The position numbers and the translations under genes are program-made. 64,000 nucleotides of DNA from Chitinophaga pinensis DSM 2588. GTDB taxonomy: Bacteria; Bacteroidota; Bacteroidia; Chitinophagales; Chitinophagaceae. This document shows, piece after piece, positions 1 to 64,000 of this stretch. The stretch covers positions 5,512,001 to 5,576,000 of the forward strand of contig NC_013132.1 of assembly GCF_000024005.1 (NCBI RefSeq), given 5' to 3'. Under the pieces are notes generated by a model that did no database searches, had not been told where the DNA came from, and was given only the letters and a program-made list of their open reading frames with translations. The first letter of the stretch is position 1. Each line of letters opens with the position of its first letter.

Positions 1-24
1 CTTTCAAACTCAATATAGATGGGA

Positions 25-67
25 GGGGCTTACTGCTATTATAAAAGTAAGCCCCCCTCTTTTTTTA
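25..67 (+). terminator. Hairpin terminator at the transposase 3' side
   Basis: GGGGCTTAC (25-33) pairs with GTAAGCCCC (47-55), followed by CCCTC and seven T. Read on the plus strand it is a good intrinsic terminator. It would stop transcription entering the insertion sequence from the left, towards the transposase 3' end. Confidence 0.6.
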
Positions 68-1305
68 AAAGGAGAATAATTTCAATTGCAGGTTTATCTG
101 ATCTGGCCCCTTATTATGCTGTAAAAGTGCATACTCGGGTTCTGCCAGAAAATTCATTAGGTGGATATAAGTGTAAAGATGTAACCTTAGAAAGCCAGTT
201 AGGTTACTAAAAGACCATTTTTTACTCCCTTTCTCTGTCAGCTTGTCTTTTACGATCTTTGTCAGTAAATCCTTTATTAGCGTGCACCAGAGCTGTATAC
301 TTATAGCATTCTTGTTTTCACCTAAAAAATTGTTTAATTGAGAGTTCTGCTTAATTCTTTTAAAAAGCATTTCGATTGCCCATCGCTTTTGATACAATTT
401 CCTGATCGTTGTCGGCGTATAAGTAAAATTGTTTGTTAACAGATGTATTTTCTTTTTTGTATTTCTATATCGTAAATGCTGATTACACGCGCCGTCTGTA
501 CAGGACTTTTCTCCTCTGTTAGAGGGTTACCTAGTTGAATAACCCAATCTTTTAAGATACCTTTTCTTTTATGGAGTATTTTTAATCTGTTTCGTGTCAA
601 TAATTTTATTTTCATACTCTTGGTTACACGAGTTACCCACGTGATCTCTTTTTCAGTCCATTCCTTCATGAGTTTATAGTTCACATAAGCTCTATCCATG
701 GCTATTATAGAACCTGGCAAGAGCTCTAACTGTGGCATAATGATTCTATCATTTTTGGCAGCTTCCGTCAGAATAGTAAAGCTTGGTAGTTCTGTTTTGG
801 CCGTCATCAATACGTGCGCCTTTATTCCTCCCTTCTTTCTGCCGTCCATTCTAATTACACCTGCCCCCTTCATTACATTAGAAAATAGGCTGACCGTCGT
901 CGAGTCCACTATGAATAACCGGTCAACCAACGATTTTCTCTTTCGGCTGTCCGGGGAAAACGCTTGATAATGATGGTTATATAGACGATGATAGAGCTTT
1001 TCAAAAAACGCCACCGGACGCGTCCTGTTAGCATCGGAAATAGTGCTTCGACGCGGGGTATGTTTAATGCCCAAATGGTGAAGCCGATGCTGGTTGGCTA
1101 ACAATCCTGTATGAAGCTCTCGTAATGAAGTACACTGATGAAAACTACTAAATAGCATTGTTACCAAATGGTCAAAAGCCTTAAAATGCTTATAATAGTA
1201 ATCTGCGTTTGTCTCTCTACAGACTTTATCTATCAACGTGGTTGGTATAAAAGAAAGTAGTTGATTAAAAATCGGCTGTCCGGAAAAAAATTTACTTTTG
1301 CTCAT
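65..1305 (-). pseudogene. IS4-family transposase (DUF4372), split by a -1 frameshift
   Basis: The first frame (436-1305, 289 aa) begins with a DUF4372-like region and carries the first two DDE acidic sites, in LFIVDSTTVSLF and SIIAMDRAYVNY. It stops at 436. The second frame, one base back, continues without loss through HLLTNNFTYTPTTIRK into the IS4 signature Y-x2-R-x3-E-x6-K (YQKRWAIEMLFKRIK) and ends at 65. The shift lies at a run of six A on the coding strand (CAA AAA AGA), where a Lys tRNA could slip from AAA to AAA. It may therefore be a point indel in a dead copy, or slippage that still yields enzyme. IS4 elements usually have one open frame, so a dead copy is more likely. Confidence 0.8.
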
Positions 1306-1344
1306 AAGTAAGTTCTAGTGTGGTAACTTAAACTTACTGAAAAA

Positions 1345-1367
1345 GGAGGCCTCGGCCTCCTTTTTTT
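1345..1367. terminator. Bidirectional hairpin terminator upstream of the transposase
   Basis: GGAGGC (1345-1350) pairs with GCCTCC (1355-1360) around a 4-base loop. Five A precede it and seven T follow it, so it can act in both directions. It lies between the transposase start and the probable IS end, where it would shield the transposase from outside transcription. Confidence 0.65.
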
Positions 1368-1413
1368 ATGACTTAATCCCATATTTTTACCGGACACTAT
1401 AGATTCCTAATTC

Positions 1414-4182
1414 CTAATTTATATCCGGTAAGAATATACTAAACACCGCCCCTTCATTCTCTGCACCACTGGCGGTAATATATCCCTGATGCCGTTCTAC
1501 GATCTTCTTACAAAGTGCCAGGCCAAGGCCGGTTCCTTCAAATTTATCTTTTGAGTTCAGGCGGATAAAGCTGTTAAATATCTTTTGCGCCTGTGTTTGT
1601 TCGAAACCGATCCCATTGTCTTTTACATCGATCTGGAGATATGGGATGCCCATTTTGGCAGCCTTTTTTGCCGTCACGGTAATGAGCGGTGGGGTATCCA
1701 AACGGGTAAATTTCAATGAATTGTTAATGAGGTTATAGAATAACTGATAAATCAGTAGCGGAGCGCCTTTTACCGTTGGTAAGCCTTCATATACAATATG
1801 CGCTTTTTTCTGGTTCATCAGGATTTCCAGGTCCAGTTCTATGCTATTTAAAGTCTCGTTGAGATTGATGCTGGATAATGGCTGTTCGGCATTGTCTATG
1901 GAGGAATAGTTTAGCACCCCTTCAATCATGTCATACATGCGGTTGGCCGCGGTATTGATCTTATTGAGATAGCTGCTTCCTTTTTCAGATAGTTTTGTTT
2001 CACCGTCATGTTCCAGGCGGTCGACAAATGTTTTGATCTTGCGGACCGGCTCTTTCAGGTCATGTGAGGCGACGTGTGCAAACTGTTCCAGATCGTCATT
2101 AGAGCGCTGTAATGCCCCTGTACGTTCGTTTACCAGCTGTTCCAGCTTCTCTTCCACAGCTTTCTGTTCTTCGATATTGGTCAGTGCGGATACCCATTTC
2201 AGGATTTCGCCATCTTCATCCTTGATAGGATTGCCTACGATATAAAACCACTGATAATGTCCGTCTCTTGCTTTCAGCTGGAATTCGAAAGCGAGTGATT
2301 CACCACTTTTGAGGCTTCTTTCCCATTTATCGTATAGCAGTTCCCGCTGATTAGGGTGTACATACATCATCCAGCCTTTGCCCTCGGCATCTTCTGCGTG
2401 ACTGCCTGTGTAGTCGTACCATTGCTGGTTAAAAAAATCACAGTAGCCATGTATGTCTGCAGTGCAGATCAGCTGGGGCAAGGATTGCGTTAAGGTGCGG
2501 AATTGCTCTTCACTATGTTTCAGGGCCAGTTCTGCGACTTTAAGATCGGAGATATCGCGGGTGGTACCTGCGACTACCTCTACCTCACCGGCTTCATTCA
2601 GTACGGGGGCGAAAATGTAATCATACATCCGGTAGCCCATAACTGAGTGTGGGAATGCCACTTCTCCTCTGATCGGCTTTTTGGTAGCAATTACCTGGTC
2701 GATTTCCCTTTCGTGCATTTCTGCATGCCATGGTTCATATCCCAGGGCGAGCAGTCCCTGACCGACAGATTCTTCCCAAGTGCGCCCCCACATGGTCAAT
2801 AGTGCCTGGTTAGCGTATATAAATTTATAGTTACGATCAAAGATATAGATCAGATCGGGGGTACTGGCTGTAACAGCTTCATATAACCTTTTGCTGACGC
2901 GCAATTCATCGCGGGTAGATTCTAATTCCTGTTCGAATCTTTTACGCTGTGTGATGTCACTGGCAGCGCCGAACCATTCTATAATATTGCCTGCTTCATC
3001 ATGGATCGGTATCGCGCGGGAAAAGGTCCAGCCGATAGCCCCATCCTGTCTGAATACCTGGTGTTCCAGTTCGAATACACTATGTGTTTGTACTGATTTT
3101 TTAATCAGAGCCTGGACGTGTGGCTGGTCGTCCGGATGGATGTATTTTTTCAGCCAGTCCGGAGTAGGCACTTCTGTATCCGTCAGAAAGCCTCTTCCTA
3201 CCAGGTTTTGCATTTCTGACCAGTCAGGATTCATGCGATACACTACATCTGAAGTAGCCATGACCAAGGCTCTGAAGCGGAGTTCACTTTCTTCGAGTCT
3301 TTTCCTGGCTACTACTTGTTCTGTGACGTCATTTGCAATCACCAATACGCCACTTACCGTGCCGTCGGCCTCTTTATAGGGCTGATATACGAAGTTGAAA
3401 TACATGGTTTCTTTCCTGCCATCCGGCCGATGGAAGACAGCCGGTTTTTCCTTGCCGGTAACGATATGCTTATTGTGATATACGTCGAGCAGCATTTCCA
3501 TGAAGCCCTGTCCTTTCAATTCGGGCAGGGTGTCCAGCATGGGTTTGCCGATAGCGTCGCTATTGACGCCCCAGATCCTGAGTAGCGGTTCATTGGCCAT
3601 TGCCAGGACCATATCCTCACCTTTGAAGATGAATATCGGGTTAGGCGCCTGTTCGACGATACCCTTGAAGTGCTGCGCACTTACGGCGGACTTTTCGTGC
3701 TTGTTTTGGGCTGTCTGTGTGCAAATCAGCAGTACAGCTACCCTTAGACCGGTTTCATCCTGTATGGGGCTGTAATGATGATGATGATGACAGGAATGAC
3801 CATTATGACTATAACGGGCGAATATATCGTTATCGTGAGAAACCGGATCTCCATTGCTGCGTACCTGATTCACTGCTGGCTGTATTGCCGGCCAGGTGTC
3901 CGGCCACAATTCGGCGGCAGCTTTACCGGGAACAAGTGTTTGTTTCCCTGCTGGCAGCAAAGGAAGAAAAGCATCATTATAAAAGCAAAGTGAACGATCA
4001 CCCCAGAAAAGCATCATGGGCAGATTGGTATGCAGGAGCATATTCAGAGAAAACTGTAAAGTTTTAGGCCAGGAGGCCATTGTTCCGAGCGGTGTGGAAG
4101 ACCAATCATAGGCGTGGATTAATTTCCCCACTTCACTGCCGTTGCTTATAAAATTAGCGGTGAATGGTTGTGTATTTTCCAT
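1414..4182 (-). CDS. Multi-PAS sensor histidine kinase
   Basis: A predicted cytoplasmic sensor kinase of 922 aa with no membrane segment. An N-terminal PAS/GAF-like domain (DWSSTPLGTMASWP) is followed by four further PAS domains, a HisKA domain with the phospho-acceptor His in FAHVASHDLKEP near residue 710, and a HATPase domain with N box NLINNSLKF, DNGIGF and GTGLGLALCKK. There is no receiver domain, so phosphate should pass to a separate regulator, perhaps the receiver proteins of this cluster. I chose the start at 4182 (MENTQ) over an in-frame ATG 11 codons upstream because family members begin there. A run of GAT triplets codes for a His-rich stretch inside the first PAS region. The signal sensed is unknown. 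Confidence 0.9.
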   Translation of the reverse strand: MENTQPFTANFISNGSEVGKLIHAYDWSSTPLGTMASWPKTLQFSLNMLLHTNLPMMLFWGDRSLCFYNDAFLPLLPAGKQTLVPGKAAAELWPDTWPAIQPAVNQVRSNGDPVSHDNDIFARYSHNGHSCHHHHHYSPIQDETGLRVAVLLICTQTAQNKHEKSAVSAQHFKGIVEQAPNPIFIFKGEDMVLAMANEPLLRIWGVNSDAIGKPMLDTLPELKGQGFMEMLLDVYHNKHIVTGKEKPAVFHRPDGRKETMYFNFVYQPYKEADGTVSGVLVIANDVTEQVVARKRLEESELRFRALVMATSDVVYRMNPDWSEMQNLVGRGFLTDTEVPTPDWLKKYIHPDDQPHVQALIKKSVQTHSVFELEHQVFRQDGAIGWTFSRAIPIHDEAGNIIEWFGAASDITQRKRFEQELESTRDELRVSKRLYEAVTASTPDLIYIFDRNYKFIYANQALLTMWGRTWEESVGQGLLALGYEPWHAEMHEREIDQVIATKKPIRGEVAFPHSVMGYRMYDYIFAPVLNEAGEVEVVAGTTRDISDLKVAELALKHSEEQFRTLTQSLPQLICTADIHGYCDFFNQQWYDYTGSHAEDAEGKGWMMYVHPNQRELLYDKWERSLKSGESLAFEFQLKARDGHYQWFYIVGNPIKDEDGEILKWVSALTNIEEQKAVEEKLEQLVNERTGALQRSNDDLEQFAHVASHDLKEPVRKIKTFVDRLEHDGETKLSEKGSSYLNKINTAANRMYDMIEGVLNYSSIDNAEQPLSSINLNETLNSIELDLEILMNQKKAHIVYEGLPTVKGAPLLIYQLFYNLINNSLKFTRLDTPPLITVTAKKAAKMGIPYLQIDVKDNGIGFEQTQAQKIFNSFIRLNSKDKFEGTGLGLALCKKIVERHQGYITASGAENEGAVFSIFLPDIN

Positions 4183-4360
4183 CGAAAAAATAAATATTTG
4201 TTTATTAAAGACCAATAAGCCATTGCCGGTCAGGTATATGGCAAGAAAACGAGAATGTCAGCTGCTGCTTTATTTCTCCACTTTATGATAACATGATATA
4301 AAATTATGCCAAGGGGTCTTTAATGCGTCCACTGTCAGATACTACACAAAGTGGGGCAAA

Positions 4361-4729
4361 CTATTGCTTATCGCTGTTGATATGTTTTGCTATAACCTGT
4401 AATATCTTTAATGTGAAGGGTTTTGCGATAGCGTCATCCGCTCGGCATCTGTTGCCAGTTCTCTGATATTCGGACTTCAGAAAGTAGGACAACCGGTATA
4501 TTGCTGTACTTGTCGCTTGCCTTGATAAAGCGGCAAAGGTCAAGTCCATCGACACCTGTAATGTTCTTATCAAGCATAAATAAATCGGGCGTTAGCACCT
4601 GACTGTCGAGTATAAGATTTCCTGTGGTGTATGTGACGATCTCATAACGTCCGGGATCCATGCAATAGAGAATACGTCACAGATGGCTATATCATCTTCT
4701 ATCAGTACTATCTTTTTTACGGTGTTCAA
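4361..4729 (-). pseudogene. Decayed CheY-like receiver-domain protein
   Basis: Three frames together spell a receiver domain close to the one at 9794-10177. VKKIVLIEDDIAICDVFSIA (acidic pocket) is in one frame; DLFMLDKNITGVDGLDLCRF, with the phospho-acceptor Asp, and NIPVVLLS are in a second; ADDAIAKPFTLKILQV, with the conserved Lys, is in another. At least two or three small indels separate them (near 4665, 4490 and 4445), so no full-length product is possible. The reconstructed start would be a TTG overlapping the stop of the kinase gene upstream, which suggests it was once translationally coupled to it. Confidence 0.8.
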
Positions 4730-7700
4730 GATTTAATGGGTAGTGTGAATGAAAAATTGGATCCTTTTCCCTCCTCACTTTCTACGTCGATAGCGCCATG
4801 ATGTCCCTGGATAATCTGTGCGGATATATATAACCCGAGGCCCATACCCGGGAAGGTGTCAAAGTTATCGGTAGTGACGCGATAGAACCTGTCGAAGATC
4901 TTTTGCTGGTGTGCTTTCGGGATACCGTAGCCTTGGTCCTGCACGCTCACCTGTATTCTTTCTTTCTCCTTACGAACAGCAATACGCACGGTACTACCTG
5001 CAGGGGAATATTTAATCGCATTTGACAGCAGATTTGTGACTACTTGTCCTATGCGCTCGGCATCTGCGCTGATGAGGGGTAGCTCCTCTGTCTGTAATTC
5101 AAACTTATGTGTACCGGCACGTTGGATATCTCCCAGCTTTTCGGCGACCACTTTTTTGATATCTACATCTGTGAAATTCATTTTCAACTTCCCTTCCGAG
5201 ATTGTTGTGGTATCCAGCAGTAGGTTGATTAACACCGTAAGACGGTCAATCTGTTCATTCAGGCGCGAAATGAGTTCACCATCTTCATGGTTACCTGTTT
5301 CAGCCATCCTTTCTTCCACTATCTCAGCGTACACTTTCATGCTGGTAATAGGTGTTTTCAGTTCATGGCTGGCAACACTTATAAACTCTTCCCGGATTTT
5401 CAGCAGGTTTTTTAAGCGTTGTTCGCTCAGGCGCAGCGCTTCCTCTGCCTGTGCACGTTCAACTGCTTCATTATATCTTGAAATGATAATGCTGGCAGAA
5501 TGAGTAATTATTGCGGCCATCTCCAGTTCTCTTTGCTGCGGACTTCGTGGCTGCCTGAAGTAGATGGCGAGTGTGCCTAGTATAGGGCCTCCGATGGTCC
5601 GGACAGGGAAAGACCAGCAACCACGGTAATCGTATTTACGGGCAATCGGGCGCCATTGCTCCCAACGGGGATCTTCTTCGATATCTTCCGTAATCACCGG
5701 GTCACCAGTGTGCATAGCCAGGCCACATGCAAGCGATTCAGGACCGATCTGAAAGCCGTTAATATCTTTTGCATATTCTTCGGTCATACCTGCCACCAGA
5801 TGTAGTCCCTCACCTCCTGACGGCGTCATATAAAATGCAGACCTGGCTTCTCCATCCATCTGATCAATCACTGTTCTGATCAAGGGATTCAGAGAACTGG
5901 TCAGGGATTGACCATTCATCGCAGCCTGAAAAGCTTCTTTCTGTCCATTCAGCCATGCCTGATTTTCGCGCAGCACTATCTCGGCTTTTTTATGCTGCGT
6001 CATATCAATAAAGGTCATTACAACGCCATTGATACGATCTTCTTCTGTACGATAAGGGAGAATACGTATCAGGAAAATGCGTCCATCTATTGACGAGACC
6101 TCCCGCTCTATTGTCAGAAGTTTTTCCAGGACAGCTTCTGCATCGGAAATAATATCGTCATAATTCAGTTTGTTGGTGATGTCAGATAAGGGTCTGCCAA
6201 TATCATTCGGAATAAAGTTAAACACCGTTCTGGCGGGCGGTGTAAACAACGCCAGTCTCAAACTCCGGTCGAGAAAAATGGTTCCTATTTCGGCGGAATT
6301 GATCAGGTTTTGCAGGTTATTGCCTGCCAATGTGGTTTCATCCACTTTTACCTTCAGTTCCTGGTTAACGGTGCGTAATTCCTCATTAATAGACTGCAGT
6401 TCCTCTTTGCTTGTCTCCAGTTCCTCAGCAGCAGAGCGTAGTTCTTCATTCATCGCCTGCAATTCCTCATTAGATGCCTTCAGTTCTTCCTGCTGGAATT
6501 CATGTTGTTCGATAGAGGCGCGGAGTTGTGCTTTCAGTCTTATCAATTCTTCTTCGAGCTGACGTGCTAACGGTTCATCTGAAGAGAGAATTACCTGTCC
6601 ACCGGCATCTTCCATACTTTGTTCAAAAATCACCAGTATGAGGCCATTGGCAATATCTCCCTGCCGGAACACGGGACGTATATGAATATTCACATTTTCC
6701 GACTGTCCATCAATTGACACCCTTAATCCTTGTGCTTCTACAGCTATCTGTCGCTGTACAGCCTGATAGAGCGCGGAACGTAATTCCAGACACAGGTCCT
6801 GGCGTACCAGTTTCAACAGGTTCTGAGATGGTTCACCACCTGTCATTTGCAGGTATCTGCCCGCCCTTTCTGACAGATGAAGGATGTCATATTCTTCATT
6901 GATCACCATCGAAGGAGGTGCATATTCTTCCAGCAGGCGCTGATGCAGATCATTTCTCATGACCCGTTCGCGGGTTCTGTTCTCCTGAGAGATAACCGCC
7001 TGAGATGCTGCAGGCTCCTTGAAATTAAAATGAGGTACTGACTCCGGTACGGGGTAATTACTTTGTACAATACGTTTAGACTGGAAGATGTGAAACTCCC
7101 TGTTGAACAAAGTATAGAGATCGCTGGCGCTTTCTGCTGATTCAGACAAACCTAGCATCAGGAACCCGCCTGGTTTCAGGGCAAAATGGAAAGTTTCCAT
7201 GACCCTTTCCTGTGCGGTATGATTAAGGTATATCAATACATTTCTGCAGGACACCATGTCCAGGTAAGAGAAAGGAGGATCTTTCAGAAAGTTATGACTG
7301 GCAAACAGAATCGTTTCTCTGATTTCTCTTTTGATACGATAACCTTCTCCTTCCTTATTGAAAAAACGTCTTAAACGCGCTGGTGATACATCAGCTGCAT
7401 CATTGAGTGTATAATACCCTTCGCGTGCTACGGCGATAGCAGCTTCGTCGATGTCGGTTGCGAAGATTTGAATTTTAGGATCATCTATGGATCCCATTGT
7501 TTTTTCTGCGAATAAAATTGCGAGAGAATATGCTTCTTCACCAGTTGCACAGCCGGCGATCCATATCCTTACCTGATTTTCTGCTTTTTTATTTTGCAGG
7601 ATGGCAGGAACGACATCTTTCTCTAGTGCATCAAATGCTTTTTTGTCACGAAAGAAATTGGTGACGGATATCAGCAGATCTTTCAGCAATGCACTGATCT

Positions 7701-8550
7701 CTTCGGGATTATGTTTTAAATAAGCAGCATATGCCTGTAAGCTGCTGAGATTTCTGATATTGATACGACGTTCAATACGACGTAACAATGTTGGACGTTT
7801 ATAATTTGAAAAATCATGCCCCGTGCGCAGTCTAAGGTGTGTAAAGACTTCGCGCAGTGCATGTTGTTCTTCTTCAGCGCGCTTTTCACTGTCTACCGGA
7901 ATCTGAACAGATCCGAGATTCAATTTATACGCTATTATTTTCTCTGGTATTTCTGACACCGGCAGTATATCATCTACCATCGCGGTAGCTATGGCGTTTC
8001 TGGGCATTTCATTGTATTCCGCCTCACGGGGATTCTGTACGAAAGCTGCGCCACCACATTCCTTTACACGTTTCAATCCCATGGAGCCGTTAGCGCCTGT
8101 TCCGGAGAGAACGACACAGACGGCACGCGGTCCGAGGGAATTGGCCAGTGTACGGAAAAATATGTCTACAGGCACTCTCCGCTCCTCTATTCCGGCATTA
8201 CTGGAAGGAATGATGTGACCATCTGACATGATCAGGTGTTGGTCCGGAGAAACTACGTATACATGATCAGGCTGCACCCGGGTCTTTTCCGTAATTAATG
8301 TCACCTTGAGTGGTGTTACGTGTTGCAGCAATTGCTGCAGCTGACTGTCATGATCAGGAGACAGGTGGAGTATCACTACATAGGCCATTCCCGGATTGGC
8401 AGGAACGTTTTCAAAAAAACATTGCAATGCCCGGATACCTCCGGCGGAAGCACCGATTCCTACTACCAGCAGGTCGTCTTTATTGGGGCGGCCGGCGAGT
8501 ATGCTTTCCTTATCATAACTGGTTTCAAGTTCCTTCATAAGCGTATACAA
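4726..8550 (-). CDS. CheB-CheR-PAS-GAF-histidine kinase fusion
   Basis: A 1274-aa hybrid protein. Residues about 25-210 are a CheB methylesterase domain with the catalytic Ser in GIGASAGGIRAL and a His in VILHLSPDHDSQ. About 230-480 is a CheR SAM-dependent methyltransferase (IWIAGCATGEEAYSLA). About 640-730 is a long Glu-rich coiled coil (EELQAMNEELRSAAEELETS), then PAS and GAF domains, HisKA with FISVASHELKTPITS, and HATPase with GMGLGLYISAQII. The architecture is common in Bacteroidota, where such proteins are usually not part of a flagellar chemotaxis system. A second ATG lies four codons in. It probably relays a signal to a receiver protein; the decayed receiver gene directly follows it. 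Confidence 0.92.
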   Translation of the reverse strand: MYTLMKELETSYDKESILAGRPNKDDLLVVGIGASAGGIRALQCFFENVPANPGMAYVVILHLSPDHDSQLQQLLQHVTPLKVTLITEKTRVQPDHVYVVSPDQHLIMSDGHIIPSSNAGIEERRVPVDIFFRTLANSLGPRAVCVVLSGTGANGSMGLKRVKECGGAAFVQNPREAEYNEMPRNAIATAMVDDILPVSEIPEKIIAYKLNLGSVQIPVDSEKRAEEEQHALREVFTHLRLRTGHDFSNYKRPTLLRRIERRINIRNLSSLQAYAAYLKHNPEEISALLKDLLISVTNFFRDKKAFDALEKDVVPAILQNKKAENQVRIWIAGCATGEEAYSLAILFAEKTMGSIDDPKIQIFATDIDEAAIAVAREGYYTLNDAADVSPARLRRFFNKEGEGYRIKREIRETILFASHNFLKDPPFSYLDMVSCRNVLIYLNHTAQERVMETFHFALKPGGFLMLGLSESAESASDLYTLFNREFHIFQSKRIVQSNYPVPESVPHFNFKEPAASQAVISQENRTRERVMRNDLHQRLLEEYAPPSMVINEEYDILHLSERAGRYLQMTGGEPSQNLLKLVRQDLCLELRSALYQAVQRQIAVEAQGLRVSIDGQSENVNIHIRPVFRQGDIANGLILVIFEQSMEDAGGQVILSSDEPLARQLEEELIRLKAQLRASIEQHEFQQEELKASNEELQAMNEELRSAAEELETSKEELQSINEELRTVNQELKVKVDETTLAGNNLQNLINSAEIGTIFLDRSLRLALFTPPARTVFNFIPNDIGRPLSDITNKLNYDDIISDAEAVLEKLLTIEREVSSIDGRIFLIRILPYRTEEDRINGVVMTFIDMTQHKKAEIVLRENQAWLNGQKEAFQAAMNGQSLTSSLNPLIRTVIDQMDGEARSAFYMTPSGGEGLHLVAGMTEEYAKDINGFQIGPESLACGLAMHTGDPVITEDIEEDPRWEQWRPIARKYDYRGCWSFPVRTIGGPILGTLAIYFRQPRSPQQRELEMAAIITHSASIIISRYNEAVERAQAEEALRLSEQRLKNLLKIREEFISVASHELKTPITSMKVYAEIVEERMAETGNHEDGELISRLNEQIDRLTVLINLLLDTTTISEGKLKMNFTDVDIKKVVAEKLGDIQRAGTHKFELQTEELPLISADAERIGQVVTNLLSNAIKYSPAGSTVRIAVRKEKERIQVSVQDQGYGIPKAHQQKIFDRFYRVTTDNFDTFPGMGLGLYISAQIIQGHHGAIDVESEEGKGSNFSFTLPIKS

Positions 8551-8593
8551 ACCTAAGGTTTTACTTTTATAGATACCATATCATTGTCCTATA

Positions 8594-9637
8594 CTAAGCC
8601 ACATTCTCTGTATCTGCCTGGTCTTTCACACTATCCATGCTTAATTGCTCGTGATCGAAAACAGCTTTTCTTACCATCTCTCCACGTTTCATTGCATCCT
8701 TTGCTTTTTTAAAATACATTGCTGCTATTTTAGCCTGATTAGCCTCCGCAAAATGATCGCCCATGTGATTTAGTAACAGCGTACTTTCCTGTATATTGCG
8801 AATGGCATTCCAGAGGGCTTCCTCAATACTCTCCGTAATGGCGGACAATAGCGTATCTGCTGAAAAAGCGTGTCCGGTATGACAACGAAAACGTATGCGA
8901 TCTCCTTCTGTGAGGGAGCTCAGTACTCCATGGCATTCGGGACAGGTATATGGTGTAAGTTCGCCATGCCGGAAGACTTCCCTGCTGATATTTTCGTCTT
9001 TCATCGCAATGCCCACCTCCTGCTGCGCGGTTGTTACAAATTCGGCGTTTCGCCCATTAAGCGACGGAATTTCCTCATTGGCAAGCCTGACGAGCAATGC
9101 GGCTATTTCACTGACCGGCGCTATGTGATCGACCTTGACAGCGTTCATTGCATTTACCGGCATGGAGGAGACCTCTGCATCATCCGGGTCCTGCACTATC
9201 GCCAATCCTCCTTGTTGCTTTACAGCCCATATACCAGCGGTGCCGTCATCGAGCGCTCCTGAAAGCACCACACCGATCACCTGCGTTCCATAGGCTATAG
9301 CTGCTGACCGGAACAGGGGATCAATAGCCGGACGAAAACGGTTCTCTTTCGGACCACGTGTTACCCTTACTTTTCCTTTCCCCAAAAGCAGATGCCGGTC
9401 AGGCGGAGCGATGTAGATACGTCTGCCTATGACAGATTCTTCATCAACAGCATGTGCTACGGGTAGTGTGCCCAGTTTATTTAACACCTCCGGCAATATA
9501 CCTCTCACCTCGGCTGCCATATGCCATACAATAAATATAGCTGCATCAAAGTTTGCAGGTAAATCACTGACTATTTTTTTTATTGCTTCAAAGCCTCCTG
9601 CAGAGGCCCCGATTACAACAATCTTTCTATTATTCAT
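8594..9637 (-). CDS. cheB: CheB-type protein-glutamate methylesterase
   Basis: A 347-aa stand-alone CheB catalytic domain without a receiver domain. The active site is visible: Ser in VIGASAGGFEAIKK, His in FIVWHMAAEV, and Asp in LSGALDDGTAG. After the catalytic domain comes a Cys/His module (CPECHG and CHTGH, near residue 240-265) of the zinc-ribbon type, then a helical tail. The ATG at 9637 (MNNRKIVVIG) fits the family better than the upstream in-frame start at 9673. It lies 43 bp upstream of the CheB-CheR kinase gene and is probably co-transcribed. Its substrate is unknown, since no methyl-accepting receptor is in the window. Confidence 0.88.
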   Translation of the reverse strand: MNNRKIVVIGASAGGFEAIKKIVSDLPANFDAAIFIVWHMAAEVRGILPEVLNKLGTLPVAHAVDEESVIGRRIYIAPPDRHLLLGKGKVRVTRGPKENRFRPAIDPLFRSAAIAYGTQVIGVVLSGALDDGTAGIWAVKQQGGLAIVQDPDDAEVSSMPVNAMNAVKVDHIAPVSEIAALLVRLANEEIPSLNGRNAEFVTTAQQEVGIAMKDENISREVFRHGELTPYTCPECHGVLSSLTEGDRIRFRCHTGHAFSADTLLSAITESIEEALWNAIRNIQESTLLLNHMGDHFAEANQAKIAAMYFKKAKDAMKRGEMVRKAVFDHEQLSMDSVKDQADTENVA

Positions 9638-9793
9638 TGATATTTGTGTAATGAATGATAGTCCGGCGGACATTGTGCCAACCGATACAACAGAGAGGTT
9701 CCAATACTGTGCCGCAGAATGTAATGAGATACAAGGAAAGGCAGGATAACGGAACAGTCTGTAATACTGCAGATTTGTAACAACTTACATCAG

Positions 9794-10177
9794 TCAGCTC
9801 TCAGCGCAGATTGCAGTGGCAGTCCCTACACTATATCTTGAAATTGTTTCCCGTAAAGTATTTAATGAGAAAGGTTTCGAAATAGCAGCGTCTGCGCCGG
9901 CTTCTTTTGCCTGGGCAACGATATCCACAGCAGCAGACATAATAATAACGGGCACGTTTTTAAATTTGTCGTTGCTCTTAATGAAACGGCAAACATCAAG
10001 TCCGTTAATGCCGGAAATCTGCTTGTCCAGTATAAAAACATCGGGAACATCGATCTCTCCATTGATGATTTTATCACTGTTTTCAAGATCAGTGAGGGAA
10101 TAATTCCGGGAAGGGAATGCAAGCTGAAAGATAAATCTTATCGGGGCGTCGTCTTCCACCAGTACGATATGTGTCAT
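9794..10177 (-). CDS. Single-domain response regulator (CheY-like)
   Basis: A 127-aa receiver-only protein. The acidic pocket is in IVLVEDDAPIRF, the phospho-acceptor Asp in DVFILDKQISGINGLD, the Thr/Ser position in VIIMSAAVD, and the conserved Lys in AAISKPFSL. There is no output domain, so it acts by protein contact or as a phosphate shuttle for the kinases of this cluster. I chose the ATG at 10177 (MTHIVLVEDD), as the upstream extension to 10273 adds unconserved residues. It is the first gene of the minus-strand cluster and the intact homologue of the decayed gene at 4361-4729. Confidence 0.88.
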   Translation of the reverse strand: MTHIVLVEDDAPIRFIFQLAFPSRNYSLTDLENSDKIINGEIDVPDVFILDKQISGINGLDVCRFIKSNDKFKNVPVIIMSAAVDIVAQAKEAGADAAISKPFSLNTLRETISRYSVGTATAICAES

Positions 10178-11652
10178 GTGGGTAATTGTGATAAGGTCAG
10201 TAATGAGTATTAAGTACTTTCCCTTCCGGGAAAAGAAGTGTGCCGATCTAACGTGCAGGGATAAACAAAACATATCGTTCAGGTGTCCCTCCTGAACAGT
10301 AAGGTCCAGTTATGCCAAAAAAATTGCTTGCTACACCATACCAGGCGCAGACAAAAGCTGACATAACTGATAGTTGATTAATAAAGACATTTCTAATCGA
10401 TGGCAAGATGTACAATCATGCATCTCCATCGCAATGAAACCGGTTGATGTTGGTCGCTTACTTCACTTACATGAAAAGAGGCATTCAGATTTTCCTTTGT
10501 ATTGTCGCTGTCTTACAGGAGTATGTCTTTTCAGCACATATCAGATCTTATGAAAAAATCCTTTAATGGTAAAAAAATCACTATACATTCACAACACAGG
10601 CTACAGCAGGACGTTTGAAGTTTTGCTATACATTGCTAAAAGTAATCAATGTTATTAACATTTCCGAAATGTAAACATAAAATATCTATAGTACAGTCTG
10701 GCAAAAGACTACGTATCGCCTTTTACATGTATTAAATTAGTCTGAAAACATTCTTTATACCGGTGAGCTTGACAGGACGGTAACCGCGAGAAGCATGCTC
10801 ACACAGCCGGTATGCCGGGGTAATAAACGTGGACTTAAAGTGGCGATCATTGGTCGTGTGCGTGTATGTGACAGAGACCGTAAAACACACCCAATAAGCA
10901 TAAACAGTTAATAGGAATGCTGCTTTAGCGGATTACTGCAGTTACAGGAAGGGGATATATTAAATAACGTGTAAACAGCATAGCATTTCACAAAACATAC
11001 TTCAGGCATGCAACTATTCTCTTTGCACAAAGGCCAGACTAGTCTTTGTATGACATGTGGTTAAAACTGCATGTAATTGTAATAATATTTTTTGCGGATG
11101 CGTGCGTATTTTAAACGGTCTGATTCTCTCTACTGGTATTATTGCCATAATATCGGCAGCCTGGTACTGCCGGCTGGCGGTTATACCGTCTTTGTGTATG
11201 CACCTCACCTGTAAAGCGACTATCAGCGTTCCATCCCATGTACCTGCAAGGACATACCCGCTCGTATCCGACCATTTCGCCGAGCTTACCGGTAAATGTG
11301 ATAATAGATCTTTGTCTTGGCAATCAGTATATTTTGTGTTCTCTCAATTTAGCACAATCCACTGGTGGCCGTGTCTCAGTCAGCGAATATTATCCACCGT
11401 ATTAACGGGAGAATGTGGAAAAATTTAAAAGTGTAACAAACCTTAATAGGATCTGATAATGAGATTTTTACATCGCTTACCAGACAAATCACCTACTTCA
11501 CCAATTTACTGCCGGCTCCTCTCCCTTTTTCCTTAACATTGCATCACCAAAATAGCCCGGTTTTCCCTTTAACCACATACACCTCCTTTTACCTTACCTG
11601 TAAGACTGCTTTTTATACAGTCCCCCCATTTTTCACCACTTAAATTCTACTT
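10178..11652. other. Long gene-poor gap (about 1.5 kb)
   Basis: No convincing gene is seen here. Open frames on both strands near 11000-11430 are short and rich in Cys, Trp and His, unlike real proteins of this genome. The only coding trace is the start of a minus-strand frame at 11323 (separate entry). The gap must contain the promoter of the minus-strand sensory cluster and of the lipoprotein at 11653. I see no tRNA, tandem repeat or strong terminator in it. Confidence 0.5.
11111..11323 (-). pseudogene. Possible remnant of a small Bacteroidota hypothetical protein
   Basis: The first 20 residues, reading MPRQRSIITFTGKLGEMVGY, resemble the start of short, widespread Bacteroidota proteins of unknown function that carry a Gly-x-Leu/Ile-Gly motif near the N terminus. 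After residue 21 the composition becomes unlike a protein (many Cys, Arg and Tyr), so the frame is probably broken there. The match is from memory and uncertain. Confidence 0.3.
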
Positions 11653-12417
11653 ATGAAAGCATTGCTATCAACCTTCTCGCGTAGCGCCGTTATGATTATC
11701 TGTCTCTCCTATTCTGCCTGTATCAAAGACCCACACCATCCCGCTGCTATTCCTGAATGCCGCGTTTATCAGTTGAGCGGGGATATCAACTATCCCGGCG
11801 ACACGATTACCATCCGGTATAACAGCAAAGGGAATCCAATTGCCATGGATAAAAACCATGTCACTACCGGTAGTCCGCGCTATGTCTTTAAATATGATAA
11901 AAATGACCGGCTGACGGAATTGATCGGCATGTACAATCATCCTACAAACTATGAGACCCTGTACCGTTTTTCTTATGATTATAAGAACCGTATTAAAGCA
12001 GACACACAGTATACATTCGGTTTTATCGGTCAGCCAGCCATGCCCGAATATATCCATGAATATGAGTATGACAGTAAAGGCAGAATGACCCGATACAGGC
12101 ATATCAGCCTCTATTCTTCTTACCGCTGGGAGCACAATTTTCAGTACAATGCACAGGGTAACCTGTCGAAAGTCATCAATGAATATGGTAATGAAACTTC
12201 GGCCTTCCCTTACGACTATGACGATAAGGTCAATGTCAACAGTCTGCATCCCATCTGGCAATTCCTGAGTCACGACTATAGCCGTAACAATCATTCTCCC
12301 GCCGTATCCTACAACAATAAAGGATTACCTACGGAAATCGATCTGCGCACAAAGTATCAGGGCAGTTTTGCCAATCTTCCTATCAATCATGTACAGATAA
12401 GTTATCAATGCCGCTAG
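11653..12417 (+). CDS. Lipoprotein with YD-like repeats
   Basis: A 254-aa protein with a lipoprotein signal peptide: a hydrophobic stretch, then LSYSAC, where Cys24 would be lipidated. The mature part holds spaced motifs of the YD/RHS kind (FKYDKNDRLTEL, YEYDSKGRMTRY, QYNAQGNLSKV, SYNNKGLPTEI), predicting a small beta-sheet wrap rather than a full RHS toxin shell. Isolated lipoproteins of this kind are common in Chitinophagaceae; the function is unknown. It stands alone, with a hairpin pair just downstream. Confidence 0.75.
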   Translation: MKALLSTFSRSAVMIICLSYSACIKDPHHPAAIPECRVYQLSGDINYPGDTITIRYNSKGNPIAMDKNHVTTGSPRYVFKYDKNDRLTELIGMYNHPTNYETLYRFSYDYKNRIKADTQYTFGFIGQPAMPEYIHEYEYDSKGRMTRYRHISLYSSYRWEHNFQYNAQGNLSKVINEYGNETSAFPYDYDDKVNVNSLHPIWQFLSHDYSRNNHSPAVSYNNKGLPTEIDLRTKYQGSFANLPINHVQISYQCR

Positions 12418-12457
12418 ATAATACAGCCATCATCTGTTGTTTGCCCCCTATCCCTGC

Positions 12458-12497
12458 CAGCAGCTAAAATAGTAGCTGCTGACGCGTAAAATACGTC
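12458..12497 (+). terminator. Two adjacent hairpins after the lipoprotein gene
   Basis: CAGCAGCTA (12458-12466) pairs perfectly with TAGCTGCTG (12473-12481). A second small inverted repeat, GACGCGTAAAATACGTC, follows at 12481-12497. There is no T-run, so termination is only a guess; they could also mark the edge of the decayed gene beyond. Confidence 0.35.
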
Positions 12498-12522
12498 TTG
12501 ACGATAGCCTCAAGCACTACAT

Positions 12523-12722
12523 GTGGCCTGTGTTAATAATCCCGGTACGGATAAAAAGCAGGAAATACAGGTCTGTGAGATCAAACACGGGGTTGTCGGC
12601 ACCGGTATTTATCTGAAAGGAAAGAAGGTGTTTTTCTCACTGATATTATCTGCGTGTATGATAACGCCATCCTGGCGAAAGATAGTGGTGGTAAATACTG
12701 GCGTTTAGATTTCCTGCAATAA
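12523..12722 (+). pseudogene. Remnant C-terminal gene fragment with a frameshift
   Basis: Two frames join into a protein-like sequence. VNNPGTDKKQEIQVCEIKHG then VVGTGIYLK is in the first frame; after a shift near 12620 the next frame reads EGVFLTDIICVYDNAILAKD then SGGKYWRLDFLQ before a stop at 12720-12722. Residue usage is normal for a soluble protein. There is no credible start codon and no family I recognise, so it is best read as a broken 3' end. Confidence 0.35.
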
Positions 12723-12728
12723 TCTCTT

Positions 12729-13124
12729 TCAATAAAAATAAGCCCACAGAAACACGACGCTCATATAGGTAAATAAAAGAGAGAACAGAACATGTACGGT
12801 CGTCTCAAACTTCCTGCCTTTCCAAAGTTCAGGAGAATATCCCACAAACTGGATCACCAGGCGCGTCCCCCAGAATACGCCCATTCCTAATGAGATCTTT
12901 CTTCCTAAAGCCGTCTCCACCAGTTCGCCGGCAGCACTGAGACATAATAGTCCGAGCAGAAACACCGTCAACGCAATGAAGAAAGTATGAATGGTCATAA
13001 TCTGACGGTTAATGAGGCTCAATGGCTTCAGTTCCTCACTCCATCTGAAGTATCTTGGAAACACGACATGGCTCATGGCCAGTACTAACAGCAGTGCGCC
13101 TATTATCCTAAAATGCAGTATCAT
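12729..13124 (-). CDS. Small four-helix membrane protein
   Basis: A 131-aa hydrophobic protein with four predicted membrane segments (near residues 5-23, 45-67, 80-97 and 108-130). I cannot assign a named family. It is the last gene of a four-gene minus-strand operon (DoxX-like, DUF2071, methyltransferase, this gene) and its start overlaps the methyltransferase gene by 17 bp, so translation is probably coupled. Function unknown. Confidence 0.75.
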   Translation of the reverse strand: MILHFRIIGALLLVLAMSHVVFPRYFRWSEELKPLSLINRQIMTIHTFFIALTVFLLGLLCLSAAGELVETALGRKISLGMGVFWGTRLVIQFVGYSPELWKGRKFETTVHVLFSLLFTYMSVVFLWAYFY

Positions 13125-13857
13125 TCTTCGCGATTATAAAAGTCGAAATAAAAGGAGTCAGTTTATTTTCTCTTTCCAGTTTCAGACCAGTGTCTTCAAA
13201 GAGCTTCAGCCAATCCCGTTTGGGATAGAAATGAAAGAAGCCGATATTATAAGCCAGGAAATTAGGCAGATCCCGTAGATGTTCTGTAATATAAATCCGG
13301 CCATCGGATTGGAGACTCCTGGCCAGTTCTTTCATAAACAGCTTCCTTTCCTCCCAGTCTCTTATTTCATGGGCTGAAAAGATGACAAAGATCTTATCCG
13401 CGGCGGCATCTTTCAGTGGTAAATGATGCGTTGCAGCGTTGATCGTTTGTGGTAGTCCGGGATAAAGACTTCTCGCCCGTTTAATGGAGATTTCTGTGTG
13501 TTTTTCAGGGTCATAAAAGTCTATGATCTGTAAGGCTGCGTCCGGGTATTTATCCTGTAGTAAGGTACTGGTTTCATCAAATCCTGCATGGATATTGACA
13601 ACCAGTTTTTCTCCTTTTGCAGGGGCGATCCAGTTGAGTTCATATAGGCCGGAAAGATCATAAATATACATGGAGACCAGTAGTGACAGCATACATCCGG
13701 TAAATGCGAGTCCGGTCAGCAGCAAGAGGACCGGTAACTGCATGTAATATGCAACGATTGCCCCTGCCAGCATCAGCAGCAATGCAATGGCGTAAAAATG
13801 CCAGTTAAATCGGACGATATTCATCACTCCCTGTAAAGGTTTTCTTCCTACTGCCAT
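13108..13857 (-). CDS. Membrane-anchored class I SAM-dependent methyltransferase
   Basis: About 249 aa. Two hydrophobic segments near the N terminus (HFYAIALLLMLAGAIVAYYM and LLLLTGLAFTGCMLSLLVSM) are followed by a Rossmann-type methyltransferase region: VVNIHAGFDET replaces the usual glycine-rich loop, then LQIIDFYDPE and the acceptor region ADKIFVIFSAHEIRDW. The changed loop makes cofactor binding less certain. The ATG at 13857 overlaps the previous gene by 10 bp; another in-frame ATG at 13881 would overlap by 34 bp. Substrate unknown. The operon order suggests a membrane-linked or lipid-like substrate, which is only a guess. Confidence 0.78.
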   Translation of the reverse strand: MAVGRKPLQGVMNIVRFNWHFYAIALLLMLAGAIVAYYMQLPVLLLLTGLAFTGCMLSLLVSMYIYDLSGLYELNWIAPAKGEKLVVNIHAGFDETSTLLQDKYPDAALQIIDFYDPEKHTEISIKRARSLYPGLPQTINAATHHLPLKDAAADKIFVIFSAHEIRDWEERKLFMKELARSLQSDGRIYITEHLRDLPNFLAYNIGFFHFYPKRDWLKLFEDTGLKLERENKLTPFISTFIIAKNDTAF

Positions 13858-14585
13858 GTCTCCGTTTTGCCCTTTTTCCAATGATAAGGGATATTATTGA
13901 TGATAAAGGCATTTGCCAGTGCGGCGCCTGCGATATCCAACGTTTTCAGAAAGGCGAAATTATAATCTGTCACATGCAGGGGCCGGGGTATCCAGTTTTC
14001 CCGCTGTCCTTCGATAATCAACACCTCCTTTGTCTTTGCATCATAGCGGAAGGTGAAAGGCAAAGGACCGGCAAATCGCCTTGCCTCTTTCCAGTCAGCG
14101 AAAGGAGATTGTGGTGGCAGATGCACCTCTTCTTCCGCCAGATCAATGGCCACTTTGAAGGCTGATTTTACAGAAGCGTAGGTAATGATATTTCCTGCAC
14201 GCGTCCTGCTGATATCTGTTGTTGTATAACTGTAGTGTGTAAAGATATTGCCCAGGAACTCCATTTTCTTCTTATCGGTTTCTGAGCGGAGGATGTATAA
14301 GCCCCGCAGATTTTTACCTGCATTGTTTTTATAGCGGACAAATATCCTGTAACCGATCAGGAAGAAGTCATTACCCATAAACGCGGGGAACCCTTTTGGG
14401 CGCAGGTCTTTTGTCTGAACCATGGCTACCGCGACAAAGGCATATTGATCCTTGAAGGTATCCAGTGACAGGCATTCGGGGATCAGGGGTTCCAGCTGCT
14501 CTTTTGGTACAGCGAAGGTCAGTACGACCGAACTCTGAAAGAATGCTTCAACAGGAAAGGGATGATTTTTAAGAGCGGAAAACAT
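13848..14585 (-). CDS. DUF2071-family protein
   Basis: A 245-aa soluble protein that matches the acetoacetate-decarboxylase-like DUF2071 fold from memory of the family: an N-terminal VVLTFAVPKEQLEPLIPECL, a central FLIGYRIFVRYKNN and a conserved LRGLYILRSETD. The catalytic role is not established for the family. I chose the ATG at 14585 (MFSAL); the open frame extends upstream to 14681 inside the preceding gene, but that part is not conserved. It lies 8 bp after the DoxX-like gene and overlaps the methyltransferase gene. Confidence 0.82.
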   Translation of the reverse strand: MFSALKNHPFPVEAFFQSSVVLTFAVPKEQLEPLIPECLSLDTFKDQYAFVAVAMVQTKDLRPKGFPAFMGNDFFLIGYRIFVRYKNNAGKNLRGLYILRSETDKKKMEFLGNIFTHYSYTTTDISRTRAGNIITYASVKSAFKVAIDLAEEEVHLPPQSPFADWKEARRFAGPLPFTFRYDAKTKEVLIIEGQRENWIPRPLHVTDYNFAFLKTLDIAGAALANAFIINNIPYHWKKGKTETWQ

Positions 14586-14593
14586 AGTATTGA

Positions 14594-14971
14594 TTAAGTC
14601 TGTTTGGGGTTCAGTTTGAATTCCGTGTAGTAAATCAGCAACATGAATAAAGCGGCGAATACGGCATTCAACCGGCCCCATAACAACAGGTCGGGCACTA
14701 ACATAAACTCCAGTATATTCATCGTTCCCACAATAGCGATCTGTAAGATAGCGTTCAACCTGGATTTAAATCCGCGGACTACCCATATCGCCATAGCGAT
14801 CTCTGAGAGTCCGATCAGCATTGTCAATGGTCCTGCATATTGCGCTCCCAGTATACGGGCAACGATCGCTTCATGCCGTGGTACCAGGTGCAGTACCTTA
14901 CACAGCAAACCATTGACCAGCCAGACGAGTGCAATGAGATAAGTCAGGGCCTTATGTGTATTCAATTTCAT
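14594..14971 (-). CDS. DoxX-like membrane protein
   Basis: A 125-aa protein with four predicted membrane helices and the DoxX-like pattern (YLIALVWLVNGLLCKVL, then AGPLTMLIGLSEIAMAIWVV). The ATG at 14971 (MKLNTHK) is preferred; the frame continues upstream to 15025 without conserved residues. It is the first gene of the four-gene operon, so the operon promoter should lie between 14972 and 15153, shared with the divergent gene at 15154. DoxX-like proteins are loosely tied to redox homeostasis at the membrane; the exact role is unknown. Confidence 0.82.
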   Translation of the reverse strand: MKLNTHKALTYLIALVWLVNGLLCKVLHLVPRHEAIVARILGAQYAGPLTMLIGLSEIAMAIWVVRGFKSRLNAILQIAIVGTMNILEFMLVPDLLLWGRLNAVFAALFMLLIYYTEFKLNPKQT

Positions 14972-15153
14972 AGTGGGATTATCTACATCTGCTGTGAAGG
15001 TACGGCGTGAGCAGCATACTTGCACGGCACAGTCCGTTTTTTAGTAAAAAAAGCCGCTATATGAGGAAACAGGGCAACAAAACAGTATCCTGCTCTTACA
15101 ATGAATATCTGTGGGCCTGCTTTTTGTCTGATAACAGTATAAAAAGCAGCATT

Positions 15154-15609
15154 ATGAAAACGATCGCATCAATGACAAGCGGGCTGGTAAGTTCTGTAGC
15201 GCTGACTGTCCTTCATCAAACCCTGAAGAATAACGTATCGCATGCTCCCCGGATGGATAAACTGGGCATGGAGGCGCTTGAAAGTACATTGGATCATGCC
15301 GGGATTGCGGTACCCAAAAAGAAGGCACTCTACTATTCCACGATGGTTGGAGATATTGCAGGTAATGCCGGATATTATTCTCTGGTAGGCATGAACCCTA
15401 AACACAGTATCGCTACCGGCGCGGCGCTGGGATTAATGGCAGGTATAGGTGCTATTACCCTTCCCGGCAAGCTTGGTCTAAGTAAACAATATAGCAATGA
15501 AAGCGGCAAGACACAATTGCTTACGCTGGGTTTGTATCTTGCAGCCGGACTATTGGCGGGTACCGTCCACAAGCTGATGGAACGAAAACGCATAAAACGA
15601 TCCGTTTAA
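15154..15609 (+). CDS. Hypothetical glycine-rich membrane protein
   Basis: A 151-aa protein starting at MKTIASMTSGLVSS. It has three or four weakly hydrophobic, Gly/Ala-rich segments and ends in a basic tail (MERKRIKRSV), as expected of a small inner-membrane protein. The open frame extends upstream to 15007, but the ATG at 15154 starts the conserved-looking part. No family recognised. It diverges from the DoxX-like operon and ends in a terminator at 15620-15643. Confidence 0.7.
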   Translation: MKTIASMTSGLVSSVALTVLHQTLKNNVSHAPRMDKLGMEALESTLDHAGIAVPKKKALYYSTMVGDIAGNAGYYSLVGMNPKHSIATGAALGLMAGIGAITLPGKLGLSKQYSNESGKTQLLTLGLYLAAGLLAGTVHKLMERKRIKRSV

Positions 15610-15619
15610 CAATACAGAC

Positions 15620-15643
15620 AGCCCTCTTTGAGGGCTTCTTTTA
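15620..15643. terminator. Intrinsic terminator between convergent genes
   Basis: AGCCCTC (15620-15626) pairs with GAGGGCT (15630-15636) and is followed by TCTTTTATT. It serves the plus-strand membrane protein gene and lies next to the stop of the convergent acetyltransferase gene. Confidence 0.7.
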
Positions 15644-16105
15644 TTAGTCCAGGCTACAGCGCATCGTCGCCAGCAGTTTGCTGAAACCAGCCTTTTCGTA
15701 GGCTTTAATCGCGCCGGTATTCTCTTCGTATACTTCCAACCGCATTTCCCGGATACCTTTTAATACCGCCCATTGTTTCAATGTTGAGATCAGTTGCTGA
15801 TTCAGCCCCATTCCCCGGTATTCCGGTAACACAAACATAAATCCCAGGTGTGCGTATTGTTCATATACCAGGTATGCGCGGGCCTTCAGGATCTTTGCAT
15901 AACCGCATCCCACCAGGGCACCTTCTTTTTCCAGTACCAGCAGCTCCGATTCATCGCTTTCTATCAGTTCTCTCAGATCATAATAGATGATCCTGCCGCG
16001 TTGTAAGGTGACGTCAAAAGGTCTTTCTGCCTCGACTAACATCTGCAGGAATTCCGCAAGTACCGGTAAGTCAGCTACTGTGGCGCTTCTCGTTATTACT
16101 TCCAT
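15644..16105 (-). CDS. GNAT-family N-acetyltransferase
   Basis: A 153-aa single-domain GNAT enzyme. The acetyl-CoA motif A is visible as FVLPEYRGMGLNQQLI (Q/R-x-x-G-x-G/A type), and motif B near the end as LEVYEENTGAIKAYEKAGF. It would transfer an acetyl group from acetyl-CoA to an unknown amine. It stands as a single gene on the minus strand, with its stop abutting the shared terminator. Confidence 0.85.
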   Translation of the reverse strand: MEVITRSATVADLPVLAEFLQMLVEAERPFDVTLQRGRIIYYDLRELIESDESELLVLEKEGALVGCGYAKILKARAYLVYEQYAHLGFMFVLPEYRGMGLNQQLISTLKQWAVLKGIREMRLEVYEENTGAIKAYEKAGFSKLLATMRCSLD

Positions 16106-16162
16106 ATGCTGTTGATTGCTGGGATTAAAGATAATTAAGATCTCTCCGGAATGATCATCTAT

Positions 16163-16933
16163 CTATACCTTGACAAGGTCAGTCAGGGTGTTGAGATCTT
16201 TGAGTGCATCTCCGATGGTGTTATTGAAATAGGTATAAACCCGTTTACCTTCTTTTAGCCAGGTATTGATACGGGCAGCATGTATTTTAAGTGCTTCTGT
16301 TGTATATCCGCCTTTGTAATCGCCGGCAGGGCCGTGAAAACGCAGGTATTCAAAGCCGGCGGCAGCTGTCCATTCGGGTGGTTTTGATGTAGGCATATCA
16401 TGACGCACCATGGTAGCATGATAGGCTGATAAGACTTCGTATGTCTCTGCCATGTACCAGGACGAATGCCGGAACTCTACACATACGTCCCATTTTTGCT
16501 GTGGGTCACATTGACGGATCACCTCTAGCAGGTGTTCAAATTGCGTGAAACTGTCGAAACGCGTACCACCAGGAAACTGTACTAATAAAGCGCCTTTCTT
16601 CTCTCCTGCCGGTTCGATGATCTCCATGAATCTTTCCACCAGACTGTCTTCAAAAACCAGGGGTTTATTATGGGTAATGCCCCGGTGTAATTTGAATGTA
16701 AATCTGAAGTCCGCCGGCACTTCTGTCGCCCATCGTTTCACGGTGGCGGCCATGGGTACTTTATAAAAGGAGCTGTTTACCTCCAGGCTGTTAAAGAGGG
16801 AGGCATAATAAGTCAGTCTGCTTTTATCCTGAAATGCGGCAGGATATGCCTGTTTATTAGGGACTGGTAGTACCAGTCCGCTGGTACCTGCGTAAAAATC
16901 TCCTTTTCCTTTCTTATGTTGTTGTTTGCTCAC
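16163..16933 (-). CDS. DUF72 domain protein (YecE-like)
   Basis: A 256-aa TIM-barrel-like protein of the DUF72 family. Typical blocks are YAGTSGLVLP at the N terminus, LFNSLEVNSSFYKVP, FTFKLHRGITHNK, LLVQFPGGTRFD, CVEFRHSSWY and YTYFNNTIGDALKD. The family is widespread but of unknown biochemical role. The length is typical and the frame intact. It is a single gene between the acetyltransferase and an unknown gene. Confidence 0.88.
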   Translation of the reverse strand: MSKQQHKKGKGDFYAGTSGLVLPVPNKQAYPAAFQDKSRLTYYASLFNSLEVNSSFYKVPMAATVKRWATEVPADFRFTFKLHRGITHNKPLVFEDSLVERFMEIIEPAGEKKGALLVQFPGGTRFDSFTQFEHLLEVIRQCDPQQKWDVCVEFRHSSWYMAETYEVLSAYHATMVRHDMPTSKPPEWTAAAGFEYLRFHGPAGDYKGGYTTEALKIHAARINTWLKEGKRVYTYFNNTIGDALKDLNTLTDLVKV

Positions 16934-16974
16934 CTTAGAGCGGTGTCAAATATTGCACCAGCATATGATAAGAC

Positions 16975-17550
16975 TCAACCGATGCCTCCGGTCAGGTCCA
17001 TATTAAAATAAGTGATACTATCTAGAATGAAGTCTTCCTCGTTTTGAATCGCTGCTGATCTGGTCCAGGTATCGGATGCTTTATCATAGGAAGAAACTCC
17101 GCTGTTATCATTAAAACCCAATTTCACATTACTGGTGAAACAGATACCCCTGTAATCATCATATGTGCGTTCCAATGTAAATTCGATTCCCTCTTCTGAG
17201 ATCCTGTTGAATACCTCTTTAAATACCATGTAGCGATTCTTCTTTAGCAGCCAGGTATCAATAGTAAACTTGTCATTGCTAAAACAGATGTCCCTTTTAT
17301 TATTTACCCGACCTGTTTTGATATTAGGAAAGGTAGCCAGGTGGTCATTCTGGATACCATATAATATGCGGCTTTCTGTCAGAAAGAAGAATTCATAGTA
17401 GGCGTAATAGACCTCGCTGTGGCCATTGTCATACTCTGTCAGGCCATCGGGCTTACCCAATATGTCCATCACTTCCTCTATCGTCATCCCCAGGGTAACA
17501 GGGCCAAATTTTCCTGTTAATATAAAGTCTCTCAAACTAACTGTCATCAT
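16975..17550 (-). CDS. Hypothetical protein
   Basis: A 191-aa soluble protein with no signal peptide or membrane segment. The N-terminal region (TGKFGPVTLGMTIEEVMDIL) resembles short lipoprotein-like or immunity-like proteins with a KFGxVxLGM opening that recur in many bacteria, but I cannot name a family. Start could be either of two adjacent ATG codons. It is next to a LysR regulator but not obviously linked to it. Confidence 0.65.
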   Translation of the reverse strand: MMTVSLRDFILTGKFGPVTLGMTIEEVMDILGKPDGLTEYDNGHSEVYYAYYEFFFLTESRILYGIQNDHLATFPNIKTGRVNNKRDICFSNDKFTIDTWLLKKNRYMVFKEVFNRISEEGIEFTLERTYDDYRGICFTSNVKLGFNDNSGVSSYDKASDTWTRSAAIQNEEDFILDSITYFNMDLTGGIG

Positions 17551-17587
17551 TTCTGTAATTGCATAGGCGGTTTTAGGTATGAACAGC

Positions 17588-18454
17588 TCAGATCTTTACT
17601 TCTTTCAGCATCGCTCTGAGCTTCTTCATGGCATTCTTTTCATAAGCATCCTTCAGGGAAATAATCGTGGCGGTACGGATCACATTTTTGTCTTTTATAG
17701 GGATGGCTACAACGTCATTCCCTGAAATAATCGTTTCTATGTGGACCGTATGCCAGTTACCCGTCTTCACCAGGTCCAGCATGGTCAGGATATCATTGAC
17801 TTCGATAGAAAATTCCGGGTCCAGTCCTTTGAACATCTGTCCTACAAAATGACTGGTATTATATCCCTGGGTGGCTAATACCAATGGCAAATCTGCTATT
17901 TCGCGCAAGGTAACGGCAGTCTTACGGGCTAAGGCCGATTTTGCTGCGGTGATCATTCTCATGGGAGTACTGAAGAGTTCTTCTGACTTAAACTGAGACG
18001 TAGGTATAAAGTCCTTAAAAATCAGGATCATGTCCAGTTCGAAGTGATCCAGCATCTCTATCAGGTGGTCGGACACACCATAAATAACCCTGACTTTCAG
18101 TTGCGGGAATTCCGTTGTGAAACGCACCAATGCCTGTGTAAAGATATTCCGGAGACCATAGCTCACGCCTACTGAGATCGTTCCGGTACTGAGCGCATTC
18201 AGGTCCTGTATCAGGGCCAGTCCGTCGTTGGCTTTTTTTATACTCAAAGAGGCATAATCGGCAAACAAGGCTCCTGCTTCTGTCAATACGATCCTGTTCC
18301 CGATGCGGTTAAACAGGGGTGTATGCAGCTCGTCTTCCAGCTGTTTGATCTGCTGCGACAGGGTACTCTGGCTGATATGCAGACTATGTGCCGCCTCTGT
18401 GAAGTTCATCAGTTCTTTTGCTTTCAGAAAATATCTCAGTTGTCTCAGCTCCAT
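17588..18454 (-). CDS. LysR-family transcriptional regulator
   Basis: A 288-aa LysR protein. The N-terminal winged helix-turn-helix is typical (MELRQLRYFLKAKELMNFTE, then AAHSLHISQSTLSQQIKQLE); residues about 90-288 form the substrate-binding effector domain (GTISVGVSYGLRNIFTQALV). It diverges from an MFS transporter gene across an 84-bp gap containing an inverted repeat and a good promoter for the transporter, which is the usual layout of a LysR protein controlling its divergent neighbour and itself. The effector is unknown. Confidence 0.92.
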   Translation of the reverse strand: MELRQLRYFLKAKELMNFTEAAHSLHISQSTLSQQIKQLEDELHTPLFNRIGNRIVLTEAGALFADYASLSIKKANDGLALIQDLNALSTGTISVGVSYGLRNIFTQALVRFTTEFPQLKVRVIYGVSDHLIEMLDHFELDMILIFKDFIPTSQFKSEELFSTPMRMITAAKSALARKTAVTLREIADLPLVLATQGYNTSHFVGQMFKGLDPEFSIEVNDILTMLDLVKTGNWHTVHIETIISGNDVVAIPIKDKNVIRTATIISLKDAYEKNAMKKLRAMLKEVKI

Positions 18455-18469
18455 AGAGAATCGGTTTTA

Positions 18470-18527
18470 TCGATGACCCGCATCGAAAAATAACGTTTTG
18501 CCAATGTAGACATTTCCGCAAACTTTG
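18470..18527 (+). promoter_or_regulatory. Promoter of the MFS gene with a LysR-type operator
   Basis: TTTG (18497-18500), a 19-bp spacer and AAACTTTG (18520-18527) fit the Bacteroidota promoter pattern TTTG-N19-TAnnTTTG with one mismatch in the -7 box. Just upstream, TCGATG-N5-CATCGA (18470-18486) is a perfect inverted repeat centred near -56, an activator-like position. It is a good candidate site for the divergent LysR protein. Confidence 0.55.
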
Positions 18528-18538
18528 CAGCAGGAATT

Positions 18539-19747
18539 ATGGAAAGTGCTATCATGCCATCGGAAACTGCAAAGCCATCCTATACAAACAATGCGGCTTT
18601 GGGGATTGCGCAGATCCTGCTCTGGGGCGGGTCTTATTTTATACTATCGGTCTTGTCCAAACCTATCATGCAGGAAACCGGCTGGTCGTATCAGATGGTG
18701 TACAGCGCCTTGTCGCTGGCCCTGCTGATCTCCGGACTGGTACTTCCCCGGATAGGGCGTATCATCGACGCTTATGATAAGAATTATATCTTAAAGTATG
18801 CCGGTGTGACCATGGCCTGCGGACTGATACTCATGGGTTTTTCGCGGCACTTCGTGCTTTACCTGTTCAGCTGGACCATCATCGGCATCTCCATGGGAAT
18901 GGGTTTGTATGATGCTTTATTTGCCTCTCTTGGCAAGAAATACGGTCCCGGCACGGGAAAGGTTATTGTACAGGTAACCCTGATCGCTTCTCTGGCGCCT
19001 TCAATTTCCTGGTATTTCTTGTCCCTGATGCTGGATACTTATAGTTGGCGGACAGTCTGTTTTATCTACGCGGCGATGTTGCTGCTGACGATATTCCCCC
19101 TGTACAACTTTGTATTCCGGCAGCCGGGCAACACACACAGCAAACGACCGGTGGTCAGGGATACACTTCAGGGATCCAGGGAAATACTAAAAGGACAGTT
19201 ATATTATCTGCTCCTGGTTCATTTTACCATCGGCGCTGTAGTGACGACCGGCATCATCGTACACCTTATTGATATCCTGTCGGATAAAAGTATGTCCATG
19301 ACAGCGGTCATTGGTACGGTGGCATTCCTTGGTCCCAGTCAGGCAGGTGTCAGGGTATTGGAGCTGCTGGTTTCCCGGAAATCTTCCTTACTCTCAGCCG
19401 TCATCTCAGGCATAGCGATTATGGCGGGTATTCTGTTGTTATCCACAGCGCCCATCGTTGCCATCTCGGGAGTAATTATCCTGGGCATGGGTAACGGGAT
19501 GCGTTCAATTTTACGGGGCACACTTCCGCTGGAGATCTTCGGGCAGAAACAGTATGCACTGATTATTTCCAAACTGGCGCGGATGCCTCTGATCGCACAG
19601 GCGCTGACGCCCTTCATCACAGGCTGGCTGATCCAGCAGTTCAGCGTATCGGTATTTCTTTATATCTTTTGCACGCTGGCTTTTATCAATATAATTTTGT
19701 GTTGTATCATCATTAAACAGACTAAGAAAAATGGCATACGCATTTAG
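18539..19747 (+). CDS. MFS transporter
   Basis: A 402-aa major facilitator protein with about 12 predicted membrane helices. The loop after helix 2 reads LPRIGRIIDAYDKNYILK, a diverged form of the MFS loop 2-3 signature. The substrate cannot be predicted; the oxalate/formate-type MFS subgroup would be worth testing. The gene is divergent from a LysR regulator and its 3' end overlaps the following acetyltransferase gene by 17 bp, so the two are probably co-translated. An alternative ATG lies five codons downstream. Confidence 0.88.
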   Translation: MESAIMPSETAKPSYTNNAALGIAQILLWGGSYFILSVLSKPIMQETGWSYQMVYSALSLALLISGLVLPRIGRIIDAYDKNYILKYAGVTMACGLILMGFSRHFVLYLFSWTIIGISMGMGLYDALFASLGKKYGPGTGKVIVQVTLIASLAPSISWYFLSLMLDTYSWRTVCFIYAAMLLLTIFPLYNFVFRQPGNTHSKRPVVRDTLQGSREILKGQLYYLLLVHFTIGAVVTTGIIVHLIDILSDKSMSMTAVIGTVAFLGPSQAGVRVLELLVSRKSSLLSAVISGIAIMAGILLLSTAPIVAISGVIILGMGNGMRSILRGTLPLEIFGQKQYALIISKLARMPLIAQALTPFITGWLIQQFSVSVFLYIFCTLAFINIILCCIIIKQTKKNGIRI

Positions 19748-20243
19748 AAGAGCCCTTAGCACAGATCAATCCCGGATATGGGACATCCTGCAGCAAGCAA
19801 TCCTTCGCAGAAAAGAAGATGGCAGTAAACAATGGCAGGACGGCTATCCCAATCCGGATGTTGTACGGAAAGACATCGAGGCAGGCATTGGGTTCGTGTT
19901 GACAGAAGATGATACAGTCGTCGGTTATACGGCCGTGTTGATCAACGATGAACCGGCTTATGCGGGTATTGAAGGGAAATGGCTCACGAATGAAGACTTT
20001 GTCGTGGTACACCGGGTAGCAATTGCACAGGAGCAGCTGGGGAAAGGCTTATCTGGAAAAATCATGGCGTTTGTAGAAGATTATGCCATTGAAAACCAGG
20101 TATATAGTGTAAAAGCAGACACCAATTTCGACAATCCTGCGATGATGAAGATCTTTGAAAAACGCGGGTATATCTATTGTGGAGAGGTGTATTTCAGAGG
20201 ATCGCCGAGAAGGGCTTACGAAAAGGTATTGACGAACGAATAA
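19731..20243 (+). CDS. GNAT-family N-acetyltransferase
   Basis: A 170-aa GNAT enzyme. The acetyl-CoA site is VVVHRVAIAQEQLGKGLSGK (R/Q-x-x-G-x-G/S type), followed by YSVKADTNFDNPAMMKIFEK, another hallmark. Its start lies inside the end of the MFS gene, in another frame, suggesting translational coupling. A transporter plus acetyltransferase pair could export and modify the same small amine or antibiotic; this is only inferred from the gene order. Confidence 0.87.
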   Translation: MAYAFRRALSTDQSRIWDILQQAILRRKEDGSKQWQDGYPNPDVVRKDIEAGIGFVLTEDDTVVGYTAVLINDEPAYAGIEGKWLTNEDFVVVHRVAIAQEQLGKGLSGKIMAFVEDYAIENQVYSVKADTNFDNPAMMKIFEKRGYIYCGEVYFRGSPRRAYEKVLTNE

Positions 20244-20319
20244 ATACAGATAACAGGCTGCTCACACAATATTTACCTGTCTCATCGTTGGCCCCAGGTT
20301 TGATAAGGAAGTATAACAG

Positions 20320-20333
20320 CCTTCACGTGAAGG
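20320..20333. promoter_or_regulatory. 14-bp palindrome upstream of the helicase gene
   Basis: CCTTCACGTGAAGG is a perfect palindrome 30 bp before the helicase start. It could be an operator or a short hairpin near the 5' end of the message. No regulator can be named. Confidence 0.3.
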
Positions 20334-20363
20334 AGGCAAGACAATCATAAAGAGGGAACAATT

Positions 20364-21896
20364 ATGGGACAAGATGCACGTGTGAGCAGGCCTGGTAACT
20401 TATACCCGTACCAGGAACGCGACCTTAATATACTTTTTGAAAAACTCGGACAGGCGCCTGCCGGTCGAAGAATACTCTACCAGTTACCCACTGGTGGAGG
20501 AAAAACAAGGATTTTCTCGGAAATTGCCCAATGGTATGTCACGCACCATCACCGGAAAGTGATCGTGCTGACCCATCGGATTGAACTGTGTAACCAGACA
20601 GCGGCGACGTTGAAGACAATGCATATCCGCAACAAGATCATCAATAGTACCGTCAGACGGATTCGTGATAAGTCGGCACATGACTGTTATGTAGCCATGG
20701 TGGAAACACTGCGCAACCGTCTTAAACAGGGGCTGTTCGATCCTTCTTCCGTTGGTCTTGTCATTATCGACGAGGCTCATCACAATGCTTTTCAGAAATT
20801 GCTCAGTAAATTTCCGAACGCCGTAGTCATCGGTGTTACGGCTACTCCGTTAAGTTCGAATGCTGAGCTTCCCATGAATAAGAGTTATCATGAACTGGTG
20901 ATCGGGGAAAGTATCAGTCGTCTGATTAAGCAGGGTTATCTGGCCAAACCAACCAGCTGGCGCTATGACGTGGAACTGAATTCACTAAAAACAGGTAATC
21001 AGGGAGATTTTACCATCAGTACTTCCGATGAATTATATTCTTCGAAAGCGATGCTTGAACTGCTCCTGCACACGTATGAGACGCATTCTAAAAACAAGAA
21101 GACGCTAATTTTCAATAATGGTATTTTCACTTCCAGGAATGTCTGTAAACTGTTTCAGGATGCGGGCTACCCTGCCAGACATCTCGACAATCGTCAGTCA
21201 ACTACGGAGCGGGAAGAGATCCTTAAATGGTTTAAAAAGACGAAAGGCGCGATCCTCAGTTCCGTGTCTATCCTTACAACAGGTTTTGATGAACCTTCTG
21301 TACAGACTATCATACTGAACCGTGCTACTACTTCGCTGACGCTTTATCACCAGATGATCGGAAGAGGCTCCAGGAGTTTGCCTAAAAAGAAGACTTTTAC
21401 GATCATCGATCTGGGCAATAATATTGACCGTTTTGGTGAATGGGATGCCCCGGTAGACTGGCAGCTTGTTTTTGACCAACCTGAGTTATATACCGAACGA
21501 TTGCATAGCCCGGTTGCCAGTGAGGGACATGTCATTGCATCTGATATCCGTTCAAAATTCCCTAATACATTGCAATTTTCATTTGACATACAGGCTGCAC
21601 ATCAGCAGGCGGTAGCCGATGGTCAGAAGCCGATGGTCGTTATAAGGGACGCTATCCGTCAACAGGCCATGATGTGTATTGAAAACAGTGATGCTATTCC
21701 TGAGGCGCTTGCATTGGCGGACGAACTGGAACAGGAAATCCAGTGGCGTGTGAAGCAATATGGGAAATGCCTTGGTAAGGTCACGAAGAATTACACGGAC
21801 TGGCTGGTATCTGATTACAAATCAAGGCTGAAAACACTTATACAGAAGATCATGCAGAGAAACCTCCTGCGAAAGGGAAAGCGTAAGGCGGCATAA
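20364..21896 (+). CDS. Superfamily 2 DEAD/DEAH-box helicase
   Basis: A 510-aa SF2 helicase with both RecA-like lobes. Motif I is PTGGGKTRIFSE, motif II IIDEAHHNAF, motif III VTATPL, then TTGFDEPSV and motif VI QMIGRGSRS. The C-terminal 110 residues are helical and basic, ending RNLLRKGKRKAA. It resembles the SSL2/RAD25-like helicases that unwind DNA or RNA in repair or defence, but no nuclease or methylase is adjacent, so its role is open. The ATG at 20364 follows a 120-bp leader. It converges on the next gene with no spacing. Confidence 0.88.
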   Translation: MGQDARVSRPGNLYPYQERDLNILFEKLGQAPAGRRILYQLPTGGGKTRIFSEIAQWYVTHHHRKVIVLTHRIELCNQTAATLKTMHIRNKIINSTVRRIRDKSAHDCYVAMVETLRNRLKQGLFDPSSVGLVIIDEAHHNAFQKLLSKFPNAVVIGVTATPLSSNAELPMNKSYHELVIGESISRLIKQGYLAKPTSWRYDVELNSLKTGNQGDFTISTSDELYSSKAMLELLLHTYETHSKNKKTLIFNNGIFTSRNVCKLFQDAGYPARHLDNRQSTTEREEILKWFKKTKGAILSSVSILTTGFDEPSVQTIILNRATTSLTLYHQMIGRGSRSLPKKKTFTIIDLGNNIDRFGEWDAPVDWQLVFDQPELYTERLHSPVASEGHVIASDIRSKFPNTLQFSFDIQAAHQQAVADGQKPMVVIRDAIRQQAMMCIENSDAIPEALALADELEQEIQWRVKQYGKCLGKVTKNYTDWLVSDYKSRLKTLIQKIMQRNLLRKGKRKAA

Positions 21897-22100
21897 TCAG
21901 TCCTCCTTCCGGAGTTCCCGGATAGCTTCCTCGTCTTCCTGCGGATCGGGCATATCTTCAATATTAGCACCTTCTTTGAGGTACTTCTCCCCTTTGCTGT
22001 CTATCAATCCTTCTCCGGGTGTATTCTCCTGTTCCGGAGAAGGATTGCTCGCATTACCAGTGGCAGGTACGGCGTGTGGTTTATTATTATCTGTCTGCAT
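21897..22100 (-). CDS. Small acidic hypothetical protein
   Basis: About 67 aa, rich in Pro, Glu, Asp and Asn (QEDEEAIRELRKED at the end), probably disordered and soluble. The ATG at 22100 (MQTDNNKPH) is preferred to an upstream start at 22139. Its stop codon abuts the stop of the convergent helicase gene. Short acidic proteins like this are common in Chitinophagaceae and have no known function. Confidence 0.55.
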   Translation of the reverse strand: MQTDNNKPHAVPATGNASNPSPEQENTPGEGLIDSKGEKYLKEGANIEDMPDPQEDEEAIRELRKED

Positions 22101-22341
22101 ATTATCTGTTTTATATCCTGTGAGGAAAAAATGTGCCAATCAGTATCTGCTGCCTGCTGTTCAATTATGTAGCTGATAATAAACGGCTATACCTCCCTTT
22201 TGAGACCTAAAACCTCACTTTATCAGCACTGGCGGCTAAAATGTCCACCCCAATGTTCCGGCATACTTTCGGCTTTTTATAATACTGTCTGCTGCATCCG
22301 GGTAGCTATGCAGTGACTATTACTGACATTAAAAGATACTT

Positions 22342-23496
22342 ATGCTGGCAATGAATTACAGAGGACCTTTCCGGGTCCGTGCAGAGCAGAAACCGGAACC
22401 GGAGATACAACATCCTGAGGATGCTATTGTGCGCGTATTGCGGTCCTGCATATGCGGATCAGACCTTCACCTGTATCATGGGCTTGTACCGGATACCCGT
22501 GTCGGCACTACCTTCGGACATGAATTTATCGGCATTGTGGAGGCTGTTGGTTCCGATGTACAGAAATTAAAGGTGGGTGATAAGGTATTGGTACCTTTTA
22601 ACATCGCCTGTGGCAAGTGTGCTTTCTGTAAACAGGAACTGTATGGCAACTGTCATGAATCCAATCCGGAAGCCACCGCAGTGGGCGGTATCTTCGGTTA
22701 CTCTCATACTGCAGGAGGTTTTGACGGCGGTCAGGCAGAATATGTACGTGTGCCTTATGCGGACGTGGGCCCGCTTATCATCCCCGAAGACATGCATCCT
22801 GATGACGCCGTACTACTGACAGATGTCGTGCCTACCGGTTATCAGGCAGCTGAGATGGGAGGTATTAAAAAGGGTGATACCGTGGTGGTATTTGGTGCGG
22901 GTCCGGTTGGTATTATGGCAGCAAAATGCGCCTGGTTATTTGGTGCAGGCCGGGTCATTGTAATTGATCATCTTGAATACCGGCTGGATTTTGTACGTAA
23001 ATATGCGCAATGTGAGGCATACAACTTCCGGTCGATGACAGACCCTGTTGTTTTCCTGAAGAAGATTACCGACTGGTTTGGCGCGGATGTTTGTATAGAT
23101 GCGGTAGGTAGCGATGCTGCGGGGAATGCTATGCAGACAATTACAGGAAAAAAGATGATGTTACAGGCTGGCTCCGCTACAGCGCTTCACTGGGCCATCA
23201 ACTCAGTAAAAAAAGGCGGTATTGTGTCGATTGTCGGGGTTTACGGGCCGACGGATAACCTGGTCCCTATCGGGAATGTCGTCAACAAAGGAATTACGAT
23301 ACGTGCCAATCAGGCATCTGTAAAGCGCCTGCTTCCCCGTTTGATAGAACACGTCAGATCGGGCTACATTGATCCTAAAGCGATCATCTCTCATCGTATT
23401 CCGCTGGAGGAAGTGGCAGATGCGTATCACATTTTCTCTGCTAAGCTGGACAACTGTATTAAACCGATTCTTATTCCACCGTCCGCAAGACAATAA
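22342..23496 (+). CDS. Zinc-dependent alcohol dehydrogenase (MDR family)
   Basis: A 384-aa medium-chain dehydrogenase. Catalytic zinc ligands are Cys in SCICGSDLHLYHG and His-Glu in GHEFIG; the structural zinc site has four Cys in CGKCAFCKQELYGNC. The NAD-binding loop is GAGPVGIMAAKCAWLFGAGR. The insert and length match the glutathione-independent formaldehyde dehydrogenase-like or alcohol dehydrogenase subgroup that is common near stress genes. The likely reaction is NAD-linked oxidation of an alcohol or aldehyde adduct. The next gene follows after 11 bp, so they form an operon. Confidence 0.9.
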   Translation: MLAMNYRGPFRVRAEQKPEPEIQHPEDAIVRVLRSCICGSDLHLYHGLVPDTRVGTTFGHEFIGIVEAVGSDVQKLKVGDKVLVPFNIACGKCAFCKQELYGNCHESNPEATAVGGIFGYSHTAGGFDGGQAEYVRVPYADVGPLIIPEDMHPDDAVLLTDVVPTGYQAAEMGGIKKGDTVVVFGAGPVGIMAAKCAWLFGAGRVIVIDHLEYRLDFVRKYAQCEAYNFRSMTDPVVFLKKITDWFGADVCIDAVGSDAAGNAMQTITGKKMMLQAGSATALHWAINSVKKGGIVSIVGVYGPTDNLVPIGNVVNKGITIRANQASVKRLLPRLIEHVRSGYIDPKAIISHRIPLEEVADAYHIFSAKLDNCIKPILIPPSARQ

Positions 23497-23507
23497 AATA
23501 TGAAACT

Positions 23508-23999
23508 ATGGATTTAGAAAAGAAATTCTCGCATATCAAAGGCTGGGGCGTTGATGCAGACCCTGATAATGAGCCTACTTACCCAATAAAAAAATATACC
23601 GGGGATGATCATAAGCGGCTGAACTGGGAAAGGCCGGTGCAACAACCCATTACAGCAGAAGTGCTTCATTCCAATGAACGTCCGGTAGTGAGCGCTGTCT
23701 TTGGTACTTCCTGTCCACCGTCCGGATGGAGTGGTAAAATCCGCAGGTATGCATTTAAACACAGCGAATCCAGTTACCTCCACTGGCTTCCTTTGTTACT
23801 GGCAGATCGCGTAAATGTTGTAGAAGGGATTGCAGATGACCTCAAAAAGGGACACGTCCCCAACATCTTTGCAGAAAAAGGCTGGAATGCGGAATGGAAG
23901 TACAATCGTGCAGGGTTAATAAAGAAATTGGCGGTTGCCGCACTTGTTACAACAGCTGCGGTACTGATAACAAAAAAAATGGCTGCTAAAAAACGTTGA
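23508..23999 (+). CDS. Hypothetical protein with a C-terminal membrane anchor
   Basis: A 163-aa protein, soluble and rich in Trp and Pro for the first 130 residues (WGVDADPDNEPTYPIKKY), with a single C-terminal hydrophobic segment (KLAVAALVTTAAVLIT) and a basic end. It would be a tail-anchored or single-pass inner-membrane protein. It lies 11 bp after the alcohol dehydrogenase gene, so the two are probably co-expressed. I do not recognise a characterised family. Confidence 0.72.
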   Translation: MDLEKKFSHIKGWGVDADPDNEPTYPIKKYTGDDHKRLNWERPVQQPITAEVLHSNERPVVSAVFGTSCPPSGWSGKIRRYAFKHSESSYLHWLPLLLADRVNVVEGIADDLKKGHVPNIFAEKGWNAEWKYNRAGLIKKLAVAALVTTAAVLITKKMAAKKR

Positions 24000-24026
24000 T
24001 AGCGCTTCCGATCCAAAGCCACTATT

Positions 24027-24058
24027 GCCTGACCCTGTTTATAATAGCAGGGCCAGGC
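24027..24058 (+). terminator. Stem-loop downstream of the dehydrogenase operon
   Basis: GCCTG-A-CCCTG (24027-24037) pairs with CAGGG-C-CAGGC (24048-24058). There is no T-run directly after it, but its place after the stop codon and the strong stem make a terminator or mRNA 3' end likely. Confidence 0.5.
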
Positions 24059-24110
24059 ATGGTATATGTATTGCCTGATGATCATTAAAGGATAAGAACC
24101 CGGATTGTAT

Positions 24111-24863
24111 ATGACGAACAAATTTATCGCAGGCTTATTATTAGTCGGAGCTATGCTATTTTCTATTGTTACAAAAGCACAGGACAAAATTAATACAGAT
24201 CGCCCGGATCAGACAGATGGCGCCAATGTCGTTGAGCAGAAGACCCTTCAACTGGAGACAGAGTTTTACTATAACAAATTAAGCGCTGGCAAAACGGCCC
24301 TTATTTCATCCTCCCTGCTACGATACGGACTGTTTAAAAACTTAGAGGCCAGGTTACTGGTAGAACAAGGCCAGGAAAGGGATCTGTTTATTTCAGAGAC
24401 CACACAGGGACAGTATCCGCTGGCGCTGAGCACAAAGATATCGCTACTGAAAGATAAAAAACATCTTCCTGATATCGCATTGATATCCTATCTGCACATT
24501 CCCATTACATCCCACAGCGGCAATTATGGATACTGGTCGCCTCAGGTCACCCTTGTACTGGAAAAAGAGCTGGATAAGCTAACTGTGACGGCCAACGGTT
24601 CATACAAACAGGAAGCCTTCGAAAAAAGCTGGATATGGCAGGTGAGCGGAGATCTGAAATATGAACTGACTGACCGGTTTACTGTCTTTGGAGAATACTT
24701 TGCACAATATGCAACAGGAGATTCCCCAATACATAATGCAGATGGCGGAGTGCTGTATCATATCACATCTGACCTGCTCGTACATCTTGCCTTTGGTCAT
24801 ACGATCTTTACCAAGGAACACAACTATTTTGGAAATGCCGGTCTGGCATTCCGTATACACTAA
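24111..24863 (+). CDS. Outer-membrane transporter-like beta-barrel protein
   Basis: A 250-aa protein with a cleavable signal peptide (MTNKFIAGLLLVGAMLFSIV, cleavage after TKAQ) and alternating beta-strand pattern ending in an aromatic-rich strand (NAGLAFRIH). The mature N terminus DKINTDRPDQTDGANVVEQ is typical of the MetA-pathway-of-phenol-degradation / transporter family (PF13557). A TTG two codons upstream is also in frame; the ATG at 24111 is preferred. Probably a small outer-membrane barrel; substrate unknown. Confidence 0.8.
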   Translation: MTNKFIAGLLLVGAMLFSIVTKAQDKINTDRPDQTDGANVVEQKTLQLETEFYYNKLSAGKTALISSSLLRYGLFKNLEARLLVEQGQERDLFISETTQGQYPLALSTKISLLKDKKHLPDIALISYLHIPITSHSGNYGYWSPQVTLVLEKELDKLTVTANGSYKQEAFEKSWIWQVSGDLKYELTDRFTVFGEYFAQYATGDSPIHNADGGVLYHITSDLLVHLAFGHTIFTKEHNYFGNAGLAFRIH

Positions 24864-24986
24864 GATACCTGCCGGCCTGCAAACCCATTCCTGCTTCGTT
24901 TTATTTTTCCTAATTTAGCTGATATACAGCGTGTCCGATATGGACAGTTGTAACTACTAAGACACGTTACCACAAAAGCAGCTACC

Positions 24987-25847
24987 ATGAAATACATCCT
25001 CACCAGTTTGCTCCTCCTCCTGGTACACCAGACTTTTTCCCAATCTACCTTTCCTTCCTTTCTGAAAGGCACCTGGAAACAGGAAAACACTTCCCTGTAC
25101 GAACATTGGGACAGTCTCAATCTCCAGACTCTAAAGGGCTTCTCTTATATATTAAAGGAGGGGAACATGAAAGTCTCCGAATACCTGGATCTGACCAGCA
25201 AAAACAATATGCTGACCTACACCGCTACCGTAGTCAGACAAAACAGTGGTAAAAGTGTGTCATTTAAACAAATTAAAGCAGGTGCGGAACTTGTCTTTGA
25301 GAATCCGACGCATGATTTCCCAAAAAAACTGGTCTACAAAAGAATAAGCGATAGCGAAATACAGGTGGAAGTATCTGATGGTAAAGGCAAGGGAGAAACG
25401 TTTAAGATGTTTAAACAAGGGGGCGAAGGTGTAAAAGATACCACTACTGCGAATCCTCAATATGACAAGGCACTCGCCGAGAAATTAGGCTCCGATGATT
25501 ATGGGATGAAAAGCTATATCCTGGCAATCCTGAAAACAGGCACTAACCAGACAGCCGATAAAAACGAACTGCAGGAGCTTTTCCGTGGTCATATGAATAA
25601 TATCAACCGCCTGGTAGAAGAAGGTAAACTGGTTGTCGCCGGTCCGCTGGGAAAGAATGACAAGACCTATCGCGGGATCTTCATTCTGAAAGATGTAGGC
25701 ACTATCGATGCAGCAAAAGAGTTATTGCAAACTGACCCGGCTGTCAAAGCGGGAGTTTTTGAGTTAGAACTGTATAATTGGTATGGATCTGCTGCCTTAC
25801 CGGAATACCTGCCGGCTTCTGATAAGATCTGGAAGATAAAGCATTAA
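24987..25847 (+). CDS. Secreted DUF6265-YCII fusion protein
   Basis: A 286-aa protein with a signal peptide (MKYILTSLLLLLVHQTFSQS). Residues about 25-145 look like a DUF6265 lipocalin-like domain (FLKGTWKQEN, FENPTHDFPKKLVYK). Residues about 170-270 look like a YCII-related domain (YILAILKTGTNQT, HMNNINRLVEEGKLVVAGPL), which normally stands alone as a 95-aa ferredoxin-like protein. The joining linker is Thr/Gln rich. The function is unknown. The fusion in one exported protein is unusual, as YCII domains are mostly cytoplasmic. Confidence 0.75.
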   Translation: MKYILTSLLLLLVHQTFSQSTFPSFLKGTWKQENTSLYEHWDSLNLQTLKGFSYILKEGNMKVSEYLDLTSKNNMLTYTATVVRQNSGKSVSFKQIKAGAELVFENPTHDFPKKLVYKRISDSEIQVEVSDGKGKGETFKMFKQGGEGVKDTTTANPQYDKALAEKLGSDDYGMKSYILAILKTGTNQTADKNELQELFRGHMNNINRLVEEGKLVVAGPLGKNDKTYRGIFILKDVGTIDAAKELLQTDPAVKAGVFELELYNWYGSAALPEYLPASDKIWKIKH

Positions 25848-25993
25848 GTCCCCGGCGTATTAATGAAATACAAAAGCTCCGGAGACGGCTTGTCATACAA
25901 CGGCATCTCAGCCGCTACCTGACAATCGGGATGTCCCGCGCCGATAAATGCAGGTATCAACCCGGGTATTAAGATATCACCAATAAGCCTGGT
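25844..25993 (-). pseudogene. Possible 3' gene remnant
   Basis: The minus strand is open from 25993 to a stop at 25844 and reads IGDILIPGLIPAFIGAGHPD followed by CQVAAEMPLYDKPSPELLYF, with codon use like real genes and GC-rich third positions. There is no start codon and the upstream sequence is closed in this frame, while another frame gives LLWSKKLEEQVNQAYW. It looks like the broken end of a gene on the opposite strand, overlapping the stop of the YCII gene. No family recognised. Confidence 0.3.
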
Positions 25994-26049
25994 TCACCTG
26001 CTCCTCCAATTTCTTGCTCCAAAGCAATGGATAAGCGCCTGCTTAGGGT

Positions 26050-26057
26050 TAAATTTG
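26050..26057 (+). promoter_or_regulatory. Candidate -7 box for the LigB-type dioxygenase gene
   Basis: TAAATTTG matches TAnnTTTG exactly and lies 87 bp before the ATG at 26144. No matching -33 TTTG is seen at the right distance, so confidence is limited. Confidence 0.4.
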
Positions 26058-26143
26058 TATATCCAATTGGCCGGACAGGGCGCCTGTGATTACATATATA
26101 CATGATTTCCAGCTCCCTCCATGGCTACAAACGACTGTTTCAG

Positions 26144-27022
26144 ATGGAAAGGAAAAATTTTATTAAATCGATAGCAGTAGGAGCTTTAAGTATGACAACA
26201 TTATCCGCATTTAAAAACTTCACAGATAACTTACAGGAAGAAGAACATATGATGCCTGTGCTCTTCATAGGGCACGGATCACCCATGAATGGTATCGAGG
26301 ATACTGAATTCAGCCGTCGCTGGACCCAGATGGCCAAGGAAATCCCGGCGCCAAAGGCAGTCCTGGTTGTTTCTGCTCACTGGCTGAGCAGAGGTACGAG
26401 AATTACGGCTATGGACTTCCCAAAGACCATACATGACTTCGGCGGCTTTCCGAAGGAACTCTTTGCGGTACAATATTCCGCACCCGGCGATCCATTACTG
26501 GCAAAAGAAACCGCTAAACTGATCCACTCCACCCAGGTGGAACTGGACCATGACTGGGGACTTGATCACGGTACCTGGACCGTCGTGCGCCATATGTACC
26601 CACACGCCAACATCCCGGTGCTGCAACTAAGTATCGATTACACCAAACCTCCACAGTATCATTACGATCTGGCAAAAGAGTTGTTTGCGCTCCGCAAAAA
26701 AGGCGTCCTGATCATCGGTAGTGGTAATATGGTGCATAACCTGAGAATGGCTGCCTGGGACAGACTGAATGAACAATTTGCCTATGACTGGGCGGGTAAG
26801 ATCAATGACCAGTTCAAAGACCTGATCCAACAGGGCGACCATAAAGCGCTTATCAACTACGACAAACTGGGTAAGGAAGCCATGCTGGCAATCCCTACGC
26901 CGGATCACTACCTCCCTTTGATATACTCACTGGGACTTAAAGGCAGTAAAGACGATCTCTCTTTCTTCAATGACAAAGCGGTGGCAGGTTCATTGACCAT
27001 GACTTCCGTGAAGATCGGTTAA
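26144..27022 (+). CDS. ygiD: 4,5-DOPA dioxygenase-like extradiol dioxygenase (LigB family)
   Basis: A 292-aa LigB-superfamily ring-cleavage enzyme. Metal-site residues are in FIGHGSPMNG, VVSAHWLSRG and TIHDFGGFP, and the acid-base His region is WGLDHGTWTVVRHMYP. It should open catechol rings such as DOPA with O2, using Zn or Fe. The N terminus MERKNFIKSIAVGALSMTTL looks like an export leader typical of Bacteroidota enzymes, so it may act in the periplasm, unlike E. coli YgiD. The ATG at 26144 is preferred over 26102. The gene ends in a strong terminator. Confidence 0.87.
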   Translation: MERKNFIKSIAVGALSMTTLSAFKNFTDNLQEEEHMMPVLFIGHGSPMNGIEDTEFSRRWTQMAKEIPAPKAVLVVSAHWLSRGTRITAMDFPKTIHDFGGFPKELFAVQYSAPGDPLLAKETAKLIHSTQVELDHDWGLDHGTWTVVRHMYPHANIPVLQLSIDYTKPPQYHYDLAKELFALRKKGVLIIGSGNMVHNLRMAAWDRLNEQFAYDWAGKINDQFKDLIQQGDHKALINYDKLGKEAMLAIPTPDHYLPLIYSLGLKGSKDDLSFFNDKAVAGSLTMTSVKIG

Positions 27023-27063
27023 CGAACTTAAAAGACCCGCTATGTTTTTAGGCTTTGATAGTA

Positions 27064-27094
27064 GAAAGGCCCGCTGTAGGCGGGCCTTTCTTAT
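27064..27094. terminator. Strong terminator between convergent genes
   Basis: GAAAGGCCCGC (27064-27074) pairs perfectly with GCGGGCCTTTC (27080-27090), followed by TTAT. It lies between the convergent ygiD and egtB genes and can serve both strands. Confidence 0.75.
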
Positions 27095-27108
27095 CAGCTC
27101 ATGTTTCA

Positions 27109-28260
27109 CTATTCTGCCAGGCGGATGCCTGTAAATTGCCATTGATGCTGCGGGTGAAAGAAATTCCGGTATGTATGACGACTATGTCCCTCCGGCGTCA
27201 TCACAGATGCACCCCGTAATACCATCTGGTTCACCATAAACTTACCATTATACTCTCCCACGGCTCCCGGCGCTTTAGTAAATCCCGGGTAAGGCAGGTA
27301 AGCGCTGTTCGTCCACTCCCATCTCGCACCCCATTTAAATTGTTGTGACGCGATTTCCCATTCGGCTTCTGTTGGCAAACGCAGTCCTTTCCAGGCAGCA
27401 TACGCGGCTGCTTCGTAATAACTGATATGACATACCGGAGCAGACAGGTCCAATTCCTGTAAACCGGCATAGGTGTAACACATTCGCCTGCCACCCACCA
27501 GGTGCCAGTATAAAGGGCCAGAGATATCATTCTTTTTCACCCAATCCCAGCCTTCCGCATGCCAATACCTGAAATCCTGGTAAGCCCCTGCCTTTACAAA
27601 AGCCAGGTATTCGCCATTGGTTACCAACTGATCAGCTATCTTATATTCACCCAGATATACCTTGTGCCTGCCCTGCTCATTGTCAAAACAGAAGTCCTTC
27701 CCCTGATGACCGATCTCATATATCCCTGCGGGAATAGTCAGGAAACGGGTATTTACTACTACCGGTTCTTGATAAACAGATGTAGTACTGTATGCCGGGA
27801 ATAATGGATTATGCCCTAGGATGTATTTAATATCAGTATATAATAATTCCTGGTGCTGTTGTTCATGATGCAATCCTAAAGTGATGATCCCGGTAAGTTC
27901 TTTCGTCAATGGTCCGGCAAGCAATGTTCGCATGGCATCATTTACGTGCTGACGATAACTATAAATATCATCTACGGACGGTCGGCTCAGGTTGCCCCGA
28001 TCTGTTCTGATCACCCTTGCTCCGATGGTTTCGTAATAACTATTAAAAACAAAATTATACTGCGAATCGAACTCCGTGTAGGCCGTAAAGTGAGGCTTTA
28101 GTACGAAAGTTTCGAAGAACCAGGTACTGTGTCCGAGGTGCCATTTCGGCGGACTAACATCCATCACCGGTTGTACGACATAATCTTCTCTTGCTAGGGG
28201 CATACATATATTTTCGGTATGTTGTCTTATAGCATTGTATTGAATAAGCAGTTCTTTCAT
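27109..28260 (-). CDS. egtB: Ergothioneine biosynthesis protein EgtB
   Basis: A 383-aa enzyme with an N-terminal DinB_2 domain and a C-terminal formylglycine-generating-enzyme-like domain. The three-His iron site is visible as HLGHSTWFFE and HHEQQHQELLY. The FGE part carries GIYEIGHQGKDFCFDNEQ, RLPTEAEWEIA, WEWTNSAYLPYPGF and FTGIRLAE. EgtB joins hercynine to a Cys-derived thiol with O2 to form the sulfoxide precursor of ergothioneine. The start at 28260 (MKELLIQ) is preferred to 28275. It follows egtD in the same operon. No EgtC or EgtE is nearby. Confidence 0.92.
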   Translation of the reverse strand: MKELLIQYNAIRQHTENICMPLAREDYVVQPVMDVSPPKWHLGHSTWFFETFVLKPHFTAYTEFDSQYNFVFNSYYETIGARVIRTDRGNLSRPSVDDIYSYRQHVNDAMRTLLAGPLTKELTGIITLGLHHEQQHQELLYTDIKYILGHNPLFPAYSTTSVYQEPVVVNTRFLTIPAGIYEIGHQGKDFCFDNEQGRHKVYLGEYKIADQLVTNGEYLAFVKAGAYQDFRYWHAEGWDWVKKNDISGPLYWHLVGGRRMCYTYAGLQELDLSAPVCHISYYEAAAYAAWKGLRLPTEAEWEIASQQFKWGARWEWTNSAYLPYPGFTKAPGAVGEYNGKFMVNQMVLRGASVMTPEGHSRHTYRNFFHPQHQWQFTGIRLAE

Positions 28261-28283
28261 GTTTAAAATCAGCATATTATGAA

Positions 28284-29270
28284 TTATACTACTTCCCAGC
28301 AGACATCTGCAAACCAGTGCCTCGAATCGTAGGTATTATGTACAGGCCGGAAGCCTGTTTTGCCTGCCAATGTGGTCATTTCTTCTATTGCGTACTTCTG
28401 TGAGACCTCCATATAGATGACTTCATCCCGACCAAAGTTGAAATGATTATTGTGGATCGTCACCTGCTGCTCACTCAGACTAACCAGGTAACTTTTACAT
28501 GCACCGGTTACCGGATCGTATGTCTGATAGTGTTCAAACTGTTCAGTTATGAAATTGCCGTTCAGTTCCCGATTGATACGTTTCAATAAATTCAGGTTGA
28601 ACTTCGCAGTAATCCCTGCACTATCATCATAGGCATTCCGGATGGTCCGCGGATGCTTTTTCAGGTCAAAACCGATCAGTACCTGATCACCCGGCTGAAG
28701 TCGTTCCTGCAGATTGCTGCAAAATGAAACCGCCTCACGGGGTTCCATGTTACCGATATTAGCGCCCAGGAACATGACGACTTTCCTGTGGGAGGATAAG
28801 GTCGTCGCCTTATCAAGCATTGCCAGGTACTCACCTTCCAGGCAGTGTATGGAGAGATCAGGTATTTCCCTTTCCAGGCGGTTTTGTAGTTCGGCGAGGA
28901 TATGCCCGGAAATATCAATCGGTATGTAAGTAAAATCGGTGTGACTATCAATCAGATATTGCAGGAGGTATTGTGACTTGGTCGCATCGCCTGCGCCCAG
29001 CTCTATCAGGTCGAATGCATCACCCATAATCATCCCCTGGGCCAGTTCAGCCGTCTTATCGCGAAAGATTTCCAATTCGCAGCGGGTAGGATAATATTCC
29101 GGAGAAGCCATAATCTCCTGGAACAGCTGATCGCCTTCTTTATCATAGAAGTATTTGGCATGTAGTCTTTTAGGCGTCTGGCGTAATCCGTCCAGTACAT
29201 CTGTCGCAAACTGACCAGTTGCTGTATCTGTTGTTATATGCCAGGCTAATACATTTGCATTCATCGTCAT
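28284..29270 (-). CDS. egtD: L-histidine N-alpha-methyltransferase EgtD
   Basis: A 328-aa SAM-dependent methyltransferase that makes hercynine by three methylations of His. Typical blocks are SPEYYPTRCELEIF, the SAM loop IELGAGDATKSQYLLQYL, YIPIDISGHILAEL, FLGANIGNMEPREAV, and LIGFDLKKHPRTIRNAYDDS. The C-terminal region has the substrate residues in YMEVSQKYAIEEMTTLA. It is upstream of egtB with a 23-bp gap and follows the oxidoreductase gene by 5 bp, so the three are one transcription unit. Confidence 0.93.
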   Translation of the reverse strand: MTMNANVLAWHITTDTATGQFATDVLDGLRQTPKRLHAKYFYDKEGDQLFQEIMASPEYYPTRCELEIFRDKTAELAQGMIMGDAFDLIELGAGDATKSQYLLQYLIDSHTDFTYIPIDISGHILAELQNRLEREIPDLSIHCLEGEYLAMLDKATTLSSHRKVVMFLGANIGNMEPREAVSFCSNLQERLQPGDQVLIGFDLKKHPRTIRNAYDDSAGITAKFNLNLLKRINRELNGNFITEQFEHYQTYDPVTGACKSYLVSLSEQQVTIHNNHFNFGRDEVIYMEVSQKYAIEEMTTLAGKTGFRPVHNTYDSRHWFADVCWEVV

Positions 29271-29275
29271 TCAGA

Positions 29276-30250
29276 TTAATGTTGTGGCAGTACTACTATT
29301 TTTCCGTTCGCTATATTGCTGTCCATCAGCTGATGTGCAGCTACGATTTCTTCCAGGGTGAAAATGCCGCCTATGCTTAAACGGATAGCACCGGTTTCTA
29401 CATCCCGGATAAACTGCTGAAAGCTATTGGCATCTATTCTGTATTGTCCGCTGCTGTAAATGGTGAGACTAACCGTAGAAGGTATAAAATCCATCGGTGC
29501 AAAATCTGTTAAAGACCATTGTTCCGACAGGATGCCTGTCATACAGACGATTCCGCCGGGAGCAGCACATTGTAAGGAATCTTTCAGTGTAGTGGTACCG
29601 ACCAGTTCCAGGACTTTATCAAATCCGCCGGCCTGTACCTGCTTCGAATGTACTGCCAAATGACCATCATCAATCAACACATTATCAGCTCCATTCTTTA
29701 ATAAAGCGGCTCTTTTCTCTTCTTTACGCGTGGTTGCTGTAACCGTCAAACCTTGTTTTTTCGCCAGCTGTATTGCCAGCATTCCGATGGACGAGGTGCC
29801 ACCTCTCACCAGTAAAGATTCTCCTTTTGCCATCTTCAGCGCCAGGTGCAAGGAACCGTAGACAGTCTGGAGCATTTCCGGAACAGCGCCCAGCATGTCC
29901 CAGCCCAGGTAACTTTCAAATGCGTAAAGGAGTTCTTGGGGGAGTACGGCATATTCGGCGTAGCCGCCATCAAAAACCCGTCCCATGCCCCCCATAAAGG
30001 CGGCTACTTTTTGTCCGGATGTCCACTCACCGGAAGGATCCTGTACTACTTCACCGACACATTCAATCCCGAGTATCCTGGGAAACGCTACACCCGGTGA
30101 CATCCCTTTCCGTGTCATCAGCTCCGATCTGTTCAGTCCAAAGGCTTTTATTTTCACCAGTACCCATCCGGCTGGTACTTCAGGGATCGCCCTTTCTTCG
30201 ATGATCAATTGTTCCGGACCGCCCGGATGATATATGACTGCTGCTTTCAT
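29276..30250 (-). CDS. Quinone oxidoreductase-type MDR dehydrogenase
   Basis: A 324-aa zinc-free medium-chain reductase. The N-terminal part reads MKAAVIYHPGGPEQLIIEER, typical of quinone oxidoreductases, and the NADPH site is VRGGTSSIGMLAIQLAKKQG. The zinc-binding GHE is replaced by GIECVGEV. It should reduce enones or quinones with NADPH. It is just upstream of egtD (5 bp), which may be a chance operon member rather than part of ergothioneine synthesis. Confidence 0.88.
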   Translation of the reverse strand: MKAAVIYHPGGPEQLIIEERAIPEVPAGWVLVKIKAFGLNRSELMTRKGMSPGVAFPRILGIECVGEVVQDPSGEWTSGQKVAAFMGGMGRVFDGGYAEYAVLPQELLYAFESYLGWDMLGAVPEMLQTVYGSLHLALKMAKGESLLVRGGTSSIGMLAIQLAKKQGLTVTATTRKEEKRAALLKNGADNVLIDDGHLAVHSKQVQAGGFDKVLELVGTTTLKDSLQCAAPGGIVCMTGILSEQWSLTDFAPMDFIPSTVSLTIYSSGQYRIDANSFQQFIRDVETGAIRLSIGGIFTLEEIVAAHQLMDSNIANGKIVVLPQH

Positions 30251-30264
30251 GATGATTTGTTTTA

Positions 30265-30678
30265 TTATTTTAGTTTCACGTGGTTAAACATGTACCGGAA
30301 GATCTTCCAGTCTTCCTTGTCTTTTCTGAGTACAAAGAAGTCCCGGCTCTGCTGTGTGATTAATTGCTGTGTTGCTGCATCTGTTAGTTTTGCCTCGGCG
30401 CTGGCGCGTACAAATGCATACGGCAGACTGATCTCCGCTTCTTTTATTGTAAACCCGATCTGAAAATGAGACCGTTGCAGATATCCATTACCGGTATTTT
30501 TCAGATCGGCTGCTTTCAGAATTCTAAAACCATCTGGCATAAACACGGCATCTTCAGAGAAGAAAGAAGAAATGATGCCTATATTTGCGGCATTCAGTGT
30601 GGCGGCAAAATCTGATAATAATTTTTCTATCGCCTGATTTTCATGCTGGCTTTGCATAGCGTCTTCAATTTGATGCAA
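30265..30678 (-). CDS. SnoaL/NTF2-like protein
   Basis: A 137-aa alpha/beta-barrel protein of the SnoaL-like/YybH type. Hallmarks are AIEKLLSDFAATLNAANIGI, FFSEDAVFMPDGF and the closing DWKIFRYMFNHVKLK. The role is unknown; such folds bind small hydrophobic molecules or act as isomerases. Start may also be the ATG at 30657 (MQSQHENQ). It lies 14 bp before the oxidoreductase gene and is probably the first gene of that operon. Confidence 0.82.
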   Translation of the reverse strand: MHQIEDAMQSQHENQAIEKLLSDFAATLNAANIGIISSFFSEDAVFMPDGFRILKAADLKNTGNGYLQRSHFQIGFTIKEAEISLPYAFVRASAEAKLTDAATQQLITQQSRDFFVLRKDKEDWKIFRYMFNHVKLK

Positions 30679-31011
30679 AGGTGGCGCATCCGGGCTACCT
30701 GGTACAATAAACCATCTTAATAAATAGTCTTAATCTAGTTTAAGGGTAGGTATTACTACTGCACATAAAAAGAAGATATACAAGCTGTTATTTTCTTATT
30801 ATCTTCGTAACCATATTTAATCGTATGACATATTCTTTCTTCGCTTCCAATACGCCTCCTCCGGTAGCCTGAAAGGCTGAATAACCGGATTATCCGTTGC
30901 CCGCCTCTAAAACGGGCGAGGTATTTTCTGCAATTTATTGTCTCATTCAAGGTTGTTTAGCCGCCACCTGGCAGGTACTGATCATTTAATATCTATTCAC
31001 ACAATCTTGAA
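30679..31011. promoter_or_regulatory. Intergenic leader region of the DMT-ProX operon
   Basis: The 333-bp gap holds several ordered elements. A near-consensus -7 box, TATCTTCG, is at 30800-30807. A 15-codon frame at 30825-30872 reads MTYSFFASNTPPPVA, with three Pro codons in a row. A nested stem follows: CCGGT/ACCGG enclosing AGCCT-GAA-AGGCT (30861-30888). Last is an H-type pseudoknot: GCCCG (30899-30903) pairs with CGGGC (30913-30917), and the loop CCTC (30904-30907) with GAGG (30918-30921). The layout resembles a leader-peptide attenuator, but no T-run follows. Confidence 0.4.
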
Positions 31012-31911
31012 ATGAAAAATTTTAGATATCCATTCATGGTCCTTCTCGGAGGAGCGATGTACGGAACGATGTCGTCATTCGTCCGCTTAATCTATTCATA
31101 TGGTTATAATGCAGCAGAAATTGCCTTTTCGCAGGCATTATTAGCGGCGCTATTCTTAGGCATACTCTTATCAGTGAGCAATTTCCGGGCAGCGAAGACG
31201 CCCTTATCCCGCCGGGATCTGTTCTCATTACTATTAACCGGCGGTATCATTGGTATTACCAATTTCCTTTATTATCAGTCGGTAAGTTATATCTCCGCGT
31301 CGCTTGCCATTGTGATCCTGATGCAGTTCACCTGGTTCAGTTTACTGTTGGAATGGGTCGTTTTTGGTCAGCAGCCAGGTAAAGCTGAAGGGATAACTGT
31401 TATCTTTATCCTGATTGGTACGGTGATGGCGGGCGACCTGCTTCATGCAAAGGAACTATCTTTCTCCTGGCAGGGTATTGTACTTGCCCTGGCATCTTCA
31501 TTGACTTATGCTATTTATATTGTTGCTAACAGCAGGGTAAGGAAGGATGTAAAGTGGCAGTCGAAAAGTACGCTTATCATGGTTGGTTCGGCAGTGACTA
31601 TTTTTATCGTCAATGCAAAAACGATCCTTGTTTCGAATCACTTCGGATATGATTTCCTCGGATGGGCGATCTTCCTGGCAGTGGTAGGTACGACTATACC
31701 GACAGCACTATTCGCAGTGGGTATTCCGCATATCGGTGCGGGCGCCAGTTCTATCCTGATGACGATCGAATTTCCGGTAGCCGTTATCTGTGCGCATATT
31801 GTTTTAAAGGAGTCAGTCAGTCCTTTACAGATAGGCGGTATCGTTGTGATGCTTGCAGCGATTGCTGCGATGAACTATTATAAATCATTAAAAACCAGTA
31901 AGGAAATATAA
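31012..31911 (+). CDS. DMT-superfamily (EamA) transporter
   Basis: A 299-aa protein with ten predicted membrane helices and two EamA repeats (start VLLGGAMYGTMSSFVRLIYS; second repeat from about residue 150). The family exports amino acids, nucleotides or other metabolites. It starts 140 nt after a possible regulatory leader and is followed after 2 bp by a ProX-type tRNA editing gene, so the two are one operon. Confidence 0.88.
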   Translation: MKNFRYPFMVLLGGAMYGTMSSFVRLIYSYGYNAAEIAFSQALLAALFLGILLSVSNFRAAKTPLSRRDLFSLLLTGGIIGITNFLYYQSVSYISASLAIVILMQFTWFSLLLEWVVFGQQPGKAEGITVIFILIGTVMAGDLLHAKELSFSWQGIVLALASSLTYAIYIVANSRVRKDVKWQSKSTLIMVGSAVTIFIVNAKTILVSNHFGYDFLGWAIFLAVVGTTIPTALFAVGIPHIGAGASSILMTIEFPVAVICAHIVLKESVSPLQIGGIVVMLAAIAAMNYYKSLKTSKEI

Positions 31912-31913
31912 TT

Positions 31914-32453
31914 ATGATCAATGTAAGTGAAGTGATGAAGACGGCTCCGGGGACGTTTAAAACACCATTACAGCAAATGGTTTATACAACATTGGAGCAG
32001 CAGCATATTCCGTTTGAAAGAGTGGAAAATGATGAAGCGATTACGATGGAAGACTGTATACAGATCAATGACCGTTTGCAAATGAAGACGGTTAAAACGC
32101 TCTTTTTGTGTAACCGTCAGCAGACCGCCTTTTATCTTTTTGTCACTACGGCGGATAAACCTTTCGTGACCAAAGACCTGAGCAGTGCGCTTAGTATTTC
32201 CCGTGTATCATTTGCACCGGCGGAGTTACTTTTAAGTATGCTGGGGACGACCATAGGCGCTACCACTATCTTCGGCGTACTACTGGATACCGAAAATAAA
32301 GTACAATTAGTCATTGATAGTGACGTACTTAAAGAAGAATGGTATGGTTGCAGTGATGGCACTACGACCAGTTATATGAAGATCAATACAGACTGGGTAG
32401 TAAATGTATTCCCGGAATATGCAAAACATCCCGCGAAGATCATTCAGATATAA
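31914..32453 (+). CDS. YbaK/ProX-type aminoacyl-tRNA deacylase
   Basis: A 179-aa protein of the YbaK/ProRS-editing superfamily. Blocks include VYTTLEQQHIPFERVENDEA, LQMKTVKTLFLCNRQ with the active-site Lys, FYLFVTTADKPFVTKDLSSA and LGTTIGATTIFGVLLDTENK. Such proteins hydrolyse mischarged tRNA, mostly Ala- or Cys-tRNA(Pro). It is coupled to the EamA transporter, with a 2-bp gap, and ends in a terminator. A conserved link to proline-rich regulation would fit the Pro codons in the upstream leader. Confidence 0.88.
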   Translation: MINVSEVMKTAPGTFKTPLQQMVYTTLEQQHIPFERVENDEAITMEDCIQINDRLQMKTVKTLFLCNRQQTAFYLFVTTADKPFVTKDLSSALSISRVSFAPAELLLSMLGTTIGATTIFGVLLDTENKVQLVIDSDVLKEEWYGCSDGTTTSYMKINTDWVVNVFPEYAKHPAKIIQI

Positions 32454-32471
32454 TCGTATTATTAAAACAAA

Positions 32472-32510
32472 GACCGGCAGATGGGATGATGCCCCCTGCC
32501 GGTCCTTTTA
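32472..32510 (+). terminator. Terminator of the DMT-ProX operon
   Basis: GACCGGCAG (32472-32480) pairs with CTGCCGGTC (32496-32504) over a 15-base loop, followed by CTTTTATTA. A clear intrinsic terminator. Confidence 0.75.
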
Positions 32511-32534
32511 TTATATATAATATAAATAATGTTT

Positions 32535-34073
32535 CTATTTTGGTTCTGCTGCCACCCTGTAATCAGGATCTTCCAATACATTCACCTCTATCACCCCTTC
32601 CGCATTCTGCAAGAGCAGACGGCAATCTTCACTCAGATGACGCAGGTGTAGTTTTTTGTTAACTTTCTGATATCGCTCCGTCAGTTTATTCAATGCATCG
32701 ATAGCACTCATATCGGCTACACGACTTTCCTTAAAATCAACGATCACTTCCGACGGATCATTTTGCACATCAAACTTATCCAGGAAGACGGAAACCGATC
32801 CAAAAAACAAAGGACCGTAGATCTCATAATGTCTGATCCCCTGTTCATCTGTGTATTTCCTGGCGCGGATCCGTTTGGCGCTTTCCCAGGCAAAAACGAG
32901 TGCGGAAATAATCACACCTATTAATACCGCTAATGCTAGGTTGTGCAACCATACGGTGATCAATGCCACCAGGATACCTACCGCTACGTCGTGACGAGGC
33001 ATCTTATTGATGATCCGCAAACTGATCCATTCAAATGTCCCGATAGCCACCATGATCATCACACCTACCAGCGCAGCCATAGGTACTCTTTCAATGACAG
33101 GCGCACCGAAGAGAATGATCAACAGAATAGTCAATGCTGCGATGATACCAGAGAGTCTGGCCCTGGAACCTGCTGAGAGGTTTACAAAAGACTGTGCGAT
33201 CATGGCGCATCCGCCCATACCGGTGAAAAAGCCATTTACGATATTGGCCGTACCCTGGGCGACAGCTTCTTTATTACCTCTTCCCTTGGTACCAGTGATT
33301 TCATCTACCACGTTTAAAGTCAGCAGACTTTCAATCAATCCCACACCCGCCATAACCAGTGAATAAGGGAAAATGACCTTAAGTGTATCAAAACTGAAAG
33401 GTACTACGGGGATATGAAATGGCGGGAAACCACCGCTGATGGAAGCAATGTCTTTAACGGTCTTTGTTTCGATACCAAGTCCCAGTACCAGCAAGAAGAC
33501 CACGATGATGGCGACCAGTGAGGCTGGTACGGCTTTGGTCAGTTTCGGGAATAGCAGTACAATGACGATGGTTACTGCTACCAGTCCCAACATGGTCCAT
33601 AAGGCAGGACCCGACAACCATTCCATGCCGTTACCGGTATTGATCCTGAATTGCTGGATCTGGGCCATAAAAATGATTACGGCCAGGCCATTTACAAATC
33701 CGTACATCACTGGTTGTGGTACCAGTCGGATAAACTTCCCTAATCTGAAGATACCTACACTGAGCTGGAAAAGGCCGGCTAAAGCGACTGCTGCGAATAC
33801 GTATTCTACCCCATGTGACTGCATCAGGGCTATCAATACGACTACGGTAGCGCCCGCCCCTCCCGATACCATGCCAGGTCTGCCGCCGAAAACGGCTGTG
33901 ATCAGTCCCATCAGAAAAGCGGCATATAAACCGGTGAGCGGTGACAATCCCGCCAGAATGGCAAAAGATAGCGACTCAGGGATCATGGTCATGGCCACGG
34001 TCAGCCCGGCCAATACTTCAGTCTTGTAATTGACCTTTTGTTTAAAGTCAAATAAATTAAGGTAAGCCTTCAC
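32535..34073 (-). CDS. SulP-family inorganic anion transporter with STAS domain
   Basis: A 512-aa permease with about 11-12 membrane helices and a C-terminal STAS domain (residues about 400-500, VIVDFKESRVADMSAIDALN). The SulP signature begins at VLAGLTVAMTMIPESLSFAI. It may carry sulfate, bicarbonate or another small anion. It is a single gene with an upstream spacer of 210 bp that must carry its promoter. Confidence 0.9.
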   Translation of the reverse strand: MKAYLNLFDFKQKVNYKTEVLAGLTVAMTMIPESLSFAILAGLSPLTGLYAAFLMGLITAVFGGRPGMVSGGAGATVVVLIALMQSHGVEYVFAAVALAGLFQLSVGIFRLGKFIRLVPQPVMYGFVNGLAVIIFMAQIQQFRINTGNGMEWLSGPALWTMLGLVAVTIVIVLLFPKLTKAVPASLVAIIVVFLLVLGLGIETKTVKDIASISGGFPPFHIPVVPFSFDTLKVIFPYSLVMAGVGLIESLLTLNVVDEITGTKGRGNKEAVAQGTANIVNGFFTGMGGCAMIAQSFVNLSAGSRARLSGIIAALTILLIILFGAPVIERVPMAALVGVMIMVAIGTFEWISLRIINKMPRHDVAVGILVALITVWLHNLALAVLIGVIISALVFAWESAKRIRARKYTDEQGIRHYEIYGPLFFGSVSVFLDKFDVQNDPSEVIVDFKESRVADMSAIDALNKLTERYQKVNKKLHLRHLSEDCRLLLQNAEGVIEVNVLEDPDYRVAAEPK

Positions 34074-34283
34074 GAAAATGAAAGTTTAAAAAGTAAAATG
34101 AATAAGTGATTACGGATGATGTGAATAGAACAGTGCGCTCACCTGTAACAGCAGGGCGTAAGCGATAGTAAGTTATTAACTATCAAGGTGGAGTCACGGG
34201 AGATGATGTGATATTTCTGTTCATTGTTGCGCGAAGGTATGCAAAAAGAGGTTGATATGCAATGCCTTTGCATTAATCTGTTA

Positions 34284-34871
34284 CTACTGACTTAGACTAC
34301 GCTCTTTCCTGATCTTACTAAGAAACTCGGGGGTGATCCCGATATAGGAAGCGATCTGTGTATTGGGCAGGCGGTTGGCCAGATGGGGGTATTGCTCCAT
34401 AAAGTACAGGTAGCGCTCCTCTGCCGTCGCGCTGATGTTCAGGAGTAAGCGGTTCTGTAAGGCGATATACTTCTGTTCGATAATAATACGGAAGTTACGG
34501 TCAAACTTGTGGTAGTTCGTATAGAGGTAGATCAGGTCCTCATGTTTGATCTGGAGCACGGTCGTTGGTTCGACGGCCTCGATGTATACTTTCCCCGGCT
34601 TTTCCGGATAGAAACTGGCCATATCGGTAATCCAGTCATTTTCCGCGACAAACTGCAGGTTATGCTCTTTGCCGGAGGCATCGACTGCATACATTTTCAG
34701 GCATCCGCTTACGACGAAGGTAAAATGCCGGCATACATCTCCGGCTTGCAGGACGAAACCCCGTCTTTTGATCCTGCGTTCGCTGAAGCGGATGGACAGT
34801 TCCTCTTTTTCCTTTGCGGTCAGCGGAAAGTAGTTTTTAAAGTATCGGATCAATGGTTCAACCAAGGTCAT
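34284..34871 (-). CDS. Crp/Fnr-family transcriptional regulator
   Basis: About 195 aa: an N-terminal cyclic-nucleotide-like domain (VLQAGDVCRHFTFVVSGCLK) and a C-terminal helix-turn-helix (RLPNTQIASYIGITPEFLSK). It lacks the N-terminal Cys cluster of FNR, so it should sense a small ligand rather than oxygen through FeS. I took the ATG at 34871 (MTLVEPLIRYFKNY), which gives the usual family length; an upstream start at 34931 is also open. It lies divergent from the DinB gene and may control it. Confidence 0.85.
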   Translation of the reverse strand: MTLVEPLIRYFKNYFPLTAKEKEELSIRFSERRIKRRGFVLQAGDVCRHFTFVVSGCLKMYAVDASGKEHNLQFVAENDWITDMASFYPEKPGKVYIEAVEPTTVLQIKHEDLIYLYTNYHKFDRNFRIIIEQKYIALQNRLLLNISATAEERYLYFMEQYPHLANRLPNTQIASYIGITPEFLSKIRKERSLSQ

Positions 34872-35032
34872 ATAATATTTGAGTAATACCCCGGGCCAAA
34901 GATACAATTCTTTAAGAGTGTTCATTTTCACTATGGCGAAAAGATCAGACTGTTAATATAGGTTAAACTAAATCCGGCTGAACAGTGTTAAATTTATGCC
35001 AGTGCATTTTGCCACCAATAAAAATACACGTA

Positions 35033-35563
35033 ATGAAAACTGTTACTTTTTTTCAGACCCTGCTGCTCCTCCTGGGTATAAGCGGTATCGTCAGGGCACA
35101 AACTTCCGGTGACGATATCGTAAAAGAGTGGGAACGCGCAAAAGCGTATACCAAAGAGTACCTGGACGCGATGCCGGACAAGGACTATTCACTCAAGCCA
35201 ACACCTGAAATGCGTTCTTTTGCAGAGCAGATGTTGCACATTGCCGACGCCAATTATGGTTTCTCTTCGGCAGCCACTGGTGAAAAACCGCCTTTCGGTT
35301 TTGGAGAGGCCGAAAAAACGGCTGACAAATCCAAAGAAGGGGTCACAAAGGTGGTGATGGAAAGCTATGACTTTGCCATCAGCTGTATTAAAAAACTGAC
35401 ACCTGCACAGCTGAACGAAAAGTTCAAACTGATGGATCGTTTTGAAATCACTAAAGAACAGGCATTTGAGAAAGCCTTCGAACACCAGACCCACCACCGT
35501 GGACAAACGACCGTTTACCTGCGGCTGGCTGGTGCAAAACCGCCTATGGAGAAATTGTTCTAA
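35033..35563 (+). CDS. Exported DinB-family protein
   Basis: A 176-aa protein: signal peptide MKTVTFFQTLLLLLGISGIV, then a DinB four-helix domain with three metal-type His in MLHIADANYGFSS and FEHQTHHRGQTTVYLRLAG. DinB-like proteins are thiol-dependent transferases or metal proteins, usually cytoplasmic; the export signal is less usual. The ATG at 35033 is preferred over the 34985 frame start. It is divergent from the Crp-like regulator and ends in a terminator. Confidence 0.85.
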   Translation: MKTVTFFQTLLLLLGISGIVRAQTSGDDIVKEWERAKAYTKEYLDAMPDKDYSLKPTPEMRSFAEQMLHIADANYGFSSAATGEKPPFGFGEAEKTADKSKEGVTKVVMESYDFAISCIKKLTPAQLNEKFKLMDRFEITKEQAFEKAFEHQTHHRGQTTVYLRLAGAKPPMEKLF

Positions 35564-35573
35564 CCATAATATG

Positions 35574-35606
35574 AGGCTATTCACCCCTGGTGGATAGCCT
35601 TTTTTA
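35574..35606 (+). terminator. Terminator after the DinB gene
   Basis: AGGCTAT (35574-35580) pairs with ATAGCCT (35594-35600), helped by an inner CACC/GGTG pair, then TTTTT. A clear intrinsic terminator. Confidence 0.75.
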
Positions 35607-35887
35607 ATGTACATCATTTCCCTCATCATTTTCAGTTTACCGGGTTAAATAATCGCATATCCTTTCTGACGAATCCTGTAAAGTCTCCTACCTGCAGATA
35701 CATAGCTATCCTGAAGTAGCTATAGCGCGCCCTTCAAACAATATTACACAGACTTTTATGTGAATAATGAGACAGTAACTGTCCTTGTAAATACAATACA
35801 AATTTACGCTAAAAGGCAGAGAAAAGGTGTGCGGGAAATACTGATTTCTACCTTTCTTATCCTGAATAGGCGCCGTTTATTCTTTTG

Positions 35888-35937
35888 TTATCCTACGTTC
35901 ATCTTACGTTCGTGAACGTAAGATGAACGTAGGATAA
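35888..35937. repeat. 50-bp near-perfect palindrome
   Basis: Two 24-nt arms, starting TTATCCTACG on the left and ending CGTAGGATAA on the right, pair without mismatch around a 2-base centre (GT at 35912-35913). Each arm holds two copies of TACGTTC in direct order. It could be a mobile REP-like unit, a very stable hairpin or a protein-binding site. It is 170 bp before the dehydrogenase gene. Confidence 0.85.
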
Positions 35938-36024
35938 GCATTATCTAATAAATATCAAACCGGAGACAAAAGACGTTTCCAGCCTCCCCTGCCCGCTAAA
36001 AATACTCCTTTTTTCCTGGCCCTC

Positions 36025-36085
36025 TCAACAAAACAACTTTGGACTTTTCAACAAAATAAAGATCGCTGGTTTCTCCCCAATTTTG
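36025..36085 (+). promoter_or_regulatory. Activator-type promoter of the SDR-AraC module 1
   Basis: Direct repeats TCAACAAA at 36025-36032 and 36048-36055 are 23 bp apart. The second ends 22 bp before CAATTTTG (36078-36085), a near-consensus -7 box. There is no TTTG at the -33 position, which fits activation by a protein bound over it. The same layout occurs at 43770-43842. Confidence 0.6.
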
Positions 36086-36105
36086 TACTGCGTAAATGAA
36101 AAATC

Positions 36106-37146
36106 ATGGAAAATTCTAACAACAACAAATTGGTACTGGTTACCGGAGGCTCAGGATTCATCGCTTCTTATTGTATGATCGCATTGCTCAATGCGGGCTT
36201 CAAAGTGCGTGCATCCCTGCGCGCTCCCAAAAAAGCAGATGAAGTGAAGCATATGCTCCGTCAGGGTGGCATCCGGTCTTTTGAGGCCCTGTCTTTTGTT
36301 ACCGCTGATCTGCAGGACGAAAGTTCCTGGGATGCAGCCGTGAAGGATTGTACTTACGTCATTCATGTTGCTTCTCCGACTCCTAATACAGATGCAAAAA
36401 CCCTGGACGATTTTGTGATCCCTGCACGTAATGGCGTACTCTTCGTGATGCGCGCCGCCAAAAAAGCGGGTGTAAAACGTGTTGTACTGACATCTGCATT
36501 CGGGGCAGTTGGTATGGGGACCCACAAAACCAGCTTATATACTGAAGAAGACTGGACTGTTATTAATGATACCGTGGCCCCTTATCAGCATTCAAAGACG
36601 GTTTCTGAAAGAGCGGCATGGGAATTTATAGAAAACGAAGGCGCTGGCATGGAACTCGCCACTGTTAATCCGACCGGGGTATATGGTCCGGTGCTGTCAG
36701 CCGACATGTCTCATTCTGTTCAGAGTATTATCCAGATGCTGAACGGTGGTATGAAAAGTGGTTGTCCGAAGATGTCTTTCAGCTATGTGGATGTACGCGA
36801 TGTAGCAGATCTGCACCTGAAAGCGATGGTCTCTCCTGCCGCCAGCGGACAACGATTCATTGCTTCCGCCGGCCGGCCCTATTCTATGTTGGAAGTTGCC
36901 AATGTACTGAGAAAGCACCTGGGAGAAAAAGCTGCCAAAGTCCCCACAAAGGAAATTCCAAGCTGGCTGATAAAATTCACCGCCCTGTTCAATCCAAAGG
37001 TGCGGATGGTAGTCCCGCTTTTAGGCATGGTAAAAGGCGCCAGCAGTCAGAAAGCAAAAAATCTGCTCAACTGGCAACCCAGAAGCACAGAAGAAGCTAT
37101 CTTAGCAACAGCTAACAGCCTCCTGGATCTTAATCTTATAAAATGA
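36106..37146 (+). CDS. Extended SDR aldehyde reductase / epimerase
   Basis: A 346-aa NAD(P)-dependent short-chain dehydrogenase of the dihydroflavonol-reductase-like group. The Rossmann motif is VTGGSGFIASYC, and the catalytic Tyr-Lys pair is in YQHSKTVSERAAW. Typical members reduce aldehydes or ketones such as phenylacetaldehyde or flavonols; the substrate here is unknown. It overlaps the AraC gene by 4 bp (ATGA), so the pair is translationally coupled. It has the same promoter architecture as the SDR gene at 42733. Confidence 0.88.
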   Translation: MENSNNNKLVLVTGGSGFIASYCMIALLNAGFKVRASLRAPKKADEVKHMLRQGGIRSFEALSFVTADLQDESSWDAAVKDCTYVIHVASPTPNTDAKTLDDFVIPARNGVLFVMRAAKKAGVKRVVLTSAFGAVGMGTHKTSLYTEEDWTVINDTVAPYQHSKTVSERAAWEFIENEGAGMELATVNPTGVYGPVLSADMSHSVQSIIQMLNGGMKSGCPKMSFSYVDVRDVADLHLKAMVSPAASGQRFIASAGRPYSMLEVANVLRKHLGEKAAKVPTKEIPSWLIKFTALFNPKVRMVVPLLGMVKGASSQKAKNLLNWQPRSTEEAILATANSLLDLNLIK

Positions 37147-37928
37147 GATTTACCGAAATAAAATCCTGTTTTATCGGACCGGCCATTTCTCCGGAACAAT
37201 TTATCAGTGAGCATACCTTTATTTATATCGGGAAGGGTGCGATCACCGGTTTTGATGGGAATGCACAGCATACCCTTAAAACAGGGGAATACTGTGTCCT
37301 GCGGAAGAATTGTCTGGTCCGGTATAACAAGGAAAAGGAGAATAACGAGTTTGAAAAGGTAGTCATTGTTTTCGACGAAGACTTCCTGAAACGATTCCTG
37401 GACAAATATAAACCAAACCAGGAGGCGCCTGTATCAGCCGATGTGTTGGTGAAACTGAGGGAGAATAGACTGATCCCTAATTTTGTGCACTCCTTAATTC
37501 CTTATTACGACGGACAGGGAAGAATCATGGAGACTTTTGTAGATGTGAAGCGGGAAGAATTAATGCTGATCCTTTTACAATCACAACCTGAACTGGCGGG
37601 CATTTTCTTTGATTTCGGTGTACCGGAGAAGATTAACCTGGAAGAGTTCATGAACCATAATTACCGGTTCAATGTCAGCATCGAACGTTTTGCTTATCTC
37701 ACGGGAAGAAGTCTGTCGGCTTTTAAACGGGACTTCAGGGCCATCTTCCATGAAACACCTAACCGCTGGCTGGTATACAAACGACTACAGGAAGCACATT
37801 TCCTGATTGCGAAAAAACAGCAGAAATCATCGGACATTTACCTGGATCTGGGATTTGAGGATTTATCACACTTCTCTTTTGCATTCAAGAAGCAGTTTGG
37901 GTATGCGCCGACGGAACTGGTGAGGTAG
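37143..37928 (+). CDS. AraC-family regulator of the SDR module 1
   Basis: A 261-aa protein with a C-terminal AraC DNA-binding domain (RFNVSIERFAYLTGRSLSAF, then SSDIYLDLGFEDLSHFSFAF). Its N-terminal domain is AraC-like but divergent. It is coupled to the SDR gene upstream and is a paralogue of the regulator at 41847-42662 (the stretch ending in HFSFAFKKxFGYxP is shared). It is the likely reader of the TCAACAAA repeats. The inducer is unknown. Confidence 0.88.
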   Translation: MRFTEIKSCFIGPAISPEQFISEHTFIYIGKGAITGFDGNAQHTLKTGEYCVLRKNCLVRYNKEKENNEFEKVVIVFDEDFLKRFLDKYKPNQEAPVSADVLVKLRENRLIPNFVHSLIPYYDGQGRIMETFVDVKREELMLILLQSQPELAGIFFDFGVPEKINLEEFMNHNYRFNVSIERFAYLTGRSLSAFKRDFRAIFHETPNRWLVYKRLQEAHFLIAKKQQKSSDIYLDLGFEDLSHFSFAFKKQFGYAPTELVR

Positions 37929-37933
37929 TCCCC

Positions 37934-38110
37934 TCAATTGATCTGTTTACGAAAATCGAAAGGTGTAAGTCCTGTGAGATTACTGAACAGTTAATTCAAG
38001 GATTGTGGTCTTTCAAAACCCAGCTGGTAGGCGATCTCGCCTACAGATGCATCACCGGATAATAATAACTCCTTACTCTTCTCTATCAGTTTACTGATTT
38101 TTGTCTCCAT
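37934..38110 (-). pseudogene. Truncated AraC-family regulator remnant
   Basis: On the minus strand the frame reads METKISKLIEKSKELLLSGD, then ASVGEIAYQLGFERPQSLN, an in-frame TAA where a Lys would be expected, and LFSNLTGLTPFDFRKQIN before the final stop. This is the second half of an AraC DNA-binding domain (helix-turn-helix and closing motif). There is no N-terminal part. It is a remnant of a third AraC gene next to the intact one, on the opposite strand. Confidence 0.75.
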
Positions 38111-38184
38111 TCACGATCAGCGCATTAATCAATGGTGTATGAAAAAGAAGTTAATTTTTATCTGATTTTTAGTCTTTTTATTAA

Positions 38185-38192
38185 TAGCTTTG
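38185..38192 (+). promoter_or_regulatory. Candidate -7 box of the Cys-rich small protein gene
   Basis: TAGCTTTG matches TAnnTTTG and ends 27 bp before the ATG at 38220, giving a short 5' leader. No clear -33 box is seen. Confidence 0.45.
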
Positions 38193-38219
38193 CCCACATT
38201 AACCATTGTATTCTTTCTG

Positions 38220-38609
38220 ATGCGCAAACAACTCATAACGGTCCTGCTGATGACGATCTGGCTCTGCCAGCTCTCCGGCCGTTATTTTGTGATGTTTGAG
38301 TTCTATCTTAACCAGGCATATATTGCGCAGAACCTTTGTGTAAACAAGGATAAACCTCAACTGCATTGTAATGGCCGCTGTCATTTGAAGAAGCAGTTGA
38401 ACGAAGAAGAAAGAAGAGATCAGCATAACCCGGAACGAAGGGCTGACAACAAAAGTGAGATCTTTTATGATGCTTCTTTTTATGTCGCCGACCTCACGCC
38501 TGCCTGCAAAACATTGCACACCAACTATAATAACCCTACCTGCATCGGCATTCCTGTGGATCAGGCGTTTACTATCTTCCATCCGCCTGGGATCTGCATT
38601 TTCAGCTAA
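38220..38609 (+). CDS. Small membrane-anchored Cys protein of a metal module
   Basis: A 129-aa protein with one N-terminal membrane segment (LITVLLMTIWLCQLSGRYFVM) and a conserved-looking Cys motif NLCVNKDKPQLHCNGRCHLK. Similar short proteins are, from memory, seen beside copper-type genes in Bacteroidota. The Cys-rich part may bind metal, which is an inference. I chose the ATG at 38220; a TTG ten codons earlier also fits. It precedes the MbnP/MbnH genes with a 430-bp repeat-bearing gap. Confidence 0.6.
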   Translation: MRKQLITVLLMTIWLCQLSGRYFVMFEFYLNQAYIAQNLCVNKDKPQLHCNGRCHLKKQLNEEERRDQHNPERRADNKSEIFYDASFYVADLTPACKTLHTNYNNPTCIGIPVDQAFTIFHPPGICIFS

Positions 38610-38738
38610 TCAGCTTTTCCATTTCTGTTCATTTTTCAGCGTATTTGTTAGTAGCAGTTTTATGTAAACAGCTGCTATCAGGGCTTGTATTTTCTGATCA
38701 TTACTGACGATTGTCGGTACGATCCAACCTTTTTATTT

Positions 38739-38999
38739 CCGTGATGTGTGTAGCTACGGAGATGGATAATTATTGCCCTTATTGACCAATACATTCTGCA
38801 ATTGATCTTTTGCAGATGGATATGCAATAACAAAGGCTATCAACATACTAATGACCTCCGTAATGCGCGCTTATACGGGATTGGGATTGTATTGCCTATA
38901 AGTCAGCAGCGCTATTAGAGCTGCCATTAGTAACAACATTATCATCATTTCATCCGCTTCCGTAAAAAACGTAGATACGGAAACGGGATACTATTGCCC
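38739..38999 (+). repeat. Three degenerate repeats before the MbnP gene
   Basis: Three related units start at 38739, 38858 and 38960. Each has CCGT, 13 bases, ACGG (a weak hairpin), about 12 bases, then ATTGCC(C). Spacings are 119 and 102 bp. The pattern is too regular for chance, but copies are diverged. The 435-bp gap has no gene. They could be regulator sites or remnants of a small repeat family. Confidence 0.5.
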
Positions 39000-39044
39000 A
39001 TACTGATCAAAACATCATTATCATTCTATCAAATAAATCAAAAG

Positions 39045-39862
39045 ATGAAACACATCAACAAATGTATTGCGACAATGGCGTTCTTATCCAGCGTTTTTAC
39101 TTCCTGCGGAAAAGATAATGTCGCACCAGCTATTGATACGAATCAAAAGGCGACGCTGTCTATTCAGTTTGACAATATTGTAGGCGATAAAACCTGCAGC
39201 TGAATACCGGTACTTACACGAATGCAGCAGGAGAAACATTCAAAGTATCACTGCTTCGTTATTTTATCAGCAATATAAAAGTTAAAACCAGCGGCGGACA
39301 GGAATACGTCGTACCACAGGATAGCAGTTATTTCCTGATTGCTGAGGACAATGCAGCGTCTCAGTTTGTAAAGGTAAAGGTGCCTGTGGGCGAATATGCT
39401 GCTGTAAGTTTTGTATTGGGCGTAGACAGTCTGCGCAGCACCATGGACATCAGCAAACGTACAGGTGTACTGGATCCTACCGGTGGCATGGACGACGGTA
39501 TGTATTGGGGCTGGAACAGCGGATATATCTTTTTCAAAATGGAAGGTACGTCAGATGTAGCGCCTGTAGATCCGAGCGGACAACATAAGTTCAGGTACCA
39601 TATCGGTGGCTTTGGCGGTTACAATGCGCCGACTTTGAATAATGTAAGAACGATCACGGTTGACCTGACAGCAGGCGGTGTTGCGAAAGTAAGACCTGAC
39701 CGCGAATCGAATGTACATCTGATGGTAGATATCCTGAAAATGTTTAATGGTGCTACGACGGTGAGTATTGCGGGTAATCCGACGGTAATGTTCAGCGAGT
39801 TCAGTACGAAAGTATCCGGCAATTATGTCAACATGTTTACGCATGATCATACTGAAAACTAA
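39045..39862 (+). pseudogene. MbnP-family copper-binding lipoprotein, frameshifted
   Basis: A lipoprotein signal ends at Cys21 (FLSSVFTSCGKDN), and the family body follows: TYTNAAGETFKVSLLRYFIS, VKVPVGEYAAVSFVLGVDSL, the conserved Trp motif DGMYWGWNSGYIFFKMEG, and YHIGGFGGYN. The first frame stops at 39203; the reading continues one base back from GATAAAACCTG, as if one A was lost from a run of five. A tRNA slip is unlikely because the shifted codon would be TAA. So it is a true indel or an assembly error. With the next gene it forms the MbnP/MbnH pair, in which the di-heme partner modifies a Trp of MbnP. Confidence 0.82.
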
Positions 39863-39871
39863 AGCTGACCT

Positions 39872-40909
39872 ATGCATCGATTACAATTAATACTGATCAC
39901 GGGATTTTCACTTTTACTACTCGCCTGTAGTAAAAGTGATGATATCCTGGCTTTCATCGGATTTAAAAAGCCGGCGCATTTTCCTGCGCCTGTATACAAG
40001 CTGGAAAACAATCCGGTTACGCAGGAAGGTTTTGAATTGGGCAGGAAGCTCTTTTATGAGTCACGGCTTTCCCGGAACAATACAGTTTCCTGTGGGTTCT
40101 GTCATTTGCAGACAGCGGCATTTACCCATCATGGACATGATGTGAGTCATGGGATAGACGACCGCTTAGGTAGCCGTAACTCCCCTCCCATTATGAATCT
40201 CGCCTGGAACACGACGTTTATGTGGGATGGCGGTGTATTTGATCTTGACCTGCAACCTATCGTACCGATTACAAATCCGGTAGAAATGGATGAAACGGTA
40301 GAGAATGTGCTGAATAAGTTACGGAATACGGCGCCTTATCCGGCAATGTTTAAAAAAGCGTTTGGTACAGAAGAGATCACCACGGCCAGGATGATGAAGG
40401 CCTTGTCACAGTTTATGGTAATGCTTGTCAGCGATCAGTCTAAATACGACAGCGTCATCCGAAAACAGGGGCCTGTGTTTACACAGGAAGAGCAACAAGG
40501 GTATACGCTGTTTCAGCAGAAGTGCAGTAGTTGTCATAAGGAGCCCTTATTCACGGATCAGTCGTTCCGGAACAATGGTATTGGTACTGGGCCGAACAAT
40601 GATGAAGGGCGTTATTCTGTGTCGCTGAATGCAGCAGACAAGTACAGGTTTAAAGTCCCGAGCCTGCGGAACCTGGCTTATACAGCCCCTTACATGCATG
40701 ACGGGCGGATGTACACGTTAAATGCGGTCCTGCATCATTATACCTCGGAGGTACAGGACATGGCTACGCTGGATCCTTTGCTGAAACAAAACGGCGTGCC
40801 GGGGATTCCTTTATCTGCAAATGAACAGCAATACTTATTAGCGTTTCTCAATACGCTCAATGACCGGCATTTTATTACAGACAAGCGTTTCTCGGAGGAG
40901 TCGCAGTAA
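39872..40909 (+). CDS. Di-heme cytochrome c peroxidase (MbnH-like)
   Basis: A 345-aa lipoprotein (LLLLACSKSDD, lipidated Cys19) with two heme-binding sites, CGFCH at residues 74-78 and CSSCH at 218-222. The rest matches the MauG/MbnH branch (SRLSRNNTVSCGFCH, MWDGGVFDLDLQPIVPITNP, FRNNGIGTGPNNDEG). The likely role is oxidative modification of the adjacent MbnP or peroxide reduction in the periplasm. It starts 9 bp after the mbnP stop. Confidence 0.9.
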   Translation: MHRLQLILITGFSLLLLACSKSDDILAFIGFKKPAHFPAPVYKLENNPVTQEGFELGRKLFYESRLSRNNTVSCGFCHLQTAAFTHHGHDVSHGIDDRLGSRNSPPIMNLAWNTTFMWDGGVFDLDLQPIVPITNPVEMDETVENVLNKLRNTAPYPAMFKKAFGTEEITTARMMKALSQFMVMLVSDQSKYDSVIRKQGPVFTQEEQQGYTLFQQKCSSCHKEPLFTDQSFRNNGIGTGPNNDEGRYSVSLNAADKYRFKVPSLRNLAYTAPYMHDGRMYTLNAVLHHYTSEVQDMATLDPLLKQNGVPGIPLSANEQQYLLAFLNTLNDRHFITDKRFSEESQ

Positions 40910-40923
40910 GTAAATCAAGGACT

Positions 40924-41850
40924 ATGAAAAAACTATTGACGATTATTATATGTCTGCTGATAGCAAGTTATGAAACGAGGGCCTGTGATATCTGCGGTTG
41001 TGGCCTAGGCAGTTATTATATTGGTCTGCTGCCTGATTTCAAAAAGCGGTTTCTGGGTATACGCTATCAATATAAAACCTTACGCTCGCACCTGGGCCCC
41101 GGAGGTACAACTTCCTATCTCACGACAGACGAAACCTATCAGACGGCGGAGATATGGGGCGGATGGAATATAGGGAAGCGTTTCAGGGTACTGGGATTTG
41201 TTCCTTTGAATTTTAACAGTCGGGAGAACCAGGGTGTTACGATGAATAAATCCGGCATCGGAGATATTGCTGTTGTGGGATACTACCAGGTGCTTGACAG
41301 GAAAACGCTCCTATTCCATGATCGGCTGCTGGTACAATCACTCTGGATTGGTGGTGGTATTAAAGCGCCTACCGGCAGATATGAGCCTTCCGAACGAAAG
41401 GAGAATGAGGATACGCCGAATAACTTTCAACTGGGTACGGCGAGTACGGACTTTACTTTCAATGCTATGTATGATGTACGCCTGATGGATTTTGGAGTGA
41501 ATGCGAATGTGAGTTATAAGGTGAATACGAATAACAGGTATGATTACAGGTATGGGAATAAGTTCACTGCGAATCTGCTGGCATATTATAAATTCCGCAT
41601 AGCGGATCAGTTGACGGTAGCGCCTAATGCCGGGATGCTATTAGAGACAGCCACGAAAGACACGGAAGCAGACAGATACAAAGTGGATGTTTCAGGCGGA
41701 CATTCATTATTGGCCACAGGAGGTATTGAAGCAACATTCAGGACCTTTTCTGTTGGGGCCAACTATCAACCTGTCATCTCACAAGACCTGGCCGATATGC
41801 GGGTGAAAGCAGGCAACAGGGCGATGGTGCATGTCAGCTATCTGTTCTAA
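40924..41850 (+). CDS. Outer-membrane beta-barrel protein of the MbnP/MbnH module
   Basis: A 308-aa exported protein: signal peptide MKKLLTIIICLLIASYETRA, then a short Cys motif CDICGCG, then an aromatic-rich beta-strand pattern ending MVHVSYLF, as in outer-membrane barrels. The Cys motif at the mature N terminus suggests metal binding. It is 14 bp after the cytochrome gene. Proteins like this follow MbnP/MbnH in many Bacteroidota from memory. Transport of copper is possible but not shown. Confidence 0.75.
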   Translation: MKKLLTIIICLLIASYETRACDICGCGLGSYYIGLLPDFKKRFLGIRYQYKTLRSHLGPGGTTSYLTTDETYQTAEIWGGWNIGKRFRVLGFVPLNFNSRENQGVTMNKSGIGDIAVVGYYQVLDRKTLLFHDRLLVQSLWIGGGIKAPTGRYEPSERKENEDTPNNFQLGTASTDFTFNAMYDVRLMDFGVNANVSYKVNTNNRYDYRYGNKFTANLLAYYKFRIADQLTVAPNAGMLLETATKDTEADRYKVDVSGGHSLLATGGIEATFRTFSVGANYQPVISQDLADMRVKAGNRAMVHVSYLF

Positions 41851-42662
41851 AAGGCGTTACGGGTAGTCGCCTCAACAGGTGAGTAACCGAAGTGTTTTTT
41901 GAAGGCAAAAGAGAAGTGTGAGAGATTTTCAAATCCGGCTTCCAGGTAAATATCTGCGGGTCTGCGTTTCTTTTCACTCAGGTGATAATGGGCCAGTTCC
42001 AGGCGCTTTTGTGTCAGCCAGCGCTGCGGACTTACCTGGAATGCCTTTTTGAAATCGGTCTTAAAAGTGGTCAGGCTACGTCCGGTGAAATAAGCGAATC
42101 TTTGCAGCGGCATGTTGAACATAAAGTTCTTCTCCATGAAATCGGCCAGATCGAGTTTACCGGGTTCGGAGAAATTAGCCAGCCAGCGGTCGATGGTTTT
42201 GTCGAGGGTACGGAGTACGGTAATGGCTTCTTCGATCTTGACAGACACGATTGCAGGTGGTACGCCTTCTTCCAGGTCGAAATAAGGCAGTAAGGAGCCG
42301 AAAAAGCTTTCCAGCAAGGGGTGTGCCTCATATTGCCGGATACCATGATGCTGATCGGCCACTATCACCGGCTCATGCCGGCTGTAATATTCTTTCAGAC
42401 GCTCCACCCGGATACAGATCGTTACTGATTTGTAAGGCTGACCGTCTTTGGAAGATTTAAAAAAGGTAGCCAGCTGATTACGTGGTACAAACCAGGTATC
42501 GCCGGGTTTTAAGATATGCGTCTGGTCGCCGATGTTTGCTTTCACTTCTCCGGAGATAAGATGTCCGAAGCTATGGTCCCCGGAGATGACTTCGTGCTGG
42601 AAGTATTTATCCTGGATACAGGGTAGCATGATCTCCTGTGGTAAAGTCCAATATGATGACAT
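41847..42662 (-). CDS. AraC-family regulator of the SDR module 2
   Basis: A 271-aa AraC protein. The N-terminal domain is a cupin-like sensor (GEVKANIGDQTHILKPGDTW), and the C terminus is the DNA-binding domain (FNMPLQRFAYFTGRSLTTFK, then ADIYLEAGFENLSHFSFAFK). It is a paralogue of the regulator at 37143-37928. The ATG at 42662 is preferred; the frame extends upstream to 42746, into a terminator. It is downstream of its SDR partner on the same strand. Confidence 0.87.
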   Translation of the reverse strand: MSSYWTLPQEIMLPCIQDKYFQHEVISGDHSFGHLISGEVKANIGDQTHILKPGDTWFVPRNQLATFFKSSKDGQPYKSVTICIRVERLKEYYSRHEPVIVADQHHGIRQYEAHPLLESFFGSLLPYFDLEEGVPPAIVSVKIEEAITVLRTLDKTIDRWLANFSEPGKLDLADFMEKNFMFNMPLQRFAYFTGRSLTTFKTDFKKAFQVSPQRWLTQKRLELAHYHLSEKKRRPADIYLEAGFENLSHFSFAFKKHFGYSPVEATTRNAF

Positions 42663-42684
42663 AATCGATCGCTTTTGATAGTAC

Positions 42685-42725
42685 AAAGGAACGCACAAAT
42701 TCTTATTGAATCCGTGCGTTCCTTT
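42685..42725 (-). terminator. Terminator between SDR and AraC of module 2
   Basis: AAAGGAACGCAC (42685-42696) pairs with GTGCGTTCCTTT (42714-42725), a 12-bp perfect stem. On the minus strand it follows the SDR stop at 42733. The AraC gene behind it probably has low read-through expression or its own promoter. Confidence 0.6.
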
Positions 42726-42732
42726 CCTTTGA

Positions 42733-43758
42733 TCAGGATACGGCAAACGTGATACCAGTTAATTTTTCGCTGAGTGTCCAGAGTTGTTGGGCTTTTTCGC
42801 CATTAACCGCCTCGGCAGTCACCCCTTTGGTCATTTCAAACTTGTCTGATTTAAAGCCTTGCCAGTCCTGGTCGATTGCAGCCACTTCCGTATCCTCACA
42901 ATAAACACCCCCTATATTGGCCAATTTAGGGCTTGTAGCGCACCAGACTGTTGTGGAAGCACCTTCTTCTAATGTTTTATAGCCATTGTAAGGATCGTGG
43001 CGGAAACTGCCATCTTCCTCATATACGCCTAAAGCCCTGAAGCCTTCTTCCGGGATATCCCTGCCAAGATCTGTCACGGCAATAGCCCCGGGATGCAGTG
43101 AAAAGGATCTTACACCGTGTGCCTGTGCCCGTTTGTCCAGTTCGACGGTAAACAGGACATTGGCCTGTTTCGCCCGCGCATAAGAAACGGAAGGGTCATA
43201 TGCCTGATGGTCGAAATTAGGATCATTCAGATCTATTGACGCCATGTGATGTCCCCAGGAAGAAACGTTTACAATCCTTGCCCCCTGCGCACTTTTGATA
43301 GCCGGCCAGAGACGTGCGGTCAGCTGGAAATGTCCAAGGTGATTGGTAGAGAACTGTGACTCATACCCACGGGCGTCACGTCTTAACGGCGTCCACATCA
43401 CACCTGCGTTGTTGATCAGGATGTCCAGTGGTTTGTTCAGTGCCAGGAATTTTTCTGCGAAAGCGTCGATGGAAGCAGGATCCATCAGGTCCATTTCCAG
43501 TATGGTGACATTGGGGATACCTGCGAGATTGCCAGCTGCTTTTTCGATTGTTCTTGCAGGGATATAGACCTCCACGCCTGCATTGGCCAGTGTTTTTGCC
43601 GCCTCCAGACCAATGCCTGAGTAACCGCCGGTAATGATTGCTGTTTTACCCTGGAGAGAAATGCCTTTGATAACGTCCGTTGCTGTTGACGCGGCGTCGA
43701 AACCCGAGCCGATCGGGTGTTGTAAGGCGCCGTTGTAGTTGTTTGTGCTGTTTGCCAT
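42733..43758 (-). CDS. Short-chain dehydrogenase of module 2
   Basis: A 341-aa SDR. The cofactor loop is ITGGYSGIGLEAAKTLANAG, the active-site Ser is in VNVSSWGHHM, and the Tyr-Lys pair is in YARAKQANVLF. It is closest to the retinol dehydrogenase-like (classical) SDR type. The ATG at 43758 (MANSTNN) is preferred to 43785. Its promoter is almost identical in layout to that of the SDR gene at 36106, so both modules probably answer to the same type of signal. Confidence 0.88.
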   Translation of the reverse strand: MANSTNNYNGALQHPIGSGFDAASTATDVIKGISLQGKTAIITGGYSGIGLEAAKTLANAGVEVYIPARTIEKAAGNLAGIPNVTILEMDLMDPASIDAFAEKFLALNKPLDILINNAGVMWTPLRRDARGYESQFSTNHLGHFQLTARLWPAIKSAQGARIVNVSSWGHHMASIDLNDPNFDHQAYDPSVSYARAKQANVLFTVELDKRAQAHGVRSFSLHPGAIAVTDLGRDIPEEGFRALGVYEEDGSFRHDPYNGYKTLEEGASTTVWCATSPKLANIGGVYCEDTEVAAIDQDWQGFKSDKFEMTKGVTAEAVNGEKAQQLWTLSEKLTGITFAVS

Positions 43759-43769
43759 TTGAAGAATGG

Positions 43770-43842
43770 TTTGTTGATAGGGCAAAATTCGTGAGAAAGC
43801 CTTCTGGCTGTTTTGTTGAAAAGGCGGAATATTGTTTGTTGA
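43770..43842 (-). promoter_or_regulatory. Activator-type promoter of the SDR-AraC module 2
   Basis: On the minus strand TCAACAAA occurs at 43835-43842 and 43812-43819, 23 bp apart as in module 1, with a third copy at 43770-43777. The second copy ends 21 bp before GAATTTTG (43783-43790), the likely -7 box. The preceding CCCTCTCAACAAA is also shared with module 1. Confidence 0.6.
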
Positions 43843-43864
43843 GAGGGCGGCGGTGTAATAAAAA

Positions 43865-43890
43865 AACCTTATCAGCGGGCTGATAAGGTT
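43865..43890 (-). terminator. Terminator of the coiled-coil gene
   Basis: AACCTTATCAG (43865-43875) pairs with CTGATAAGGTT (43880-43890) with a 4-base loop. On the minus strand it is followed by T-rich TTTTTTATT. It lies after the stop of the gene at 43920. Confidence 0.75.
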
Positions 43891-43919
43891 GGAATATTTA
43901 GGGGTGTAGCAAATGTGAT

Positions 43920-44351
43920 TTAAGGGACATTAATAGCTTCTAATTTAGCTACGACATCCTCGTTTGCATTGTAAGGTGTCCAGTATTCGATTCTTTTCAA
44001 TTCACCGTCGATACCGACTAGTAGTCCTTCAATTTTGTCAAATCTTCCGTCTACCTTATTTAATCTTTCTTCTACTTTGTCCAATCGATCCTCTATACCA
44101 TCTAACCTTCCTTCTACCTTATTTAATCTCTCTTCTACTTTGTCCAATCGATCCTCTATACCATCTAACCTTCCTTCTACCTTATTTAATCTCTCTTCTA
44201 CTTTGTCCAATCGATCCTCTATACCATCTAACCTTCCTTCTACCTTATCTAATCTTATTTCGATTTTATCAAATCGATTCTCAAATGATCCAACTGTAAC
44301 ATTTAATTCCTGAATAGCAGATAAAATAGTTTGAAATTGATTTTCTGACAT
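43920..44351 (-). CDS. Coiled-coil protein built on a 21-residue repeat
   Basis: A 143-aa protein without signal peptide. Its middle is an uninterrupted coiled coil of three 21-residue copies (three heptads each, LDKVEERLNKVEGRLDGIED) with Leu/Ile/Val at a and d positions, flanked by more heptads (RFDKIEGLLVGIDGELKRIE). It resembles many short Bacteroidota or archaeal coiled-coil proteins that have no known function, and would form a parallel rod. It is a single gene with its own terminator; copy number may vary between strains. Confidence 0.8.
   Translation of the reverse strand: MSENQFQTILSAIQELNVTVGSFENRFDKIEIRLDKVEGRLDGIEDRLDKVEERLNKVEGRLDGIEDRLDKVEERLNKVEGRLDGIEDRLDKVEERLNKVDGRFDKIEGLLVGIDGELKRIEYWTPYNANEDVVAKLEAINVP
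44054..44242. repeat. 63-bp tandem repeat (minisatellite), about three copies
   Basis: Copies begin at 44054, 44117 and 44180 with the same 63-bp period, nearly identical in sequence, and a partial fourth begins at 44243. Because 63 is a multiple of three and nine heptad codons fit, gain or loss of a unit keeps the frame and lengthens the coiled coil by 21 residues. Confidence 0.85.
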
Positions 44352-44504
44352 ATTCTAACTTGTGTTTTAAAGCTTACGCGTGCAAAGTAAAGATTATTTA
44401 AATGCGAAGCATCGGGCAAACTGTTAATGATAAGTTAGTAAGTAAAAATAGCAGCCCCTTTGGATCTGTATTATCGGAGACAACTCATATTGTATTGCGT
44501 CTTA

Positions 44505-44945
44505 TCAAAAGGGCGGAATATTTCTTATTCTATCACGAAGATTTAGTAATCTATTTTTAGCTTTTTCAATCACCATATAATAATTGAGCGCTGATATCAC
44601 TACATTACCATTTCTCTCACTTCTGATACCATATTCCATCGGATCAACCTCAGTACCAAGCAAAAAGTAATTTACCTTTGAATCACGCCCCAAGAGTCCC
44701 CTCTTCGTTAGTTCTACCACACATCTCCATGCTAGTGATTTTTGTTCATTTCCTATCTTAAAATCTGAACGTGCTAATTCCACTACTATTAATTTATCCA
44801 CCCCTATTTCGCTTCCTTCTTCATCAAATTTCGGCAAGTAATAAATGCATACATTGCTATCTGGCAAAACAACGAACGCTGGTTTATTGCCTACAACTTC
44901 ACAATTTTCAACTCCGCGCAGATGCCTAATTACATCTGGTAACAA
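44505..44945 (-). CDS. Hypothetical protein, possible C-terminal fragment
   Basis: A 146-aa frame with no ATG; it could start at TTG 44945 and is closed by a TAA just upstream. The part VDKLIVVELARSDFKIGNEQ has the spacing of a PD-(D/E)xK-like core (D, then V-V-E-L-A), but the usual Lys is absent, and the rest (VNYFLLGTEVDPMEYGIRSE) fits sensor or nuclease C-termini only loosely. It is most likely a remnant of a larger gene in an AT-rich accessory stretch. Confidence 0.5.
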   Translation of the reverse strand: MLPDVIRHLRGVENCEVVGNKPAFVVLPDSNVCIYYLPKFDEEGSEIGVDKLIVVELARSDFKIGNEQKSLAWRCVVELTKRGLLGRDSKVNYFLLGTEVDPMEYGIRSERNGNVVISALNYYMVIEKAKNRLLNLRDRIRNIPPF

Positions 44946-45010
44946 TAAAATCTTGAGGGCTGTAAATTAAATATTTCGCACCAGATAAACACAAAAATCA
45001 CTATATAAAA

Positions 45011-45026
45011 AGTCGGTTAATCGACT
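45011..45026 (-). terminator. Terminator of the cbiA gene
   Basis: AGTCG (45011-45015) pairs with CGACT (45022-45026). On the minus strand it continues with TTTTTATA. It lies 68 bp after the cbiA stop. Confidence 0.55.
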
Positions 45027-45093
45027 CTTAGTCAACTTCTAAACAACAAAACACAACTGATAACAGCATTCACATTACAATCCACTCCAAATC

Positions 45094-46386
45094 TCACTCC
45101 GCCCTCAACCACTCCCCATTCTCCCCCCAATACACATGCATATACGATGCCACTACATTCCCTTTCCTATACACCGCCATATCCACCTCCTTCCCCCGCG
45201 CATTATACACCTTCCCTATCCGCTCCAATGCCTCCGTCTCCGCACTAACAGAATAATGAAACTCATGCCCTTTAAACCGTTTCTCTCCGATCTCCACTAT
45301 CCTATACCCTAATGACAACTTCGCTCCCTGCATCGTCGTCTTCAATCCTAAAAAACCTACCATCGGATACTCCAGACCTTCCTTATCTCCGATGCTCTCT
45401 CCGAGGTACATCATCCCGCCACATTCTGCGATCACCTTTCCTCCATTTTCACAAAACGCCCGCACGGACTCACGCATAGTCATATTAGCCGATAACTGCT
45501 CCAAATACAATTCCGGATAACCACCTGCCAGATACAATATCTCAGCTGCCGGCATCACAGGGTCATGTAAAGGACTGAAGAAGCTGACCTCTCCTGCATT
45601 ACGCAAGGCATCCAGATTCTCCAGATATGTAAAGTTAAACGCTTCGTCGCTGGCTACTGCAATCGGCAAGCCTCCTTTCTCTACACGAATAAACGGTGTA
45701 TGAACAGGATCAGGTCTCTGTGTCATCTCCAGTATCAGATCCACGTCAACAGTACGACTGATATGTGCTGCGGCCGCCTCTATAATACTTTCATAGTCAT
45801 TCTCCGGAGATATCGCCAGCCCCAGATGCCGGGACGGTATTTTAATATGTTCATTTGCTGGTACATATCCCAGCGGGGCAATACCTAAATCGGCACAACC
45901 ATCTTTCAGGAACTGGTAATGACTCTCTGTATTGACAAAGTTGAAAATCACCCCTGCTATCTTCACGCCTGGATGAAAATGCATAAACCCATAGATCAGC
46001 GGCGCTACGGAATAAGCCATTGCTTTGGCATTGACCACTAATATCACCGGCAGCTCCAGCACCATAGCAATCTCCGCACTACTTCCTTTCATACGGTCCG
46101 CACCGTCAAAAAGTCCCATAACACCTTCGGTAATGACCACATCTGCATCACCTGCATATTTCCCATACACTTCTTTCAGATGCGCTTCGCTCATCATGAA
46201 GGTATCAAGGTTCACACTGGTTTTATGTGCGGCGAAGGAATGATGTTTTGTGTCAATGTAATCAGGACCGCACTTAAACGGCTGTACGCTCATTCCCCGC
46301 TTGTGTAAGAGACGTAGTAAGCCCAGCGTAATGGTTGTTTTCCCGGAATTACTACTGGGTGCTGCAATTAAAAACTGAGGCTTCAT
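45094..46386 (-). CDS. cbiA: Cobyrinate a,c-diamide synthase
   Basis: A 430-aa ATP-dependent amidotransferase of the CbiA/CobB type. The N-terminal P-loop-like start is FLIAAPSSNSGKTTITLGLL; the C-terminal glutaminase domain has CGGMMYLGES (nucleophile Cys) and GHEFHYS. It amidates the a and c side chains of cob(I/II)yrinate. It is the only cob gene on the minus strand, diverges from cobQ across 29 bp and ends in its own terminator. Confidence 0.93.
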   Translation of the reverse strand: MKPQFLIAAPSSNSGKTTITLGLLRLLHKRGMSVQPFKCGPDYIDTKHHSFAAHKTSVNLDTFMMSEAHLKEVYGKYAGDADVVITEGVMGLFDGADRMKGSSAEIAMVLELPVILVVNAKAMAYSVAPLIYGFMHFHPGVKIAGVIFNFVNTESHYQFLKDGCADLGIAPLGYVPANEHIKIPSRHLGLAISPENDYESIIEAAAAHISRTVDVDLILEMTQRPDPVHTPFIRVEKGGLPIAVASDEAFNFTYLENLDALRNAGEVSFFSPLHDPVMPAAEILYLAGGYPELYLEQLSANMTMRESVRAFCENGGKVIAECGGMMYLGESIGDKEGLEYPMVGFLGLKTTMQGAKLSLGYRIVEIGEKRFKGHEFHYSVSAETEALERIGKVYNARGKEVDMAVYRKGNVVASYMHVYWGENGEWLRAE

Positions 46387-46391
46387 TCGGC

Positions 46392-46408
46392 CAAAGATAG
46401 TACATTCG
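46392..46408. promoter_or_regulatory. Back-to-back -7 boxes between cbiA and cobQ
   Basis: The minus strand has TATCTTTG (46392-46399), an exact -7 match, 5 nt before the cbiA ATG. The plus strand has TACATTCG (46401-46408), one mismatch, 7 nt before the cobQ ATG. Both messages would start at or within a few bases of their start codons, so they would be leaderless or nearly so. The -33 regions lie inside the opposite gene. Confidence 0.5.
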
Positions 46409-46415
46409 TATTCTT

Positions 46416-47894
46416 ATGCAGCGACTAAAGTCCATCATGTTTGCCGGCACTGCATCTGATGTCGGTAAAAGTCTAATCAATACGGGTTTCTGCCGCATCT
46501 TCAAACAGGATGGCTATCATCCTGCACCATTCAAGGCACAGAATATGTCCCTCAACAGCTATGCTACGCCGGACGGTTTTGAGATCGGCCGCGCGCAAGC
46601 CGTACAGGCAGAAGCCTGTGGTATTCCCTGTAGTACGGATATGAACCCTGTGCTGCTGAAGCCTACCAGTGATAAAGCTTCACAGGTCGTGTTACTGGGT
46701 AAACCAGTCGGCAGTCAGTCGGCCTATGATTACTTTATGGGCAACAATAAACAGGAGTTGTTCGCAGCATCCAAAGCCGCTTATGACAGACTCTATCAGC
46801 TGCATAATCCTGTTGTGATGGAAGGGGCTGGCAGTATCAGCGAACTCAATCTGAAACACCGGGATATTACCAATATGCGGATGGCCCTGCACGCCAACGC
46901 AGATGTCTACCTGGTGGCAGATATCGACCGGGGCGGTGTATTTGCCAGTGTATATGGGACTATCGCCTTACTGACACCGGAAGAAAAACAACTGATCAAA
47001 GGTATTATCATCAATAAATTCAGAGGAGACGCCCGCTTATTCGAAAGCGGCAGAACCATGATAGAAGAGCTTTGCAGCATACCTGTGATAGGCGTAGTGC
47101 CGTATAGAAAGGATATCTATATTGAGGAAGAAGACTCCGTCGGACTGGAACACAAACACAACAAACTGGCTTCCGGCAAGGTCAATGTTGCAGTGGTACT
47201 ACTCAACAGGATCTCCAATTTTACCGATTTTAACGTATTGGAAAGAGACGAACGCGTACACCTCTTCTACAGTAACAATCCCGCTGACATAGAAAAAGCG
47301 GACATCATTATCATTCCCGGCAGCAAGAATACCATTGCTGACCTGATTGATATCAAAAATAACGGCGTAGCTAAAGCCATCGTACAAGCGCATAAAAATA
47401 GCAAGACTGTTATCGGCATCTGCGGTGGTTACCAGATGATGGGAACCGTCGTGGAAGACCCACATCATGTGGAAGGTGCGATTGAATCCATGCCCGGACT
47501 GGGTATCCTGCCCGTAAGCACTGTGCTGACAGAAGATAAAATCACTGAACAATGCAGGTTCTACTATAAAGGGCAGTCAACAGCCTGTGAAGGTTATGAG
47601 ATCCATATGGGACTCACCAGTACCAGCGGAGAAGCACGTCCGCTGAATAATACCTTAAACGGGCACGCTGACGGATATCAGCTGACGGATAACTGCTGGG
47701 GCACCTACATACATGGCATCCTGGATAATGCGACAGTTGTGGATGATCTGCTGAAAGATCATGCGACACAGTCATCCGGTGCACCGTTTGATTACCTCGC
47801 CTTTAAAGAGGAACAATACGATAAACTGGCACAACACCTACGCGAACACATCGACATGGCATATATTTACAGACAATTAAAGACACAGTCATGA
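46416..47894 (+). CDS. cobQ: Cobyric acid synthase
   Basis: A 492-aa ATP-dependent amidotransferase (CobQ/CbiP). The N-terminal part is MFAGTASDVGKSLINTGFCR; the glutaminase region has GICGGYQMMG, with nucleophile Cys, and GYEIHMG. It amidates four side chains of adenosylcobyrinate diamide. It overlaps cobD by 4 bp (ATGA), so it heads a three-gene operon. Confidence 0.94.
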   Translation: MQRLKSIMFAGTASDVGKSLINTGFCRIFKQDGYHPAPFKAQNMSLNSYATPDGFEIGRAQAVQAEACGIPCSTDMNPVLLKPTSDKASQVVLLGKPVGSQSAYDYFMGNNKQELFAASKAAYDRLYQLHNPVVMEGAGSISELNLKHRDITNMRMALHANADVYLVADIDRGGVFASVYGTIALLTPEEKQLIKGIIINKFRGDARLFESGRTMIEELCSIPVIGVVPYRKDIYIEEEDSVGLEHKHNKLASGKVNVAVVLLNRISNFTDFNVLERDERVHLFYSNNPADIEKADIIIIPGSKNTIADLIDIKNNGVAKAIVQAHKNSKTVIGICGGYQMMGTVVEDPHHVEGAIESMPGLGILPVSTVLTEDKITEQCRFYYKGQSTACEGYEIHMGLTSTSGEARPLNNTLNGHADGYQLTDNCWGTYIHGILDNATVVDDLLKDHATQSSGAPFDYLAFKEEQYDKLAQHLREHIDMAYIYRQLKTQS

Positions 47895-48919
47895 TCAACG
47901 GGCACGGAGACGACAGATACCTGTTCAATTATCCTGTTAAAGCCGATTTTAGTTCCAATGTATACTACGAAGGCTTGGCCGGCGGATTACGCCAGCACCT
48001 GACTGATTGTCTCTATAAACTGAACAACTATCCCGAAGCCAATGCACAACGCCTGCAACAGGCACTGGCCGACTGGCACCAACTCAGCGCTGAGCAGGTA
48101 CTGGTCACCAATGGTGCAACGGAAGCTTTCTACCTGGTAGCCCACGCATTTCGCAGAAAATCAGTTACTATCGCTATACCAGCCTTCGCAGAATATGAAG
48201 ATGCCTGTCAGGCGAATGACCTCAGCATCAGTTATATCCCTTACGATGAACTACATCCCGCTACCCGCTTCACGTCAGATCTCGTATTCTTTGGTAATCC
48301 GAATAATCCTACCGGCGCAGTATTACACCCTGAAACGATCCGGGAATTGCTGGGTGCACACCCGCAGACGATATTCGTGATTGATGAAGCCTATGTAGAT
48401 TTTACGGAAGCAATCATCTCTATGGTGGGCGCTATCGATCAGTTGCCCAATCTTATTATTATAAAATCACTCACCAAGACATATTCCATCCCGGGTTTAC
48501 GACTGGGTTATATCCTCAGTAACGCGACTATCATTCAACAGATACTCGCGTCTAAAATGCCCTGGTCTGTCAATGCCCTGGCCATTGAAGCCGGACTCTA
48601 TATCGCACAGCACAGGGATGCATTGGCATTGCCTATCGCGGACCTGCGGAAAGACACGCTGGACCTGATGGCTGCGGTGAAGCATATTGAAGGTATACAG
48701 GTCAGGGATACCCAGACCAATTTCTTTCTTTCGCGGACAAACACCGGTACTGCGGCTGACCTTAAACGATACTTACTGGAAAATGAAGGTTTGCTGATAA
48801 GGGATGCGGCCAATTTCAAAAGCCTTAGTCCACAACATTTCAGGGTCGCCACACAAAGACCGGAAGAAAATCAGCTACTTATAAAAGGTATTCAGGCATG
48901 GATCAGCAGTATCTCTTAA
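47891..48919 (+). CDS. cobD: Threonine-phosphate decarboxylase (CobD/CobC type)
   Basis: A 342-aa PLP-dependent fold type I enzyme: NGATEAFYLVAHAF, VFFGNPNNPTGAV, VIDEAYVDFTE and the PLP Lys in IIKSLTKTYSIPGLRLGYI. In cobalamin operons this makes (R)-1-amino-2-propanol phosphate from threonine phosphate. It is close to histidinol-phosphate aminotransferases, but the cobQ-cbiB context decides. Overlaps of 4 bp with cobQ and 22 bp with cbiB imply coupling. Named cobC in some systems. Confidence 0.9.
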   Translation: MINGHGDDRYLFNYPVKADFSSNVYYEGLAGGLRQHLTDCLYKLNNYPEANAQRLQQALADWHQLSAEQVLVTNGATEAFYLVAHAFRRKSVTIAIPAFAEYEDACQANDLSISYIPYDELHPATRFTSDLVFFGNPNNPTGAVLHPETIRELLGAHPQTIFVIDEAYVDFTEAIISMVGAIDQLPNLIIIKSLTKTYSIPGLRLGYILSNATIIQQILASKMPWSVNALAIEAGLYIAQHRDALALPIADLRKDTLDLMAAVKHIEGIQVRDTQTNFFLSRTNTGTAADLKRYLLENEGLLIRDAANFKSLSPQHFRVATQRPEENQLLIKGIQAWISSIS

Positions 48920-49851
48920 TCATTATTCCCTTAGTGGCGGGCTATCTGCTGGACCTGGCATTGGGAGATCCACGCTGGCTGCCACACCCGATAAGGTTGT
49001 TTGGTCATCTGATCAGCTTTGGTACCAAAACACTCAACCGGGGGAAAGGCCGTTTCCTGAAGGGGATGATTTTGAGCGTCTTACTGTGTGCTATCTGCTG
49101 GCTATTCTTTGCCGGCATGCAGTTTTGGTTACTGCGAATACAGACACCCGCCTTTTACTACCTGTTCACCTCCATTTTCGTCTTCTTTGCTTTAGCCAAT
49201 AAAAGCCTCTTACAGGAAGGCCGCGAGGTTTTTGACGCACTGAGTAGTCAGGGACTGGATGCGGGCAGAAAACGCCTTTCCTGGATCGTAGGGAGGGAAA
49301 CCAAAAACCTCGGCGAAAACCAGATCAGAACTGCCGTCTTTGAAACCCTCTCAGAAAACCTGAGCGACGGAGTCATTGCGCCCCTTTTCTATTACGCCGT
49401 TGGCGGATTACCGGCTATGATGACCTATAAGATGATTAACACCCTGGATTCCATGATCGGGTATAAAAAAGAGGAATATTTCTGGTTCGGGAAATTTGCC
49501 GCCAGACTGGACGATGTGGCCAACTTCATTCCGGCGCGTATCACAGCACTGCTCATGGTACTGGTAGCCTTCAGCAGACGGGGACTGACCTACATCTTCA
49601 GATATGGCCACCAGCACGCCAGTCCGAATTCAGGATACCCGGAAGCCGCCCTGGCAGGTATTATGTACTGCCGCTTTGGAGGGCCAAATACCTACCATGG
49701 ACAATTAGTAGTCAAACCCTATATTGGTGAACACCCCCGGGATATTGCCCACGAAGAACTGCGCAAAGTCATGTATATCAATCATGCTGTCACATTCCTG
49801 AGCGTTTTACTCATAGTCGCCACCTATATAATATACGCCGTAACTACCTGA
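48898..49851 (+). CDS. cbiB: Adenosylcobinamide-phosphate synthase
   Basis: A 317-aa membrane protein with about five predicted helices, matching CbiB/CobD: LDLALGDPRWLPHPIRLFG, IVGRETKNLGENQIRTAVFE, NLSDGVIAPLFYYAVGG, and TLDSMIGYKKEEYFWFG. It attaches aminopropanol (phosphate) to cobyric acid. Its 5' end overlaps cobD by 22 bp. After its stop the B12 riboswitch region begins, so this three-gene operon is not itself preceded by the riboswitch. Confidence 0.93.
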   Translation: MDQQYLLIIIPLVAGYLLDLALGDPRWLPHPIRLFGHLISFGTKTLNRGKGRFLKGMILSVLLCAICWLFFAGMQFWLLRIQTPAFYYLFTSIFVFFALANKSLLQEGREVFDALSSQGLDAGRKRLSWIVGRETKNLGENQIRTAVFETLSENLSDGVIAPLFYYAVGGLPAMMTYKMINTLDSMIGYKKEEYFWFGKFAARLDDVANFIPARITALLMVLVAFSRRGLTYIFRYGHQHASPNSGYPEAALAGIMYCRFGGPNTYHGQLVVKPYIGEHPRDIAHEELRKVMYINHAVTFLSVLLIVATYIIYAVTT

Positions 49852-49900
49852 TTGACTGCACGCTGTTCTATTCTCCTGCTAAAAAGAGCAAATAATTACC

Positions 49901-49908
49901 TACATTTG
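49901..49908 (+). promoter_or_regulatory. -7 box of the riboswitch-controlled cob operon
   Basis: TACATTTG matches TAnnTTTG exactly. Transcription would start near 49915, at the 5' edge of the riboswitch, giving a leader of about 330 nt. Confidence 0.55.
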
Positions 49909-49914
49909 AGCCAG

Positions 49915-50095
49915 TTTCTTGGTTTTCGTCCGGCCCAAAGCCGGCTGAAATTAAAAGGGAATTTGGTGAAAACCCAAAACAGTTCCCGCTGCTGTAAGTT
50001 CTGTAACAGCTTTTAACCAGTGCCACTGTCGTAATCCCCAATCGGATGGGAAGGCGTTAAGAGTAGAACGAGTCAGAAGACCTGCCAACAAACTA
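49915..50095 (+). promoter_or_regulatory. Cobalamin (B12) riboswitch
   Basis: Core elements in order: CCGG-N7-CCGG stem (49930-49945), AAAAGGGAATTTGGTGAAAA (49953-49972), TTCCCGCTGCTGTAA, GCCACTG (near 50022-50028), GGGAAGGCG, and the B12 box GTCAGAAGACCTGCC (50072-50086). The order and spacing are those of the known cobalamin aptamer. It should repress the downstream ferredoxin/NiCoT/cob genes when adenosylcobalamin is high. Confidence 0.93.
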
Positions 50096-50139
50096 TGTTT
50101 ATCCAACACTTCGGGAAAAAAGTCATGGGAGAACGTAAT

Positions 50140-50185
50140 GCACGTATGCCGTCCGGTATACATGCTTCCTGTTTTCTATCTTTTT
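50140..50185 (+). terminator. Candidate expression-platform hairpin of the riboswitch
   Basis: GCA-C-GTATGCC (50140-50150) pairs with GGTATAC-A-TGC (50155-50165) around the loop GTCC, followed by TTCCTGTTTTCTATCTTTTT. This weak terminator-like element lies between the aptamer and the first gene, as expected if the switch acts on elongation. Confidence 0.45.
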
Positions 50186-50246
50186 GCTGAGGTCTTGTTT
50201 AATCATTAACGGGTAATTAATGTATTAATCAAAAGTAACGAGTCGT

Positions 50247-50612
50247 ATGGCAATTAAAGATCTGACTAAAGTTCAGAAGATCCTTTTTATCTGTAATGGA
50301 GGCACCTGTAATAAAAACAACGCCGCTGATGAAAACACGGTACAGCTCAGAACGCACCTCACAGAGCATGACCTCAATGACGAAATCCACACTGTTCGTA
50401 CCAAATGCCTGGGACAATGTACCTGGGGACCAATGATCTTTATGCATCCGGAAGGTCTCTGGTATAAAAATGTAAACCTGGATACCACCCGCGAGATCGT
50501 GACGCAACATCTCCTGAAAAATGAATTGGTACTGGAACATGTGCATTTCCCGGAAGCTGAAGAGGTAGCATCCAGTCCGCTTACGCTCAAAAGCCCTCAG
50601 CCAAACGAATAA
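50247..50612 (+). CDS. Thioredoxin-like 2Fe-2S ferredoxin
   Basis: A 121-aa protein with the Cys pattern of thioredoxin-like [2Fe-2S] proteins: CNGGTC (Cys16, Cys21) and KCLGQC (Cys54, Cys58). It probably donates or accepts electrons in the cobalamin pathway, perhaps for cobalt reduction or for a redox step in ring contraction; no partner is proven. It is the first gene of the riboswitch-controlled operon, 12 bp before the cobalt transporter gene. Confidence 0.85.
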   Translation: MAIKDLTKVQKILFICNGGTCNKNNAADENTVQLRTHLTEHDLNDEIHTVRTKCLGQCTWGPMIFMHPEGLWYKNVNLDTTREIVTQHLLKNELVLEHVHFPEAEEVASSPLTLKSPQPNE

Positions 50613-50623
50613 AACCCCGGCAC

Positions 50624-51448
50624 ATGAACATCTTACAACAGGATCTGACCGGATTTATCGTCCTGGCCGTACTTGGTTTACGTCATGGACTGGACCCCGA
50701 TCATATTACTGTGATCGACGGATATACCTACCGTCTGCATCTCCATAAAAGTATCTGGACCAGATGGGTAGGCACACTCTTTACTTTCGGACATGGGATC
50801 ATGGTCACCGCCATAGCCCTCTTCCTTTGTATACTGAAGAATAACTTCGAAATGCCTCCTGCACTGGATATCGTGGTGGAATGGCTGTCTTCCGTGATGC
50901 TCCTGTTTATGGGTATTTCTAACCTGATCAATCTGACCCGCAAGGACAGTACACAGACAGGTAGTTTCCGTAAGCGACTGTTACCCAAAACCTTCAGTAA
51001 CAGTCTGAATCCGTTTACCGTTATCATCACCGGTATCATATTCGGGTTCATCTTTGATACCTCCTCCCAGATCGCTGCATTCGGTTATGCCGTATCCGTC
51101 TCTAATCAATGGATCTATGCTATCATGGGCGGCGTGGTATTCTCACTGGGACTGATCATCACCGGTACCTGCGATTCCCTGCTGCTGAGCAAGTTACTCA
51201 AGACCTTCGATCAGAAAAAGATCCAGAGTCATCGTTTTAAACTGAATGTGCTGATCACGATCATGTGTTTTGCCATTCCTATGTATAAAATTGCAAGCGC
51301 CTGGAACGAGTCCCTGGAACTAAATGATTTCCAGAATAATATTGTCGGACTCGTTTTTATTAGTATCATTATATCTTTATACGTGGAGCTCTACCTGCGG
51401 CACAGATACGCCAAACAGGAGATCGCCAATGAGACAGACCCACGTTAA
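50624..51448 (+). CDS. Nickel/cobalt transporter (NiCoT family)
   Basis: A 274-aa membrane protein with about eight helices. The metal motif RHGLDPDHITVIDGYTY corresponds to the RHA-x-DADHI signature of NiCoT permeases. Placed in a B12-regulated operon, it is expected to supply cobalt. It lies 12 bp after the ferredoxin gene. A second permease of this kind is at 60154. Confidence 0.9.
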   Translation: MNILQQDLTGFIVLAVLGLRHGLDPDHITVIDGYTYRLHLHKSIWTRWVGTLFTFGHGIMVTAIALFLCILKNNFEMPPALDIVVEWLSSVMLLFMGISNLINLTRKDSTQTGSFRKRLLPKTFSNSLNPFTVIITGIIFGFIFDTSSQIAAFGYAVSVSNQWIYAIMGGVVFSLGLIITGTCDSLLLSKLLKTFDQKKIQSHRFKLNVLITIMCFAIPMYKIASAWNESLELNDFQNNIVGLVFISIIISLYVELYLRHRYAKQEIANETDPR

Positions 51449-51462
51449 GGATCAAACATTAT

Positions 51463-52305
51463 ATGAGCAAAGCACCGACAAATATCATCAGCATATTAGG
51501 CTGCGGCTGGCTGGGTCTTCCGCTGGCAATCCATCTTGTAAAAGAAGGATATACCGTGAAAGGCTCTGTCACTTCGGAAGATAAAATGGGAGAACTGACA
51601 CAGGCACAGATCCAACCTTATCAGGTCATGATCACTGAAGCCGGTATTGAAAGTAATGACATAGCCGGGTTCCTGGAAAGTGAAATACTGATCATTAATT
51701 TTCCTCCTTCCCGCCGGGAAGACGTCGTGCTCTATCATCAGGCACAGATGGCACACCTCGTGAAAGCGATAGAGAAAAGTCCGGTACAAAAGGTGCTGTT
51801 CATCAGTTCCACCTCCGTCTACCCTGATGTAAACGGAGAAGTATTCGAACATGAAACCGCTACCCCGTCTAAAGGCAGCGGTAAAGCCTTACTGGCTGTT
51901 GAAAAAATGCTGCGTACCAATATCCGTTTTATGACAACGGTGATTCGTTTTGCAGGGCTGATCGGCTACGATCGTATGCCTGGCCGTTTCCTGGCCGGCA
52001 AGAAGAATGTAGAGAACGGTGATGCACCGATCAACGTTATCCACCAGGACGATTGCATCGGTATCCTCACGGGAATTATCCGTCAACAGGCATGGGGCGA
52101 TGTATTCAATGCCTGTACAGATGAACATCCTACACGCAGGGAATATTATACTCAGGCGGCCGCTATCGCCGGACTGGAACTGCCTACATTCGCCGCTACC
52201 GCCGATCCTCATTTCAAAATAATCAACGCAGACAAGATCAAGCAACGACTGAACTATTCATTCAAGTACCCTGATCCTGTCCAATTATTACATACCGGCA
52301 TATGA
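51463..52305 (+). CDS. NAD-dependent epimerase-like protein (YeeZ type)
   Basis: A 280-aa Rossmann protein with SILGCGWLGLPLAIHLVKEG at the start, VLFISSTSVYPDVNG and CIGILTGIIRQQAWGDVFNA. It fits the NAD-dependent epimerase/YeeZ subgroup, whose substrates are unknown. It lies between the NiCoT and cbiX genes and overlaps cbiX by 4 bp, so it belongs to the cobalamin operon; its step in the pathway is not known to me. Confidence 0.82.
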   Translation: MSKAPTNIISILGCGWLGLPLAIHLVKEGYTVKGSVTSEDKMGELTQAQIQPYQVMITEAGIESNDIAGFLESEILIINFPPSRREDVVLYHQAQMAHLVKAIEKSPVQKVLFISSTSVYPDVNGEVFEHETATPSKGSGKALLAVEKMLRTNIRFMTTVIRFAGLIGYDRMPGRFLAGKKNVENGDAPINVIHQDDCIGILTGIIRQQAWGDVFNACTDEHPTRREYYTQAAAIAGLELPTFAATADPHFKIINADKIKQRLNYSFKYPDPVQLLHTGI

Positions 52306-53231
52306 AAGGGATATTAATCTGTGGTCACGGCAGCCGCGATCCTGAAGGAGTCGAAGGCTTTAAAGCACTGGTGGCATTATTGCGCAAACGCTATCCTGAC
52401 AGGATGGTGGATTATGGTTTCCTGGAATTCTCGCACCCCGTATATGCGGCGGCTGTCGAGCGGATGTATGTGGCAGGCATACGGGAGATCATCGCTATTC
52501 CGGCCATCCTCTTTGCCGGTGGCCATGCCAAGAATGATATTCCTTTCGAAATGAATACCCTGCAGTCCCAATATCCGGATTTGCGGATCAGACTGGGCAG
52601 ACATATTGGTATTACGCCTTCCATCCTGCAGCTTGCGGGTAAACTGGTAGCAGCAGCTGAAGCAGCATATCCTTCACTGGACAGACAGGAAGCTTGTCTG
52701 CTACTGGTAGGACGAGGCACCTCCGATCCTGACGCTAACTCAGATGTAGCCAAAATGACGCGTATGCTGGGAGAAGGGTTGGGCTTCGGATTCTCTACCA
52801 CGGCTTTTATCGGCGTAACGCAGCCGCTGCTGAAAGACCACTTACCCATCATCGATCATCTGCCTTATAAAAGAATTGTGGCATTACCCGTGTTCTTATT
52901 CACCGGTGTACTGCTCAAAAAGATCTATTCTCAACTGGAAGAATTCTCCGCAACGACCGGCAAGCAGGTCATCGCTACCAAATCATTTGAATGTGATGAA
53001 CTGCTGTTGCAAACCATAGACGAGCGCATCCGGGAAGTACAGGAAGGTAGTCCGGATATGAATTGTCAGCTGTGCAAATACCGCACACAGATCATAGGTT
53101 TTGAAGAAGAAGTGGGCAAAGAACAGGTCGGTCACCATCTGGCTGTGAAAGGCATCTTATTCGAAGAAGAAGAAAAACCTGGTGAAAAGAAAACCGTTCT
53201 GACAACCGTTAAAAAGATACTCGGCATCTGA
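52302..53231 (+). CDS. cbiX: Sirohydrochlorin cobaltochelatase, long form (CbiX)
   Basis: A 309-aa chelatase with two CbiX-like halves: ICGHGSRDPEGVEGFKAL (first His) and PAILFAGGHAKNDIP (second His), then a second domain starting near VGRGTSDPDANSDVAKM. The tail contains MNCQLCK (residues 253-259), the MxCxxC motif of the iron-sulfur site of long CbiX. It inserts cobalt into sirohydrochlorin, the first step of the early-cobalt route. It overlaps the epimerase gene and is followed by cobI after 3 bp. Confidence 0.92.
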   Translation: MKGILICGHGSRDPEGVEGFKALVALLRKRYPDRMVDYGFLEFSHPVYAAAVERMYVAGIREIIAIPAILFAGGHAKNDIPFEMNTLQSQYPDLRIRLGRHIGITPSILQLAGKLVAAAEAAYPSLDRQEACLLLVGRGTSDPDANSDVAKMTRMLGEGLGFGFSTTAFIGVTQPLLKDHLPIIDHLPYKRIVALPVFLFTGVLLKKIYSQLEEFSATTGKQVIATKSFECDELLLQTIDERIREVQEGSPDMNCQLCKYRTQIIGFEEEVGKEQVGHHLAVKGILFEEEEKPGEKKTVLTTVKKILGI

Positions 53232-53234
53232 TAC

Positions 53235-53942
53235 ATGAACAGCAAGGGAAAGATATATGGTGTATCATTGGGCCCCGGCGATCCGTTACTGATCACCGTT
53301 AAAGGCATGCAAACACTACAACAGGCAGACAAGATCTATTATCCGGGCTCTCTCCTGGCGGATGGCAGTACTTCCAGTTATTCATTACAGATATTGCAGC
53401 ATTATCAGCTGGACACGGATAAATTGCATGGCATGTTTCTGAAAATGTCCGACGACCGGGAAGTAGCAGAACAGACATATGCGGCCACTTTCCAGGAGAT
53501 GCTGGCCGATTACCAGACAGGCTTACAGATAGCATTCGTCAGTGAAGGAGACATCTCCTTTTACAGCACTTTTGCTTATCTGCTAAAACACATCCAGCAA
53601 CACCAGCTGGAACTGGAAATTATTGCGGGAGTACCGTCCTTTATATTAGGGGCCGCCCAACATCAGTCGTCACTGGCCATCCTCAATGAGAAGATCGCGA
53701 TCCTGCCGAGAATGAAAGACCGGGATACCCTCTCCCGCTACCTGGAAGAGTTTGAAACCGTTGTGCTCATAAAGGTCAGAAGCGTACTACAGGACATCCG
53801 CAGCCTGATCCAACAGACCGGCATCCAGATTGTTTATTGTGAAAGACTCGGTACCACACAGCAATACATCACCACAAACATAAACGACCTGGAAAACAGG
53901 GAGATCCCCTATTTTTCATTACTCATTTTGAAAAGAATATGA
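53235..53942 (+). CDS. cobI: Precorrin-2 / cobalt-precorrin-2 C20-methyltransferase
   Basis: A 235-aa SAM-dependent tetrapyrrole methyltransferase. The family start is GKIYGVSLGPGDPLLITVKG, and VSEGDISFYSTFAYLL is the SAM-site block of CobI/CbiL. It overlaps cobJ by 4 bp. The cofactor cobalt-precorrin-2 or precorrin-2 cannot be told apart from sequence; the CbiX in front suggests the cobalt form. Confidence 0.92.
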   Translation: MNSKGKIYGVSLGPGDPLLITVKGMQTLQQADKIYYPGSLLADGSTSSYSLQILQHYQLDTDKLHGMFLKMSDDREVAEQTYAATFQEMLADYQTGLQIAFVSEGDISFYSTFAYLLKHIQQHQLELEIIAGVPSFILGAAQHQSSLAILNEKIAILPRMKDRDTLSRYLEEFETVVLIKVRSVLQDIRSLIQQTGIQIVYCERLGTTQQYITTNINDLENREIPYFSLLILKRI

Positions 53943-55294
53943 AGTTAAGCGTAGTTGGTATAGGACCCGGCGGTAAAGACTATATCCTGCCTGTTGCACA
54001 ACAGGTACTGGCCACGGCTGATATTGCCATCGGGTACAGTTACTATTTTCAGTTCGTGGAGCACCTCCTGCCCACATACTGTGAATGTATCGGGAAAGAC
54101 CTGACAGAAGAGGAAGCCCGTGCCGAACTGGCTGTCAATCGTTGTGAACCAGGTAAACATGTGGTGGTGATCAGTTCCGGAGATGCAGGTATTTATGCCA
54201 TGGCCTCACTGGTATATCAATATGCCAGTACCCGTACTGACAAACCGATTGATCTGCAGACCATCCCCGGTATCAGTGCTTTCATCGCTGCCGCAGGCCG
54301 ATTAGGCGCACCACTGGGACATGACTTCTGCTGTATCTCTTTATCCGATCTGATGACGCCCTGGCCCGTAATAGAAAAACGGATACAGGCAGCTGCTATC
54401 GGCGATTTCGTGACTTCCTTATATAATCCGAGAAGTAAAAAACGCTTCTGGCAACTGGCACGCTTCCGGGAACTATTCCTCCTGCACAGAGATCCCGCAA
54501 CGCCTGTAGCGATTATCCGCCAGGTAACCAGACCGGAAGAAACCATTACCATCACGACACTGGGTGATATGGATGTAGCATCCGTAGATATGTTTTCACT
54601 GGTGATGATCGGCAATTCGCAGACGTATCAGTTTAACAATCACCTGGTAACACCGAGAGGTTATATGGCGAGGAAACCTGCTTCCGGACAGGAAATACAG
54701 GATGAAAGTTTCCGTCAGATCGCTGCGCAACTGAAACGCGAGGACGTCAGCGAAGCAGATAAGTGGGCGATTATGCGCTGTATCCATACAACGGCTGACT
54801 TTGAATATGAAGACCTGTATTTGTCGAATAATGACGCTATTGCACAATGGCATGATTATCTCAGCACCGGTGGTACGATCGTGACAGACGTGACCATGGT
54901 ACAATCAGGTATTACGAAAGAATTTATCAAAAAATATAATGCCAATGTCTACTGCTATCTTAATGATGAAGCAGTATTGCCTTTAGCAGAAAAAGAAGGA
55001 TTGACCCGTAGTCAGGCAGGCATGCGTATCGCTATTGAAAAACACCCGGATGCGCTGTTTGTCGTAGGCAATGCACCTACCGCCCTGTTTGAACTCTGCG
55101 ATCAATTACAGGAACGGAAGTTCTGCCCTGCCGGCATTATCGGTGCACCGGTAGGATTCGTCAATGTGATTGAATCAAAACTGAAACTGCAGGCCATTAA
55201 AACAGTGCCTTATGTGATCATCCGCGGAAGAAAAGGCGGCAGTAACGTAGCGGCCAGTATCGTCAATGCAGCATTCACCGTAAAAGACAGGTAG
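53939..55294 (+). CDS. cobJ: Precorrin-3B C17-methyltransferase fused to precorrin-8X methylmutase
   Basis: A 451-aa fusion. Residues 1-245 are CobJ/CbiH (LSVVGIGPGGKDYILPVAQQ, ISSGDAGIYAMASL, SLYNPRSKKRFWQL). Residues about 250-451 are CobH/CbiC, with the catalytic His in MRCIHTTADFEYEDLY and the conserved VTMVQSGI and GNAPTALFEL. Separate genes are the rule in Pseudomonas; the fusion occurs in some Bacteroidota. It makes the ring-contracted intermediate and later moves the C11 methyl. It overlaps cobL by 1 bp. Confidence 0.9.
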   Translation: MKLSVVGIGPGGKDYILPVAQQVLATADIAIGYSYYFQFVEHLLPTYCECIGKDLTEEEARAELAVNRCEPGKHVVVISSGDAGIYAMASLVYQYASTRTDKPIDLQTIPGISAFIAAAGRLGAPLGHDFCCISLSDLMTPWPVIEKRIQAAAIGDFVTSLYNPRSKKRFWQLARFRELFLLHRDPATPVAIIRQVTRPEETITITTLGDMDVASVDMFSLVMIGNSQTYQFNNHLVTPRGYMARKPASGQEIQDESFRQIAAQLKREDVSEADKWAIMRCIHTTADFEYEDLYLSNNDAIAQWHDYLSTGGTIVTDVTMVQSGITKEFIKKYNANVYCYLNDEAVLPLAEKEGLTRSQAGMRIAIEKHPDALFVVGNAPTALFELCDQLQERKFCPAGIIGAPVGFVNVIESKLKLQAIKTVPYVIIRGRKGGSNVAASIVNAAFTVKDR

Positions 55295-56481
55295 TGGAAT
55301 ATATCGTTATCGGCATATCAAACAATCCTGACTATCTCCTGCCGGAAGCGGCCATAGATATAGTCCCACACTACCGCGTGTTCTCCGGTGGAAAAAGACA
55401 CTATGAACTGATACAAAAACATCTGCCTGCCGGTCACCAGTGGATAGATATCCGGAGTGATATGCAGGCGTTGTTTGAACAATATAAAACGTATGACGAG
55501 GATATCGTGGTTTTCGCTTCAGGAGATCCGCTATTCTACGGATTCGCAGCAACCATACAAAAATATCATCCGGAAGCAGACCTGCAGGTATCGCCTTATT
55601 TCAACAGCATACAGCTGCTTTGTCACCGGTTGAACTTTGTCTATTCTCATATAGTGAATACTTCTGTACACGGCCGTTCCTGGGAAGAACTGGACCAGGC
55701 CCTGCTCAGACAACACCAGAGCATCGGTATTCTCACTGATCAGGTGAAAACACCGGCTGCCATTGCAGCACGTATGGTGGAATATGGGTACGATAACTAC
55801 GTGATGTATATCGGCGAAAACCTGGAAGGACCCGGACAAAAGATCGTATTCGGCGAGCATATGAAAGACATGCGGGACTATGAAGCACATACACTCAACT
55901 GTGTGCTGCTGAATAAAAAGCAGCAAAGGTCTTTATCAGCCGGCATACCCGATCATAGTTTTGAAGGACTGGAAGGCCGGCCGAATATGATCACCAAAAT
56001 GCCTGTAAGGATGGTTAGTCTGGCACAGCTGGATTTATCTGCAAGGCATACCCTCTGGGATATCGGGTTCTGTACAGGATCCGTATCCATAGAAGCCCGC
56101 AGGCAATATCCGCATTTGCAGATTGTAGCTTTTGAGAAGCGTCCGGAATGTGATACTCTGTTTGAGGTCAATACCCGCAAACATGCCACACCGGGGATCC
56201 GGAAAGTGATGGGTGATTTCTTCGAACAGGACCTCGCCTCCTTACCCAAACCCGATGCTGTTTTTATTGGTGGACATGGCAACCGCCTGGAAGCATTGAT
56301 CAGCCAACTGGACAACTATCTGCCATCAAAAGCGAAACTCGTTATCAATGCGGTCAAAGAAGACAGCAAGACGCAGTTTATCGCGGCAGCCAGAGGATTA
56401 AACTATACATTATCTGAACCGATGGTGATCACTGTGGATGCCCACAATCCGATTACTATCCTGACAGCAGAAAAGCAATAA
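55294..56481 (+). CDS. cobL: Precorrin-6Y methyltransferase, CbiE-CbiT fusion
   Basis: A 395-aa protein with CbiE (residues 1-215, FASGDPLFYGFAATIQ) and CbiT (about 225-395, DIGFCTGSVSIEARR). The SAM loop GFCTGS differs slightly from the usual GAGTGS. It methylates C5 and C15 and decarboxylates C12. It begins with GTG, overlapping the stop of the cobJ-cobH gene (TAGTG), and ends 1 bp before the next start. Confidence 0.9.
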   Translation: MEYIVIGISNNPDYLLPEAAIDIVPHYRVFSGGKRHYELIQKHLPAGHQWIDIRSDMQALFEQYKTYDEDIVVFASGDPLFYGFAATIQKYHPEADLQVSPYFNSIQLLCHRLNFVYSHIVNTSVHGRSWEELDQALLRQHQSIGILTDQVKTPAAIAARMVEYGYDNYVMYIGENLEGPGQKIVFGEHMKDMRDYEAHTLNCVLLNKKQQRSLSAGIPDHSFEGLEGRPNMITKMPVRMVSLAQLDLSARHTLWDIGFCTGSVSIEARRQYPHLQIVAFEKRPECDTLFEVNTRKHATPGIRKVMGDFFEQDLASLPKPDAVFIGGHGNRLEALISQLDNYLPSKAKLVINAVKEDSKTQFIAAARGLNYTLSEPMVITVDAHNPITILTAEKQ

Positions 56482-56482
56482 A

Positions 56483-58315
56483 ATGAGTAAGACAGTCATC
56501 ATTGCCAGTACCGACAGGGGTGTTGCATTAGGCAACAGGATCCGGACAGAGTTCCCGAAATCCCTGCTGGTGAGCACCCGCCCACATGAACAAGCCACGC
56601 AGATAGACAGTATCGCGGCATTCCTGGAAAACAATTTCAGCGCCTTTGATACCTTGATCTTTGTTGGCGCACTGGGTATCTGTGTACGCAGTATTGCCCC
56701 TTATTTACAGGATAAGCAAAGCGATCCGGCAGTCATCAATATGGATGATCATAGCCGTTTTGTACAGGCAGTCGTATCCGGACATGTAGGTGGCGCCAAT
56801 GACATTACCCGTAAAGTAGCCGCAGCTATCGGTGCACAGGCGGTGATTACCACCAGCAGTGATCTGCAGGAGCTATGGGCACTGGATACCCTGGCGAAAG
56901 AGTTTGGTTGGAAAGCTACGCCTTCGGCAGATATGAACGCCCTCATTTCATTGTTTGTTAATAATAAACGAACGGCTTTATTACTCGACATAAAGGATAA
57001 GGGAACGGCCTGGCTGGAGAAGCATCTGCCAGCATTTGTGGATGTTTATTATGATTTCGACCAGATAGCCCCCAGCCAATATGAGCTGCTGATTGCGGTC
57101 ACTTATAAGACTTATACGCTCAACATTCCCGTACTGCATTTCCATGTACCGGTCTTACATGTCGGTATGGGATGTTCCCGTGATATTGAAACAGACCAAC
57201 TGGAAACTTCTGTGTATGAGCAGCTGGCAGCACAACAGCTGTCGCCTGCGGCAATAAAAGCCATTGGCTCGATTGATGTAAAACACGATGAAACCGCCTT
57301 TATTGCTTTAGCAGAAAAATTGCAGGTGCCTTTCATTACTTATACGGCAGAGGAGCTGAATACACAGCAGGTTGTGAATCCATCCGAGGTAGTCATGTCT
57401 AAACTGGGCGTACACAGCGTATCAGAAGCATCTGCGATGCTGTTATCCCGGAACCAGGAACTGTTGCTGGAAAAACAAAAGATCACCGTGCCTTCCGGCA
57501 AGAAACATACTATCGCGATTGCACTGGATAGTGAGGTAGTACGTAAGGCAGTCGTAGCTATTGTGGGTGCAGGTCCAGGCGATGCTGAACTGATCAGTCT
57601 TAAAGGGAAACAACTGGTAGAAACAGCCGACCTGATATTATACGCTGGTAGTCTGATACCGGAAGAGATCACGCATTATGCAAAGAAAGAAGCGATTGTA
57701 AGAAACTCCGCCAGTATGACGCTGGAAGAACAGATCGGACTGATGGAAGAACATTATGCAAAAGGCCACCTGATCGTTCGTTTACAATCAGGCGACCCGA
57801 GCATCTACGGCGCGATACAGGAACAGATGACCATCTTCGATGAAAAAGGGATGGATTATTATATCGTACCAGGTATTTCTTCTTTCCAGGCGGCAGCTGC
57901 CAGTCTGAAGTCGGAATTTACCATCCCTGAAGTCGTACAAAGCATCATCCTGACCAGGGGCGCCGGTAAAACACCATTACCGGAGAACGAGAAACTCAAC
58001 GAGATGGCGAAACACAAAGCCACCATGTGTATCTTCCTGAGTGCGACGATTGCAAAATCAGTACAGGAGCAGTTACTGGAACACTATGAACCGGAAACAC
58101 CTGTCGCCGTATTATACCGGGTGAGCTGGAAAGATGAAGAGATCTATACCGGTCAGCTGAAAGACCTGGCGCAGATCGTGCGCGAAAATAAACTGACGCT
58201 CACCACCCTGGTAATCGTGGGTGTGGCAATCGGCGCCAGAAAGAATCGTTCTCATTTGTATAGTCCTGAATGGAAACATACATTCAGAACAGGTAAAGCC
58301 TTAAAAGCGAAGTAA
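56483..58315 (+). CDS. cobM: Cobalt-precorrin-5A hydrolase fused to precorrin-4 C11-methyltransferase
   Basis: A 610-aa fusion. Residues 1-330 are CbiG-like (IVGALGICVRSIAPYL in spirit: FVGALGICVRSIAPYLQDKQ, VSGHVGGANDITRKVAA). Residues about 355-610 are CobM/CbiF (VAIVGAGPGDAELISLKGKQ, RLQSGDPSIYGAIQEQ). CbiG is a mark of the early-cobalt route, since the aerobic path uses CobG/CobZ. The fusion order couples ring opening to C11 methylation. The stop overlaps the start of cobK (TAATG). Confidence 0.9.
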   Translation: MSKTVIIASTDRGVALGNRIRTEFPKSLLVSTRPHEQATQIDSIAAFLENNFSAFDTLIFVGALGICVRSIAPYLQDKQSDPAVINMDDHSRFVQAVVSGHVGGANDITRKVAAAIGAQAVITTSSDLQELWALDTLAKEFGWKATPSADMNALISLFVNNKRTALLLDIKDKGTAWLEKHLPAFVDVYYDFDQIAPSQYELLIAVTYKTYTLNIPVLHFHVPVLHVGMGCSRDIETDQLETSVYEQLAAQQLSPAAIKAIGSIDVKHDETAFIALAEKLQVPFITYTAEELNTQQVVNPSEVVMSKLGVHSVSEASAMLLSRNQELLLEKQKITVPSGKKHTIAIALDSEVVRKAVVAIVGAGPGDAELISLKGKQLVETADLILYAGSLIPEEITHYAKKEAIVRNSASMTLEEQIGLMEEHYAKGHLIVRLQSGDPSIYGAIQEQMTIFDEKGMDYYIVPGISSFQAAAASLKSEFTIPEVVQSIILTRGAGKTPLPENEKLNEMAKHKATMCIFLSATIAKSVQEQLLEHYEPETPVAVLYRVSWKDEEIYTGQLKDLAQIVRENKLTLTTLVIVGVAIGARKNRSHLYSPEWKHTFRTGKALKAK

Positions 58316-59073
58316 TGATATTAGTTTTTGGTGGAACGACGGAAGGTAAGAAAGTAGCGGGCATACTAGAGGAATATGCGCGCCCCTATTACTATTCTAC
58401 CAAAACAGAGATAGATTTTTCAACTGGTCAGTATGGGCAATACCGGCATGGCGCCATGACAGCGGAAGATCTACAAGCCTTCTGTATTGCCCAGGACGTA
58501 AAAGCCATTGTACATGCCAGTCACCCGTTTGCCAGCGTACTCCACGAAACGATCCACACAAGTGCACAGGCATTGTCGCTACCGGTATTTCGTTTTGAAC
58601 GCAGTTATCCTGAAAAGCAGGAACATCCGCTGATCCGGTATGTGGATACTTATAAAGCGGCGACCGGCTGGCTGGAACAGCATCCGGTAAAAAAGCTGCT
58701 GGCACTGACCGGTGTACAAACGATCGCTCCGTTGCAGTATTACTGGCAGCAACATGCGACCATCTTCCGGATATTACCCAGAGAAAGTTCGCTGGCATTG
58801 GCAAAAGCCGCCGGTTTTCCGGAGGAAGATCTTATCCTGGAGATGCCGGGAGATGATCTGCAACAGGCATCTGCCTTAATAAAACAATACCAGATCGGGG
58901 CTATCCTGACGAAAGAAAGCGGAGAATCCGGGTTTCTTTCTACCAAGATCAAGGCGGCCCTGGAAAACAATATACCGATACTGATCGTCCGGCGCCCTGT
59001 TCTACCGGAGGCATTTATTCCTGTAACGGATGCGGCATCATTAATAGGACACTTAAATCGTTTAGGGCTATGA
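58315..59073 (+). CDS. cobK: Precorrin-6A reductase
   Basis: A 252-aa reductase of the CobK/CbiJ family. Starting MILVFGGTTEGKKVAGILEE, with YGQYRHGAMTAEDLQAFC and the family block AIVHASHPFA; the end has TKESGESGFLSTKIKAALEN. It reduces (cobalt-)precorrin-6A with NADPH or NADH. It overlaps cobM by 1 bp and cbiD by 4 bp. Confidence 0.9.
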   Translation: MILVFGGTTEGKKVAGILEEYARPYYYSTKTEIDFSTGQYGQYRHGAMTAEDLQAFCIAQDVKAIVHASHPFASVLHETIHTSAQALSLPVFRFERSYPEKQEHPLIRYVDTYKAATGWLEQHPVKKLLALTGVQTIAPLQYYWQQHATIFRILPRESSLALAKAAGFPEEDLILEMPGDDLQQASALIKQYQIGAILTKESGESGFLSTKIKAALENNIPILIVRRPVLPEAFIPVTDAASLIGHLNRLGL

Positions 59074-60152
59074 GTCTGCAGGAGATACCAGCCGGCCCTT
59101 TAAGACAGGGCTATACTACAGGGGCGTGCGCAACTGCATGTACCCGTGCGGCGCTGTTATCCCTGATTACACAGGAGCCAATCTCCGAAGTAGAAATCAC
59201 CCTGCCGCTGGGCGAGAAGGTGACTTTTGCGATCAGCTCCTGCTCCTTTAACGGCGAACAGGCCACCTGTACTACCGTAAAAGATGCAGGAGACGATCCG
59301 GATGTGACCAATGGCGCTACGATTGGCGTGACGGTGTCCTTTAACGATACACTGGAAGTAAAGTTTTTCCGCGGAGAAGGCGTAGGCATCGTTACCCTGC
59401 CCGGACTGGCTATTGGTGTCGGCGAACCGGCTATTAATCCGGTACCCCGGAAAATGATGACGGATGTTGCCTTATTCCTGACACACCTTTATAAACGCAA
59501 TAAGGGAGTTAATATCGAGGTTTTTGTCGTGGATGGTGTTAATATAGCCAGGAAGACTTTGAACAGCCGTATTGGCATCTTAGACGGCATTTCCATATTG
59601 GGCACTACGGGTATCGTGAGACCCTTTAGTGCATCTGCCTATATCGCCAGTATTACCCAGGGTATCGATGTGGCACTGGCTAATAATTGCCGGGAGATCG
59701 TGATCAACTCCGGTGGCCGTTCGGAGAATATCCTGCGGAAGCGGTTCGACCACCTAGCTGAATTCGCCTTCATACAGTACGGGAACTGGATAGGCGAAAC
59801 ACTGGAAAAGATCCGTAGTGTACCCCTGGAAAAGGTGACGATGGGTATCATGCTGGGTAAGGCGGCTAAGCTGGCACAGGGTGAACTGGATACCCACAGC
59901 GGGAAGTCTACCTGGGATAAAAAGTTTATACACGGGCTTGCAAAGGAATGCGGGTACAGCGACGAGCAATGCGCCCCTATTCTGGAGCTCAATATGGCCC
60001 GGCGGCTGACGGAGATATTCCCGTTCACCGAACAGGAACCTTTCTTCCGGACATTGGCCGAACGCTGCTATGCGGTTTGTAAACCGCTGGTACCGGCAGT
60101 TGATTTACAAATATTACTGATTGACGCAAACGATACTATTCTAAGATTTTAA
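59070..60152 (+). CDS. cbiD: Cobalt-precorrin-5B C1-methyltransferase
   Basis: A 360-aa CbiD: QGYTTGACATACTRAALLSL, CTTVKDAGDDPDVTNGATIG, ARKTLNSRIGILDGISILGT, GYSDEQCAPILELNMARR. CbiD is specific to the early-cobalt route. Overlaps cobK by 4 bp and precedes the permease by 1 bp. Confidence 0.93.
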   Translation: MSLQEIPAGPLRQGYTTGACATACTRAALLSLITQEPISEVEITLPLGEKVTFAISSCSFNGEQATCTTVKDAGDDPDVTNGATIGVTVSFNDTLEVKFFRGEGVGIVTLPGLAIGVGEPAINPVPRKMMTDVALFLTHLYKRNKGVNIEVFVVDGVNIARKTLNSRIGILDGISILGTTGIVRPFSASAYIASITQGIDVALANNCREIVINSGGRSENILRKRFDHLAEFAFIQYGNWIGETLEKIRSVPLEKVTMGIMLGKAAKLAQGELDTHSGKSTWDKKFIHGLAKECGYSDEQCAPILELNMARRLTEIFPFTEQEPFFRTLAERCYAVCKPLVPAVDLQILLIDANDTILRF

Positions 60153-60153
60153 T

Positions 60154-60849
60154 ATGATTGGATATCTTTTTACAGACTCTTTATTATTGGGCATACAGCA
60201 CTCTTTCGAACCCGACCATATGGCGGCCGTATCCGTGCTGGCATCAGAAAAAGCCAATAATAAGATCAGTCTTTCAAAGCTGATATGGCGCTCTTCACAA
60301 TGGGCTTTAGGACATTCGGTTACGCTGATACTATTCAGTTGCTTTGCGCTGTTATTGAAATCTGCCTTACCGCTGGATCTTTCCGGTTATGCGGAAATGA
60401 TAGTAGGGCCGGTGATGATATGGCTGGGTATCTCTGCCATCCGCAGAAATCATCAGCTCAAGCAGATGATGGCCACACACAAGACCTTTTCAGAGCATGA
60501 ACATATCAACAATGCCCTGCATATCCATGGTAAACAGGGACAGGAAATTGCGATGAATCCATTAAGCCGTTCCTTCTGGGTAGGGATGCTGCATGGACTG
60601 GCCGGAACCGGTGGCGCCTGTGCCGTAGCCCTGATCATGGCCTCCCGTGATACCACAACGGCTATCGGTATCATTGTGTTGCAAAGTATCGGCATTGTCG
60701 CCGCGATGACCACTTACAGCTGTGTACTGGCATTTTCAGTATCCCGGTTTATTGAGCGGAACCAGCTGGCATTTAAATCACTCAACGCAGTTGTAGGACT
60801 GTTTTCCATTGGCATAGGCTGTCTCTGGATCTATAACAGTTTTGCGTAA
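60154..60849 (+). CDS. Cobalt/nickel-type permease (NicO/HupE-like)
   Basis: A 231-aa membrane protein with about six helices. The metal motif LGIQHSFEPDHMAAVSV has the HxxxDH spacing of NicO permeases, and LHGLAGTGGACAVALI is a second conserved block. A His-rich loop (HEHINNALHIHGKQG) may bind metal. It is the second cobalt-type permease in the locus, coupled to cbiD. Confidence 0.85.
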   Translation: MIGYLFTDSLLLGIQHSFEPDHMAAVSVLASEKANNKISLSKLIWRSSQWALGHSVTLILFSCFALLLKSALPLDLSGYAEMIVGPVMIWLGISAIRRNHQLKQMMATHKTFSEHEHINNALHIHGKQGQEIAMNPLSRSFWVGMLHGLAGTGGACAVALIMASRDTTTAIGIIVLQSIGIVAAMTTYSCVLAFSVSRFIERNQLAFKSLNAVVGLFSIGIGCLWIYNSFA

Positions 60850-60860
60850 ATAGCTACCAT

Positions 60861-61805
60861 ATGCAATCATTTCCTTTTACAGCCATATACGCACAGGACG
60901 ACTTCAAACTGGCCCTCATACTCTGTATGATAGAACCGGGCCTTGGAGGTGTACTGGCACTGGGCGACAAAGGCACCGGTAAAACGACGACCGTCAGGGG
61001 ACTCAGTCACCTGATGCAGCATAGTCTGCCCGACTTCCCTTTTGTAAACCTGCCCATAGGCGCTACAGAAGACAGGGTGCTGGGCACCGTTCAACTGGAT
61101 ACCCTGATCAATGACAGGAAGATCGCTATTCAGGCGGGACTACTGGCTACCGCTAATCATGGTATATTGTATATCGACGAGGTCAATCTCCTGAATGATT
61201 ACCTCATGGACATTCTGCTGGATGCTTCCGCCAGTGGTGGTTACCACCTGGAAAGAGATGCGGTGTCTCACTGGTTTGAAAGTAAGTTCTGCCTGGTAGG
61301 TACGATGAATCCGGAGGAAGGCGAACTGCGTCCGCAACTGCTGGACCGCTTCGGACTAAGTGTCACTGTTCATACACCCATGGACCGGACCGACCGTATG
61401 CAGATCGTGAGCCGTCGTTTACAGTTTGATGCCGACATTCCTGCTTTCCTCGCTCAATATGAGGCGGCTGAACAAGAACTTGCAGAAAGGATCGCTACTG
61501 CCAGGGAGCAGGTAAAACAAGTCACATACGACGAAATGATACAGGCAACCATCGCAGATGCCTGTATCGCACATAAAGTGGAAGGCTTACGGGCCGATAT
61601 TCTGTTGCTGAAAGCAGCAAGAGCATATGCGGCTTTCCATCACCGGAAATCCGTCACCACAGACGACGTACATAAAGTGATGCCTTTTGTACTCTCCCAT
61701 CGTTCAAAAAACTATTCTTCATCACAAAATCCTCAGCAGCAAAGAGAGCAGCAGTCTCCCAGGGATGAAAAGGAGGGCGATTCGATAAGGATAAAAATGA
61801 ACTGA
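60861..61805 (+). CDS. chlI: ChlI-type AAA ATPase chelatase subunit
   Basis: A 314-aa AAA+ protein: Walker A GDKGTGKTTTVRGL (residues 35-48), then VNLPIGATEDRVLGT, Walker B GILYIDEVNLLNDYLMDILL and the sensor VGTMNPEEGELRPQLLDRFG. In cobalamin producers it acts as the small chelatase subunit (like CobS). It ends with a Gln-rich linker (SSQNPQQQREQQSPRDEKEG). It is read through to the next frame by a -1 shift if translational frameshifting occurs (next entries). Confidence 0.93.
   Translation: MQSFPFTAIYAQDDFKLALILCMIEPGLGGVLALGDKGTGKTTTVRGLSHLMQHSLPDFPFVNLPIGATEDRVLGTVQLDTLINDRKIAIQAGLLATANHGILYIDEVNLLNDYLMDILLDASASGGYHLERDAVSHWFESKFCLVGTMNPEEGELRPQLLDRFGLSVTVHTPMDRTDRMQIVSRRLQFDADIPAFLAQYEAAEQELAERIATAREQVKQVTYDEMIQATIADACIAHKVEGLRADILLLKAARAYAAFHHRKSVTTDDVHKVMPFVLSHRSKNYSSSQNPQQQREQQSPRDEKEGDSIRIKMN
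61769..61803 (+). other. Candidate programmed -1 frameshift site of chlI/chlD
   Basis: The two frames overlap from 61769 to the chlI stop at 61803. Two possible slip codons are AAG at 61770-61772 (to AAA) and, more likely, AAA at 61794-61796 (ATA AAA ATG, to AAA). An SD-like AAGGAGGG lies at 61770-61777, and hairpins GCAG-TCCG-CTGC and GCAGG-AATA-CCTGC follow at 61815-61838. Frameshifting in chlD genes has been reported elsewhere; here the mechanism is inferred from sequence only. Confidence 0.6.
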
Positions 61806-62545
61806 GTAAACCAGGCAGTCCGCTGCAGGAATACCTGCTACAGGCTTCCAAAACGAACAGTTATGTGCAGCTGAAGGCCAGTCCTGTGAGTACCCGAAAG
61901 GGCGCCACAATCAAAAAGGATAACAGCAAAACAGGCTTTACACAAAGACCTGCTTACGCTCGTTCAACGCCGAAAGTCGCCATATTAAAGACGCTGAAGC
62001 ATTATCTGGCACATGATAAAGTAGAGATTCAGTATAAGCAGGAACAGGCCAAAAACGAATTATATGTTTGTTTCCTGTTAGATTCCAGCGGGTCTATGAT
62101 GAAAGACAAGCAAATTGCTTTTATCAAGGGTCTGGTAGCAACAACGATTGCCAGGTATAAGACCCGGCGTATAAAATATGCAGCAGTCGCCCTGCACAAT
62201 GGTACGGCGCAAATATTATCTGCTCCTACCCTACATGCAGATGAACTACTTCAGACAATTGCGGCACTGAAAACCGGCGGTAAAACGAACATGCAATCCG
62301 GGTTTGTTTTGCTGCATCAGCTGATGAAAACGAATACACAGCAGAAAGCCAGTCTGTACATCTTTACGGATGGTAAGATCAATGCAGGCAATACAGCCAC
62401 TCCTTTTGAAGAAGCCGTCAGGTATTATAAACAGTACCTTTCTGCTATCAGGGAGACGACTGTAGTGGATAATGAGAGCGGTTTTGTGCAATTGGGGAAG
62501 GCAGGAGAATTGGCGGAAGCGATCAAGGCGAAGCTGGTGAAATAA
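61769..62545 (+). CDS. chlD: ChlD-type C-terminal part with VWA domain
   Basis: The frame is open from 61769 to 62545. It reads KGGRFDKDKNELSKPGSPLQ, then EYLLQASKTNSYVQLKASPV, STRKGATIKKDNS and a VWA domain with the MIDAS motif DSSGSM, TGGKTNMQSGF and YIFTDGKINAG. This is the middle and end of a ChlD/CobT-like chelatase subunit. There is no good start codon (first GTG at 61865), and it lies in the -1 frame relative to chlI with an overlap of 37 bp. So it is probably made as a ChlI-VWA fusion by -1 frameshifting. Confidence 0.88.
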   Translation, partial: KGGRFDKDKNELSKPGSPLQEYLLQASKTNSYVQLKASPVSTRKGATIKKDNSKTGFTQRPAYARSTPKVAILKTLKHYLAHDKVEIQYKQEQAKNELYVCFLLDSSGSMMKDKQIAFIKGLVATTIARYKTRRIKYAAVALHNGTAQILSAPTLHADELLQTIAALKTGGKTNMQSGFVLLHQLMKTNTQQKASLYIFTDGKINAGNTATPFEEAVRYYKQYLSAIRETTVVDNESGFVQLGKAGELAEAIKAKLVK

Positions 62546-62646
62546 GGAATTAAGATTGGTTAGCCTGATAACAGGTCAGATGATATCACCAATATAATTC
62601 GTAATGCGCAGCTTTATTTTTTAACTCTTAATTCTTAATTGTATTT

Positions 62647-63150
62647 GTGATACACTATATCTCCGGCGGACAACGTTCCGGCAAAAGCGCTTACGCTACA
62701 CAACAGGCACTGGATATTGCTGATAATCCGGTATATCTCGCTACCTCCCGTATCTGGGATCAGGATCACCAGGCCCGTATCCAATTGCATAAGAACAGTC
62801 GCGATACCCGCTGGGAGAATATTGAGGAAGAAAAGTATGTCAGCAAGCTACAGCTGGAAGGCAGGACAGTGGTCTTTGATTGCGTGACTTTATGGCTGAC
62901 CAACTTATTCGTCGACAATCACTATGATGTGGAGGCTGCATTAAAAGAAGCGAAAAGGGAATTCGAGCAGTTCATACAACAGGATTTCAACCTGATCATC
63001 ATCTCCAACGAAATTGGTATGGGCGTACACGCCAGCACCGATGCCGGCAGGAAGTTTGCCGATCTCCAGGGTTGGATGAACCAGTACATCGCAAAAAAAG
63101 CGGATAAGGCGACACTCATGGTATCCGGATTACCGCTGACACTCAAATAA
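62647..63150 (+). CDS. cobU: Adenosylcobinamide kinase / guanylyltransferase
   Basis: A 167-aa P-loop enzyme: ISGGQRSGKSAYATQQALDI, VYLATSRIWDQDHQARI, VVFDCVTLWLTNLF and IIISNEIGMGVHASTDAGRK. It phosphorylates adenosylcobinamide and adds GMP. It starts with GTG at 62647. A gap of 101 bp after chlD suggests it may have a separate promoter. Confidence 0.93.
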   Translation: MIHYISGGQRSGKSAYATQQALDIADNPVYLATSRIWDQDHQARIQLHKNSRDTRWENIEEEKYVSKLQLEGRTVVFDCVTLWLTNLFVDNHYDVEAALKEAKREFEQFIQQDFNLIIISNEIGMGVHASTDAGRKFADLQGWMNQYIAKKADKATLMVSGLPLTLK

Positions 63151-63173
63151 CACAAGTAACCAGTTTAACAGAT

Positions 63174-64000
63174 ATGACTACATTCCATATTGCCCCCCTC
63201 AACAATGATATTACGGCGGCACTGCAACACAAGATAGACAGCAAAACAAAACCAATTGGCTCATTAGGACAGCTGGAAAAACTGGCTTTACAGATCGGCC
63301 GGATACAACAGACACAGACCCCTGCGCTGAATAAACCCACCATCGTTGTTTTTGCCGGCGATCACGGTGTTGCGCATGAAGGCGTGAGTCCTTTTCCACA
63401 GGAAGTGACCTATCAGATGGTCTTTAATTTCCTGCAGGGCGGCGCTGCCATCAACGTATTTACAAAGCAGAACGGTATTGCAATCAAAGTCGTAGATGCG
63501 GGTGTCAACTTTGATTTCAACCAACATCCCGGCTTGGTACATGCTAAGGTGGCTCTGGGTACCAAAAGCTTCCTGCATGAAGCAGCCATGACGCCTGCGC
63601 AATGTGAGACAGCCATTGAAAGAGGTGCCGCGGTTGTGAAAGAATTACATGAACAGGGCTGTAATGTGATCGGATTCGGGGAAATGGGCATCGCCAATAC
63701 CTCCGCAGCAGCAGTAATTATGAGTCTGCTCTGTGATATTCCATTGGAACAATGTATTGGCAGAGGTACCGGACTGGATGACGAAGGGCTGATCAGGAAG
63801 AAAGTGATCCTGGCAGAATCTATGATCCGTCATAACAAAATTGAAAAAACGCCCCTGAACGTACTCAGTACTTTCGGTGGATTTGAAATAGCCATGATGT
63901 GTGGCGCCATGTTACAGGCGGCGGCAGCTGGTATGCTGATACTGGTAGATGGTTTTATCACCACATCTGCATTACTGGTCGCTGCGAAGATAAATGAGCA
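63174..64000 (+). CDS. cobT: Nicotinate-nucleotide-DMB phosphoribosyltransferase, 5' part
   Basis: A partial gene, 275 residues to the window edge. It starts MTTFHIAPLNNDITAALQHK and shows KPIGSLGQLEKLALQIGRIQ, VVFAGDHGVAHEGVSPFPQE, GFGEMGIANTSAAAVIMSLL and GRGTGLDDEGL. It makes alpha-ribazole phosphate, the lower ligand precursor. It lies 23 bp after cobU in the same operon. The end is not in the window. Confidence 0.93.
   Translation, partial: MTTFHIAPLNNDITAALQHKIDSKTKPIGSLGQLEKLALQIGRIQQTQTPALNKPTIVVFAGDHGVAHEGVSPFPQEVTYQMVFNFLQGGAAINVFTKQNGIAIKVVDAGVNFDFNQHPGLVHAKVALGTKSFLHEAAMTPAQCETAIERGAAVVKELHEQGCNVIGFGEMGIANTSAAAVIMSLLCDIPLEQCIGRGTGLDDEGLIRKKVILAESMIRHNKIEKTPLNVLSTFGGFEIAMMCGAMLQAAAAGMLILVDGFITTSALLVAAKINE

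Follow-up and report, generated by a model that had tools for sequence, protein, structure and literature searches.

A conserved internal Shine-Dalgarno-like element in the overlapping chlI-chlD frames of Chitinophaga, and a candidate forward change of frame at their junction

The window analysed here is a stretch of 64,000 nucleotides from the genome of Chitinophaga pinensis DSM 2588, which is a single contig of 9,127,347 bases. The chlI-chlD features described below are on the + strand. A chlI-like ORF at 60861..61805, running from an ATG to a TGA stop at 61803..61805, encodes a small chelatase subunit of 314 residues, which would also form the N-terminal part of a fusion. A chlD-like (VWA) frame, here called D, is open at 61769..62545 in the -1 (equivalently +2) frame relative to chlI, and the two overlap by 37 bp (61769-61805). 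The initial annotation described this overlap and noted the lack of an ATG for the second frame, and reading of the ORFs bears out both points: there is no ATG, GTG or TTG in the D frame upstream of a GTG at 61865..61867, and the place of this first standard start varies among species. Searches with family models match the ChlI part to AAA_lid_2, Mg_chelatase and the N-terminal part of TIGR02442, and the D part to VWA_2 and the C-terminal parts of TIGR02442 and BchD-ChlD. The two frames match the two ends of one model, the putative cobaltochelatase TIGR02442; as neither part is complete, the scores against the TIGR models fall under their whole-protein cut-offs.

The frames sit inside a cobalamin cluster. 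Its genes were named by best family match, some of these under the model cut-offs, and include CobQ, CobD/CbiB, a CbiX/CfbA-like chelatase, CbiL, CbiH-CbiC, CbiE-CbiT, CbiG-CbiF, CbiD and CobU. One CobN was found, 2.4 kb past the end of the window (G000:C1:5578359-5581643), and a search of the genome with ChlI, in which 5 of 15 candidates were scored, gave a single match at E ≤ 1e-60. The CbiX/CfbA-like gene (52302-53228, below the model cut-off) and anaerobic-route CbiD- and CbiG-like genes are near CobN and ChlI-D, and the cluster possibly holds two kinds of cobalt chelatase. It is worth adding that a small ORF just 5' of chlI (60154-60849) has a weak, sub-threshold match to NicO transporters.

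When related genomes are compared, the overlap is kept. D was matched in 26 of the 79 genomes of the genus at E ≤ 1e-15. All 26 have it in the -1 frame, overlapping the last part of chlI; in one of them (L037 of genome G269) the arrangement extends for 81 D codons, as far as a second break. Outside the genus, each of the three nearest homologues (G566, G659 and G721) consists of a single in-frame ORF, and their open frames have 554, 559 and 573 residues. Nine of the ten non-genus loci that were read are single ORFs of 546-669 residues, six of the seven more distant ones having 639-669; the remaining locus, L072 of genome G942, is a distant frame of BchD/ChlD type that stops at 405 residues, in the linker region, and is either a contig fault or another split gene. 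Among 86 ChlI protein hits, from a search whose scoring was confined to the 8000 candidates with most shared words, there is one fused protein, of 547 residues. Wider DNA searches used samples drawn from larger groups, each with its own threshold. They gave only the genome itself for D in a family sample at 1e-20 (1/195), five genomes of the genus and G566 for ChlI in an order sample at 1e-60 (6/396), and the genome itself and nine others for ChlI in a phylum sample (10/395). The protein P0035 found three genomes of the genus in a family sample at 1e-70 (3/394), and P0073 found the genome itself and G659 in a class sample (2/395). A search of genome contigs gave three loci, every one already in the set.

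The loci form clade A (20 loci, 19 of them distinct) and clade B (six loci), giving 25 distinct loci in all. The tree was built from these 25 and from 25 of the 86 ChlI proteins, and its topology was entered by hand for the substitution counts; the order of subclades A1, A2a and A2b is open in the tree, and one resolution was chosen for those counts. Selection on the D frame was examined in 24 loci (L037, L049 and the duplicates L033 and L034 left out), comparing the stretch before a YVQ motif with the VWA part. The two regions have dN/dS values of 0.11 and 0.13 in A1, 0.10 and 0.10 in A2b, and 0.23 and 0.25 in B; in A2a the earlier stretch is saturated, with pN/pS of 0.11 compared to 0.29 in the VWA part. 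Over the whole analysis, 11 of 12 clade-by-region tests gave dN/dS of 0.10-0.36, the twelfth being saturated. The codons ahead of the YVQ motif show a pattern of evolution close to that of the VWA part, and the stretch is therefore translated in the D frame. On the strength of these sequence comparisons, we are confident that chlI and chlD make up one recoded gene that is conserved in these genomes.

The junction was then described codon by codon, taking the AAG and GAG of the Shine-Dalgarno (SD) element as codons c-1 and c0 of the 0 frame, and using d for D-frame codons. The SD-like AAGGAGG is at 61770..61776 (c-1 at 61770-61772 and c0 at 61773-61775), in the sequence AAGGAGGG at 61770-61777. 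The initial annotation had singled it out as a notable element, and it is indeed conserved, AAG and GAG being invariant in all 19 distinct clade A loci. Of the 144 degenerate columns with an invariant residue in these loci, three are codon-invariant, and AAG and GAG are two of the three; both are minority choices in the genes of the window (0.33 and 0.28). In clade B, where 39 of 215 columns are invariant, the divergence is too small for the test to be applied. L049, whose chlI is identical to that of L050, was left out of the counts of codon invariance, re-pairing, folding and substitutions. The consensus is AAG GAG GGN GAN NCG A(T/A)A in clade A, where L052 has GAT in place of GGN, and MGR GGG GAR TNT CAC ACG GMA in the six loci of clade B.

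For clade A, parsimony gives 0, 0, 6, 5, 0 and 0 third-base changes at c-1 to c4. The last codon with free wobble in the 0 frame is c2 (GAT, 61779..61781). The next, c3 (TCG, 61782..61784), is NCG in all 25 distinct loci, and is the sole one of 73 four-fold columns in clade A that has no third-base change (the mean is 5.85), while its first base changed three times. A D-frame TGA is present at d2 in five of the 26 loci (L039, L041, L049/L050 and L052, four distinct sequences), and in 25 of the 26, L037 being the exception, the D frame has no further stop up to 600 nt past the chlI stop, and therefore the switch is downstream of d2. From the wobble pattern and the stops together it follows that reading in the 0 frame ends at c2 or c3, and that D-frame constraint begins at d4 (GAT, 61784..61786). 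The comparison thus places the putative change of frame between c2 (61779-61781) and position 61784. By the phasing of substitutions alone, a +2 shift after c2 and a -1 shift after c3 look alike. As a side observation, Glu at c2 is always encoded by GAG (8/8, in seven A2 loci and L045), compared to a 72% share of GAA among the Glu codons in the genes of the window.

Cognate re-pairing was defined as identity of the first two bases, with third bases that are both purines or both pyrimidines. It was scored for shifts of -4, -1, +2 and +5, the small ones that lead into the D frame, first near the junction and then in all 304 gap-free columns of chlI. At c2, forward re-pairing is found in 24 of the 25 loci, with matched take-off and landing codons as GAN to GAN at +5 (c2 to d4) in 18 of the 19 clade A loci, and as CAC to CAC at +2 in all six loci of clade B. 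The clade A exception is L045, which has GAG and GAT and therefore a third-base mismatch. No other column of the 304 has forward re-pairing in at least 20 of the 25 loci, the second-best result being a -1 shift at c-1 (15 clade A and four clade B loci). The hypothesis was formed on the same data and the criterion set after seeing the junction, and the scan of 304 columns is therefore to be read as a check of specificity rather than as independent support. A +2 slip at c4 (AAA to AAR) is possible in six of the 25 loci, all of them A2. The positions that are frozen also differ by clade, as clade A varies at the third base of c2 and the first base of c3 while clade B keeps CAC ACG in 6/6, which fits each clade's own shift.

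The ChlI protein tails give a wider sample, in which 77 of the 86 were classifiable and nine stayed unclassed; the counts are uncorrected for shared descent. All 19 tails with His at c2 have Thr next, which a +2 slip on CAC AC would require; the 56 with Asp or Glu at c2 continue with Ser, Thr or Pro (Thr in 20), which is compatible with a +5 hop. Against a hop, 11 of the 56 Asp/Glu tails have Asp at c2 and then Lys at c4; this is seen at the protein level only, and if c3 is ACG in these, the Asp-tRNA would land on GAA, a two-base match. Three further Asp tails have Ala, Val or Glu at c4, and two tails have Tyr at c2.

On the basis of these observations, we hypothesise that a share of the ribosomes terminates at 61803, releasing ChlI (314 residues), while others change frame shortly past the internal SD to give a full-length ChlI-D, or medium, subunit, which would probably serve the CobN cobalt chelatase. 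With c2 in the P site, the AAGGAGG 2 nt upstream would pair with the 16S tail and strain the P-site pairing, as in prfB. The peptidyl-tRNA would then re-pair forward, in clade A by +5 between GAN codons (GAT 61779 to GAT 61784 in the window) and in clade B by +2 between CAC codons, and decoding would resume in the D frame. The predicted product of about 559 residues agrees in length with the three nearest homologues that are one ORF. The A-site codon c3 is a sense codon, and the SD is the sole cause of a pause that was found; the SD of clade B is weaker than that of clade A. We consider SD-driven forward slippage or hopping from c2 to be the probable mechanism, by a modest degree, the direction being read from the codon patterns. 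The full proposal, that a cellular gene in a lineage poor in SD-led initiation uses a natural and conserved short hop (+5 on Asp or Glu codons, +2 on His) to make two chelatase subunits, is held more tentatively, as something that may well be so. It is awkward for a forward shift that one signal would act at +5 in one clade and at +2 in another. In addition, only a small number of independent changes lie behind the agreement between c2 and d4 in Asp/Glu codons, which could come from both frames encoding acidic residues.

The use of an internal SD has to be seen against the background of the phylum, whose ribosomes are described as hiding the anti-SD (PMC9976891). Chitinophaga caeni is described as SD-scarce with a conserved CCUCC (PMC10783764), and prfB frameshifting with an SD is reported as common in Bacteroidota, in 523 of 726 cases (PMC8710568). 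A search for 16S rRNA found no match in the genome sequence searched, while the family control was positive in 9 of 14 genomes, and the SD-anti-SD pairing proposed here therefore rests on PMC10783764 and on prfB. The genome's own prfB (L079) has GGGAGG before CTT TGA C and keeps the +1 site, GGGAGGTTTTCTTTGAC. Its GGAGG is separated from CTT by 4 nt, where E. coli has one nucleotide fewer.

The -1 frameshift of dnaX uses an upstream internal SD, a slippery heptamer and a stem-loop. A similar geometry could apply here, with an SD-driven programmed -1 shift while c3 (NCG) or the next codon is in the decoding site, in this case without conserved cognate re-pairing. The distance from GGAG to c3 falls within the 6-17 nt range given for SD-stimulated -1 motifs (PMC4066793), the substitutions are phased as expected if the 0 frame is read to the end of c3 and the D frame from d4 onwards, and -1 is reported as the commoner direction in chlD (PMC9227772). 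However, cognate -1 re-pairing is found in none of the 25 loci at c3 and in none at c4, there is no cognate Z_ZZN motif at either codon, and no conserved stem-loop is seen. We therefore regard a -1 shift at this point as rather unlikely.

A route without any frameshift would be internal initiation or termination-reinitiation, whether SD-led, from a non-AUG codon, or from a standard start downstream. An SD-like element is indeed present, and in public records D is listed as a protein of its own that starts internally. A check of 100 D protein hits for residues upstream of the junction gave no junction codons, most of the proteins beginning inside D; three (P0173, P0184 and P0186) have ChlI-side sequence. 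Four (P0087, P0120, P0140 and P0159) start upstream of a YLLQA-like motif and about a dozen start at it, and some relatives therefore have a usable start there; judging from the protein records, D may have its own start in the relatives represented by these four. Set against this, the first standard start in D is found anywhere from 0 to 80 codons past the chlI stop in the 24 loci, with no conserved place. In A1, ten of the 11 loci have no standard start before the YVQ motif, though the stretch is under purifying selection in the D frame; the other, L040, has a TTG at the chlI stop. In A2 and B, TTG or GTG codons are found within the stretch at positions that differ between loci. A non-AUG start at a fixed distance from the SD was rejected, as the D codon 7 nt from AAGGAGG is GAT or GAA in clade A, and reinitiation at an NTG or NTA codon overlapping the chlI stop was tried across the loci and also rejected. 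Initiation within the gene is thus improbable as the source of D.

A slightly poorer case can be made for a programmed -1 slip of the classical chlD kind. The initial annotation proposed this at AAA 61794-61796, with hairpins downstream; this AAA belongs to an A-run at 61793..61797 and is followed by ATG AAC TGA. The slip is possible on paper in the window, and A_AAA_AAR is a known chlD site (PMC5009743), although A_AAA is the weakest of the Z_ZZN tetramers as ranked in E. coli (PMC4066793). The run is not conserved among related genomes: the cognate A_AAA slip at c7 is available in five of the 25 distinct loci, the remaining 14 clade A loci reading AGA, AGC, AGG, CGC or AAT at that position, and a cognate A_AAG slip at c5 in three of the 25. 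The substitution patterns put the switch 9-14 nt upstream, and the A-run was rejected. Within the SD itself, 15 of the 19 distinct clade A loci allow cognate -1 slippage on A_AAG at c-1, as four of six in clade B do on the aligned G_GGG. This too was rejected, as a ribosome slipping there in L039 or L041 would meet the D-frame TGA at d2, and the four distinct A2b loci lack the slip. Folding of the 25 loci in four windows, with 60 shuffles each, gave mean z-scores of 0.56 upstream, -0.10 around the SD, and -0.75 and -0.52 in the two downstream windows. No conserved stimulatory fold was found in these, and a downstream hairpin as stimulator was rejected; in the window of C. pinensis the fold is weak (z -1.8). 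Individual loci, namely L059 (-5.5 and -3.3) and L041 (-3.5), have unusually stable 60-nt downstream folds, the others being weaker. A slip at either A-rich site is accordingly very unlikely. The earlier reading as a frameshift thus stands in its outline, as one recoded gene with a conserved SD, but is not supported as to the slip at the A-run and the downstream structure.

Decay or mis-sequencing of the gene has in its favour a second break in D in one genome, but is contradicted by the same junction in 26 of 26 carriers, which is therefore neither a sequencing error nor simple decay, and by the dN/dS values, and can hardly be credited. The second break (L033/L037, strain YS-16, with a stop 81 codons after d2) is either real decay or a long-read assembly error.

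The initial annotation rightly pointed to the work of Antonov on chlD frameshifting (2013, 2020 and 2022; PMC3711429, PMC9227772). PMC3711429 describes 23 such fs-chlD genes in six genera, three of which were tested at 63, 40 and 10% and have A runs of 11, 9 and 7. The Chitinophaga gene shares with them the overlapping I and D frames, D at -1, the presence of cobN, the lack of a conserved start for D, and one gene for the small and medium subunits, with no separate small-subunit gene in its own genome. Their sites are A_AAA_AAR or AT-rich runs, with downstream structure (PMC9227772), whereas here there is a frozen SD with forward re-pairing and no conserved run or structure. While fs-chlD itself is known, we propose that the SD and candidate forward-shift signal at the chlI-chlD junction is new. 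No published report of this signal was found at title and abstract level, though Antonov 2020 (msaa081) might list Chitinophaga.

The closest parallel for the proposed forward shift is the +1 shift of prfB, as in AGGAGGUAUCUUUGAC of Flavobacterium johnsoniae (PMC8710568). Both have an SD just 5' of the P-site codon, within about 3 nt: AAGGAGG, 2 nt and GAN in clade A (AT being the two bases in L052), and GGGGAR, 3 nt and CAC, a weaker match, in clade B. The gap from GGAGG to the codon is 2 nt, compared to 3 in prfB and 4 in the genome's own prfB. They differ in that prfB shifts by +1 with a stop in the A site, while chlI-chlD would shift by +5 or +2 on the sense codon NCG. With dnaX it shares the upstream internal SD and, as predicted, two products with a common N-terminus, but it has neither a conserved slippery heptamer (X_XXY_YYZ or Z_ZZN) at the shift point nor a stem-loop. 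Short forward hops of +2, +5 and +6 were reportedly described in E. coli by Weiss in 1987. Those and the bypassing in T4 gene 60 likewise have matched take-off and landing codons, but the present case would be natural and conserved, over 5 or 2 nt, and with no stop after take-off. Hopping is described as much rarer than overlapping re-pairing (PMC5009743).

Programmed frameshifts are usually sought via slippery runs, and a conserved frame change without a run would be missed. A forward shift, if that is what takes place here, would provide a natural example of the short +5/+2 hopping that in review is known mainly from synthetic constructs. Since the anti-SD of Bacteroidota is largely hidden at initiation, a second internal-SD recoding site besides prfB would make its availability testable. 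The comparison also suggests that one strategy for coding two subunits can rest on quite different signals. Elsewhere in Bacteroidota, the ChlI tails of P0070, P0073 and P0083 (from a MAG, Chondrinema and Fulvivirga) end soon after KKK, which at the protein level suggests classical A-run fs-chlD genes.
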